A stretch of 42,183 bases of DNA from Anaerolineae bacterium (lineage in GTDB: Bacteria; Chloroflexota; Anaerolineae; JAADDB01), in contig WFWT01000071.1 of assembly GCA_015490995.1 (NCBI GenBank), positions 1-42,183 on the forward strand. Reading direction: 5' to 3'. How positions within the stretch are numbered: the first letter of the stretch is position 1; each line of letters begins with the position of its first letter. Positions 1 to 42,183 of the stretch are shown piece after piece. The position numbers and the translations under genes were made by a program. The notes under the pieces are model-generated. The model was not told where the DNA came from. It saw only the letters and a program-made list of their open reading frames with translations, and made no database searches.

Positions 1-511
1 CAGAAGGTGTGGGGGTGGGGGTGGGCGGTCGTGGGGTCGGGGCCGTACCCGTCGGCGGCGGCGTAGGGGACGGAGGGGCGGTAGGCGCGACCCCTGATAA
101 AGGAATGAAAATGCGATCCCCAACCCACATCCAGTCGTTGGGGTGAATAGCTTGAGGGTTCAAGCGTTTCAGCACACGCACCGAAACGCCGGTGCGCAGG
201 GCCAGACCTAGCCAGGTATCGCCCGGTTGCACTACGTACCAGTACCCGCGCGTCTGTCGCACATCCCCGGTGGGGATCCAAATGCGCTCACCGACCCAAA
301 GCCAAAGGTTGGGTCGGATGGCTTGGGGATTGTTCGCCTGTAATACCCCGACCGGGATGCCGGTGCGGGCGGAGAGGGACCACCACGAATCGCCGGGTTG
401 AACGGTGTACCAGTAACCTTCACCTTGCTGCGCGTGCACGGGTGTGAGGAGCAGGGCCCCGAAAAGCACGACGACGGCGATGCTGATCCACGATGGACGG
501 GGCTTCTTCAT
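1..511 (-). CDS. Secreted LysM-domain protein, C-terminus cut by window edge
   Basis: A gene read from 511 leftwards that runs off the window. It starts with a signal peptide: MKKP, then a hydrophobic core ISIAVVVLFGALLL and a likely cleavage after VHA. Two tandem LysM modules of about 48 residues follow. Each opens with YWY.VQPGD and closes with VG(E/D)RI(W/F)IP; between them is the spacer TGDVRQTRG. A Pro/Thr-rich linker starts after the second module and continues past the edge. LysM modules bind N-acetylglucosamine polymers such as peptidoglycan, so the protein is probably extracellular and wall-associated. The ATG at 511 is preceded by GGGAGG at a 6-7 base spacing. Any effector domain lies beyond the window, so the enzymatic role is unknown. 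Confidence 0.85.
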   Translation of the reverse strand, partial: MKKPRPSWISIAVVVLFGALLLTPVHAQQGEGYWYTVQPGDSWWSLSARTGIPVGVLQANNPQAIRPNLWLWVGERIWIPTGDVRQTRGYWYVVQPGDTWLGLALRTGVSVRVLKRLNPQAIHPNDWMWVGDRIFIPLSGVAPTAPPSPTPPPTGTAPTPRPPTPTPTPS

Positions 512-654
512 TGTACGCCTCCCATGTGTGTCACCAACCCGCTGCTTGGTGCGGGGGGCCGGCTAACAAAGTGCAGGTTCACCTCTGTCCCGTTCACCGG
601 CCCGTCCACGCATTTCCACAGAGGCCCTGTTAAGGAAGCCTCCCGGTTATGTGG

Positions 655-684
655 ATTATACTGTGGACCGGGAGGAGTTCCCAA
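655..684 (-). promoter_or_regulatory. Sigma-70-type promoter for the LysM gene
   Basis: On the minus strand, TTGGGA (679-684) and a perfect TATAAT (655-660) are separated by 18 bases. It lies between the SOD terminator and the LysM start and would give a leader of about 135 bases. Inferred from sequence only. Confidence 0.6.
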
Positions 685-739
685 GTCCCTTGGGGGGGAC
701 GGTTGTTCCTGTCGAGAGATAGACGTGGGGCGTGTAACA

Positions 740-771
740 AACAGCTGCGCCCCAAGGGGGGCGCAGCTGTT
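740..771 (-). terminator. Hairpin terminator after superoxide dismutase
   Basis: A perfect 14-bp stem (740-753 with 758-771) closes a 4-base loop. On the minus strand it is followed by a short T-rich stretch (TTTGTTA). It lies about 30 bases past the SOD stop codon, so it fits an intrinsic terminator with a weak U-tract. Confidence 0.75.
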
Positions 772-802
772 CCATGGGAGGGCACCGAAAACCTCAGCGG
801 CC

Positions 803-1417
803 TCATTTCCGTGCGGCCGCGAAGCGGCGGGCCACTTCTTCCCAGTTCACAACATTCCACCAGTTATTGACGTACTCCGCTCGGCGGTTCTGGTATTTCA
901 AATAGTAGGCGTGCTCCCACACATCCAGACCCAGGATGGGGGTAAAGCCGTCCATGTACGGGCTGTCCTGGTTAGGGGTGGAGTACACCCGGAGTTTGCC
1001 AAAACCGTCCACCACCAGCCAGGCCCATCCGCTGCCGAAGCGGGTCATGGCAGCTTTCGTAAAGGTTTCCTTGAACGCGTCAAAACTGCCAAAGGCAGCG
1101 TTGATGGCAGCGGCCAACTCTCCGGTCGGTGCCCCCCCACCGTTGGGTGTCATGACGGTCCAGAACAGGCTGTGGTTGGCATGGCCGCCGCCATTGTTGC
1201 GCACCGCGGTGCGGATGTCCTCCGGCACACTTTGGATGTTGCGCAACAGGTCCTCCACACTGTAAGTTTGAAGTTCCGGGTATTTCTCCAGGGCCGCGTT
1301 CAGGTTGTTCACGTACCCTGCGTGATGCTTGGTGTGGTGGATAGTCATGGTCTGCTCATCAATGTAAGGCTCCAGAGCGTTGTACGGATAAGGCAGGCTG
1401 GGCAGTTCAAAGGCCAT
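803..1417 (-). CDS. sodA: Superoxide dismutase, Mn/Fe family
   Basis: This 204-residue protein has normal family length and no signal peptide, so it should be cytoplasmic. It converts superoxide to oxygen and hydrogen peroxide. The four metal ligands are visible: His27 (in TIHHTKHH), His82 ([11 protein letters not shown]), Asp165 and His169 (DVWEHAYY). The N-terminal helical hairpin is followed by the C-terminal alpha/beta domain with the NNWWNVVNW ending. GGGHANH together with NQDSP around residue 150 favours a manganese or cambialistic enzyme, but the metal cannot be fixed from sequence. The start is set by AAGGAGG five bases or so before ATG. It is monocistronic, with its own promoter at 1514-1542 and a terminator at 740-771. 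Confidence 0.97.
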
Positions 1418-1513
1418 GGGACACCTCCTTCATTGCACAGGGTTGGGAGAAACGCCTATCATGCCACGCCGGCGAGTGCAGGCGAGGGCCAGTGACGTCT
1501 GTCCACCGTGTTC

Positions 1514-1542
1514 ATTATAGGAGCTTCCTTTGCCGGCGTCAA
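1514..1542 (-). promoter_or_regulatory. Near-consensus promoter for superoxide dismutase
   Basis: On the minus strand, TTGACG (1537-1542) and TATAAT (1514-1519) are separated by exactly 17 bases. The predicted start near 1507 leaves a leader of about 90 bases. I see no obvious operator palindrome around it. Confidence 0.8.
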
Positions 1543-1629
1543 TTTGAGCAACGATCATGCTGTTAAAACCGATGTGAGGTGGATAGGAGCGTGAGCCCAA
1601 GAGCGCGGGTAAATTTTTATGAAGCGCAT

Positions 1630-1657
1630 TTGACAAATTGGGGGGATTGGGTAAGAT
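1630..1657 (+). promoter_or_regulatory. Promoter for the SAM riboswitch operon
   Basis: A perfect -35 TTGACA (1630-1635) and a -10-like TAAGAT (1652-1657) are separated by 16 bases. It lies just before the riboswitch aptamer and diverges from the SOD promoter about 90 bases away. Confidence 0.65.
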
Positions 1658-1688
1658 AGGGGACTAACAACTGCATATGGGGACTGAC

Positions 1689-1826
<138 letters not shown>

Positions 1827-1846
1827 TCGTCAGCGCACATGTTGAC

Positions 1847-1873
1847 AAGCCTCTTCCAGAAAGAGGCTTTTTT
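1847..1873 (+). terminator. Riboswitch-controlled intrinsic terminator
   Basis: A 9-bp stem (1847-1855 with 1861-1869) with loop CCAGA runs into six Ts (1868-1873). The competing antiterminator is visible: bases 1811-1819 pair perfectly over 9 bp with 1852-1860. That helix uses the 3' strand of P4 and the first bases of the P1 3' strand, so it cannot coexist with the SAM-bound aptamer. SAM binding should therefore allow termination. Confidence 0.93.
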
Positions 1874-1908
1874 CATGCCGGCCCTCCCCAGCGAGCAAGG
1901 AGGGCCAC

Positions 1909-3147
1909 ATGTTTTCTAAGGGGGATCACGTGATGGACAAGATAGCTACCGAGCGCACGAAATCGCGGTTGGGGACTCAGGTGGTGCACGCGGGGGAACC
2001 GCGACAGAACCCGTACGGGAGCATCACCGTGCCCATTGTGCAGACGGCGGCGTACACCTTTGCCGATACCGATGCGCTTGAGCAATTCATGGCCGAGCGC
2101 ATGTTCTGGGATAAACCCGAATTCCAGGAATATGGCCGATATGGCAACCCGACCGTCCGAGTGGTGGAGGAAAAACTGGCCGTGCTGGAAGGGGGGGAGG
2201 AAGCCATCCTCCTCTCGTCCGGTATGGCCGCCATTACGTTGGCGCTCCTTATCCTGTTGCATCCGGGCGATCACCTCGTCATCACCTCAGACCTGTACCG
2301 TCGCACCCGCACGTTCTGTCACACGTTTCTCAAGCGCTGGGGGGTGGAGATCAGCGTTGTGCCGCCGGGCGACCTGGAAGCGCTGGAGGCGGCCATCTGT
2401 CCCCGAACCCGCTTCATCTTCTCGGAGATTCCCACGAATCCTTTCCTCCACGTGATCGACCTCGAACAACTCGTTGCCATTGCCCGCCGCCATCAAGTGT
2501 ACACCATTGTGGATAGCACCTTTGCGACTCCCTGCAATCTCAATCCTCTTGCTTACGGTGTTGACCTCGTTGTTCACAGCGTGACCAAGTATCTTGCCGG
2601 TCACAATGATTTGCTGGCCGGGGTCATTGTCAGCAGCAGCGACTTGATGACTCCTCTGCGTGAAGCTCAGGCCATGTTCGGTGCTGTGGTCGACCCTTCG
2701 GCGGCCTATTTGATCCTGCGCGGCCTGAAGACGCTGGCCCTCCGAGTGGAGCGACAGAACGCGACGGCAATGACGGTGGCGCAGTACTTGGAAACCCATC
2801 CCCGGGTGCGCCGAGTGTGGTATCCCGGTTTGCCCTCCCACCCCGACCACGCGGTCGCCCGACGGCAGTTGCGCGGTTTTGGTGGGGTGGTGTCTTTTGA
2901 AATTGACGGCACCGGGGAGGAGACCCGGCGCTTTGTGGACGCGTTGCGCATTCCTCGGCTGGCGCCTAGCCTGGGAGGTGTGGAAAGTTTGGTCACTATC
3001 CCGGCTCTCATGAGCTTTTATGACGCCTCCCCGGAAGAGCGCGCGGCATTGGGCATTACGGACCAGCTGGTTCGTCTGTCGGTCGGGATCGAGGACCCAG
3101 AGGACCTCTTGGCCGACATTGAGCAAGCCCTGGCCCAGTTGGACTGA
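1909..3147 (+). CDS. PLP-dependent trans-sulfuration / sulfhydrylase enzyme (cystathionine gamma-synthase family)
   Basis: A 412-residue Cys/Met-metabolism PLP enzyme. The PLP lysine is K227 in [13 protein letters not shown]202 (VDSTFATP) contacts the pyridine ring. GRYGNPT around Y78 and SSGMAA near 103 are the cofactor phosphate and dimer-contact motifs, and VRLSVGIED near the end carries the carboxylate-binding arginine. The family includes cystathionine gamma-synthase, O-acetyl/O-succinylhomoserine sulfhydrylase, cystathionine lyases and methionine gamma-lyase, and motifs alone do not separate them. The SAM-I riboswitch in front and aspartate kinase behind argue for a biosynthetic step toward homocysteine. 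ATG 1909 is chosen because AGGAGG lies six to seven bases upstream; an in-frame ATG at 1933 has a weaker site. Confidence 0.93.
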
Positions 3148-3194
3148 CGCTGTACCCCATACCTTAACAGGACAAAGGAGGGTTAGCATCACCA

Positions 3195-4634
3195 ATGAAA
3201 GTACTCAAGTTTGGGGGGACTTCGGTGGGTTCGGCGGACGCGTTTGCCCAAGTGGCGCGCATTGTACGCCGGGCTTGGGAGCAGGATCCACACATCGTAG
3301 TGGTAACCAGCGCGATGGCAGGGGTGACCGATACCTTGATCCGGGCAGCGCAGCAGGCCGCGGCAGGTAACGAGGAACCGTACCGGGACGCGCGTAACGA
3401 GCTGCTGGTCAAACATCAGTTGGTTGCCGGACAGCTCATTGAAGACAACATCGAGCGGGCGGCTATCAGTCGGCTCCTGGACACCAAGTTGCGCGAGTTC
3501 GAACGATTGTGTCAGAGCATCTACATCCTGGGGGAGTTGACCCCCCGGGGACTCGATGTGGTTTCCGGCCTAGGGGAGCAGATGGCTGCGCCGCTGCTGG
3601 CCGCGGTGTTGCGAAACCACGGTGTGCCCGCAGAAGCCATCGATGCGCGGGAGATCATCGTGACGGACGACACCTTCGGCGCGGCCAACCCCTTGTTCGA
3701 GGAGACGTGCCAACGCGTGCAGGCCCGTTTGAGCCCCCTGTTAGAAGCAGGTACTGTGCCGGTGGTCACTGGCTTTATCGCCGCCACCCCCGACGGCGTC
3801 ACCACAACGCTGGGACGTGGGGGGTCGGATTACTCGGCTGCTCTCATCGGTGCCTGCCTTAACGCCGATGAGGTCCAGATCTGGACAGATGTCAACGGTA
3901 TCCTCACAGCAGACCCTCGCGTTGTGCCCAATGCTTGTACGCTACCTGAGCTCTCTTACATTGAAGCTGCTGAACTGGCGTATTTCGGTGCGAAGGTGCT
4001 TCATCCCAAGAGCATCCGGCCCGCGGTGGAACGGGATATCCCTATTCGGGTGCTGAACACGTTCGACCCGGACGGCCCCAACACCCGCATTGTGCGTCAA
4101 CCTCGGCCTACTGGGCTCACGGTGAAGGCGATTACCGCCATTCGAGATCTCGCTCTCGTCACCGTGGAAGGCCGCGGTATGATGGGAGTGCCGGGCATTG
4201 CTGCTCGTACCTTCAGCGCGGTAGCCCGTACGGGTGTGAGCGTGCTCATGATCTCCCAAGCCTCCTCCGAACAAAGCATTTGCTTTGTTATACCCGCCGC
4301 GGACGTGCACCGGGTATTGACCTCTTTGGAAGAGGAGATGGAGCGGGAATTGCGGCGGGGGTTCATTGACCGGATCTGGAGTCAGGATGACATCGTCATC
4401 ATCGCCGTGGTAGGCGCGGCCATGCGCGGCACACCGGGTATAGCCGCTCGCGTGTTTGGCGCTCTGGGCGAAGCGGGTATTAACGTTATCGCCATTGCAC
4501 AAGGGTCCAGCGAGGCGAACATTTCCCTGGTGGTAGCAGTGGACCGGGCCGACGAGGCAGTCCGACGGATTCACGAAGCGTTTCAGCTGGAGCGAGCGGC
4601 TGAGGTGTGGGAAGCCGAACGGGTGGCCGTCTAG
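3195..4634 (+). CDS. lysC: Aspartate kinase
   Basis: A 479-residue cytoplasmic enzyme that phosphorylates aspartate, the first step to lysine, threonine and methionine. KVLKFGGTSVG at the N-terminus is the aspartokinase signature with the catalytic lysine. TTLGRGGSDYSAALIG near residue 205 is the nucleotide/aspartate-binding region. A helical insert around residues 55-115 is typical of the longer lysine-sensitive/ThrA-like class. Two ACT domains occupy about 315-475, the usual site of feedback inhibition. It has no homoserine dehydrogenase fusion. It lies 47 bases after the riboswitch-controlled gene with no terminator between, so it is probably cotranscribed and also SAM-repressed. AGGAGGG stands 12 bases before ATG, a long spacing, but no better in-frame start is visible. 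Confidence 0.95.
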   Translation: MKVLKFGGTSVGSADAFAQVARIVRRAWEQDPHIVVVTSAMAGVTDTLIRAAQQAAAGNEEPYRDARNELLVKHQLVAGQLIEDNIERAAISRLLDTKLREFERLCQSIYILGELTPRGLDVVSGLGEQMAAPLLAAVLRNHGVPAEAIDAREIIVTDDTFGAANPLFEETCQRVQARLSPLLEAGTVPVVTGFIAATPDGVTTTLGRGGSDYSAALIGACLNADEVQIWTDVNGILTADPRVVPNACTLPELSYIEAAELAYFGAKVLHPKSIRPAVERDIPIRVLNTFDPDGPNTRIVRQPRPTGLTVKAITAIRDLALVTVEGRGMMGVPGIAARTFSAVARTGVSVLMISQASSEQSICFVIPAADVHRVLTSLEEEMERELRRGFIDRIWSQDDIVIIAVVGAAMRGTPGIAARVFGALGEAGINVIAIAQGSSEANISLVVAVDRADEAVRRIHEAFQLERAAEVWEAERVAV

Positions 4635-4641
4635 GCCGAGG

Positions 4642-4678
4642 GACAACGGGGTCCTTCGGCAGGACCTCACCGGTTGTC
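4642..4678 (+). terminator. Possible imperfect terminator hairpin after lysC
   Basis: GACAAC (4642-4647) pairs with GTTGTC (4673-4678), and an inner GGTCC pairs with GGACC, with an unpaired bulge between the helices. No T-tract follows, so termination is uncertain. Confidence 0.35.
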
Positions 4679-4689
4679 TGACAAGTGGC

Positions 4690-4718
4690 TTGGTCATCCC
4701 CCCTGTTTGCGGTATAAT
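4690..4718 (+). promoter_or_regulatory. Promoter for the ssnA operon
   Basis: TTGGTC (4690-4695) and a perfect TATAAT (4713-4718) are separated by 17 bases, about 110 bases before the ssnA start. Confidence 0.7.
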
Positions 4719-4831
4719 CCCCTCACCTGCCCCCTTTCCCCATGGGGTGTGGTGCACCGCGATGGCATAGCCGAGGCACAGGGTGTCCCCCTTGCTGGTG
4801 GCCGAGGGCAGTTCAGGAGGAGGATTGGCCC

Positions 4832-6211
4832 ATGGAATACCGTACAGGCGCGACGTACCTGATTGTGCATGGTCGGCTGGTGACCTTTGGGGAGGATCAC
4901 CGGATCATCGAGGACGGTGCTCTCTTGGTGAGCGGTGACGAAATTCAGGATGTGGGTACCACCGCGGAGTTGACGGCGCGCTATCCCGATGTGGACCGTC
5001 TGGACGCACGGGGGCAGCTGGTCATGCCGGGGCTGGTGGTGGCACACACGCACTTTTATGGCACCTTTGCGCGCGGCATGGCCATTCCCGGTCCGCCCAT
5101 GAAACACTTTCTGGAGATTTTGGCCCGTCTGTGGTGGCAGTTGGACCGGGCGTTAGATGAGGAGGCAATCCGCTATTCCGCGCTGGTGCCTATTGTGGAT
5201 GCCATTCGGCACGGCGCGACTACGCTGTTTGACCACCACGCGTCGAACCGGTGTGTGGATGGGTCGCTGGATATTATCGCTGAGGCGGTGCTAACCGCGG
5301 GTGTGCGGGCGTGTCTGTGCTATGAGGTGAGCGACCGGGACGGGCCGGAGGTAGCTGCAGCGGGCATTCGGGAGAACGTGCGTTTTATCAAACGCGTGCG
5401 ACAGGAAGCCCACCCGCGGCTGGCCGCCACGTTCGGTTTACACGCGGCCATGACCTTGTCCGACGCGACCTTGGAACGCTGCCTGGGTGAGGCCGAATCC
5501 CTTGGGAACGTGGGATTTCACATTCACGTAGCCGAGGGGCCCTTTGACCAGGATCACTCCCTGGTTGAACACGGTATGCGAGTAATAGACCGTCTGCACG
5601 CGCGCGGCATCCTGGGGCCGGATACTATTGTGGCTCACGCCATCGATATTGACGCGTGGGAAATGGCCGTACTCCGCGAGACAGGCACCTGGGTCTCCCA
5701 CCAGCCTCGTTCTAACATGAACAACGGGGTGGGGGTAGCCGATGTGCCTACCATGTTGCGGGGCGGGATGAAGGTCGTGCTGGGAAACGATGGGTTCTCC
5801 AACAACATGTTCACAGAGATGCACGTGGCTTACCTCCTGCACAAAGTCCATCGCCTGGACCCGAGGGTGTTGCCGGCCGACGAGGTGACGCGGGTGCAGT
5901 TTGTGCACAACGCGCGACTGGCCACTCATTTCTTCCCCAAGCCGGTAGGGGAACTGGTCCCCGGCGCCTTTGCCGACATTATCTTTGTGGACTACGTCCC
6001 TCCGACCCCGTTGACGGTAGAGAACTTGCCCTGGCACGTGATTTTCGGTATAGATGGCACCCAGGTGACCACCACCATTGTGGGCGGGCGTGTGCTGATG
6101 CGCGACCGAGAGCTCCTCACACTGGATGAGGAGGCCATCATGGCTCGGGCGCGCGAGGTAGCACAGGCGACGTGGCAGCGATTTTGGGATCTCAGCCGCG
6201 CGTCAGGATGA
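4832..6211 (+). CDS. ssnA: SsnA-type putative aminohydrolase (amidohydrolase superfamily)
   Basis: A 459-residue cytoplasmic metal-dependent hydrolase of the ATZ/TRZ-like amidohydrolase group. Metal-site residues are visible: H72 and H74 (AHTHFYG), H230/H232 (HIHVAEG), H269 (VAHAID) and D320 (GNDGFSNN). DHHAS near 134 and CLCYEVSDRDG near 161 are, as I recall them, diagnostic of SsnA. SsnA proteins are usually found with selenium-dependent molybdenum hydroxylase and purine or pyrimidine breakdown genes, and their substrate is not firmly known. None of those partners are in this window. The start is moved to ATG 4832 because AGGAGGAGG lies eight bases upstream; the longer open frame from 4742 adds 30 non-conserved residues. 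Its TGA overlaps the next gene's ATG. Confidence 0.88.
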   Translation: MEYRTGATYLIVHGRLVTFGEDHRIIEDGALLVSGDEIQDVGTTAELTARYPDVDRLDARGQLVMPGLVVAHTHFYGTFARGMAIPGPPMKHFLEILARLWWQLDRALDEEAIRYSALVPIVDAIRHGATTLFDHHASNRCVDGSLDIIAEAVLTAGVRACLCYEVSDRDGPEVAAAGIRENVRFIKRVRQEAHPRLAATFGLHAAMTLSDATLERCLGEAESLGNVGFHIHVAEGPFDQDHSLVEHGMRVIDRLHARGILGPDTIVAHAIDIDAWEMAVLRETGTWVSHQPRSNMNNGVGVADVPTMLRGGMKVVLGNDGFSNNMFTEMHVAYLLHKVHRLDPRVLPADEVTRVQFVHNARLATHFFPKPVGELVPGAFADIIFVDYVPPTPLTVENLPWHVIFGIDGTQVTTTIVGGRVLMRDRELLTLDEEAIMARAREVAQATWQRFWDLSRASG

Positions 6212-7740
6212 CCAAGACAGGCCTTCGGCGTACCCTAGTGGCTTTAAGCATCCTCGCCCTGGTGGCAGAAGGGGTGTACCTTGTTCTTTTCACCGGGCGT
6301 TTTCCCCTGGTGCGCTTGTACGCCACGTTGCCCCCGGTAGATTACGCTAAGCTGACGGACTATCGGTTAAGCGATGCTGCTTTGCTGGTAGGCGCGTATG
6401 GGCTGGTGCTGGCAGGGTTAGGTTGGCTTCTTTCCCGGGTCCCCTTGCCCCCCGCGCGGCCGGTGGTTTTGCTGATCTTGGCCGCTGCCGTGGTCTTTGG
6501 GGGGACGCTGTTCTGGGTGTATCCCGTGTTTGCCATTGACATGTTGTTTTACGCGCTGCACGCCCGGTTATGGGTGTTGTATGGTGCCAGCCCCCTCAAG
6601 GTGGCGCCGGCCCAGTTCCCCGAAGACCCGTGGATCGCCTTGAAGGGAGAGTGGGTGAACGTTCCCTCCACGTACAGCCCGCTGTGGGAGGTGCTAGGGG
6701 CTATCCCCGCTTGGCTGTTCGGCCCGGAGAATATGCTGGCCATCATGTTGGGGCTTAAGGGCATAGCCCTCCTGGCCTATCTGGCCAATGTGGTGCTCAT
6801 CGCGGCCATTGCTGCCCGCCTGTGGCCTGATAATTGGCCGTGGCGGGTGGTCTTCTTCGCGTGGAACCCTCTGGTCCTGCTGGAACTGGTAGCCAACGGG
6901 CATAATGATGGGGTGATGCTGGCGTTTCTCTTGCTGGCGGTGTGGTGGTGGCTTCGGGGGCGTGAGGGGATGGCCCATGCGGCGATGGCTTTGAGTACGT
7001 TGATCAAGCTGCCCCCGGTTTTTCTGTGGCCGTTTCTGTGGCTGGAGGGATTGTTGCGGCGACGTGGCCGTGAAAGCCTGCGCTATACGGCAAAGGTGGC
7101 ATTGGTCGTGGGGGGTACCGTGGGCGTGTTTCTCCTTTTCCTGTGGCCGGATCCGTTGGCCTGGCAGGCGTTCCGGGAGGGAGATACGGCCGGCCGGTCG
7201 CCTCAGGCTTTGGCCATCCTGGTTGCCATGGCACAGGAAATCCCGCGAGCCTACACCCGGGTGCAGCGGGTGTTTCAAGGGCTTTTTGTTGCCCTGTACG
7301 TGGGGCTGATGGGGTGGTTTGTCCGTCGGGTACGGGCTGCTTCCCCGGAGAGCTTGGCCCTTTCGGCACGGTGGGGGATGTTGGGCGAGGTGTGGTGGTG
7401 GGTGTTGGTAGCGCTCATTGGGGTGTTTGCTTCCAACTGGCGTCCCTGGTATGGGACGTGGCTGATAGCGCTGGCGGCTCTTCTGCCCGCACCTGCAGTG
7501 CACCGGAGCGCGTTCGTCCTCTCCTTCACGGCCCTGGTGGGTGATGTGTTCTGGACCAATGTGGCCTGGCAATTCGACCCTTATTTGCCTCAATTGCTGC
7601 GCCATGTGATTGGGGTAGGCTGGGTCTTCGGTGTACCGGTGCTCGCGTATGTGTGGCCTAAGTCGTGGCAAATGGGTTGCCATCTGCCGCGCGGTCTTTT
7701 CTCGGAAGAAAAACGTTCTGATATCAGGAGGAAGCGATGA
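6208..7740 (+). CDS. Multi-spanning GT-C membrane glycosyltransferase (GT87 / MptB-like)
   Basis: About 510 residues with roughly a dozen hydrophobic segments. The early loop FAIDMLFYALHARLW...YGASPL resembles the GT-C catalytic loop, with an acidic residue followed by a YG.(N/S)P motif. FFAWNPLVLLELVANGHNDG near residue 215 is very like polyprenol-phosphate-mannose-dependent alpha-mannosyltransferases and DUF2029/GT87 proteins. It should move a sugar from a polyprenyl-phosphate carrier onto a lipid or glycan at the outer face of the membrane; the sugar and acceptor are unknown. ATG 6208 overlaps the ssnA stop as ATGA. A GTG at 6172 would add 12 residues. Its own stop overlaps the next start, so the three genes form a coupled unit. 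Confidence 0.75.
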   Translation: MTKTGLRRTLVALSILALVAEGVYLVLFTGRFPLVRLYATLPPVDYAKLTDYRLSDAALLVGAYGLVLAGLGWLLSRVPLPPARPVVLLILAAAVVFGGTLFWVYPVFAIDMLFYALHARLWVLYGASPLKVAPAQFPEDPWIALKGEWVNVPSTYSPLWEVLGAIPAWLFGPENMLAIMLGLKGIALLAYLANVVLIAAIAARLWPDNWPWRVVFFAWNPLVLLELVANGHNDGVMLAFLLLAVWWWLRGREGMAHAAMALSTLIKLPPVFLWPFLWLEGLLRRRGRESLRYTAKVALVVGGTVGVFLLFLWPDPLAWQAFREGDTAGRSPQALAILVAMAQEIPRAYTRVQRVFQGLFVALYVGLMGWFVRRVRAASPESLALSARWGMLGEVWWWVLVALIGVFASNWRPWYGTWLIALAALLPAPAVHRSAFVLSFTALVGDVFWTNVAWQFDPYLPQLLRHVIGVGWVFGVPVLAYVWPKSWQMGCHLPRGLFSEEKRSDIRRKR

Positions 7741-8411
7741 TGGTCCATCGGATAGCCATTATCGGTGGAACGGGCAAGGAGGGTTCGGGGCTGGCCATGC
7801 GGTGGGCACGCGCGGGGTATGAGGTTATCATTGGTTCACGCAGCGCGTCGCGCGGCGCGCAGGTCGCTCAGCAGTTGAACGCCCGTTTGGGGCTGCACAG
7901 CATCCAGGGCACGGATAACGTCTCTGCCGCCCGGGCTGGGGATGTGGTGGTGCTGACGGTGCCTTATCAGGCCCATAAGGACATTTTAGCCGAGATCCGG
8001 GAGGCCGTGCAGGGCAAAGTGCTGATCGACGTCACCGTGCCGCTTAATCCGAACGACGTGACGGTAGCCCATTTTCCGCCCGGCGGTTCGGCCACTCAAG
8101 AAGCCCAAGCCTTTTTAGGGGATGGGGTCAGAGTGGTCTGCGCGTTCCAGAACATCTCTGCGGCCCACTTGAAGAACCCGGATCATCCCATTGAGTGTGA
8201 TGTGCTGGTGTGTGGGGATGATGAAGAGGCTAAGGCGGTGGCGATTGAACTGGCTCAAGCGGCCGGTATGCGGGGGTTGGATGCCGGCCCCCTGGCCAAC
8301 GCGGCGGTAGTGGAGGGGCTCACCCCCGTGCTTATCGGGCTTAACAAGCGGTATAAGGCCCGGGGAGCCGGCATTCGCATCACAGGTCTTGCCGATCCTC
8401 AGGGAAAGTAA
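7737..8411 (+). CDS. npdG: NADPH-dependent F420 reductase (F420-type NADP oxidoreductase)
   Basis: A 224-residue Rossmann protein of usual NpdG length. IAIIGGTGKEGSGLAMRWA at residues 6-24 is the F420:NADP oxidoreductase fingerprint, and GSRS at 33-36 supplies the NADP phosphate site. DVVVLTVPYQAH and VLIDVTVPLNP form the next beta-alpha units. VVCAFQNISAAHL and the C-terminal NKRYKARGAGIRITGL motif are also characteristic. The reaction is hydride transfer between NADPH and the deazaflavin F420. No F420 biosynthesis genes are in the window, so true F420 use is inferred. The ATG at 7737 overlaps the previous stop, with AGGAGG five bases upstream. Its link to the amidohydrolase and glycosyltransferase upstream is unclear. 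Confidence 0.9.
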   Translation: MMVHRIAIIGGTGKEGSGLAMRWARAGYEVIIGSRSASRGAQVAQQLNARLGLHSIQGTDNVSAARAGDVVVLTVPYQAHKDILAEIREAVQGKVLIDVTVPLNPNDVTVAHFPPGGSATQEAQAFLGDGVRVVCAFQNISAAHLKNPDHPIECDVLVCGDDEEAKAVAIELAQAAGMRGLDAGPLANAAVVEGLTPVLIGLNKRYKARGAGIRITGLADPQGK

Positions 8412-8441
8412 AGGCATTCGTTGGGAGATGCTGCTTTTAAG

Positions 8442-8489
8442 GAGCGGGGTGGTGTGGGTTCGTTGTTCCGAACTTGTACCACCCTGCTC
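8442..8489 (+). terminator. Long hairpin, probable terminator of the ssnA-npdG operon
   Basis: An outer 12-bp helix (8442-8453 with 8478-8489) continues through wobble pairs into an inner GTTCG/CGAAC helix, making an almost unbroken stem of about 21 pairs. No T-tract follows. Its position, 30 bases after the npdG stop and before the flippase gene, suggests termination or transcript protection. Confidence 0.5.
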
Positions 8490-8536
8490 TGCTGTGCGCC
8501 ATTGTAACGGTGTGTTGAGGAAACGCAGGTGATGGC

Positions 8537-10093
8537 ATGAGCGATTCCCGTACGGTTCACCCATCCTCCTCCGGGGACGAAGGGGCTCCTCCGGCCGCGT
8601 CGGGGATCACCCGGCAGATGGTGCGGGGCTCCGCGGTGATCATGGTCGCTTCGGGGGTTACCATCGTCCTAGGGTTTGTGCGGTCGGTGTTGTTGGCCCG
8701 GTTCCTGCTGCCCGAGCACTTCGGTGTAGTGGGCCTGGCGATGGTGTTCGTCATTCTGGGCAATCGGTTGCGCTCTTTTGGGTTGACCAGCGCGCTGTTG
8801 CACAAACAGACGGATTCCGGGCCGTATTACACCACTTTTTTTACCTTACACACTGTTATGGTGGTGGGTGGGGTGGTGTTGTTCGTAGCTCTGACGCCAC
8901 TGGTGGTGAACTTTTACCCCGGAGTGGACGTGCTGGCACCGGTGATGGTGGTGCTGTTTGTTGTCACCTCGGTGGGGGCCCTTAATCGCATCCAGGAGAC
9001 GGTTCTGCGGATGCACTTTCGCTTTGACCGGCTGGCCTGGGTAAACATAGCTTCCGCTGTGGCCATGACGGTGGTTGCGCCTTACCTGGCCTGGCGTGGG
9101 TGGGGAGTGTGGAGCCTGGTGGCGCAGGAGGCGGCGGGTATTCTGACGCGTGCGGTGTTGTTATGGGGCCCTTGGCGAGCCGGCGCGGTGCGCTTTGGAT
9201 GGGAGCCCACCGCAGCCCGCTGGTTGGTACGTTTCGGTTTGGCAAACTGGGTGAGCATTAACACCAACTACCTGCTGGAGCGTTTTGACGATTTTTGGGT
9301 GGGCACTGCCCTGGGCAGTACGGCATTGGGTTTCTACAACCGCGCCTACGAGTTCGCCCGCTATCCCCGTCGTCTGGTGGCCACTTCTTTGGTGACAGTA
9401 ATGACCCCTGTGTTTGCTCGCCTGCAGCACGATCGCCAGCACCTTTCCAGGGCCTTCTTTCGGGTTGTGAGCTTGCTGATCCGGGTGGGATTGCTGGTGA
9501 GCGGAAGTATTTTGGTGGTGACCCCGGAATTTGTGTATTACGTGCTCGGCGATCGTTGGCTGCCCATGGTGTTTACCCTTCAGTTGATGACCATTTACAT
9601 GGTGTTGGACCCTCTTCTAATCCTGGGCAACAATCTGCTGTTGGCGTTGGGCATCCCTGAAGCGGTGGCGCGAGCACGGTTACTGCAGCTGGTGTTCTTC
9701 GTGCCGGGGGTCATTTTGGGCGCACGCTTCGCCGGGATTCACGGCGTCGCGTTGGTCGCCGATGGAATGCTCTTGTTGGGTATAGGGGTGGTGTACCGAT
9801 ACGCCCGACGACATGTGACGTACTCCTTGTGGCGTATGATGGGGTGGCCTTTGTTCGCCGTGGCCGGCGCGATGGCTGTTCTGCTCCTGGGATTTGGCCC
9901 TCAGACATTACAGTCACCTCAACCGCCTTTGATAGCACTGGTGAAATGGGGTGTGTACGTTCTCGTGTTTGGTGGTATCCTGGGAACGGCCGAACGCCGT
10001 GAGTTGGTACGAATGGTGACCCAATTTTACAGGCTGTGGCGCACCACATCTGCTCCGCCTGCTGTGGAAGTGAACAACGGAGTAAACACATGA
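8537..10093 (+). CDS. Polysaccharide flippase, MOP superfamily (Wzx/WzxC-like)
   Basis: A 518-residue protein with about 12-14 membrane segments after a short polar N-terminus of some 25 residues. The opening GSAVIMVASGVTIVLGFVRSVLLARFLLPEHFGVVGLAMVF pattern and the central ALGFYNRAYEFARYPRRLV are typical of lipopolysaccharide and exopolysaccharide exporters of the WzxC type. It should flip a lipid-linked oligosaccharide to the outer face of the membrane, upstream of the polymerase/ligase in the minus-strand cluster. ATG 8537 is used because the nearby ATG at 8532 runs straight into a stop; the ribosome site is a modest AGGTG. Its TGA overlaps the next gene's ATG. Confidence 0.85.
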   Translation: MSDSRTVHPSSSGDEGAPPAASGITRQMVRGSAVIMVASGVTIVLGFVRSVLLARFLLPEHFGVVGLAMVFVILGNRLRSFGLTSALLHKQTDSGPYYTTFFTLHTVMVVGGVVLFVALTPLVVNFYPGVDVLAPVMVVLFVVTSVGALNRIQETVLRMHFRFDRLAWVNIASAVAMTVVAPYLAWRGWGVWSLVAQEAAGILTRAVLLWGPWRAGAVRFGWEPTAARWLVRFGLANWVSINTNYLLERFDDFWVGTALGSTALGFYNRAYEFARYPRRLVATSLVTVMTPVFARLQHDRQHLSRAFFRVVSLLIRVGLLVSGSILVVTPEFVYYVLGDRWLPMVFTLQLMTIYMVLDPLLILGNNLLLALGIPEAVARARLLQLVFFVPGVILGARFAGIHGVALVADGMLLLGIGVVYRYARRHVTYSLWRMMGWPLFAVAGAMAVLLLGFGPQTLQSPQPPLIALVKWGVYVLVFGGILGTAERRELVRMVTQFYRLWRTTSAPPAVEVNNGVNT

Positions 10094-11694
10094 AAGCACT
10101 TATCATCGGATGGGACGCAGCCACGTGGGCGTACATCGATCCGTTGTTGGCTCAAGGGCGCTTGCCCAACCTGGCTGCGCTACTTCAACAGGCCGCACGA
10201 GGGGTGTTGTACTCCACGTTACCCCCGTACACGCACGTGGCCTGGCCCTCCCTGGTGACCGGACTCTCCCCGGCCAAGACGGGGCTTTTCGACTTAGCCC
10301 GTGTGCAGCCGGGCAGTTATACCCTTGTCCCGGTCAGTGGGCTGGGGTTTCGGGGTATTCCTCTCTGGCAGTGGGTAGGACGTTTTGGGGGACGGGTTGG
10401 TGTTTTGAACGTTCCCATGACGTATCCCCCTCAACCGGTACAGGGCTATTTGGTCAGCGGCTTTGATACTCCCCGCCAGGCGCGTGTTGTGGCCTATCCC
10501 CACGACATCTTGGCCCAATGGGCCCGCCAGGGATATCCCTACACCGTCCTCTCAGAGGAAATTCGGCTGATGGGCCAGCAAAATCCGCATCACCCCCGGG
10601 GGGATTTGGACGCCTTTACTGCCGAGTGGGAACACCTGACGCGTGAACAGGGCCGTCTGGTGGCCTGGCTGTGGAAAGCATGGCCTGTGGATGTGATGTT
10701 CGTCGTGTTTTCGGGCACCGATTCCATCAACCACCGGACATGGTCCTTCGCTCATATTGCGCGGGTGTACCGGGCAGCCGACGAGGCCCTGGGCATGATC
10801 CTGGATGTGGTGGAACCTGGCACGTTGATCTGTCTGGTCTCTGATCACGGATCAACCCCTGCCCGGCGTTACATTTCCTTACACCACATTTTAGCCCGTC
10901 ACGGGTGGATTCGGTTTCGGCCGGAGATAGCCGTCGCCCACGTGCGTCGTTTGCCTGCACCATGGGGCGCCTTCGGAGCTCGTGTATGGGCCGGTCTTCC
11001 TGTAGTGGTGCGCAAGGGATTTTCCCGTTGGTTGTTGCGGTGGGCCCCTCGCCTCAATGTGGATTACACGAATATCGATTGGCCTCACACGCGCGTGTTT
11101 GTGCGGTCCGGATTAGGACCGATGTACCTTCACACGGTGAAACGCTATCCCCAGGGGCAGATAACCGAGGATTCCTATGACGAGTGGTGTGAGCAAGTTC
11201 GTGAAGCGTGCCTCACGCTTAAGGACCCCGAAGGTCGGCCGTTATTCCGGCGGGTGTGGCAGTGCCATGAGCTGTATCCAGGAGCGCGTGAGGCGGATGA
11301 TCCGCCGGACTTGGTGTTGGAACCGGCACGGTGGTCCGATTATTTAATCCCGGGATATCCTGCAGACCCTTTGGTGCGTCCTATTCCCCAGGAAAAGGAG
11401 TACGGCACGCACACACCGGAGGGTGTGGTGGTCTTGGCAGGACCGTACGTGCAGGCTGGCGCGACTATCCAGGACGCGCGATTAACGGACGTGGTGCCGA
11501 CCGTGCTGGCCTGCTTAGGATTGCCTGTCCCCCAGGACGTGCAGGGGCGGGTATGGCAGGAAGCGTTTGAGAGACCCCTAACGGTGACCTACGAAGCGGC
11601 CGAAGCATCGATGCGAGACACCGAAGAAGGGGAACTCAGCGCCTCAGAACGCCGCGAGTTGTGGCAACGGTTGGCCGATCTGGGATACCTGTGA
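10090..11694 (+). CDS. Alkaline-phosphatase-superfamily protein (type I phosphodiesterase/nucleotide pyrophosphatase-like)
   Basis: A 534-residue protein without a signal peptide. Metal-site elements are visible in order: Asp9 in IIGWDAATW; likely nucleophile Thr48 in YTHVAWPSLVTG, placed as in nucleotide pyrophosphatases; GTDSINH; LVSDHG with Asp and His; and a late His in GTHTPEG. The superfamily covers phosphodiesterases, sulfatases and phosphoglycerol transferases, so substrate is open. Between a flippase and glycosyltransferases, it may trim or add a charged substituent on the glycan or clear a nucleotide by-product; this is inference. ATG 10090 is chosen because it overlaps the flippase stop as ATGA and begins right at the conserved MKALIIGWD. 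The longer frame from 10036 lies inside the flippase gene. Confidence 0.85.
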   Translation: MKALIIGWDAATWAYIDPLLAQGRLPNLAALLQQAARGVLYSTLPPYTHVAWPSLVTGLSPAKTGLFDLARVQPGSYTLVPVSGLGFRGIPLWQWVGRFGGRVGVLNVPMTYPPQPVQGYLVSGFDTPRQARVVAYPHDILAQWARQGYPYTVLSEEIRLMGQQNPHHPRGDLDAFTAEWEHLTREQGRLVAWLWKAWPVDVMFVVFSGTDSINHRTWSFAHIARVYRAADEALGMILDVVEPGTLICLVSDHGSTPARRYISLHHILARHGWIRFRPEIAVAHVRRLPAPWGAFGARVWAGLPVVVRKGFSRWLLRWAPRLNVDYTNIDWPHTRVFVRSGLGPMYLHTVKRYPQGQITEDSYDEWCEQVREACLTLKDPEGRPLFRRVWQCHELYPGAREADDPPDLVLEPARWSDYLIPGYPADPLVRPIPQEKEYGTHTPEGVVVLAGPYVQAGATIQDARLTDVVPTVLACLGLPVPQDVQGRVWQEAFERPLTVTYEAAEASMRDTEEGELSASERRELWQRLADLGYL

Positions 11695-11749
11695 GAGAGC
11701 TGTTCCCAGGCTGCCGATCCCTTTTACGAAGGCGTGGAGTGTGTGAGGT

Positions 11750-12889
11750 GTGAGCTCGATAGTGTACTCCATAGGAGCTCGTTTGCGGGGTGGGGGGATT
11801 GGGCATACGGCGTACCACGCCGTCATGGGCCTGTACCGCTGTGGGAGGCTGGCATATGTGCTCTGCAGCAGTGCAGCGTCGGTGGAATTCCCTTCCTCTT
11901 ACCTTCGGCAAATGGGGATGTTCAGTCGGGTATTGCGTAAGTTAGCCGTGTACGATCCTTGGAGGGTCATCGATTATGTCCACTGTCTTCTTTATGACCG
12001 TTGGGCGGCGCGATACGTCCTCGCAGATGCGGCATTTTACGGCTGGAACGCGTTTGTCCTGCATTCTCTGCGAACGGCCAAAGTGCGAGGATGTGTGACC
12101 TTCATCGAGCGGGCTTCCACCCATCCTCAATACCAGTATCGCATATTGCAAGAGGAATACGAGAGGTGGGGTGTGCCCTTTCGCTTTGGGCGCTGGCTGC
12201 TGTCCCGGCTTGTGACCGAATTGCAGCTGGCAGACTACGTGGTGGTCCCTTCACCGTTTGTCCGAGACACGTTCCTGGCATACGGGTACCCTCAGGAGCG
12301 CATCATTATGGTATCTTTCGGCGTGGACACACGTCGATTCTCTCCGAGCGAAGGGGACACGGACGCGCGACCTTTTCGAGTTTTGTTTGTGGGGCAGGTG
12401 AACCTTCGTAAGGGAGTGCTTTATTTGTTGGAGGCCTGGCGACGGCTGGCGTGGAGAGATGCGGAGTTATGGGTGGTCGGTCGGATTCAACCGGAAATGC
12501 GCGTTTTGTTGCAGCCGTATCGGGATCTACCGGGGGTGCGTTGGGTGGATTACACCCAGAACCTACCGGACCTGTACCGGCGCTCTCATGTGTTTGTCCT
12601 TCCCACCCTGGAAGAAGGGAGCGCTCTGGTGACGTACGAAGCGATGGCTTCCGGGCTTCCGCTTATCGTTACGGAGCAGGCCGGATCGTTGGTGCGGGAT
12701 GGTGTGGAGGGATTCATCGTGCCGGTGCGAGATGTGGACGCGTTGTGTGAAAAGCTGGAAGTGTTACGTGCGCATCCCCAAAAACGCGTGGAGATGGGAA
12801 AAGCGGCCCGGCGGCGCGTTGCTCCATTTACCTGGGAAGCATACGGAGAGGCCTTGTGCCGTCATCTCGTTCAGCGGTTGGCAGCGTGA
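11750..12889 (+). CDS. Glycosyltransferase family 4 (GT-B)
   Basis: A 379-residue cytoplasmic or membrane-peripheral glycosyltransferase. The N-terminal acceptor half has a glycine-rich loop RLRGGGIGHT at 11-20. The C-terminal donor half has FVGQVNLRKG at about 213-222 and the E-x7-E nucleotide-sugar motif E289...E297 (EGSALVTYE), then AMASGLPLIVT. It likely adds one sugar to the lipid-linked repeat unit; donor and linkage cannot be read from sequence. GTG 11750 is the first start after the preceding gene; an in-frame GTG at 11762 has a somewhat better GAGGTG site and cannot be excluded. Confidence 0.88.
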   Translation: MSSIVYSIGARLRGGGIGHTAYHAVMGLYRCGRLAYVLCSSAASVEFPSSYLRQMGMFSRVLRKLAVYDPWRVIDYVHCLLYDRWAARYVLADAAFYGWNAFVLHSLRTAKVRGCVTFIERASTHPQYQYRILQEEYERWGVPFRFGRWLLSRLVTELQLADYVVVPSPFVRDTFLAYGYPQERIIMVSFGVDTRRFSPSEGDTDARPFRVLFVGQVNLRKGVLYLLEAWRRLAWRDAELWVVGRIQPEMRVLLQPYRDLPGVRWVDYTQNLPDLYRRSHVFVLPTLEEGSALVTYEAMASGLPLIVTEQAGSLVRDGVEGFIVPVRDVDALCEKLEVLRAHPQKRVEMGKAARRRVAPFTWEAYGEALCRHLVQRLAA

Positions 12890-12942
12890 TCCGTTTGGCA
12901 GATGCCACGGTACCGTGTCGGCGTGCTACCGGAGAGGAGGAC

Positions 12943-13461
12943 ATGGTCACGGTGAATCGATACCGGCGACTTAACCTGGGATGTGGATCGGACTATAGGG
13001 AAGATTACATCAATGCGGACCGTGTGCCGGGACGGGTTGACGTGGTGCTCGATCTCGACCGTCCTCCGTATCCGTTCCCGGATAATTCCATAACCGAGGT
13101 GTTGATGAAGCACGTGCTCGAACACCTGGAGGATATACGGGCAGTGATGGACGAGCTGTGGCGCATTTTACGGCCTCAGGGGGTAGCACGCATTTATGTT
13201 CCCCACTTTTCGCACTTTCAGGCCCTCACCCATCCCGAGCACCGACATGCGTTCCATTATAATTCCATGGCCATGTTTACACCGAGCTCTCGAGAGCCCT
13301 ACACCCGCTATTTATGGCACATTGAGCGCAGTCATTTGCGGTTTCGTTGGAAGCCTTTGGAATACATCTTCAACCGTCACAAGTACATTTATTCGGCAAC
13401 CATTTTGGCGTATCTTTTCCCCGCATATGAGATCGAGTTCGTTATGCGTCCTATCAAGTAA
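12943..13461 (+). CDS. Small SAM-dependent methyltransferase (type 11-like)
   Basis: About 172 residues, short for the family. Motif I RLNLGCGSDY is near residues 9-18, followed by an acidic residue after the second strand (NADRV) and the motif II/III region VLMKHVLEHLEDI; HVLEH is common in type 11 methyltransferases. The C-terminal half (HFSHFQALTHPEHRHAF) is His-rich and resembles the methyltransferases encoded in surface-polysaccharide clusters. It may methylate a sugar or cap the chain. The start is ATG 12943 with GGAGAGG just upstream; the open frame from 12856 overlaps the previous gene and adds non-conserved residues. Confidence 0.8.
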   Translation: MVTVNRYRRLNLGCGSDYREDYINADRVPGRVDVVLDLDRPPYPFPDNSITEVLMKHVLEHLEDIRAVMDELWRILRPQGVARIYVPHFSHFQALTHPEHRHAFHYNSMAMFTPSSREPYTRYLWHIERSHLRFRWKPLEYIFNRHKYIYSATILAYLFPAYEIEFVMRPIK

Positions 13462-13490
13462 GCCAATAACGTGTTGATGGCGGTGGGGGC

Positions 13491-15029
13491 ATGGTCACCT
13501 TAGAAGGTAAGGAGGTACCATTTATTTCCGTGGTGGTTCCTACCTGTAACCGGCGGGAGTTATTGGCCCGCTGTTTACGGGCATTGTTGGCCCAGCAGTA
13601 TCCCCGGTATGAAGTCATCGTCGTTGATGACGCCTCCACGGACGGCACGGAGGTGATGGTGCAGGAGGCGTTTCCACAGGTGCGGTATTTGCGTCAAACC
13701 ACCCGCCGAGGGCCGGCTGCGGCCCGCAATCGGGGCATTCAGGTTGCCCGAGGGGAGATTGTGGCGTTCACCGATGACGATTGTGAGCCGCCGCCCGACT
13801 GGCTGGCTACGTTGTGGGAAGGCTTTCAGCGGTATCCCGATGTCGGCGCCGTGGGGGGGATTCAGGTCGCACCACCTGAGGTGTTGCGACGGCGCGTTCT
13901 GGCACGTTATGAATCCTTTCTCACCCGTCGTGTGTACGGTGTCGCTACAGCACCGGTGATAGGTACCCCCGCCCCGGGAGGGACCAATAACTTGGCTGTG
14001 CCGATAGCGGTGTTGCGGCGGGTGGGAGGCTTTGATGAGCACTTTCCCGTCGCTGCGGGTGAGGACGCCGACCTGTTGTACCGGATCGCGGGGTTGGGGT
14101 ATCGCACCGTATGTTTGCCCGTCCCGGTCTTCCATCATCAAGCATACACGTGGCGTGTGTTTGTGCGACAGCAGTTCCGCCGCGGCGTAGGTGCGGCCTA
14201 TTTTCTTCGCAAATGGGGCCGTTGGCCTTCGCTGGTCCGCGAGGTGTTCCGTTTTTGGGGGACGCCCCTCTTGTACCTTCGCGATGTGATGCGATACCGA
14301 GCCCCCTTGATGGTCCTTATTCATCACTTGGCAGGGCTGCTTCAGTTGGGAGGTCGGTTGTGGGCCCGCTGGCGGTGGCAGCAAGAGGTGATGCCTCAAG
14401 CGTGGCGTCAGGCTCCTTCGCCCGTGAAGCTGCGGTACGTTCGGCGCTACGTCGTCGGTCACACGGTGCTGGACGTAGGGGTAGGACGGGGCTTTTACGC
14501 TCGTGTTCTGCAAGCGAGGGGATATCGTGTGGTGGGGGTGGACCTGTATCCAGAGCCTGAGGGGGAGGTGCCGGTTGTGCAAGCCCGGCTGTGCGCACTG
14601 CCGTTCGGTACCCCCTTCGACACGGTGTTGGCGTTCGATGTGCTAGAACATGAGCCTGATGAACGCCGCGCGTTGGCAGAGTTACGGCGTCTCACCCGGC
14701 GTCGGCTCGTGCTTTCTGTCCCTAACGCGGATCACGGTCGATTGCCGTTGTACAATTTGACCTACAAGCATCACGTGGATCCTACTCATTGTCGCACGTA
14801 CACTGCAAAGGCTATCCAGGCCCGGTTGGAGGAAGCGGGTTTTCGGGTGCTGGCAGTGCACCTTGAAGGTCCGGTCAGTCCGGCGGTACTGGCGGAGTTT
14901 GTACGTCCGGCCTTTCTGCGCGAGGGAGTGCGCGTTCTGCTAAAGGCGTTGCACCGCTGGCGGGTGTTGTATAACCCTTCATTGATGGCCGACGTGTACG
15001 TGGTTGCGGAACCCAGGCACACATCATGA
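13491..15029 (+). CDS. GT2 glycosyltransferase fused to SAM-dependent methyltransferase
   Basis: A 512-residue two-domain protein. Residues about 9-260 form a GT2 GT-A domain: ISVVVPTCNRRELL, VVDDASTDGT (D46, D47), AAARNRGI, FTDDDCEPP (the D95-D97 DXD metal motif), NNLAVP and the ED acid pair at 191-192. Residues 260-300 form a hydrophobic/basic link that may dip into the membrane. Residues about 315-505 form a methyltransferase: VLDVGVGRGFYARVL at 326-340, VVGVDLYPEP, and VLAFDVLEHEPDE at 379-391. One chain could add a sugar and then methylate the same glycan. The start ATG 13491 has only a G-rich upstream site. The stop overlaps the next ATG (ATGA). Confidence 0.9.
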   Translation: MVTLEGKEVPFISVVVPTCNRRELLARCLRALLAQQYPRYEVIVVDDASTDGTEVMVQEAFPQVRYLRQTTRRGPAAARNRGIQVARGEIVAFTDDDCEPPPDWLATLWEGFQRYPDVGAVGGIQVAPPEVLRRRVLARYESFLTRRVYGVATAPVIGTPAPGGTNNLAVPIAVLRRVGGFDEHFPVAAGEDADLLYRIAGLGYRTVCLPVPVFHHQAYTWRVFVRQQFRRGVGAAYFLRKWGRWPSLVREVFRFWGTPLLYLRDVMRYRAPLMVLIHHLAGLLQLGGRLWARWRWQQEVMPQAWRQAPSPVKLRYVRRYVVGHTVLDVGVGRGFYARVLQARGYRVVGVDLYPEPEGEVPVVQARLCALPFGTPFDTVLAFDVLEHEPDERRALAELRRLTRRRLVLSVPNADHGRLPLYNLTYKHHVDPTHCRTYTAKAIQARLEEAGFRVLAVHLEGPVSPAVLAEFVRPAFLREGVRVLLKALHRWRVLYNPSLMADVYVVAEPRHTS

Positions 15030-16081
15030 AGGTTGCCTTGATAACCTTTGACTTTCCCCCTATGGTGGGAGGGGTACAACAGTACCTCGGCGAGATCGCC
15101 CGGCGGGTAGCCCGTCATTATGACCTGGTGGTCATCACACCGGTTCCCGGTCAGGATGCCGGTGCCCCTTATCGTCGGCTGGTAGTGCCGTCGCGTCATC
15201 CCCTTGCCTTCGCGCGGGCCTTGATGCAGGTTCGTCCCCACCAGGTATTGGTGGGACACGTACATCCTCGTCTGCTTCTCGCGGCAGCCCTGTGTCGGCC
15301 TGGTCGGTACGCTGTGCTGGTGTACGGAAACGATATTCTGGCATCCCAAGGGCGTTGGCATCGCCCGCTGGTGCACGCCTGGCTGCGGCATGCCCGTCCC
15401 TTGATTACCATCTCCGCCCCGATGGCCCAGCGGCTCGTTCGACTGGGCCTTCCATCACCGGTTGTGGTGCGGCCGGGCGTGGATCCCCGGCGTTTTACAC
15501 CTCCCGAGACGCCGCCACCTTTACCCTGGACGTTATTGACGGTGGGACGTTTGGTCTCCCGCAAAGGTGTAGATACCGTACTGCTCGCGCTGGCCCGTTT
15601 GCGTGGTCAGTTCGCCAATCTTCGCTATCGGATAGTGGGCGACGGCCCTGAACGGGCACGTCTGACTCGTTTGGTAAAGGACTTGGGCTTGCAAGCCCAG
15701 GTGGACTTTAGCGGCTATGTGCCTGATGAGCAGTTGCCGGCAGTTTATCGCCGGGCGCATATCTTTGTTATGCCCGTCCGGGAAGAGACGGGGAGCGTGG
15801 AAGGGTTTGGTATCGTGTACCTGGAAGCCAGCGCGTCAGGATTACCCGTTATTGCTGCCCACAGTGGAGGCGCGATAGACGCGGTGGTGCCCGGGGAAAC
15901 CGGCCTGCTGGTGCCTCCGGATGATCCTCAGGCGTTGGCGCGCGCAGTCGCGTTCCTGATCACACACCCGGAGTTGCGGGATGCCATGGGACGAAAAGGC
16001 CGCCGGTGGGTAGAGAGGGAGATGAACTGGGACCGCGCGGCCCGAGAACTGATGGAAGCGCTGAGGGAGGGCGTGCGGTGA
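15026..16081 (+). CDS. Glycosyltransferase family 4
   Basis: A 351-residue GT-B enzyme. TFDFPPMVGGVQQYL at 7-21 is the acceptor-side glycine loop. TVGRLVSRKG (172-181) carries the phosphate-binding Arg and Lys. VEGFGIVYLEASASGLPVI has the E259-x7-E267 motif. The pattern resembles the phosphatidylinositol-mannosyltransferase/PimB-like branch of GT4, though the acceptor is unknown. The start is coupled to the fusion gene's stop by ATGA, and the stop is coupled to the next gene by GTGA, so these sugars are probably added in successive steps. Confidence 0.9.
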   Translation: MKVALITFDFPPMVGGVQQYLGEIARRVARHYDLVVITPVPGQDAGAPYRRLVVPSRHPLAFARALMQVRPHQVLVGHVHPRLLLAAALCRPGRYAVLVYGNDILASQGRWHRPLVHAWLRHARPLITISAPMAQRLVRLGLPSPVVVRPGVDPRRFTPPETPPPLPWTLLTVGRLVSRKGVDTVLLALARLRGQFANLRYRIVGDGPERARLTRLVKDLGLQAQVDFSGYVPDEQLPAVYRRAHIFVMPVREETGSVEGFGIVYLEASASGLPVIAAHSGGAIDAVVPGETGLLVPPDDPQALARAVAFLITHPELRDAMGRKGRRWVEREMNWDRAARELMEALREGVR

Positions 16082-17223
16082 GCGCCTGGCCTTTGCTTTT
16101 TGTCGACCACGCGCCTGCCCTGGGAGGGGCAGAACGGAGCCTGTTGTTGTTGTTACAACACCTGGACCGCACACGATGGCGCCCTCACCTAGCATGTGTG
16201 GAGGGCGCCCTGGCCGATGAGGCCAGACGACTGGGCGTGGACGTTCACCCGATGGTAATGCCCCGTTTGCGCAGTTCTCCTCGCGCGCCTGTGCACGGTT
16301 TGAAATTGGCGTTTCAATTGCGTGGTTTGGCCCGGGCGATTAATGCCATCGCGTGTGTGGCTAACACGGTGCGGGCAGCGTTCTACACTGCTCCGGCCGC
16401 GCGGTGGGCGGGCCTTCCCTTTATCTGGTACATGCGGGATTTCTGGCTCTCCGAGACACGTCCTCGGTATTTGTGGGCCGACACGTTGGGCAAACGTTGG
16501 CTTTGTGCTGCAGCCAGGTGCGTTATCGTCAACTCACACGCCACCGCCCGGCACCTCCCCTGTTCCCCAAAGGTAAAAGTGGTGTACAACGGCATAGAAG
16601 TGGCGCGATTTGACCCTTCCCTTGACGGCCGCCCCTTCCGGCAGCAATACCATATTCCTCCCAAGGCATTGGTGGTGGGTACGGTGGGGCGCCTGCGCCC
16701 GTGGAAGGGCCAAGACCGGTTTCTGAGGGCCATGCACAGAGTCGCTGCCGTCCGTTCTGATGTGTGGTTCGTCGTGGTCGGGGGGACGCCCCTCCAGCGA
16801 GAGTCGACATACCCCCGACAGTTGCACCGTCTGGCGGCACAGCTGGGGTTAAGCGCACGGACGGTGTTTACCGGTCACCTGGACGATGTGCGTCCGGCAT
16901 TAGCCGCCATGGATGTGTTTGTTCATCCGGGCGATCCGGAGCCGTTCGGTCTGGTGGTCGTCGAGGCGATGGCGATGGGGACGCCGGTGGTGGGCTTTGC
17001 GCACGGCGCGTTGCCTGAAATCGTCCTCCCCGATCAGACCGGCCTCCTGGTGCCTCCGGGGAATGAGGAGGCGTTGGCCCATGCTGTGTTGACCCTGCTC
17101 GCGCGCCCGGAGTGGCGCTTGGCGATGGGACGTGCCGCGCGAGAGCGAGTTGTCCGGTATTTCACCGTTCAGCGCACCGTGCGCCAGGTAGAGGCGATCT
17201 TCACTTCGGTGTTCCGCCTGTGA
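16078..17223 (+). CDS. Glycosyltransferase family 4
   Basis: A 381-residue GT-B enzyme and the last gene of the first polysaccharide block. LGGAERSLLLLLQHL near 15-29 is the N-terminal loop. VGTVGRLRPWKG at about 200-211 and the E288-x7-E296 motif in DPEPFGLVVVEAMAMG mark the donor site. GTG 16078 is chosen because it forms a GTGA overlap with the previous stop and has GGAGGG upstream; the longer frame from 16006 lies inside the previous gene. After it comes only a weak 5-bp hairpin (17239-17251). Confidence 0.9.
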   Translation: MSAWPLLFVDHAPALGGAERSLLLLLQHLDRTRWRPHLACVEGALADEARRLGVDVHPMVMPRLRSSPRAPVHGLKLAFQLRGLARAINAIACVANTVRAAFYTAPAARWAGLPFIWYMRDFWLSETRPRYLWADTLGKRWLCAAARCVIVNSHATARHLPCSPKVKVVYNGIEVARFDPSLDGRPFRQQYHIPPKALVVGTVGRLRPWKGQDRFLRAMHRVAAVRSDVWFVVVGGTPLQRESTYPRQLHRLAAQLGLSARTVFTGHLDDVRPALAAMDVFVHPGDPEPFGLVVVEAMAMGTPVVGFAHGALPEIVLPDQTGLLVPPGNEEALAHAVLTLLARPEWRLAMGRAARERVVRYFTVQRTVRQVEAIFTSVFRL

Positions 17224-17271
17224 GCAGGCTTTGCTGAACCGCCTTGGGCGGCGATAGAAAAAGGGTGACGC

Positions 17272-17370
17272 ATGATGCGTGCGCTTTACCTGAACGGTTT
17301 CTGCCAACCCAAGCCATCGCCGTGTGTTTACACTGCCAACGAAACCTGCTCGGTGGAGGACAGCGAGTAA
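17272..17370 (+). CDS. Possible 32-residue leader peptide upstream of sat
   Basis: A short frame beginning ATGATG with AAGGGTG a few bases upstream. It encodes 32 residues with three cysteines (positions 11, 18 and 26). It lies between the GT4 gene and sat, ending about 100 bases before sat. Cysteine-containing leader peptides can attenuate sulfur genes, but no clear attenuator hairpin is seen, and the promoter-like element at 17401-17430 lies after it. It may be chance. Confidence 0.2.
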
Positions 17371-17400
17371 GCAGCCGTTAAACTCACAGTCTTCCCCTAT

Positions 17401-17430
17401 TTGCCTTCCCGGACCGAATAACGATACGAT
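17401..17430 (+). promoter_or_regulatory. Possible promoter for sat
   Basis: TTGCCT (17401-17406) and TACGAT (17425-17430) are separated by 18 bases, about 38 bases before the sat start. A GGGAGGAGG ribosome site follows. Only moderately close to consensus. Confidence 0.4.
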
Positions 17431-17467
17431 CCCGGGTAAGATGCCAGACAGGGAGGAGGCTGGTTCC

Positions 17468-18667
17468 ATGACACGTCCCATTCGACAAATCCCGCCCCAT
17501 GGGGGAGTGCTCATCGACCGGGTGTTGCGAGGCAACCTGCGAGAGGCTGCCTTAGAACGTGCGCGGCGTCTGCCCAAGATTTACCTGGACCGCGTGCGGG
17601 TCTCGGACCTGGAACTCATCGCGGTGGGCGCGTATAGTCCTCTGACCGGGTTTATGGACAGGGAGACATATGAAACCGTGGTGGAGGATATGCGCCTGCC
17701 CAATGGCCTTGCCTGGACCATACCCGTTGTCCTGCCGGTGGACCGGGAGACCGCGGATTCACTTTCGGTTGGGCAAGAGGTGGCTCTGGTAGAACGTACC
17801 GAGTCCGGCGAGGACAACATCATGGGCATTCTTGAGTTGGCGGAGAAGTTCACGTATGACAAGGAGCGAGAGGCGGCTAAGGTTTACCGGACTACCGAGG
17901 ACAAACATCCTGGGGTAGCGCGGCTTTACCGACAGGGTGAAGTATACTTGGCCGGGGATATCTGGCTCCTGAATCGCCCCAGCAAGATGGAGTTTCCTGA
18001 ATTTCGGCACGACCCCGCAGAAACCCGGCGCATGTTTGCAGCGCGCGGGTGGCGGCGGGTGGTTGCTTTTCAAACGCGAAATCCCATCCACCGGGCCCAC
18101 GAGTACATCCAGAAGGTGGCCCTGGAAATTGTGGATGGATTGTTTTTGCACCCTCTGGTCGGTGAAACCAAGCAAGATGACATTCCGGCGGATGTGCGCA
18201 TGAAGAGCTATCAGGCTATTTTGCGGGATTATTATCCGCCGGAGCGGGTGTTGTTGGGGGTGTTTCCTGCTGCCATGCGTTACGCCGGCCCTCGGGAAGC
18301 GGTGTTCCACGCCATTTGCCGTCAGAACTACGGTTGCACGCACATGATCATTGGCCGGGACCACGCGGGGGTAGGCAATTATTACGGTACCTACGATGCA
18401 CACTACATCTTTGACGAATTTCTTCCCCATGAATTGGCCATTACCCCTCTCTTCTTCGAACACGCATTTTATTGCACAAAGTGCCAAGCGGTCACAACCA
18501 GCAAAACCTGCCCTCATGACAAGAAGTACCATATTTACCTGAGCGGCACTCAGGTACGCAAGATGCTGGAAGAGGGGATTCCTCTTCCTGAGGAATTTAC
18601 CCGCCCTGAAGTGAGTCGCATCCTGATGGAGGCGGTGAAACAACAGAAACAAGCCGCGGGAAAATAA
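17468..18667 (+). CDS. sat: Sulfate adenylyltransferase (ATP sulfurylase)
   Basis: A 399-residue, single-chain ATP sulfurylase, the normal bacterial/archaeal Sat length. It forms adenosine 5'-phosphosulfate and pyrophosphate from ATP and sulfate in the cytoplasm. [12 protein letters not shown] (201-212) holds the nucleotide and sulfate contacts; [20 protein letters not shown] (297-303) and SGTQVRKML (359-367) complete the fold's signatures. C336, C339 and C348 with a nearby His (350 or 355) resemble the zinc site of thermophile enzymes. No APS kinase, APS reductase or cysD/cysN genes are nearby, so whether it serves assimilation, sulfation of glycans or reverse dissimilatory metabolism is open. 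ATG 17468 has GGGAGGAGG upstream; the open frame from 17324 lacks conserved sequence. Confidence 0.95.
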
Positions 18668-18670
18668 CCC

Positions 18671-18703
18671 CGCCGCCCGCCACGCCGGGCCCGGCGGGCG
18701 GCG
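18671..18703 (+). terminator. GC-only hairpin after sat
   Basis: A perfect 11-bp stem (18671-18681 with 18693-18703) with an 11-base loop, beginning 4 bases after the sat stop. It is followed by CTTCTCC rather than a T-run. The decamer CCGGGCCCGG occurs in the loop/stem region and again near 18714-18723, so alternative structures are possible. Confidence 0.5.
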
Positions 18704-18777
18704 CTTCTCCCCTCCGGGCCCGGCGCCCGCGGCGAAAGGTTTTTGTCATCGGCCTGGATTGTGCCGATCCTCGCCTC

Positions 18778-20124
18778 GTGTTTGAGCAGTGGCGCGAAGA
18801 TCTGCCCACGCTCCGCCAGTTGATGGACCAAGGGGTGTACGGCCGTTTGCGCTCCTGCGAGCCCCCTATCACGGTTCCGGCTTGGTCGGTCATGCTCTCA
18901 GGCCGGGATCCCGGTGAGCTGGGCATCTACGGGTTTCGCAATCGGGCGGATTATTCGTACGAGCATATGCAGGTAGCCTCTTCCCTGGTCGTCCGGCACC
19001 CCCGCGTGTGGGATGTGCTGGGTGAGCATGGGCTTACCTCGGTGGTGGTCGGAGTGCCTCAGACGTACCCTGTTCGTCCCCTGCGGGGCTGGCTTATCTC
19101 TTCCTTCCTCACCCCTCCCAGTGCCCGGCAATGGACATATCCCGCCTCCTTGGCGGCGGAAGTGGATGATGTCCTGGGCGGTGAGCCGTACGAGTTTGAT
19201 GTGACGAACTTCCGCACGGAGGATAAGACTCAGCTGTTGGAAGACATTTATCGCATGACCGAAAAGCGCTTTAAAGTACTACATTATCTCTTGGACAAGC
19301 CGTGGGATTTTTTCATTTTCGTGGAGATGGGAGTGGATCGCATCCATCATGGCTTGTGGAAGTACATGGATCCGCAGCATCCCAAACATGTGCCGGGGCA
19401 TCCTCTGGCCAGCGCGATTCATGACTACTATGTATACCTGGACCGGGAAATCGCCCGTCTGTTGGATCGCCTGGACAAGGACACGCTGGTGATGGTGGTG
19501 AGCGATCACGGGGCGCGTCCCATGATGGGCGGGTTTGCCATTAATGAGTGGCTTATCCGGGAAGGATATCTGGTGTTGCACGACTATCCCGATCACGTCG
19601 TTCCCCTGGAGAAGGCCGCGGTGGATTGGTCTCGCACGGTGGCCTGGGGGGCCGGAGGATATCACGCCCGGCTGCACTTGAACGTCAAGGGACGTGAGCC
19701 CAACGGTGTAGTGGACCCGGCAGATTATGAGCGGGTGCGCGATGAATTGAAGGCACGGTTGGAAGCGTTGACCGACCCGGAAGGGCGCCCCCTGGGCACG
19801 GTGGTGCGCAAACCGGAGGAAATATACAAGGAGGTCAACAACATCCCTCCCGACCTTATTGTGTACGTGGGCAACCTGGCCTGGCGGTCGGTGGGAAGTG
19901 TGGGATTGCGGCGGTTGTACACCTTTGAGAATGACACCGGTCCCGACGACGCCAACCATGATTGGGAGGGTATTTTCATCGCCTGGGACCCCCGAGAACG
20001 GTGGGAGGGGCAGAAGGTGGAAGGACTGGAGATAGCTCAAATAGCAAGCCTTATCCTTCAATGGATGGGGTTACCGGTTCCGGATGGATGGCCGACGGTC
20101 GCATTGCCCGTGGAAGTGGCATAG
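18778..20124 (+). CDS. Alkaline-phosphatase-superfamily protein; true start upstream and unresolved
   Basis: At least 448 residues from the first usable start, GTG 18778. The same frame reads upstream without a stop to 18607 and encodes the conserved metal-binding opening KVFVIGLDCADPRL at 18736-18777. No ATG, GTG or TTG occurs in that frame between 18610 and 18778. GTG 18778 would remove the metal-binding Asp and has no ribosome site. Further motifs: likely nucleophile Thr in PPITVPAWSVMLSG, EMGVDRIHHG with the metal Asp/His, VVSDHGARPMMGG, and a late His in DANHDWEG. This subgroup, often labelled nucleotide pyrophosphatase/phosphodiesterase, has no fixed substrate. It is related to the 10090 gene. 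It ends one base before the convergent Nudix gene. Confidence 0.85.
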   Translation: MFEQWREDLPTLRQLMDQGVYGRLRSCEPPITVPAWSVMLSGRDPGELGIYGFRNRADYSYEHMQVASSLVVRHPRVWDVLGEHGLTSVVVGVPQTYPVRPLRGWLISSFLTPPSARQWTYPASLAAEVDDVLGGEPYEFDVTNFRTEDKTQLLEDIYRMTEKRFKVLHYLLDKPWDFFIFVEMGVDRIHHGLWKYMDPQHPKHVPGHPLASAIHDYYVYLDREIARLLDRLDKDTLVMVVSDHGARPMMGGFAINEWLIREGYLVLHDYPDHVVPLEKAAVDWSRTVAWGAGGYHARLHLNVKGREPNGVVDPADYERVRDELKARLEALTDPEGRPLGTVVRKPEEIYKEVNNIPPDLIVYVGNLAWRSVGSVGLRRLYTFENDTGPDDANHDWEGIFIAWDPRERWEGQKVEGLEIAQIASLILQWMGLPVPDGWPTVALPVEVA

Positions 20125-21120
20125 TCAGGCAGATTCGGGCGGGGAAAAGCCCTCCTGCTCGGTCGGAGTGATCTCATAGCAAAGCACTAACCACGTGCGC
20201 CGTCGGTTGCTCTCCGGGTCAGGACGGGTGAACATGCCACAGATTTCAAACCCCACCTTGAGATATACAACCAGCCCTAAGTTGCCGGCGGAGATCTGGG
20301 TGGTGACAAATCGAGCACGGCGACTGCGGGCAGCTTCTAATGCCTGAGTTAACAGGTGGCTCCCAATACCCCAGCGGCGGCGATTGGGCACCACGAACAC
20401 ATGGCGCAGGTAGGCCTCTCGACGGGCAGGGGCCAGCTCTATAACCACATACCCTACAATGGCCCCCCGGTCATCTGCGACCACAATGGTCTGTTGCGGG
20501 TCGTTCAGGTACGCGGTGATCTCCAGAGGCGGCTGTTTGTACGTCGCGATCATCTCTTCCAGCGCCGAGACGTCCTTCGGTTGTAGGGGGCGATAGACTA
20601 CGGCACGCGCCCGTAGCCATTCCCGTAACGCTTCCCTGTGTGTCCGAAACGCGATGTCCGTCTCCGGGGGGAGCTCATGCGGGGCGAACCAACGGGCGTC
20701 CATCGCGTCGTCGCCTGGTTGGAGCGAGCCGCCTATGACGTGCGCCCGGTATAGGATCAGCACCCCGCGCTGGTGGGTCGCATCCTCGAAAGAGTACACA
20801 TTCCAGAGGGCATCCAGGGCAACTTCCAACCCGGTTTCTTCCCGTGTTTCTCGGATGGCCGCTTCTTCCACGCTTTCGTCCGCTTCCACGTACCCGGCCG
20901 GAAAGGCCCAATACCCTTGGCGCGGGGGCACTCCACGGCGGATGAGCAGCACGTGCCCATTATCCTCCACCAGTGTCCCCGCAGCGGGAGTGGGGTTTAC
21001 GTATACAATAAACCCACACCGGGGGCATACCGGCCGTAGGCGATCTCCCACCAACCGCCGTTCCAGTTGATGGCCACACCGAGGGCAAAACCTGTACATT
21101 TCGCCGATTGGATCAGGCAT
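20125..21120 (-). CDS. Zinc ribbon - Nudix hydrolase - GNAT acetyltransferase fusion
   Basis: A 331-residue three-part protein. Residues about 12-36 form a zinc ribbon (CPRC...CPRC), as in NADH pyrophosphatases. Residues about 38-165 are a Nudix domain with a full Nudix box: G-x5-E-x7-REETGL in GYVEADESVEEAAIRETREE and following. Residues about 170-320 are a GNAT domain with the acetyl-CoA loop VVPNRRRWGIGSHLL. Nudix enzymes hydrolyse nucleoside-diphosphate-linked compounds; GNAT domains acetylate amines. The joint substrate is unknown. Upstream GAGG is a modest ribosome site; an internal ATG eight codons in, just before the first CxxC, is a possible alternative. Its stop codon abuts the stop of the convergent plus-strand gene. 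Confidence 0.9.
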   Translation of the reverse strand: MPDPIGEMYRFCPRCGHQLERRLVGDRLRPVCPRCGFIVYVNPTPAAGTLVEDNGHVLLIRRGVPPRQGYWAFPAGYVEADESVEEAAIRETREETGLEVALDALWNVYSFEDATHQRGVLILYRAHVIGGSLQPGDDAMDARWFAPHELPPETDIAFRTHREALREWLRARAVVYRPLQPKDVSALEEMIATYKQPPLEITAYLNDPQQTIVVADDRGAIVGYVVIELAPARREAYLRHVFVVPNRRRWGIGSHLLTQALEAARSRRARFVTTQISAGNLGLVVYLKVGFEICGMFTRPDPESNRRRTWLVLCYEITPTEQEGFSPPESA

Positions 21121-21169
21121 GGTGATAGGCCTCGCCTGTGTTCTCCGGCAACGTCCGCCGCCCCGTGAA

Positions 21170-21874
21170 CTAGGGCGCAGGGGTGGCCGGAACCGACATG
21201 CGGAAGAAGCAAATCAATCCCTCTGCAATGCCCAGCGCACTTATGTGTGGCTGTTCCGTCAGGAAAGTACGATCACCTCCCAGGTAACCGGTTTCCACGA
21301 TGGCTGCTGCGGTGCTGGGGGCGATGCGCCGGAAGGCATAGTACTCCGTCATGTTGGCGGTGACCGTGGTCACGTCCAATGGGAGTCCGGTACGCGCGAG
21401 ATATGCCTGTACCAGACAGGCCACCAACAGGTCATCCCGCGCCGGATCCGGACTATCGGTCCAGCGGGCAACTTTGAAACCGGTACGGTCGATGCACGAG
21501 TCCACGTGCACGGCGACCATGGCGTCGCCCTGGAAGCCTTCCAGTTGTGGGTCATATTCGGTGAGCAAAACGACGTTTGCCCCCGCGTCCCGGAGCAACA
21601 GGACCAGTGCCTTTCCAATAAGACGTGTAACGTCCACTTCGGTTAACCCATCCTCACAGATGGCACCGGTATCTGAATTTTCATGGCCTACGAGCACACC
21701 GATAGTCTGGGCGGCCAGCATCGGGGCTTCTTGCGTGGGAATGCGCACCGGGAGGGCGAGAGGGCGTTGGCCTGTGCGGAGTTCCTGATAATACTCCCAC
21801 CCGTACACCACGATGAGCAGTCCGATGGTCAGCAGTAGAACGGGCGTTAGAGAACGCTTGTGCCGTGATGCCAT
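21170..21874 (-). CDS. Membrane-anchored N-acetylmuramoyl-L-alanine amidase (Amidase_3)
   Basis: 234 residues. A basic N-terminus and one hydrophobic helix (about 9-25) place the catalytic domain outside the membrane. The zinc amidase residues can be matched to His64 (VGHENSDTG), Glu79 (LTEVDV), His123 (VAVHVDSC) and catalytic Glu194 (VETGYL). The enzyme would cleave the amide between muramic acid and the stem peptide during wall remodelling. The usual H-x-N after the third ligand is HVDSC here, which is atypical. It sits between a Nudix/GNAT gene and a glutaminase-like gene on the same strand, with gaps of about 50 bases each side. The ribosome site is weak. Confidence 0.85.
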   Translation of the reverse strand: MASRHKRSLTPVLLLTIGLLIVVYGWEYYQELRTGQRPLALPVRIPTQEAPMLAAQTIGVLVGHENSDTGAICEDGLTEVDVTRLIGKALVLLLRDAGANVVLLTEYDPQLEGFQGDAMVAVHVDSCIDRTGFKVARWTDSPDPARDDLLVACLVQAYLARTGLPLDVTTVTANMTEYYAFRRIAPSTAAAIVETGYLGGDRTFLTEQPHISALGIAEGLICFFRMSVPATPAP

Positions 21875-21923
21875 TCTGGTCTTTCACCTATACATTGGGT
21901 TGCCGTCGCCTTTCACCTTGCCG

Positions 21924-22652
21924 TTACCGCCATGCAAAGGGGCGCGCCACCTGCGCGGCCGCCCGCACGAAATGGCAGAAGAGGGAGGCTTGGGCCTTCT
22001 GTTCGTGAGGGGGAAATTCGTGCATGCGCTCCGGATGCCATTGGACACCGACCACCCACCGGTGTAATGGGCTTTCCAACCCTTCGATGACCGGTGGCAT
22101 TTCCTGAGTCCACGCGGTGGCCCGCAATCGAGGACTACAATCGTTTTCCAAGACTACCTGGTGGTGGTGGGAATTGACCTCAACCTGCTCTCGGTAGCCC
22201 AGTGCTTCCCACAAGCGTGTGCCGGGCACGACGTGTATTTTGTGAAGTAAGGGGGATGTGACGGTCTTCTGGTGGCCATCCCGGTGTTGGGTCAGGGTGC
22301 CACCCAGGACTACGTTTAGGACCTGGAAACCGCGACAGATGGCCAGGACCGGGATATCCCGCTCTAAGGCACGGTGAAGCAATGCCCATTCCATGTGATC
22401 GCGAGCTTCGTCCACACTGTTCATGTCGGTGCCGTTAGGGGGCTGATAGTAACGTCGGGGGTGCACATCGCCTCCTCCTCCCAACACAAGGCCCTGCATG
22501 CGGTCCACGAGCGGGTGGTGAGGAGCGAATTCCGCGGGGGAGAGGATGTGGACTTCCGCGCCGGCGGCCTGTAATGCCGCTCGGTAATGGCGCAGTTTGG
22601 TGGGCCACAGTGCACGGGAATAGCTTGTTGTGATGACCACACACGGTCGCAT
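21924..22652 (-). CDS. Class I glutamine-amidotransferase-like hydrolase (peptidase C26, PuuD-like)
   Basis: 242 residues. The cysteine-type glutamine amidotransferase triad is complete: Cys106 in AICRGFQVLN, His206 and Glu208 in VGVQWHPE. GLVLGGGGDVHPRRY at 54-68 and SHHHQ at 161-165 are typical of gamma-glutamyl-gamma-aminobutyrate hydrolases. It probably hydrolyses a gamma-glutamyl amide in the cytoplasm; the substrate is not defined, and no putrescine pathway genes are nearby. ATG 22652 is chosen because GGGAGGTG lies nine bases upstream; the longer frame from 22706 adds 18 residues without family resemblance. Confidence 0.88.
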   Translation of the reverse strand: MRPCVVITTSYSRALWPTKLRHYRAALQAAGAEVHILSPAEFAPHHPLVDRMQGLVLGGGGDVHPRRYYQPPNGTDMNSVDEARDHMEWALLHRALERDIPVLAICRGFQVLNVVLGGTLTQHRDGHQKTVTSPLLHKIHVVPGTRLWEALGYREQVEVNSHHHQVVLENDCSPRLRATAWTQEMPPVIEGLESPLHRWVVGVQWHPERMHEFPPHEQKAQASLFCHFVRAAAQVARPFAWR

Positions 22653-22730
22653 TCTGGACACACCTCCCGTCTTATGGGTCATAACGCCGAGCCTGGATAG
22701 GGACACGATAGGCGAAGGTACATGGGTCCC

Positions 22731-23774
22731 CTACTCGCTGATGTCGAACAGAGTGGGTGAGGCAGGTGTTGAGTCCTCGGGATACGGAATGCCCAGGTGA
22801 GCGTAGGCTGCCGGTGTGGCCATACGCCCGCGAGGTGTGCGTTCAATGAAGCCAAGTTGTAGCAAGTAGGGTTCGACGACATCCATGATGGTATCGGGCT
22901 CCTCGCTGACCGCGGCTGCCAACGTTTCCAGGCCCACCGGTCCCCCGCCGAACTTTTGAATGAGCGCCCGCAGCACGCGGCGGTCCAGCTCATCCAGGCC
23001 CAACGTGTCCACATCCAGCAGGGTTAGTGCTTCCTCTGCCACCGTTGCCGTGATCACCCCTTCTGCCCGTACCTGAGCGTAATCGCGCACCCGCCGCAGG
23101 AGACGCAAAGCCACGCGCGGTGTGCCACGAGCACGTGTGGCGATGACGCGGGCCCCTTCGTCCTCGATGGGCACGTCAAGGAGGGCCGCCCCCCGGCGAA
23201 CAATGGCAATCATGGAGGGTACGTCGTAGAAATCCAGGCGAAAGAGAGCCCCAAACCGCGCTCGCAGTGGCGCGGTGACCAGCGCAAGACGGGTGGTGGC
23301 GCCGATGACGGTAAAGCGGGGCAGTTTCAGACGGATAGAACGCGCGCCGGGGCCTTTCCCTACCACGATGTCCAGGGCGAAGTCTTCCATAGCCGGGTAG
23401 AGGATTTCCTCCACCGCGCGATTTAGGCGGTGGATTTCATCGATGAAGAGGATGTCACCGCCGCGCAAGTTGGTGAGAATGGCCGCCAGGTCGCCGGCCC
23501 GTTCGATGGCTGGACCGGAGGTCACTTTCAGGTTGACCCCCATCTCGTGGGCAATGACGTGGGCCAGGGTTGTTTTGCCCAGCCCTGGCGGGCCGTAAAA
23601 CAGAATGTGATCCAGCGCTTCGCCACGGTCACGAGCTGCTTCTATCAAAATTCGCAGGTTCTCTTTGAGTCGCTCCTGACCGATGACTTCGTCCAATGTC
23701 TGGGGGCGCAACGCGGCATCTATCGGTACTTCTGCCGGTCGCGCCTTGGCACTAATGATCCGATCATCTGACAT
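22731..23774 (-). CDS. ruvB: Holliday junction branch migration helicase RuvB
   Basis: A 347-residue AAA+ ATPase of normal length. Walker A is GPPGLGKTT (61-69), Walker B is LFIDEIH (109-115), and [19 protein letters not shown] holds sensor 1 and the arginine finger region. The C-terminal winged helix includes [20 protein letters not shown] and ends with the conserved ERTPRGR. RuvB hexamers pump DNA through RuvA-bound Holliday junctions during recombination repair. It follows ssb by 42 bases and is likely cotranscribed with it. ruvA and ruvC are not in the window. Confidence 0.98.
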
Positions 23775-23816
23775 GGTCCACGTCCATCACGGCCTAAAGG
23801 GCCCGGGTAAGGTGCC

Positions 23817-24215
23817 TCAGAAGGGCACATCGTCGTCCAAGAATTCTTCTGTGGTGTCCCCTGTCGGTTCCACCGTGGCAACGCCTTCCGGTCGCGGCCC
23901 TAGGAAACGCACCCGGTAAGCCGTGAGTTCCAAGCTGGCCCGCGGGTTCCCCTCATTGTCCATCCAGGCCCGCGCGTCGATTTCTCCTTCGACCAGAACC
24001 AGGCGGCCTTTGCTCAGGTATTGATTGCACTGTTCGGCCAATTTGCGCCAGGCCGTCACGCGAAACCAGGTGGTCTTCTCCCGCGCTTCCCCGTTGCTGT
24101 CGGTCCAGCGGCGATTGACGGCCACACTGAAGGAGGTGACCGGAACGCCGGTGGGTGTGAAGCGCATTTCCGGGTCAGACCCTAGATGCCCCACGATGAC
24201 AATACGTTGATACAT
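23817..24215 (-). CDS. ssb: Single-stranded DNA-binding protein
   Basis: A 132-residue SSB. The OB-fold spans about residues 1-105 with MYQRIVIVGHLGSDPEMRFTP at the start, FSVAVNRRW and the KTTWFRVTAWRKLAEQCNQYL core, and VEGEIDARAW. A short linker leads to the acidic tail FLDDDVPF, which recruits repair and replication partners. It would bind single-stranded DNA as a tetramer. AGGAGG and TAAGGAGG elements stand before the ATG, and a strong promoter lies about 200 bases upstream. Pairing with ruvB suggests a recombination/repair unit. Confidence 0.97.
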   Translation of the reverse strand: MYQRIVIVGHLGSDPEMRFTPTGVPVTSFSVAVNRRWTDSNGEAREKTTWFRVTAWRKLAEQCNQYLSKGRLVLVEGEIDARAWMDNEGNPRASLELTAYRVRFLGPRPEGVATVEPTGDTTEEFLDDDVPF

Positions 24216-24528
24216 TGCCTCCTTACCTCCTGAACATTTCGAGTTGTGCAGTTATGCTGTTTTTGTCGTGTCGCGCAGAGGGAGCGGTGAAAGGAAACAG
24301 GGGGAATACGGGCTTGGGTTGAAGGTATCCCGTGTCGGTGTGTTCCCTTCGTTCTTGGTCATAGGCCATACGCTACACGGCCATGCACCACGTTGCGATC
24401 CGCCCGCCACAAAGGATTGTACTTTAGGGGCAGGGCCATGTCAATGTTTGACGACCGGTGCCAAAGGAAGGGCGAGTCGGTCATTCGGTCGCGGTGAGTG
24501 GTAGGCGAGGAGGCCCTCTGGGCAAGCC
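24216..24528. other. 313-base intergenic region between ssb and aroK
   Basis: It holds the ssb promoter (24416-24444) and a leader of about 190 bases. On the minus strand the leader contains imperfect pairing between a GGGATAC and a GTATTCCC element some 15 bases apart. I recognise no known riboswitch, tRNA or T-box. The plus-strand open frame here overlaps the promoter and looks non-coding. No clear aroK terminator was found. Confidence 0.5.
24416..24444 (-). promoter_or_regulatory. Near-consensus promoter for ssb-ruvB
   Basis: On the minus strand, a perfect TTGACA (24439-24444) and TACAAT (24416-24421) are separated by exactly 17 bases. The predicted start near 24409 leaves an unusually long leader of about 190 bases before ssb. 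Confidence 0.8.
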
Positions 24529-25086
24529 TTAGTCCGGTGCAGGAAAGGAGGCGCTTGCCCTTTGGAAGAGGGCTATCACTTCGGCAGCGACTTCTTCTAC
24601 ACTTTTGCCTGTGGTGTCCACGTGATAGGGTAGGGCTTCATAAGCGGGTCGTCGGCGGGCCAGCAGCGTTTTTAAAGTCATTTCCCAATCCGAATGCGCC
24701 AGGAGGGGGCGGTCGGTTTGTCCACGTAGGCGGGCGATAAGGGTCGCCTCGTCGGCCCACAGGCAAATGACGATGCCGGTACGGGTTAGCAATGTGCGAA
24801 GCGCGTCGTTCACCAGGGTACCGCCACCGGTGGCGATCACCAGCCCATGCCGGGCAGCCAGTTCCTGCACCAGGGCTGCTTCCAACGCACGGAAATACAT
24901 TTCCCCTTCTTGGGCGAAAATATCCGCGATAGAGCGCCCTTCCCGTGCGGCGATGAGCGCGTCCATGTCCACGAAGGGGCGCTGTAGCCGAGCTGCGACG
25001 AGACGGCCCACCGTGCTTTTGCCCGTTCCCATGAAGCCGGTGAGAATCAGGTTGAGGTCCTTCGCTGCTCCTGATTGGGCGCCCAT
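24529..25086 (-). CDS. aroK: Shikimate kinase
   Basis: A 185-residue P-loop kinase that phosphorylates shikimate at the 3-hydroxyl in aromatic amino acid synthesis. Walker A is GFMGTGKST (17-25). FVDMDALI (Asp40/Asp42), Arg66 in YFRALEA and ATGGGTLV (85-92) form the shikimate site. LRGQTDRPLL carries the LID arginine. The start overlaps the end of the aldehyde oxidoreductase gene by 40 bases, so the two are translationally coupled. Other aromatic pathway genes are absent from the window. Confidence 0.96.
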   Translation of the reverse strand: MGAQSGAAKDLNLILTGFMGTGKSTVGRLVAARLQRPFVDMDALIAAREGRSIADIFAQEGEMYFRALEAALVQELAARHGLVIATGGGTLVNDALRTLLTRTGIVICLWADEATLIARLRGQTDRPLLAHSDWEMTLKTLLARRRPAYEALPYHVDTTGKSVEEVAAEVIALFQRASASFPAPD

Positions 25087-26921
25087 GCTTCTAACCCCAG
25101 GCGTTTCAAGGTCTCCGGCAGGGGAAAGCCGGTGTTTTCATCCCAGCCGCGGACCCGGTAATACAGGGTAAGCAGGGTGTCTATGTCGGGCACGTAACCG
25201 GCACTGTGCCCTCGTGTGAGTGGACGTTGCAACATCTTGGGCAGTTGGTCGTCCTCGCGCGTCATGCCCAGGCGGTAGTTGAGCAGTCGTTTAAGGGTGT
25301 AGATCCGTTCGCCCGCCTGTGCCACGTCTTCCACGGTCCAATCCCAGCCGGTGACGGCATTGAGCAGTGCGACCAAACCCTGCGCGGTGACATCTTCGAA
25401 GTGACATAGGATCACGGAGTTAGTAAACGCGCGATAGTCCATCACCCGAGCGGTGACGCGTGCTTTCTCCTCCGAGATCTCCCACCGGTCACCGGCGGTG
25501 ATGCCCAACTCGGGTACCTCTCGCCCGGTATCCACGTGGTACATGTCGCCGGACATGTGGTCCGCGCCTCGAGGTGCGGTGGCGTATACCAGGGCCATGC
25601 CGCTAAACGCTCGAGGATCGTGGTAAGGGACTTCCAGGCCCTTGACGTGGACGGCCAGTTCCGGCACACCCAGCGTTTCCGCTGCTCGTTTCACCCCTTC
25701 GGCCAGGACATCGCCAATGCCCTCGCGTCGTGCGATCTTTTCCACCAGTTGAATTGCGGCCCGGCTGTTCCCCCAAGACAGATCCAGCCCGTCCACATCG
25801 TTGGGCTTGAGGATCCCTTCGTTGTACAGGTAAAAGGCAAAGGCCACTACGGCCGAGGTGGATATCGTGTCCAGACCGTATCGGTTACACAGGTGTCCGG
25901 CATAGGCGGCGTCGGCCAGGTTGTCGGCACCGATCATGAAGGAGAACCCCACCGCGGTCTCGTACTCCGGGCCATCCACGTGAGGTTCGTCGTATTCGGG
26001 CAGGCGAATTTCTCGCCCACAGGCGATGGGACAGCGGTAGCAAGGTACGTGTTTAAGCAGGTACAGGTCGGTAAGCGCAGGCGCGCTGACGTTCTGGACC
26101 CAGGGTTCCACGTCCCCTTCCGTGTAATACCGGCCAGGCACGTCCCCATACATGGCCCCGACTTCGGTGTAGAGGATAGTCCCGCCCAGGCGGAGCATCT
26201 GGGTGTAAAGGTCATCAATGACAAAACGCATGGTACGCCGTAAGATGTCCCGGAAGGACTCAGGGTGAGCGATGGGGACTTTGGCGTTACCGTGGACCAC
26301 AATGGCCTTCAAGCCTTTGCTGCCCATCACCGCACCCAGCCCGGTACGCGCTGCTGCTCGGCCGTGGTCGTTCATGATAGCCGCGTAACGGACACGTCGT
26401 TCGCCGGCGGGGCCGATGGTGGCGATGCGGGCCTTAGGCAACCCCAGTTTCTCCCGCAGGTACGCCTGGACCCGATACGTGTCCATACCGCCGATGTGAG
26501 GCATTTCCACCAGGCGGGCGTGTCCGTTGTCGATGACCAGTACGACCCAAGGGTCTGCTTGGCCGGTGATAAAGATACCGTCATACCCTGCAAAGCGAAG
26601 TTCTGGTCCCCAGAAACCTCCGCTGTTGGCCTCACCGACGAGGCCGGTCAGGGGAGAGCGAGCCACAACACTGTAGCGGCCGGCCGCGGGGATAGGCGTG
26701 CCCACGAAAGGGCCGGTCATGAAAATAAGGGGCGCTTCTGGAGCATAAGGATCCGGTGGGGGGGTTAGGAATTCTCCCAGCAGGCGGGCACCCAACCCGG
26801 AACCGCCCACAAACTGGTAAGCCATCTCCGGATCGAGAGGAATCTCTCTCAGTGTCCCTGTGGAGAGGTCCACATGGAGCCAACGTCCCATATATCCACC
26901 GTTGTATTTTGCGGGCTTCAT
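25047..26921 (-). CDS. Aldehyde:ferredoxin oxidoreductase (tungsten/molybdenum bis-pterin)
   Basis: A 624-residue cytoplasmic enzyme of usual family length. It would oxidise aldehydes to carboxylic acids with ferredoxin. The N-terminal domain has RWLHVDLSTGTL and GGSGLGARLL; GEANSGGFWGPELRFAGYDG binds pterin. The [4Fe-4S] cysteines are C294, C297, C301 (CYRCPIAC) and C506 (ILCHFED). DGPEYETA near 316-323 carries the catalytic glutamate. VKGLEVPYHDPRA (427-437) is a second pterin-side motif. Substrate range cannot be assigned. It lies 44 bases after the FemAB-like gene and overlaps aroK, suggesting read-through from the polysaccharide operon. Cofactor synthesis genes are not in the window. A start at M11 is an alternative. 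Confidence 0.95.
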   Translation of the reverse strand: MKPAKYNGGYMGRWLHVDLSTGTLREIPLDPEMAYQFVGGSGLGARLLGEFLTPPPDPYAPEAPLIFMTGPFVGTPIPAAGRYSVVARSPLTGLVGEANSGGFWGPELRFAGYDGIFITGQADPWVVLVIDNGHARLVEMPHIGGMDTYRVQAYLREKLGLPKARIATIGPAGERRVRYAAIMNDHGRAAARTGLGAVMGSKGLKAIVVHGNAKVPIAHPESFRDILRRTMRFVIDDLYTQMLRLGGTILYTEVGAMYGDVPGRYYTEGDVEPWVQNVSAPALTDLYLLKHVPCYRCPIACGREIRLPEYDEPHVDGPEYETAVGFSFMIGADNLADAAYAGHLCNRYGLDTISTSAVVAFAFYLYNEGILKPNDVDGLDLSWGNSRAAIQLVEKIARREGIGDVLAEGVKRAAETLGVPELAVHVKGLEVPYHDPRAFSGMALVYATAPRGADHMSGDMYHVDTGREVPELGITAGDRWEISEEKARVTARVMDYRAFTNSVILCHFEDVTAQGLVALLNAVTGWDWTVEDVAQAGERIYTLKRLLNYRLGMTREDDQLPKMLQRPLTRGHSAGYVPDIDTLLTLYYRVRGWDENTGFPLPETLKRLGLEAWAPNQEQRRTST

Positions 26922-26965
26922 ATGAGCCTTTCCTCCCCTGAAAGCCCAGACGTGATACTTTGTGC

Positions 26966-27982
26966 TTATTTACGCCGCAGGCGACGCCAAAGCGTATAGG
27001 CGGCGCGGCTGACCCAAAGACGCCAAGGGTGGTGTACACGTGTGCTGCGCCCGTAATTTACCTGGGTACCCCCGAATTTCGCTTTAAAATGGCGCACGCC
27101 GTATGGTTTGTCCGGGTGCCCTGCCCCCCCAAAGTCGAACGTATGGTAGCCCGCGCGGATGGCCCAGCGCAACACATACCATACCATGAAGTCGTTGGGG
27201 CGCAACCGTTGATGGGACGCCCGGTACGCTGCGTACCAATCCAGCACGGTGTCGCGATGAAGGAGGACGGCGCGAGCAGCCACGGGGGTGTTTTCGTGCC
27301 AGGCGAGCCAAAAGCGGGCTTGTCCGCACGGTACCAGCAGCCGGTGTGCTGCGGCAAAGAGTCCAAACGGGGCCAGGGGAACCCGAGCCCGGAGATACCC
27401 TTCCTGCATAATATCATACCAGATGGCCAGGTCGTCCGGCGTTTTGACCTCTCGGGCGACGAGCCCCTGCTTTTCGGCCCGTCGGATGTGCTGGCGCGCG
27501 TTGGGCTTCAATCGTTGCCAAACACCTTTCTCCCCATCTGTCAGGGAGATCAGGAAATTCAAATGGGGTTCCCAGCGGTAGCCCGTTGCGTTGAGCGCGG
27601 CCCGCCAGGGGCCGGGATCGGACATGTGACGTAGTTCGGTGAACAGCGCGATGCCGGCCCGACGGTTGTGCTCCTCAAGAAGCGCGCGCAGCGCGTCCTG
27701 TCCCCGGTCGCTCTCTTCGGCCAGGAAACCGCCGTACGCGACCACTCGAGTGGTCCAGCGGGCAGCGAGGCCTCCTTTCAGCGTGATTCGCACCGCGGTC
27801 AACAGGGCTACGGGACGGCCGTGGTCCGTCACTGCGGCCAGCAGGAGGGGGGTGTGTCCCTCTGCGCGCGCGAAGACTGCGTGCATGAGCGGGGTGTGGA
27901 AGATAGAACTTCGAGGATGGGAAGCCACAAATTCCTCCCACACCTGCTCGGGCAACTCGGTGACTACCCGCCATCGGCTCAT
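26966..27982 (-). CDS. FemAB-like / GNAT-fold acyltransferase of a polysaccharide cluster
   Basis: 338 residues that fit two tandem GNAT folds, as in FemAB/BioF2-like proteins. WQRLKPNARQHIRRAEKQGL near 160-178 is the diagnostic R..I..A...G segment, followed by AFYxxM-like WYDIMQEGYLRARVPL. VAARAVLLHRDTVLDWYAAY, NDFMVWYVLRWAIRAGYHTFDFGG and YGVRHFKAKFGG match the C-terminal half. Such proteins transfer an aminoacyl or acetyl group to peptidoglycan precursors or to surface glycans. Its position at the end of the glycan operon favours modification of the exopolysaccharide. ATG 27982 has GAGGG upstream and lies four bases after the previous stop. Confidence 0.85.
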   Translation of the reverse strand: MSRWRVVTELPEQVWEEFVASHPRSSIFHTPLMHAVFARAEGHTPLLLAAVTDHGRPVALLTAVRITLKGGLAARWTTRVVAYGGFLAEESDRGQDALRALLEEHNRRAGIALFTELRHMSDPGPWRAALNATGYRWEPHLNFLISLTDGEKGVWQRLKPNARQHIRRAEKQGLVAREVKTPDDLAIWYDIMQEGYLRARVPLAPFGLFAAAHRLLVPCGQARFWLAWHENTPVAARAVLLHRDTVLDWYAAYRASHQRLRPNDFMVWYVLRWAIRAGYHTFDFGGAGHPDKPYGVRHFKAKFGGTQVNYGRSTRVHHPWRLWVSRAAYTLWRRLRRK

Positions 27983-27986
27983 AGCG

Positions 27987-29264
27987 TTACCCTCGGGCTA
28001 ATCGGCTGAGAAAGTCCCACCAGGTGACCGCGTCCAGGTCGCCCGTGATGCACAGCGCACATCGGGCCCCGTCCGGCCAGGGCGCAATACGCACCAGCGG
28101 TGAGACGTGTGTGTGCACGCGGTGCCATACCTCGGCCTGCACCGCAGGGGTCCACGTGGGTGTGTCCAGCACTAGGGCCTGCTGACCGGTGGCGGGTTCT
28201 ACGATATACCCCGCGGCCCGTAAGGCTTCTACACCGGCTTGCGGTACTTGACCGGTTACCCCGATAGTGGGGCGCCGGGGGCTGTACAGGGTGACCTCTG
28301 GGCCTGGGACGTGGTACCAGTGGTCATCCCACCGTTCATGGCCTGGGGGCAATGTGGCGTTGACCAGCAGCGAAGCGTTCGCCAGGCCCTCCACTGTGAT
28401 GTGCCATCCCCCGTTGGTCGGTTGTACTTTGACCACCGCCTGGGCACGTGCCTGCCACCAGGCAGCAACCGCCTGCATGGTCGTGATCCATACGGGCGGG
28501 CGTAGCGTTCGGGCGGCAATTAACACCTGGCGGAGCGCATCCGCACAGGTGAAGAAGCGTTCGGGGTGCAATTGCAATACCAGCAACCCACCCTGCCGGT
28601 GTGTAGTGGTGAGCATGTGATGCCATACACCGGCAATAGCCGCCGAGTCACGCCACCCTAAGCGGTCGACCAGCATCTCATCATCCGGCAAGCTAACCGG
28701 AAGACGCAGGACACCCTGTTGTTGTACAGGATACAGCGGCCAGGGGGAGAGCGTCTGCGCGCCGTAGAAGAGCAGCACACGACGCATGCGTTGGTGTGCG
28801 AAGGTGTCCAAGGTCGGAACCGCGTCCCAGTAGACGGCCAGGCTGCTGTCGTACACGTTGATCTCGCGCAGGGCCTCCAGCAGGGTGGGGTTCCAGCGCA
28901 GGTAAGGCGCGCGGAAGCCGTGTACAGGTAGGCCATGGGCCCGGAAACGTGCTACCGCTTGCCGGATATGACGGCGTTGTTCTTCAGGGGAAAGGGCCTG
29001 CATATCCACATGCACATCTCCATGAATGGCAATTTCAGCCCCCTGCGCGTGAAGGTAAGCGATGAGGCGTGGATGACGGGTCACCACCGTGGCGGGTGTA
29101 GGGAAGGTGGGGCGTACGTCGAAGTCGGCCAGCAGGTTCAGGTAGGCTGTCAGTGTGCGGGCCATGCGGGTTTCGGTGGGCCCCAGCTGGCGGGCAATGG
29201 CCATACCTCGTTCCCAGGCTGTACGCCAGCCTTTGGACACCAGCAAATGTTTAAGGTAGCTCAT
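27987..29264 (-). CDS. NodB-type polysaccharide deacetylase with apparently permuted motif order
   Basis: 425 residues. A NodB-like core lies in residues about 35-270: VRPTFPTPATVV; HGDVHVDM with His81 and His85 as metal ligands; GFRAPYLRWNP (117-126); and VLQLHPERF with His233. The usual first motif with paired aspartates is missing before residue 35. A matching segment, ALCITGDLDAVTWWDF with Asp409 and Asp411, is instead at the extreme C-terminus. Residues 275-395 form an additional domain of unknown fold. The predicted role is removal of N- or O-acetyl groups from the cluster's glycan. ATG 29264 has GGAGG six bases upstream and overlaps the Alg13-like gene's stop by 14 bases; two other ATG/GTG-like starts up to 29285 are less favoured. 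Confidence 0.8.
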   Translation of the reverse strand: MSYLKHLLVSKGWRTAWERGMAIARQLGPTETRMARTLTAYLNLLADFDVRPTFPTPATVVTRHPRLIAYLHAQGAEIAIHGDVHVDMQALSPEEQRRHIRQAVARFRAHGLPVHGFRAPYLRWNPTLLEALREINVYDSSLAVYWDAVPTLDTFAHQRMRRVLLFYGAQTLSPWPLYPVQQQGVLRLPVSLPDDEMLVDRLGWRDSAAIAGVWHHMLTTTHRQGGLLVLQLHPERFFTCADALRQVLIAARTLRPPVWITTMQAVAAWWQARAQAVVKVQPTNGGWHITVEGLANASLLVNATLPPGHERWDDHWYHVPGPEVTLYSPRRPTIGVTGQVPQAGVEALRAAGYIVEPATGQQALVLDTPTWTPAVQAEVWHRVHTHVSPLVRIAPWPDGARCALCITGDLDAVTWWDFLSRLARG

Positions 29265-29823
29265 CGACATCCTCCGGGCGCACACGTCGGCCTCGATAGC
29301 GTTTGGCTACCACGTGTGGATCCTTGCCCTCAGCGAGCAGGCGAAGGTACTGGTCTACGATCAGGTGTATGGCCAGGGGAGGCATGGTGAAAGGCACCAG
29401 GGGAGTGGTGCGCGCGCGGTGAATAGCGTCCCCCAGCCGGGCCAGATCTCGACACCAGATGAGGTGCCCCCGCGCGCTCAGATGGCTAAGCAGGTCCTCT
29501 TGGTGCTGGTCGGGGCGGTCGGGATTATCCACGCTGACCAGGGGGATGCCGCGGTGTAAGACCTCGATGGTAACGCCAATGCCCCCGTGGGCGACCACTA
29601 CCTGCGCGTGTTCATAGTATGGGTCCAGGCTGGGCGCGTGTCGAAACCAGCGCGCTTGGACCGGTACGTACCGACCAATGCCGATTTGCATAATTACCGG
29701 CAGATCCAGGCTCGGCGCCAACCGGTCCATGGCCTCAATGAGTGGGTCAAAGTCCCCCGAGCCTACCGTGACGAAGATGATAGGACCATCAGGTTGGGGA
29801 AGTAAGTTGTTTTGGTATGTCAT
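29251..29823 (-). CDS. Alg13-like glycosyltransferase subunit (GT28 C-terminal domain)
   Basis: 190 residues representing only the nucleotide-sugar-binding half of a GT-B enzyme. IIFVTVGSGDFDPLIEAMDRL near the start and VVVAHGGIGVTIEVLHRGIPLVSVDN are the Alg13/GT28 signatures; HQ.DLL.HLS closes the donor site. In eukaryotes Alg13 acts with membrane-anchored Alg14 as one enzyme; bacterial exopolysaccharide clusters carry the same split pair. The partner lies eight bases upstream. ATG 29823 is chosen from GAGG six bases upstream; the longer frame to 30030 only shadows the partner gene. Confidence 0.9.
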   Translation of the reverse strand: MTYQNNLLPQPDGPIIFVTVGSGDFDPLIEAMDRLAPSLDLPVIMQIGIGRYVPVQARWFRHAPSLDPYYEHAQVVVAHGGIGVTIEVLHRGIPLVSVDNPDRPDQHQEDLLSHLSARGHLIWCRDLARLGDAIHRARTTPLVPFTMPPLAIHLIVDQYLRLLAEGKDPHVVAKRYRGRRVRPEDVDELP

Positions 29824-29830
29824 TGTATCC

Positions 29831-30346
29831 TCACCCGTGGAGCAGTCCGGCAAAGATCGCATCCGGAAATACGTGTTCCTGTAACTCGGGCCACTGGACG
29901 AAAAACAGGTCCGCTCGGCCGTACATCCACCGACCGGTGCGGGAGGGATGTCGGACGCGTGCACCGTTTTCGACGTAAATAATATGCGCCCCCAGGAGCT
30001 TTTTGGCCAGTAGGGCGGCGGGCACGGCAAGCCCAGGACCGGAATGCATGACCACGTGTGGCCGCACCCGGAGCACGATCCAGAGGGATTGCCACGTTAA
30101 CCGCAGGTAGCGTAGGACGACCTTCCATGTGGGTTCTACCTTCCACTGGGGGCGGTTGCACCGATACACGGGACCGGGAATGCGAATTTTTTGTTCGCTG
30201 AGTTGCTCCTCTTTCACCACCATATACGCGTATTCGTACTTCGGTCCCAACAGGTCTACCAGGCGGATCATCTCCACCGTATGGCCGCCTTCTCCCAAAA
30301 TGACCAGTACACGGAGACGGGTAGGCTGGGTAGGTGGATGGTTCAT
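29831..30346 (-). CDS. Alg14-like membrane-anchoring glycosyltransferase subunit
   Basis: 171 residues, the acceptor half of a split GT-B enzyme. LVILGEGGHTVEMIRL (13-28) is the Alg14 glycine loop. PHVVMHSGPGLAVPAALLAKKLLGAHIIYVENGARV and GRADLFFVQWPEL match the family; LVHSGPG-type sequence near 100 is characteristic. Alg14 proteins bring the catalytic partner to the membrane and position the lipid-linked acceptor. The ATG overlaps the preceding GT4 gene's stop (ATGA). Together with the next gene it should make one functional transferase. Confidence 0.9.
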   Translation of the reverse strand: MNHPPTQPTRLRVLVILGEGGHTVEMIRLVDLLGPKYEYAYMVVKEEQLSEQKIRIPGPVYRCNRPQWKVEPTWKVVLRYLRLTWQSLWIVLRVRPHVVMHSGPGLAVPAALLAKKLLGAHIIYVENGARVRHPSRTGRWMYGRADLFFVQWPELQEHVFPDAIFAGLLHG

Positions 30347-31326
30347 TGTTTCCTCTCCAACACACGTTCGTACACGGCTTTCACCCGCCGAGCGGTAGCT
30401 TCCAGGGAAAGGTGTTGCACACGATGACGACCGTCTGTACGACGTCCGAACTGCAAGGCCTGGGCAATCGCTGTGGCCGTTCCTTCCACCGTTCGATCAC
30501 AGAAATAACATCCTGCAGTGTCGCCGATGACCTCCCGAGCGTCACCCAGGTCACCTGTGACAATCGGTAAGTTGCACGCCATGGCCTCTTTAATGACCAT
30601 CGGTGATCCTTCGGCTTCGGACACGAGCACCAGCACGTCTGCCGCGTTCATGTACAGGGGGATGCGGTCGTGTGGTTGGCCGGAAGCGATCACCAGCTCT
30701 ACAGGCCACCCCTGGGCCTGCAGTTGGGCCACTGCCGCTTCGATGACCCATATCCGTTTGTCCGGACGACGTTGCCCCACAAAGAGCACGAGCTGTCGGT
30801 CCATGGGTAGATTTAACTTCGCCCGCGCGGTCTGTTGGTCCATGGGACGGAATAGGTTTAAATCCACACCTGGCGGGATAATGGCGTCTACTCGGGTGCC
30901 TAGGTGTTCGGCCACCCACCGGCTGGTCACAATAATGCCGTCGGCCAGGCGGGCCAGCACTTTGGACAGCGGTGCAGTAAAGGAAATGGCCACCTCATTG
31001 CCGTGGAAAGTCACCACTAGGGGTTTGCTCCACTGGACCCGTGCTACCACCCCGGTGAGCGCGTAGTGGGCGTGTATTAGGTGATACGGACGAGCTCGTA
31101 CCTGGCGCCAGAATGCGGGCAAGGCTAGAAAGTAGTGGGCGCGTTGGGACCGACCGTCCACATAGAACACGTCGACGCCCACACCTAAAGAGCGCAAGGC
31201 GCGCACCTCATCGTACACAAAGGTGCCAAAATCCTCAGCCCCGGGATGAGGATACATGTTGGTCACCACCAGAACTCGTAAAGTCGCTTTGGGCAGTGCC
31301 GGGTCCGGAAAGAACCGATACGCCAT
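30343..31326 (-). CDS. Glycosyltransferase family 4
   Basis: About 327 residues. LRVLVVTNMYPHPGAEDFGTFV is the N-terminal strand and loop; HLIHAHYALTG, FHGNE and ADGIIVTSRW match GT4 acceptor domains. FVGQRRPDKR carries the donor-phosphate Arg/Lys, and the E-x7-E motif is EGSPMVIKE, followed by AMACNLPIVTGDLGD. The start is uncertain: ATG 31326 begins just before conserved sequence but has a poor ribosome site. The alternative ATG 31398 adds 24 low-similarity residues and overlaps the previous gene. The stop overlaps the Alg14-like start. Confidence 0.85.
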   Translation of the reverse strand: MAYRFFPDPALPKATLRVLVVTNMYPHPGAEDFGTFVYDEVRALRSLGVGVDVFYVDGRSQRAHYFLALPAFWRQVRARPYHLIHAHYALTGVVARVQWSKPLVVTFHGNEVAISFTAPLSKVLARLADGIIVTSRWVAEHLGTRVDAIIPPGVDLNLFRPMDQQTARAKLNLPMDRQLVLFVGQRRPDKRIWVIEAAVAQLQAQGWPVELVIASGQPHDRIPLYMNAADVLVLVSEAEGSPMVIKEAMACNLPIVTGDLGDAREVIGDTAGCYFCDRTVEGTATAIAQALQFGRRTDGRHRVQHLSLEATARRVKAVYERVLERKQ

Positions 31327-31381
31327 TGTCGCTGTGCTTGTCCCCTGCTCGTGTAGAGTTTTATCAGACCATGTTAACCTC

Positions 31382-32533
31382 TTAGGTTTTCCGGGCATGA
31401 AACCTGGCCATCACCTCCCGGTAAACGGCCACATGGCGGTGTGCTAAGGGCGTGGGATGAAAGCGTTGACGGGCTTCTGTGCGCGCAAGTTCGCCCATCT
31501 TTAAGGCACGGGAGGGATCGGCCAGCGCGTCTTGGAGCGTCGCGGCGAGCACATTCACGTCCTCCGGAGGGACCAGCCAACCTGTCCGTCCGGGCGTAAT
31601 CATGTAGGGAACGCCGCCCACGGCCGTGGCTACTACCGGGCGGCCCGCTGCCATGGCTTCCGCGATGACCACAGGTGCTGTCTCCTGCAAGGAGGGTAGC
31701 ACAACCACTTGGGCACGCCCGTACGCGTCGCGAAGGCGGGAGCGGTCCAGCGGTCCAAGGAAGCGCACACGGGATGCCAATCCCCACCGGTGGACTTCGG
31801 CCTGACAGGCAGCTGCGTACCGGGGGAAAGAGACGGTTTCGCCGGCAATGTCCAGTCGTGCGGTGGGGTCGTTGGATGCCACTTGGGCAAACGCGCGGAT
31901 AAGGGTCAGGATACCTTTGCGGGGAATCACCCGTGCTACGCAGAGTATTTGTCCGGGCACCATGGCCGTAGAGGGCACGTGAAAGTAACCGGGGTGTACG
32001 GGATTCTCTATGGGATGTAACCGCGCTTGGAGCCAGGGATATGCTTCACGCAAGTAAGGGCTGATGGCGATCACCTCTTTGCTGCGGGCCAACACCCAAC
32101 GTTCAAACCACCGGTCCACCTCCCGGGCCAATCGTCTGCGCCATCCCCACACGGTGGGCGCTTCCCGGGCCATAATGCCGTGGACGGTGATCACGTGGGG
32201 AAAGGGTGAAGTGACCGCGGCGGCTGTGTACACGTCTGACCCGTGCGCGTGTACGATATCGGGCTGCAGTTTCACCAACGCGGCCCGTAACCGTCGGATG
32301 CCCCGCCAGTGCCAGGTGAGGCGTCCATACCGGGGCTGTGGCAGGACGGTCACCGTCACCTGGCCCTCGGTGTGTTGTGTAGGTGTGTCTATGTCCGGCC
32401 GCAACGTCAGCACGTGTACTTCAAGCTCATCCATCTTGGCGAGCGCCTGGGCAAGCAGGTAGGTCACCGCTTCCACCCCGCCCAGCACCTGTTGGGGGTC
32501 TCGTGGGTACAGGCCAAGGATCGCCACACGCAC
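31382..32533 (-). CDS. Glycosyltransferase family 4
   Basis: A 383-residue GT-B enzyme. LGGVEAVTYLLAQAL (17-31) is the N-terminal glycine loop. PDIVHAHGSDVYTAAA and VHGIMAREAP are acceptor-side motifs. CVARVIPRKG carries the donor phosphate site, and ETAPVVIAE supplies the E-x7-E motif before AMAAGRPVVATAVGG. The start is GTG 32533, three bases after the ligase gene's stop, with GAGGG upstream. It adds a sugar to the cluster's lipid-linked unit; the donor is unknown. Confidence 0.9.
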   Translation of the reverse strand: MRVAILGLYPRDPQQVLGGVEAVTYLLAQALAKMDELEVHVLTLRPDIDTPTQHTEGQVTVTVLPQPRYGRLTWHWRGIRRLRAALVKLQPDIVHAHGSDVYTAAAVTSPFPHVITVHGIMAREAPTVWGWRRRLAREVDRWFERWVLARSKEVIAISPYLREAYPWLQARLHPIENPVHPGYFHVPSTAMVPGQILCVARVIPRKGILTLIRAFAQVASNDPTARLDIAGETVSFPRYAAACQAEVHRWGLASRVRFLGPLDRSRLRDAYGRAQVVVLPSLQETAPVVIAEAMAAGRPVVATAVGGVPYMITPGRTGWLVPPEDVNVLAATLQDALADPSRALKMGELARTEARQRFHPTPLAHRHVAVYREVMARFHARKT

Positions 32534-32536
32534 CGG

Positions 32537-34039
32537 TTATCCCTCGCCCCTGGCACGCGCGTGGGTGTGGGCCATGTAGCCAAGAATGCTGCCCATCAGA
32601 GTGTAAAAGACAATGTTGCTGTACTGGGCGGGGTCCGCGTCGATGGTAGCAATGATGGTCACGTAGCCCACGAGAGCGGCCAGGGCTACCACGGCCCAAC
32701 CGCTACTGGCATCCCGGTGGGTGTTCAATCCCAGGGTAGAGCGCCACAGTCCTTCGGAACGGCCCTCTACCTCTCGCCACAACTGGCGGTAACGGGTGGT
32801 CATCTCCCGTATCATGCCTGCCAGCATAAGGACATAGCCGCCCAGGGCGAACACGCCGGCCTGAGCAAGAATGCCCACAAATGTGTTGTGTGGTAAGGGC
32901 ATCCACTTATCGTCGTACTTCTCAAAATACCCCCGTTGCAACGTAATGGGCCCGTAATTGGGATACCCGATGCCCCACAGAGGGGATTCTCGCCACAATT
33001 GAAGGGCGATATCTGTGGTGCGAACACGTGCAGTCAGCGAGCCCTCATAGCTTAATCGGTAGCGATACAACTCGGTTTGAGTGAATTGTGACCAGGTGAG
33101 GGCCAAAAGGAGACCGCCGCTTATCACCCCGGCCAGAAATATTCGGCGCCAGCGAGGAAACCGCACGGCCAACACCATCATGACCAGAAAGGCGGCCAAG
33201 TATCCGGCCCGGCTGTACAGGAAAACGATGGTGACTACAACGATGGCGGTGTACAGCAGGTACCCCAAGGCCTCCCAGCGGTGTTGGCTGCGCACAAAGC
33301 GGTAGATGGCGATGGCCAGTACCACCGTCATAATGGCCGCGTGGTACACCGGGTTGCCGAACAGCGCGGTCACCCGACGGAGCGTGCCCACGTACAGGAT
33401 AGAGCGCCCCCACGGATAGAACCAGATGCGCCCTCCGAGTGATTCGCCCAGCGCCAGAAACGCCACGTATCCACCTACCACCAGAAGGGCGTTCAAGACA
33501 AGCTGCAGCCGTCGTTCGTCTTGGACCATAATACGGGTGAAAAAGTACGCGCTGAGTGGTATCACGTACGCGTCGAACGCGGTTTGCAGTGCAGGGACCA
33601 TACCCTTGAGGGCCATACGGGTGGCCTGTAACATCCCCACCAAGAAGAGCACCATGCCCACTTCGGTCCATCCCAGGGGCGGGAGAGGGCGACGGCGCGC
33701 AGCCAGCTCGGCGAGCAGCACAACGCCGACCACCAGCGTGCCCGTGCGGACCAGGCTAAGGTCCGGGATGCCGACCCCCATGGCGAGGTTGAAGTTCCAA
33801 AAGGGCGCGAAAGGTGCGAGGACAAGCCAGAAGAGAAAACCCGCCAGGGGATTCAAAAAGGCGAGCATGGCAGTAAATCCCTGAACCACCAGGGCTACGG
33901 TGCGCTCCCAGCCCCGTTGGGAGAACACGTTGACCAGCCAGAGGCCCGCCGCGATGGCCAAGGTGGCCTGCAACAGCAGTCCTGCTATGCGGACCCCTAC
34001 GGCGCGTGCATCGCCCAAGGTAGTGAGGGGGTTCGGCAT
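32537..34039 (-). CDS. O-antigen ligase / Wzy-type polymerase family membrane protein
   Basis: About 500 residues with 11-12 predicted membrane segments and one large outer loop at roughly 335-400. That loop contains RESPLWGIGYPNYGPI and the signature PHNTFVGILAQAG with the key His, typical of the Wzy_C/WaaL superfamily. The superfamily either polymerises repeat units or ligates glycan to an acceptor at the outer membrane face; sequence does not tell which. In a cluster with a Wzz-like protein, polymerase is a natural reading. ATG 34039 follows the previous gene's stop by 13 bases; the longer frame from 34129 runs inside that gene. Confidence 0.87.
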   Translation of the reverse strand: MPNPLTTLGDARAVGVRIAGLLLQATLAIAAGLWLVNVFSQRGWERTVALVVQGFTAMLAFLNPLAGFLFWLVLAPFAPFWNFNLAMGVGIPDLSLVRTGTLVVGVVLLAELAARRRPLPPLGWTEVGMVLFLVGMLQATRMALKGMVPALQTAFDAYVIPLSAYFFTRIMVQDERRLQLVLNALLVVGGYVAFLALGESLGGRIWFYPWGRSILYVGTLRRVTALFGNPVYHAAIMTVVLAIAIYRFVRSQHRWEALGYLLYTAIVVVTIVFLYSRAGYLAAFLVMMVLAVRFPRWRRIFLAGVISGGLLLALTWSQFTQTELYRYRLSYEGSLTARVRTTDIALQLWRESPLWGIGYPNYGPITLQRGYFEKYDDKWMPLPHNTFVGILAQAGVFALGGYVLMLAGMIREMTTRYRQLWREVEGRSEGLWRSTLGLNTHRDASSGWAVVALAALVGYVTIIATIDADPAQYSNIVFYTLMGSILGYMAHTHARARGEG

Positions 34040-34052
34040 CGTAATCTTCACC

Positions 34053-35285
34053 TCACCCTCCGAACACCGTTTCATAAATGTCCATGATGTGGCGAGCTGT
34101 GTCGCGAGCCTGAAAGCGGCGTGCCACATCAGCGCGGGCTGCTGCTCCCATACGTCGGGCCCGTTCTGGATGGCGTAGCAGTTCCACTATCGCGTTGGCC
34201 AGGGCGTTCGGATCGCCCTGGGGGACGAGGTAGCCGGTTTCACCATGACGCACAATCTCCACCGGTCCGCCTCCTCGGGTTGCCACGACCGGTCTGCCCG
34301 CAGCCATCCCTTCCACGATTACCCGGCCAAAGGGTTCATCCCGCAGCGAGGCGTGAACCAGCACGTCCACCAGCGCGTACAGGCGCAACGCGTCCTCCCG
34401 ATGCCCCAGAAACCGTACCTGTTCTGCCAACCCGAGCCGGCGGGCAAGGGCTTGTAACGCTTGTTGATAGCCCCGATCGGCCACCTCTTCACCGCCAACC
34501 ACTATCACTTGCACGTCGGGTATGGCCGCTGTAACCTGGGTCAGCGCGTGCAGAAAGACTTGGTGTCCCTTCCACTCCGTCAACCGACCGAACATCCCTA
34601 TCCGGGGGCGTTGGGGGTCCAACCCCAGCGCCCGAAACAGCTCAGGCTCGGCTTCGGTGGGGATTTCCTCCATATCTACCCCATTGTACACCACATAAAT
34701 GGCCGTGTCACGCAGCCCCTGTGCCTGCAAACAGCGCGCTACGGCCTGGGAGATGCACACGAATGCCCGCACGGAACGGGCCAACCAGCGGTCCCATAGG
34801 TCCCATTGTTCCCACCCCCGCACGTGGCACAAGGTGGGACGGCCGGTCCAGCGGGCGGCCAGGGCTGCCGGTCGGTTGACTACCAGCTCCGCGTTTAAAT
34901 GAATGATGTCCGGTCGTACCTCATCGATGACTCGACGGATACGGCGTGCTTCGGGCCAGAAACGTCGGTACCACCGCCCTATATTGCCTCCCGCGTGCCA
35001 GATGCGCGCTAGGCGCGGGTGTTGCCGAATCCAGGCGCCGAACCGTCCCCGGCGTATTCGGTCGACGCGTGGGCCAAAGCTAACCCCTTGACCTTGTTGG
35101 GTAGTGAGGGTATAGACAGACACCTCCAGGTGTTGGAACCGGGTCACGTATGGGTTTCCCTGGGCTAGGAGGATCACCGGTTCATAACGACGGCGGTCCA
35201 GGTGACGGATCAAGTACCATAAGCTGACCACCGAGCCACCTGGAGTGGGTGCCAGGTCAATGTAAAGCACCCGGCGTGGGGTCAT
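34053..35285 (-). CDS. Glycosyltransferase family 4
   Basis: A 410-residue GT-B enzyme. LAPTPGGSVVSLWYLIRHL (11-29) is the N-terminal loop. VYNGVDMEEIP, MFGRLTEWKGH and the E-x7-E motif in DEPFGRVIVEGMAAGRPVVATRGGG mark the donor domain. An Arg/Trp-rich segment around residues 85-120 is an unusual insertion and may contact the membrane. ATG 35285 has AGGAG five bases upstream and overlaps the Wzz-like gene's stop as ATGA. Confidence 0.9.
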   Translation of the reverse strand: MTPRRVLYIDLAPTPGGSVVSLWYLIRHLDRRRYEPVILLAQGNPYVTRFQHLEVSVYTLTTQQGQGVSFGPRVDRIRRGRFGAWIRQHPRLARIWHAGGNIGRWYRRFWPEARRIRRVIDEVRPDIIHLNAELVVNRPAALAARWTGRPTLCHVRGWEQWDLWDRWLARSVRAFVCISQAVARCLQAQGLRDTAIYVVYNGVDMEEIPTEAEPELFRALGLDPQRPRIGMFGRLTEWKGHQVFLHALTQVTAAIPDVQVIVVGGEEVADRGYQQALQALARRLGLAEQVRFLGHREDALRLYALVDVLVHASLRDEPFGRVIVEGMAAGRPVVATRGGGPVEIVRHGETGYLVPQGDPNALANAIVELLRHPERARRMGAAARADVARRFQARDTARHIMDIYETVFGG

Positions 35286-36487
35286 AGGGTCTCCTGCCGT
35301 GGGTGGGATGCTGCCACGGGTCGGCGTAGGAGGTGTGTGACAACTTCCAACGCCAGGGCCAACACAATGCCCAACAAGAGGGCGACGAACGCGCCGTACA
35401 GCACGTACCGTGCTATCGGTCGAGGGGCACGGGTGACCGGCTCGCGTTCGCCTTCGATGATCTGGAGGTAACCGCTGCTCAACGCAAGTTCCTCTTTTGT
35501 GCGGGCTTCGTTCAGTTTATCAACCAGGAATGCGTACTGGTCCTCTGCCATTCGGATATTCAGCGTTAGGCGTTGATATTCGTTCTGGAGGCCGATCAGT
35601 TCGGCCAAGCGGGTCTGGTACTGGGCAATCAGGCGATCGTATTCGTCCACGCGCGCCCGATGACCTGCGGCGAGCGCGTCTTGGGCAAGGGCTTCGGCCT
35701 CGAGGGAACGAGCTTGGGCTTGCGTCGCGGTGGCTTCGTCTTCTTGGCCCGCGGCAGCGAGGGTCGTCGCTTGCTGGCGGAGGCGGGTAGCTTCCTGACG
35801 ATACGCCCGGGCCAGCGCTTGGGCCTGTTCGGCAGCCACCTGGGCTCGGTCCCGCTCTAGCATGAGTGCCCGGATTTGATCCTGCAGCGCGGTGGCTTCA
35901 CGGTCGATATCGGTCAGGTTGTACTTAAGCCGAAAGTCGCGCAGTTGTTGGCGGGCTGCGTTAACCGCTTCTTGTTGTTCCACTACTTGCTTTTCCAGAA
36001 AGATGCGGGTGGCCGTGACGCTGCGAGTGCGCATCGAACGATAAAAGGCCAGGGCTTTGGCAATGTGTACCTCGGCCATGCGACGGGCAAGGGTGGCCGA
36101 CGGAAGGTTGCGGTACACGACAATAACGGTTGTTCCCTCAATGCGGGGCCACATGGCTTCCAGGATGTCATCTGCCGTCAGGCTGGTGCCCAACTCGTCG
36201 TTCAGCGTGGAGGCGGTATCCCAGGCAACATCCCGGTTGCGGAGGACGTCGATGAACTCTACCCCGATACGAACTTTGGCTTCATCGCCGGTGGGTTGAC
36301 GTACACGGGTGAACAGCGCGACGTCCTCGGGTTCCACAAGCAACGCTTGCAGACGCACGGTGGCTTGATAGTGCACGGGTTGAGAGGCTACCGTGTAGTA
36401 AATGCCTCCCACCGTTACCGTCACCAGCAGCGCAATTAGCCACAGTCGTTTCAGGATAATCTGAACGTATGGCTTCAAAGAATCCAT
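35282..36487 (-). CDS. Wzz-like polysaccharide chain-length determinant (PCP family)
   Basis: 401 residues with the polysaccharide co-polymerase layout: a membrane helix near 14-33, a long extracytoplasmic part, and a second helix near 368-390. The outer part begins with a Wzz-type domain and continues as an Ala/Gln/Glu-rich coiled coil, about 160-330. The segment YQRLTLNIRMAEDQYAFLVDKLNEAR before the second helix is typical of the GNVR region. It has no cytoplasmic tyrosine kinase domain. It should set the length of the polymer made by the Wzy-like protein. An extended -10 promoter upstream may add expression of the downstream genes. Confidence 0.88.
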   Translation of the reverse strand: MDSLKPYVQIILKRLWLIALLVTVTVGGIYYTVASQPVHYQATVRLQALLVEPEDVALFTRVRQPTGDEAKVRIGVEFIDVLRNRDVAWDTASTLNDELGTSLTADDILEAMWPRIEGTTVIVVYRNLPSATLARRMAEVHIAKALAFYRSMRTRSVTATRIFLEKQVVEQQEAVNAARQQLRDFRLKYNLTDIDREATALQDQIRALMLERDRAQVAAEQAQALARAYRQEATRLRQQATTLAAAGQEDEATATQAQARSLEAEALAQDALAAGHRARVDEYDRLIAQYQTRLAELIGLQNEYQRLTLNIRMAEDQYAFLVDKLNEARTKEELALSSGYLQIIEGEREPVTRAPRPIARYVLYGAFVALLLGIVLALALEVVTHLLRRPVAASHPRQETL

Positions 36488-36560
36488 CGACCTGTTTACC
36501 TCGTATGGGCCTGCCCAATGTGGATCACACCACTTTAGGCTCTGTACCGTCTGCGCGGGG

Positions 36561-36591
36561 AGTATAACATAATCTAAGAGCTGGCTCCCAA
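36561..36591 (-). promoter_or_regulatory. Possible extended -10 promoter inside the glycan operon
   Basis: On the minus strand, TG-T-TATACT forms an extended -10 (hexamer 36561-36566). A TTGGGA at 36586-36591 is 19 bases further upstream, a long spacing. It lies at the end of the methyltransferase gene and about 75 bases before the Wzz-like gene. Confidence 0.4.
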
Positions 36592-37401
36592 AACCTGACC
36601 ACCAGAAGCAGACATGTCGTTGTCTCCTCTGGCCCCGATCGGCGGCGTGTCCAGGGTAGGTTTGTGTTCCCCTGGGTCAGGCTGCGTTACCGGGCGTTCG
36701 GCTACTAAAACCCAACCCAACGCGTCCTGTCGTGCCCAGGGTATCAGGCGGTCCAGGAGGGAGGCCAGGAGGTCCAGGGGGATGACCACCGGGAGAAGAA
36801 GCCAAGAGGCTGCCAGAACACGCGCGTGCGGGCCCCACACCAGACGGACCGGCAGGCATGCTTTGAACACTAAGGCCCCCAGAATGTCTTCGCATCGGGC
36901 CAGAAAGGCAGTAAAGAGGCCTCCAAGCTGGATGACACTTGTGACTTGGAAGCCGGCCTGACGGGCCAAGTAGGTGATCCCATACCGGGTAAATCGGTAG
37001 TAGTCATGGGGTTCATAATGGAGCCCCCACGTCATAGGCACGGTGACGTACAGTAATCCCCCCGGTTTCAAGATCCGGTACATCTCGCGCAGAGCTTGGG
37101 CCGGCTCAGGCACGTGTTCCAGCACTTCGGTGCAGATCACACCGTCGAACGTTTTCCCCGCGAAGGGCAATGCCAGGGCGCTCCCTACGACGGTGAGACC
37201 TCTCGTCGGGCTCACGTCCACGGCTACGTACTGCACATCAGAGGACAACAAGGGACGGAATGGCTGGTTCCCCGCGCCCACATCCAACACCTGCCCGCGC
37301 AAGGTGGCAAGCCAGTGTGCCGCGGCCCTGTAAAGTCGCCACCGATAAGTGAAAAAACGCGCCTGTCGGTGCAGATATCGCCAGATGTGCCAGTTGTTCA
37401 C
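36574..37401 (-). CDS. SAM-dependent methyltransferase (type 11) of the glycan cluster
   Basis: 275 residues. VLDVGAGNQPFRPLL (38-52) is motif I; YVAVDVSPTRGL supplies the ribose-binding acidic residue; DGVICTEVLEHVPEP and MYRILKPGGLLYVTVP complete the fold. MTWGLHYEPHDYYRFTRYG is typical of methyltransferases in glycan clusters. Residues about 185-235 are hydrophobic and may associate with the membrane; a Pro/Gly tail ends the protein. GTG 37401 is chosen because GGAGG stands six bases upstream. The target, probably a sugar hydroxyl or chain end, is inferred. Confidence 0.85.
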   Translation of the reverse strand: MNNWHIWRYLHRQARFFTYRWRLYRAAAHWLATLRGQVLDVGAGNQPFRPLLSSDVQYVAVDVSPTRGLTVVGSALALPFAGKTFDGVICTEVLEHVPEPAQALREMYRILKPGGLLYVTVPMTWGLHYEPHDYYRFTRYGITYLARQAGFQVTSVIQLGGLFTAFLARCEDILGALVFKACLPVRLVWGPHARVLAASWLLLPVVIPLDLLASLLDRLIPWARQDALGWVLVAERPVTQPDPGEHKPTLDTPPIGARGDNDMSASGGQVLGASS

Positions 37402-37458
37402 CCGTTACCTCCACCCTGTCAACGCGTGTTTGCAGCCTTCTGGTACCAAACGTTTGCG

Positions 37459-40263
37459 TTATTCAAGTGTTGTAAAGGTCTGCAGGAGGACGTGATCACC
37501 GATAGGTTGCCCCTGCGCATCTATGACCGGCACCCGTTGCATGGTCCGCACGTCATATAGGCCCGCGATGAGCCGGTAGGGCCCTGGGGGGAGGGATTCC
37601 GGCAACGTGAGGGTATATTGGTCCACCACGTATTCCCCGGGAAGCCAGGAGGTAGTCGGCGCGGCTCCATGTTGGGGGATGTGATCTTCCTGGGCGAGCA
37701 CGCGGTTGTTGGGGTCCAGCAGTTGGACAAAGCCCGTATAGCTGACGCGCGTGGGACCCCCGGCCCGCCACACCAGTGTGACCTCTACCCGGTTGCCGGG
37801 GCGGATCGCGCCTTCTACGGTGTAGCCGATGAGAACACCTGCCGTGCTCAAGCGAGGGGGCGGGTCAAGGGGGGCCTTCACTGCAGGTGGGGTAAACCGT
37901 CGCGCGCGGCCTTTCACCTCTATCTGGCCCAGGAATACCGGCCCCCAGGCGATGCCGTTAGGGGCTTTCAGTTCCAGTTGGACGTTGTAGGTACCTGGTG
38001 AGGTTTCGGCGGCAATGCGCCAGTCTATAATATCGCGCACCAATTCCCCTGCCGTCCACCGGGATGACGCATACCATGCCACCGGAGGCGTGAGCCATGT
38101 GTCCGCTACGTTACCCGTTGTGTCAACCAAGCGCAACTGCACTTGAAGGTCCGGCAAGGGGGCGTGTTGGGCCTGCCACAGGAAGGAAATGGGCAACACG
38201 GTGCCGGGGGCAACCTCCCGACGTAAGAGGGTCGCCTCTATCAGGGCTAAGGGGGCCTCTGCCAAAGCCCGGGGGGAGAGCTCTGGGAAGGCGGCGGCGC
38301 GACGGATTTGGACCTGCCCTATCACCGCGTCCACCCCTGCCATCACGTTCGGGGCCTCTTGAACCGAAAGGGGGCGGGTGGTGTCGGGGTCGTATACGCG
38401 CACGGTGACCGTGTAAGAGCCGGGGGGCGTGCCTAAAGGGATTTCCAACAAATAAACGTTTATGGTGGTCTCGTTCTCACGCCAAAAGGGAGGCGCAAGG
38501 TGACGGTCGTTCAGAAGTCGGCGGTCATCTTGGGCGATGAGGTGGCCGTCCGGGTCCCACAGGCGCACACTGGCTTTATACGGCGCTCGGGGCTCACCAT
38601 TCCGCTGCCAGCGAAGGGCCACCCACACCGGCCGGGGAGTATGTTGGGTCTCCTCCGGAAGAGCCGGTGTCGGTGCTTGTCCCATGGCAGTGTTTATCAC
38701 GGTTAGGCCATCACTAAATTGTACGTAAGTTGCTTGCCAGGTATCTGCCAGCGCATATGAGGCGTTGGACGGCACCTGGAAAACATCCACCCGATATCCT
38801 CGGAACGAGCGACTCTGCACATGGATACCGTACTTACGCAATAGGTAGGGCACCAGGCCTCGCGGGTCGGTATCCGATTTGTACCATTGGACCCAGAACA
38901 CCCGTTGTTTACCCTGAGCCAGGCGGTTCAAGCGGTCGGCGACCGTTTGGGCATCGACAAACAGATAATACGCCGGGGCTACCTGGGGGGAGGGTGGCGG
39001 AGGGTGCTCCGGGCGTTTGCTAAAGCGGGGGTAATAGAACCCAAGCGGGTAAGGCACATCCACGAGGATAACGTCTTCCGGCCCGGCTGCCTCCATCAGC
39101 CAGGTCGCCAGGCCGGAGGTATCCTCTCGGAAGTAGTCAGGGTTGAACTGGTCGGCGTAGATGCCGGCTGTGAGAAATACAACCAGGGCAAGGGTGGTGC
39201 TCAGGCTCACAAGGCGCCATCGGTGCAGCTGTTCCAGGCCGAACCCCACCAGCAAGGCCATAAAGGGCACCACGAATGAAATGTATCGGGGGGCGAAGGT
39301 GGCCCGTTCTACCAGAACCACATAATACAGCGTTATAGGTATGATGACCGAGGCGAGGAGGAAGGCCACAGCAGGACGTGAAGCACGTTGGTGTAGACCG
39401 CGCAGCGTTGCTACCAGGAAAAGGGCGCCGGTAAGCAACATTCCCCCTATCGTCCATGGGGGCCAGGCGGGCAGCCCCACGGTGAACGTTTGCCACAGCG
39501 TGCGCAGGTATTCGAGCCACGAGGGCACTTGCAGGTTAGGATTGCCATAAGGGGCAATCTGTTGATAGGCCCGGAGGGCCTGAGGTGAGAAGAGCAGAAG
39601 GGACCACACCCCTGCCAGGAACAAATCGCGCGCACGTTGCCGAATGGCATCCGTTACCCGGCGTGCACGTGTCAGGGCTATACCCAGCGCGGTGAGGGCA
39701 AACAGGTACCACGCACTAAGCACAAACACGGTGGAATAGTGAACCAGTACGGCTGCGGCCATCAGAGTGCCCAGGCCCAGCCAGGTCCGGGATCGCCCTT
39801 GCCATACCTGCCAGAACTCCCGCGCGGTCAGGGTGAGGAGGGCAAAGGCCAGGGTATACATGCGCGTTTCCTGGGCCTCGCCGATCAGGAAAGGGGCCAG
39901 GGTGATGTACAACGCTACCCCCCAGCCGAGGCCTACACCTCCGAGACGTCGAGCTAGCGCGATGCTCAGCGGTACCAGTAATACACCCCACCAGAGGGAA
40001 AAGAACCGGGTAGTAAAGGCGGTGATACCGGCCACTTGTAACCACCCGTGGAGCAACAGAAAGTATCCTGGCGGGTGAATGTCCAGTTCCGGTGCCTGTA
40101 AAATCGCCTGTACCGGGCGGGAGGCCACGTCGATGTTGCGCGCTTCATCCCACCAGATGTCCTGGACGTCCAGGCGCCAAAGCCGTAACCCCCAGGCCAG
40201 CAGGATGAGCCCCAGCCATCCCCATCGGTGCCACCTGTTGGGTGTGTCCAGCCTTTCGGCCAT
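37459..40263 (-). CDS. GT39/ArnT-like GT-C glycosyltransferase with long C-terminal beta domains
   Basis: 934 residues. The N-terminal 390 residues hold about 10-12 membrane segments. WWDEAR at 37-42, with the Asp39-Glu40 pair in the first outer loop, and DIHPPGYFLLLHGWL at 61-75 are the GT39/PMT-type catalytic region. Residues about 390-500 form a soluble alpha/beta domain. Residues about 510-930 contain at least two beta-sandwich-like modules with repeated elements such as LPPGPYRLIAGLYD, LPGEYVVDQYTL and PGSYTVTVRVYD. It should use a polyprenyl-phosphate sugar on the outer membrane face. The adjacent upstream GT2 (stop and start touching) is the natural maker of that donor. Similar N-terminal GT-C plus beta-module proteins are, to my knowledge, common in Chloroflexota. 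Confidence 0.85.
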   Translation of the reverse strand: MAERLDTPNRWHRWGWLGLILLAWGLRLWRLDVQDIWWDEARNIDVASRPVQAILQAPELDIHPPGYFLLLHGWLQVAGITAFTTRFFSLWWGVLLVPLSIALARRLGGVGLGWGVALYITLAPFLIGEAQETRMYTLAFALLTLTAREFWQVWQGRSRTWLGLGTLMAAAVLVHYSTVFVLSAWYLFALTALGIALTRARRVTDAIRQRARDLFLAGVWSLLLFSPQALRAYQQIAPYGNPNLQVPSWLEYLRTLWQTFTVGLPAWPPWTIGGMLLTGALFLVATLRGLHQRASRPAVAFLLASVIIPITLYYVVLVERATFAPRYISFVVPFMALLVGFGLEQLHRWRLVSLSTTLALVVFLTAGIYADQFNPDYFREDTSGLATWLMEAAGPEDVILVDVPYPLGFYYPRFSKRPEHPPPPSPQVAPAYYLFVDAQTVADRLNRLAQGKQRVFWVQWYKSDTDPRGLVPYLLRKYGIHVQSRSFRGYRVDVFQVPSNASYALADTWQATYVQFSDGLTVINTAMGQAPTPALPEETQHTPRPVWVALRWQRNGEPRAPYKASVRLWDPDGHLIAQDDRRLLNDRHLAPPFWRENETTINVYLLEIPLGTPPGSYTVTVRVYDPDTTRPLSVQEAPNVMAGVDAVIGQVQIRRAAAFPELSPRALAEAPLALIEATLLRREVAPGTVLPISFLWQAQHAPLPDLQVQLRLVDTTGNVADTWLTPPVAWYASSRWTAGELVRDIIDWRIAAETSPGTYNVQLELKAPNGIAWGPVFLGQIEVKGRARRFTPPAVKAPLDPPPRLSTAGVLIGYTVEGAIRPGNRVEVTLVWRAGGPTRVSYTGFVQLLDPNNRVLAQEDHIPQHGAAPTTSWLPGEYVVDQYTLTLPESLPPGPYRLIAGLYDVRTMQRVPVIDAQGQPIGDHVLLQTFTTLE

Positions 40264-41223
40264 TTATTCCTCCCCCACGGTGTCGCGAATGGCGTAGGGT
40301 TCCTCCCGCAGGGCCACGTGGGCGATCATCTCTCCGAGGAGGCCAAAGGAAATGAACTGTACGCCCACGATCATCAGCAACACGCCCAAAGTGAGCAATG
40401 GGCGGGTGCCGATGGGACGCTGTCCCAAAAACCACAGGACGGTCAGGTACACGTTGATGGCCGTTCCCGCCAGCAAGCTCACCACGCCCAGGGACCCAAA
40501 CAGGTGCAAGGGACGCCAAGTGTACTGGGTGAGGAAGAGCACGGTGATCAGGTCGAAAAACCCGATTGCAAACCGGCTCACGCCAAACTTGGATCGGCCA
40601 TACCGTCGGGGCCGGTGGTGCACTTTAATTTCTGTGACGCGAAATCCCCGCCAGGCGGCCAGTACAGCGATGTAACGGTACAGCATACCATAAATGCGTA
40701 TCTCTTGAACCACCTCGCGGTGATACGCCTTAAAACCACTGTTAAAATCGTGGAGGGGCACACCGGTCAGCGTACGGGTAGCCCAATTGAACAGTCGGGA
40801 GGGCCATCTCTTAGTCCAGGGGTCGCGGCGGGGGTATTTCCAGCCGTTGACCACGTCCCATCCCTCCTCTAAAGCGGCCAGAAACCGGGGGATCTCCGCG
40901 GGATCGTCCTGCAAGTCGGCATCCAGGGTGATGATCCACTTCCCACGAGCCGCACGAAAGCCGGCGGTCAGCGCGGCAGCCTTGCCGAAATTACGTCGTA
41001 ATCGTATGCCCCGCACGCGCGCGTCCGTGTTCGCCAGACGACAAATGATCTCCCAGGAAGCATCTCGACTGCCGTCATCCACAAAGATCACCTCGTAAGA
41101 GAGGGTTAAAGGTACGAGGGCTGCTTGGATTTCGGCGTGCAGTTGAGATAAGCTCTCGGCTTCGTCGTATACCGGCACTACAATGGAGAGGTCAGGTGGG
41201 GTCGATGTTCTGTTTTCCGCCAT
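40264..41223 (-). CDS. Polyprenyl-phosphate glycosyltransferase, GT2 (GtrB/DPM1-like)
   Basis: 319 residues. The GT-A domain holds LSIVVPVYDEAESL, VIFVDDGSRDAS (Asp49/Asp50), RNFGKAAALTAGFRAA and LDADLQDDP with the Asp101/Asp103 metal motif. The loop RRYGRSKFG at the membrane junction is typical. Two C-terminal hydrophobic helices (about 240-262 and 272-295) anchor it. These enzymes move a sugar from a nucleotide donor to polyprenyl phosphate on the cytoplasmic face. The next gene starts at the base after its stop, so donor maker and GT-C user are coupled. ATG 41223 has GGGGAGG upstream. Confidence 0.93.
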   Translation of the reverse strand: MAENRTSTPPDLSIVVPVYDEAESLSQLHAEIQAALVPLTLSYEVIFVDDGSRDASWEIICRLANTDARVRGIRLRRNFGKAAALTAGFRAARGKWIITLDADLQDDPAEIPRFLAALEEGWDVVNGWKYPRRDPWTKRWPSRLFNWATRTLTGVPLHDFNSGFKAYHREVVQEIRIYGMLYRYIAVLAAWRGFRVTEIKVHHRPRRYGRSKFGVSRFAIGFFDLITVLFLTQYTWRPLHLFGSLGVVSLLAGTAINVYLTVLWFLGQRPIGTRPLLTLGVLLMIVGVQFISFGLLGEMIAHVALREEPYAIRDTVGEE

Positions 41224-41237
41224 CCTGGGCCTCCCCT

Positions 41238-42183
41238 CTATTCTGTCTCACCGTCCACAAAGGGGACCCCCCACCCGGCCGCGAGGAGGCGACCGAAGGC
41301 GAACACCCCCCTGGCCAGCGCGGTGACTCCGGTGACATCACGCCCCCGGGGAAGATCGCCAGGGTGCCATCCGGGAGCGCCAACGATGCCCGCATACGTT
41401 TCGGGGGACGCGATGGCCTGGCGCCACTGAATGTTTTTCCCGCCGGGAGGTGGCGTTGCCGTGGAAGCGTGGCTCGCGGCCTCGCGGGCTTTCACCTGGT
41501 TCTGGACGTAGGTTGGGTCGCTCCACTCGCCGGTCATTAACTGTTTCAGTTCCTCCAGTTCCAGGAGGAACACATCCTCACGTCTGTGAAGACGGCCATC
41601 GCTTTGCGCCTCTGTCGCCACTGCTAGGGTCCAGTGTCGACTGGCCGTGCACACCCAGGCTAGGGCGACGCGCGCGGTTTCACGCAGTTGCAACCAGGCG
41701 TTGACCCACGCCCACAGGTCCGCTCCTCGCTGTGCCGGGTCTGTGCTCTCGCCGGCCGCTTCCACCCGCGGGGTGGGGGAAGCGCGTTCTCCCCATCGTG
41801 GAGTGGCTACTTCGAAGACGGCGTCACTTAACCAGGGCCACCTGACCCCCAAATCCTCCCGTGTTATCGGGGTCGTCCTCGCGTCCAAGGCGTTCAGCGG
41901 GGCCAGGGAAGGAAGCGTGTGTACGTTCACGTGTTGGTACACGTAATCCGGTGTAGCCGACGGCAGGGCGTACAGAATGTCCGCCAGCGCGAGGGTGCTC
42001 GTGGCCAGAACGGCCAGGGCCTCCCCCGCGCGTACCGCGATTTCCTCCATCACCTGGAGGATTTCTGCCTGTTCCCAACGCAGACGCATGACCCGCCGTG
42101 CCCAGCGGGGTATCCGTTCCACTACCTGGATGGTTTCCTCGTACACGCGTTGCCATCGGTGATGAGGTGAGGTCGGGGGGAGG
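41238..42183 (-). CDS. Partial protein resembling PEP-synthase middle and C-terminal regions, possibly degenerate
   Basis: The frame stays open to the right edge, so the N-terminus lies outside; the GTG at 42146 is only an internal candidate. About 315 residues are visible. FEVATPRWGE (about residue 111 counted from 42146) and the later segment ETARVALAWVCTASRHWTLA...HRREDVFLLELEELKQLM resemble the linker of pyruvate, water dikinase (PEP synthase), where ELA.PRW.EDP and EDVFFLTLEEL occur. The last 70 residues end in GVFAFGRLLAAGWGVPFVDG, reminiscent of the swivel domain, but the catalytic T/S-x-x-H motif is not seen. It could be an inactive relative or a domain with another role. It ends 14 bases before the GT2 gene. 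Confidence 0.45.
   Translation of the reverse strand, partial: LPPTSPHHRWQRVYEETIQVVERIPRWARRVMRLRWEQAEILQVMEEIAVRAGEALAVLATSTLALADILYALPSATPDYVYQHVNVHTLPSLAPLNALDARTTPITREDLGVRWPWLSDAVFEVATPRWGERASPTPRVEAAGESTDPAQRGADLWAWVNAWLQLRETARVALAWVCTASRHWTLAVATEAQSDGRLHRREDVFLLELEELKQLMTGEWSDPTYVQNQVKAREAASHASTATPPPGGKNIQWRQAIASPETYAGIVGAPGWHPGDLPRGRDVTGVTALARGVFAFGRLLAAGWGVPFVDGETE

Follow-up and report, generated by a model that had tools for sequence, protein, structure and literature searches.

Only two topologies, NodB1 and NodB2, were distinguished when NodB domains of solved structure were surveyed in 2024 (PMC10967932). The five motifs run MT1-MT2-MT3-MT4-MT5 in NodB1, and MT5 stands ahead of MT1-MT4 in NodB2; PgaB and IcaB, which carry MT5 ahead of MT1-4, are circularly permuted CE4 enzymes (PMC7229062, PMC5855634), and the active site is spatially conserved in their permuted barrels (PMC5855634, PMC7229062, PMC10967932). 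Agd3 (CE18) was considered as a further precedent for permutation and rejected, since its motifs are in the usual order (PMC7229062).

We identified, in the window (the whole stretch of 42,183 nucleotides that was analysed), a deacetylase gene whose product follows neither order: its motifs run MT2-MT3-MT4-MT5-MT1, so that it departs from NodB1 in having MT1 last, and from NodB2 in having MT5 (232-235) after MT2 and MT3. Thus, whereas PgaB and IcaB have MT5 moved to the N-terminal side and lack MT4, this protein shares with them a permuted barrel, but has MT1 moved to the C-terminal side and retains an MT4-like pair. We found no description of the order MT2-MT3-MT4-MT5-MT1 among the open-access papers searched for permuted NodB/CE4 proteins; public predicted structures may already contain it unremarked.

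A deacetylase gene with MT1 near its C-terminus

The gene and its parts are as follows (all on the reverse strand):

27987..29264, permuted CE4/NodB deacetylase gene, 425 aa, stop included in the coordinates (start ATG at 29264, stop at 27989-27987)
28440..29162, NodB barrel from just past MT1, residues 35-275 (from hhalign against an ordinary CE4 profile, and the model superposed on 3rxz)
29010..29024, MT2, HGDVH, residues 81-85, with the presumed metal-binding histidines H81 and H85
28902..28913, MT3, RAPY, residues 118-121 (R118, P120, and Y121 identical in 51 of 51 members)
28677..28691, MT4-like LPDDE, residues 192-196, a second Asp pair (D194-D195) that is not MT1
28560..28571, MT5, LHPE, residues 232-235, with the presumed catalytic acid H233
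28098..28439, linker, residues 276-389, made up of a beta-rich portion and a small alpha/beta portion, with no Pfam match
27990..28097, C-terminal tail, residues 390-425, counterpart of beta1-alpha1 in the ordinary NodB barrel
28032..28046, MT1, TGDLD, residues 407-411 (D409 and D411 identical in 51 of 51 members)

An in-frame GTG upstream, at 29285, would lengthen the protein by seven residues if used. Membership in the CE4/NodB superfamily is indicated by sequence homology (PF01522; hhalign E ~1e-29). The Pfam match (PF01522, Polysacc_deac_1) spans residues 37-136 (E = 4.6e-12; 46.4 bits against a cut-off of 23.1) and covers no more than positions 20 to 120 of the 124 in the profile; nothing in the N-terminal part of the protein matches the opening stretch, to which the Asp motif belongs. 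Because this match begins at position 20, software that looks for an N-terminal Asp motif could call members of the family inactive or truncated.

A sequence-only reading of this DNA had placed HGDVH, RAPYLRW, and LQLHPE within residues 81-235 and CITGDLDAVT at 405-414, about eleven residues from the C-terminus, and these numbers are right: HGDVH lies at 81-85, RAPYLRW at 118-124, LQLHPE at 230-235, and CITGDLDAVT at 405-414, 11 residues ahead of the end (ITGDLD itself at 406-411). It had also taken CITGDLDAVT to be the only Asp pair, which needs correcting: D194-D195 in LPDDE is a second one, aligned by hhalign with the MT4-region Asp pair that follows ELPVSW in ordinary CE4 proteins.

We consider the protein to be a circularly permuted, probably active CE4/NodB deacetylase that takes its MT1 from its last 36 residues, a reading to which we give a probability of about 0.87. 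The barrel would start at the element equal to helix alpha1/strand beta2 of ordinary enzymes and run through MT2-MT5; the missing first strand and the base/metal Asp motif, MT1, would come from the last 36 residues; and this tail would re-enter the barrel past a dispensable linker, placing D409 and D411 beside H81 and H85.

Distribution, conservation, and loss of the linker

Full-length homologues occur in several Chloroflexota classes: 30 of the 396 genomes sampled from the window's class have one, as do 35 of 400 drawn phylum-wide (the two samples overlap), and there are others. The name of the phylum is taken from a single locus of the window's own family, labelled Anaerolineae. The permuted family was sampled in Chloroflexota, and wider genome contigs were scanned with a single sequence only. 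Scans of viral contigs yielded ordinary CE4 proteins and no permuted member; the plasmid search gave partial matches only (coverage of at most 58%), and the five regions inspected all have an N-terminal MT1. No member was returned by the phage search, a weak one because its query was an approximate consensus of the barrel half and not a real member.

The family set comprises 56 non-redundant Chloroflexota members, 51 of them full-length and used for the conservation figures. The sequence-only reading had called for a search for homologues with the same order, and all 55 members whose C-terminus is present (of 55) keep MT1 last: [ST][GS]DxD is found near the C-terminus in 55 of the 56, and the exception, L043, lacks it because its contig ends just before the motif. 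Neither DD nor DxD occurs within the first 45 residues of any of the 56, and the window's own protein has no ordinary Asp motif in its first 60; such a motif would have spoken against permutation. The close homologues are themselves permuted; the topology is therefore a property of the family. In one clade (L104-L107, L109, and L134) SSDID replaces [ST]GDxD in MT1, followed by VTIQDFFLR. In L037 the permuted deacetylase and the upstream GT4 glycosyltransferase share one open frame of 860 aa (208-2787, forward strand), either as a true fusion or as two genes in frame. The member in L049, an assembly of seven contigs, is split over several frames, which probably reflects faulty sequencing and not a gene split in nature.

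The linker, some 115 residues long, had been described in the sequence-only reading as a domain of unknown fold separating the two pieces of the enzyme. It has no Pfam match, and a search of the PDB with a linker profile gave nothing below E = 0.04; as a part of the enzyme, though, it is dispensable, being missing from two homologues. In these two, L046 and L047, a stretch of roughly 10-20 residues is all that separates the last barrel helix from the WP of the tail, which both keep; in L045 the linker is shortened. Among the proteins examined, none combined the ordinary motif order with the linker. A maximum-likelihood tree places L047 as sister to the linker-bearing L031 (support 100/98), and L046 elsewhere in the clade of L047, at a fork drawn open. 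Since the two linker-less members are not sisters in this tree, the linker appears to have been lost on at least two branches; most likely it was lost twice, with MT1 staying C-terminal. As judged from these sequences, the linker is dispensable and the tail is not. Such natural linker-deleted variants make both the permutation and the function of the linker directly testable.

The linker-less members also bear on whether each chain completes its own active site. The tail of one subunit could fill the beta1 slot of another by domain swapping, giving active sites built from two chains: the linker, which is long, poorly conserved, and in part modelled with low confidence, could let the tail reach a neighbour, and cis and trans completion are indistinguishable from sequence data. 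We think this improbable, since L046 and L047 keep the tail with so few residues between it and the barrel, and insertion in cis needs no swap, because in a closed NodB barrel the last strand and the first have their ends side by side. A related idea, which we regard as unlikely, is that the MT1 tail is detachable or exchangeable, and that the site forms on docking, either within one chain (in cis), with the linker in control, or between the chains of a dimer (in trans); if this were so, the protein would be a naturally split, conditionally assembled deacetylase.

Catalytic motif residues (MT1, MT2, MT3, and MT5) are present throughout and identical in 50-51 of 51 members. The residues invariant in all 51 are H81, H85, R118, P120, Y121, D195, D409, D411, D417, and R421; D194 is identical in 50, as is H233, for which the remaining residue is masked. 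Mean column entropy is lowest in the tail (1.36 bits, versus 1.87-1.94 in the barrel and 2.17-2.56 in the linker). This pattern is hard to reconcile with the protein being a pseudoenzyme left by a tandem duplication, in which the tail would be the dead start of a lost second copy and the first copy would have lost its own start. Circular permutations commonly arise when a gene is duplicated and the product then loses sequence from each end, and such a history would fit the absence of any ordinary N-terminal MT1; but a dead remnant would not be expected to be the most conserved region, with D409, D411, and the other catalytic residues invariant across several Chloroflexota classes, and we give this explanation very little weight.

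Alignment of the tail to ordinary enzymes and the predicted structure

The circular permutation suspected from the motif order in the sequence-only reading is supported by alignment: the tail aligns to the ordinary N-terminal MT1 segment, and moving it to the front produces one continuous alignment. Comparison with 3rxz by phmmer gave the two pieces in swapped order, query residues 386-413 matching chain residues 10-36 (weak by itself) and query residues 41-142 matching chain residues 67-170. With a template built from nine ordinary CE4 proteins, the best hhalign alignment pairs residues 35-274 with template positions 50-285 (E = 1.2e-29), and the second pairs residues 394-417 with positions 8-31 (E = 3.7e-5), over 24 columns that include the WPxG lead-in; both E-values refer to one pairwise comparison. 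When residues 390-425 were set before residues 1-275, the hhalign score rose from 213.9 to 240.0 (243.3 without the first 15 residues). By comparison, eight linker segments not reaching the tail core gave 213.7-214.7 in the same placement, and 100 column-shuffled tails gave a mean of 213.0 (sd 0.5; maximum 216.9). A chance likeness of the C-terminal Asp motif to MT1, with the metal Asp lying elsewhere, for example in the conserved pair D194/D195 within the barrel region, is scarcely credible: alignment pairs D194/D195 with the MT4-region Asp residues of ordinary enzymes, and shuffled tails come nowhere near the match of the real one.

Covariation (APC-corrected mutual information; 51 sequences, Neff of 44) gave some tail-barrel pairs (402-228, 402-55, and 410-56); the windows for beta2 (ranks 41-109 of 383) and beta8 (ranks 155-299) do not stand out.

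The AlphaFold model of the deacetylase (pLDDT 83.3; pTM 0.78) gives both the barrel and the tail with confidence. The tail is predicted to form a strand (402-408) and a helix (411-424), with block-mean pLDDT of 84-94 over residues 401-425; values in the linker are 73-83 to about residue 330 and mostly 44-67 over residues 331-389. Superposing a predicted structure on a NodB barrel had been put forward in the sequence-only reading, and residues 1-276 of the model superpose on 3rxz with Z = 21.1 (rmsd of 2.7 over 229 residues), so that, as a predicted model, the protein has the NodB barrel fold. The same barrel is found in the NodB1.2 CE4-like proteins 3rxz, 3qbu, 1z7a, 3s6o, and PuuE (3cl6), which match the model from residue 1 or 10 to residues 275-276 with Z of 20.5-21.1. 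The WPxG lead-in and the DxD form of MT1 are common to 3rxz and the permuted deacetylase; however, NodB1.2 proteins have MT1 first and no linker between MT5 and MT1, whereas here MT1 is last and a linker is present. Salmonella ArnD has a NodB1-like fold (Z = 16.1 to the model), and the NodB1-like domain described for it has the ordinary topology, unlike that of the permuted deacetylase (PMC10967932).

The input alignment for AlphaFold combined P0001 and L021 with segments of ordinary CE4 proteins taken from viral contigs, and had only two full-length family rows. In it, MAFFT had put the N-terminal MT1 peptide of an ordinary protein, L163, on the tail MT1 (38% identity). Because the alignment holds one such short peptide and two full-length family rows, the placement of the tail is partly AlphaFold's own prior. 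A fold from the single sequence had a pLDDT of 40 and was not used. Taken as a circularly permuted enzyme, the deacetylase represents a conserved MT1-last family that would add a third arrangement to the two surveyed NodB topologies, well supported by sequence and moderately by structure prediction.

Gene neighbourhood and a proposed role

The deacetylase gene lies in a polysaccharide cluster, with the following neighbours (all on the reverse strand):

26966..27982, FemAB-like (GNAT-fold) transferase gene, next downstream (PF13480, E = 4.5e-21; PF02388, E = 2.2e-12)
29251..29631, PssE-like glycosyltransferase gene, overlapping the deacetylase start (NF041548, E = 3.1e-16, below cut-off)
29831..30346, PssD/Alg14-like glycosyltransferase subunit gene (PF08660, E = 3.4e-25)
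30343..31398, GT4 glycosyltransferase gene
31382..32533, GT4 glycosyltransferase gene
32537..34129, O-antigen ligase/Wzy-like polymerase gene (PF04932, E = 8.8e-17)

The FemAB-like gene starts four bases past the deacetylase gene, and the order PssD-PssE-deacetylase recurs in L145, L147, and L148. Of about 60 genomes examined, 15 have a strongly matching FemAB-like gene as the downstream neighbour of the deacetylase gene, no more than 260 bases away. In three further loci its place is taken by a hexapeptide (left-handed beta-helix) acyltransferase gene: in L147 (9251-9883) it overlaps the end of the deacetylase gene, and in L151 (9405-10505) and L154 (6158-7249, both in reverse-complement coordinates) it lies beside it. 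The deacetylase gene thus seems to keep company with an acyltransferase gene of one kind or another.

Hydropathy (at most 0.9 over 19 residues) points to neither a signal peptide nor a membrane helix in the deacetylase, and since it has no hydrophobic leader, we infer a cytoplasmic site. Together with the polysaccharide cluster and the FemAB-like or hexapeptide neighbours, this suggests deacetylation in the cytoplasm followed by modification of the amine: the deacetylase would likely de-N-acetylate an amino-sugar precursor of an exopolysaccharide, exposing an amine that the neighbouring FemAB-like transferase would acylate or aminoacylate. We hold this functional proposal less firmly than the topology, because in most family members the FemAB-like gene is not adjacent. 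The gene context is polysaccharide synthesis and not the purine breakdown that would go with an allantoinase of the PuuE class (allantoin as substrate, metal-free).

A similar coupling of deacetylase and transferase has been proposed for the Caulobacter holdfast, with the cytosolic deacetylase HfsH and the FemAB-like GNAT transferase HfsK working on one and the same polysaccharide (PMC5362036); we compared HfsH by its published description. The hfsK gene of C. crescentus is not part of the hfs locus, and Hirschia baltica is unaffected when hfsK is lost (PMC8449245). XrtA/PEP-CTERM systems likewise have a deacetylase (TIGR03006) and a FemAB partner (TIGR03019) in a polysaccharide cluster. The genes studied here match both profiles only weakly, far below cut-off: the deacetylase scores 41.5 bits against a cut-off of 276 for TIGR03006, in a match that leaves out the MT1 end of the profile, and the FemAB-like gene scores 81 bits against a cut-off of 260 for TIGR03019.

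Two long ORFs of the polysaccharide cluster, at 35282-36487 and 41238-42146 of the window (both reverse strand), have no Pfam match, and relatives of the first occupy the same place in L145, L147, and L148. At the edge of the cluster, directly after the FemAB-like gene, there is an aldehyde ferredoxin oxidoreductase gene (25047-26921, reverse strand).
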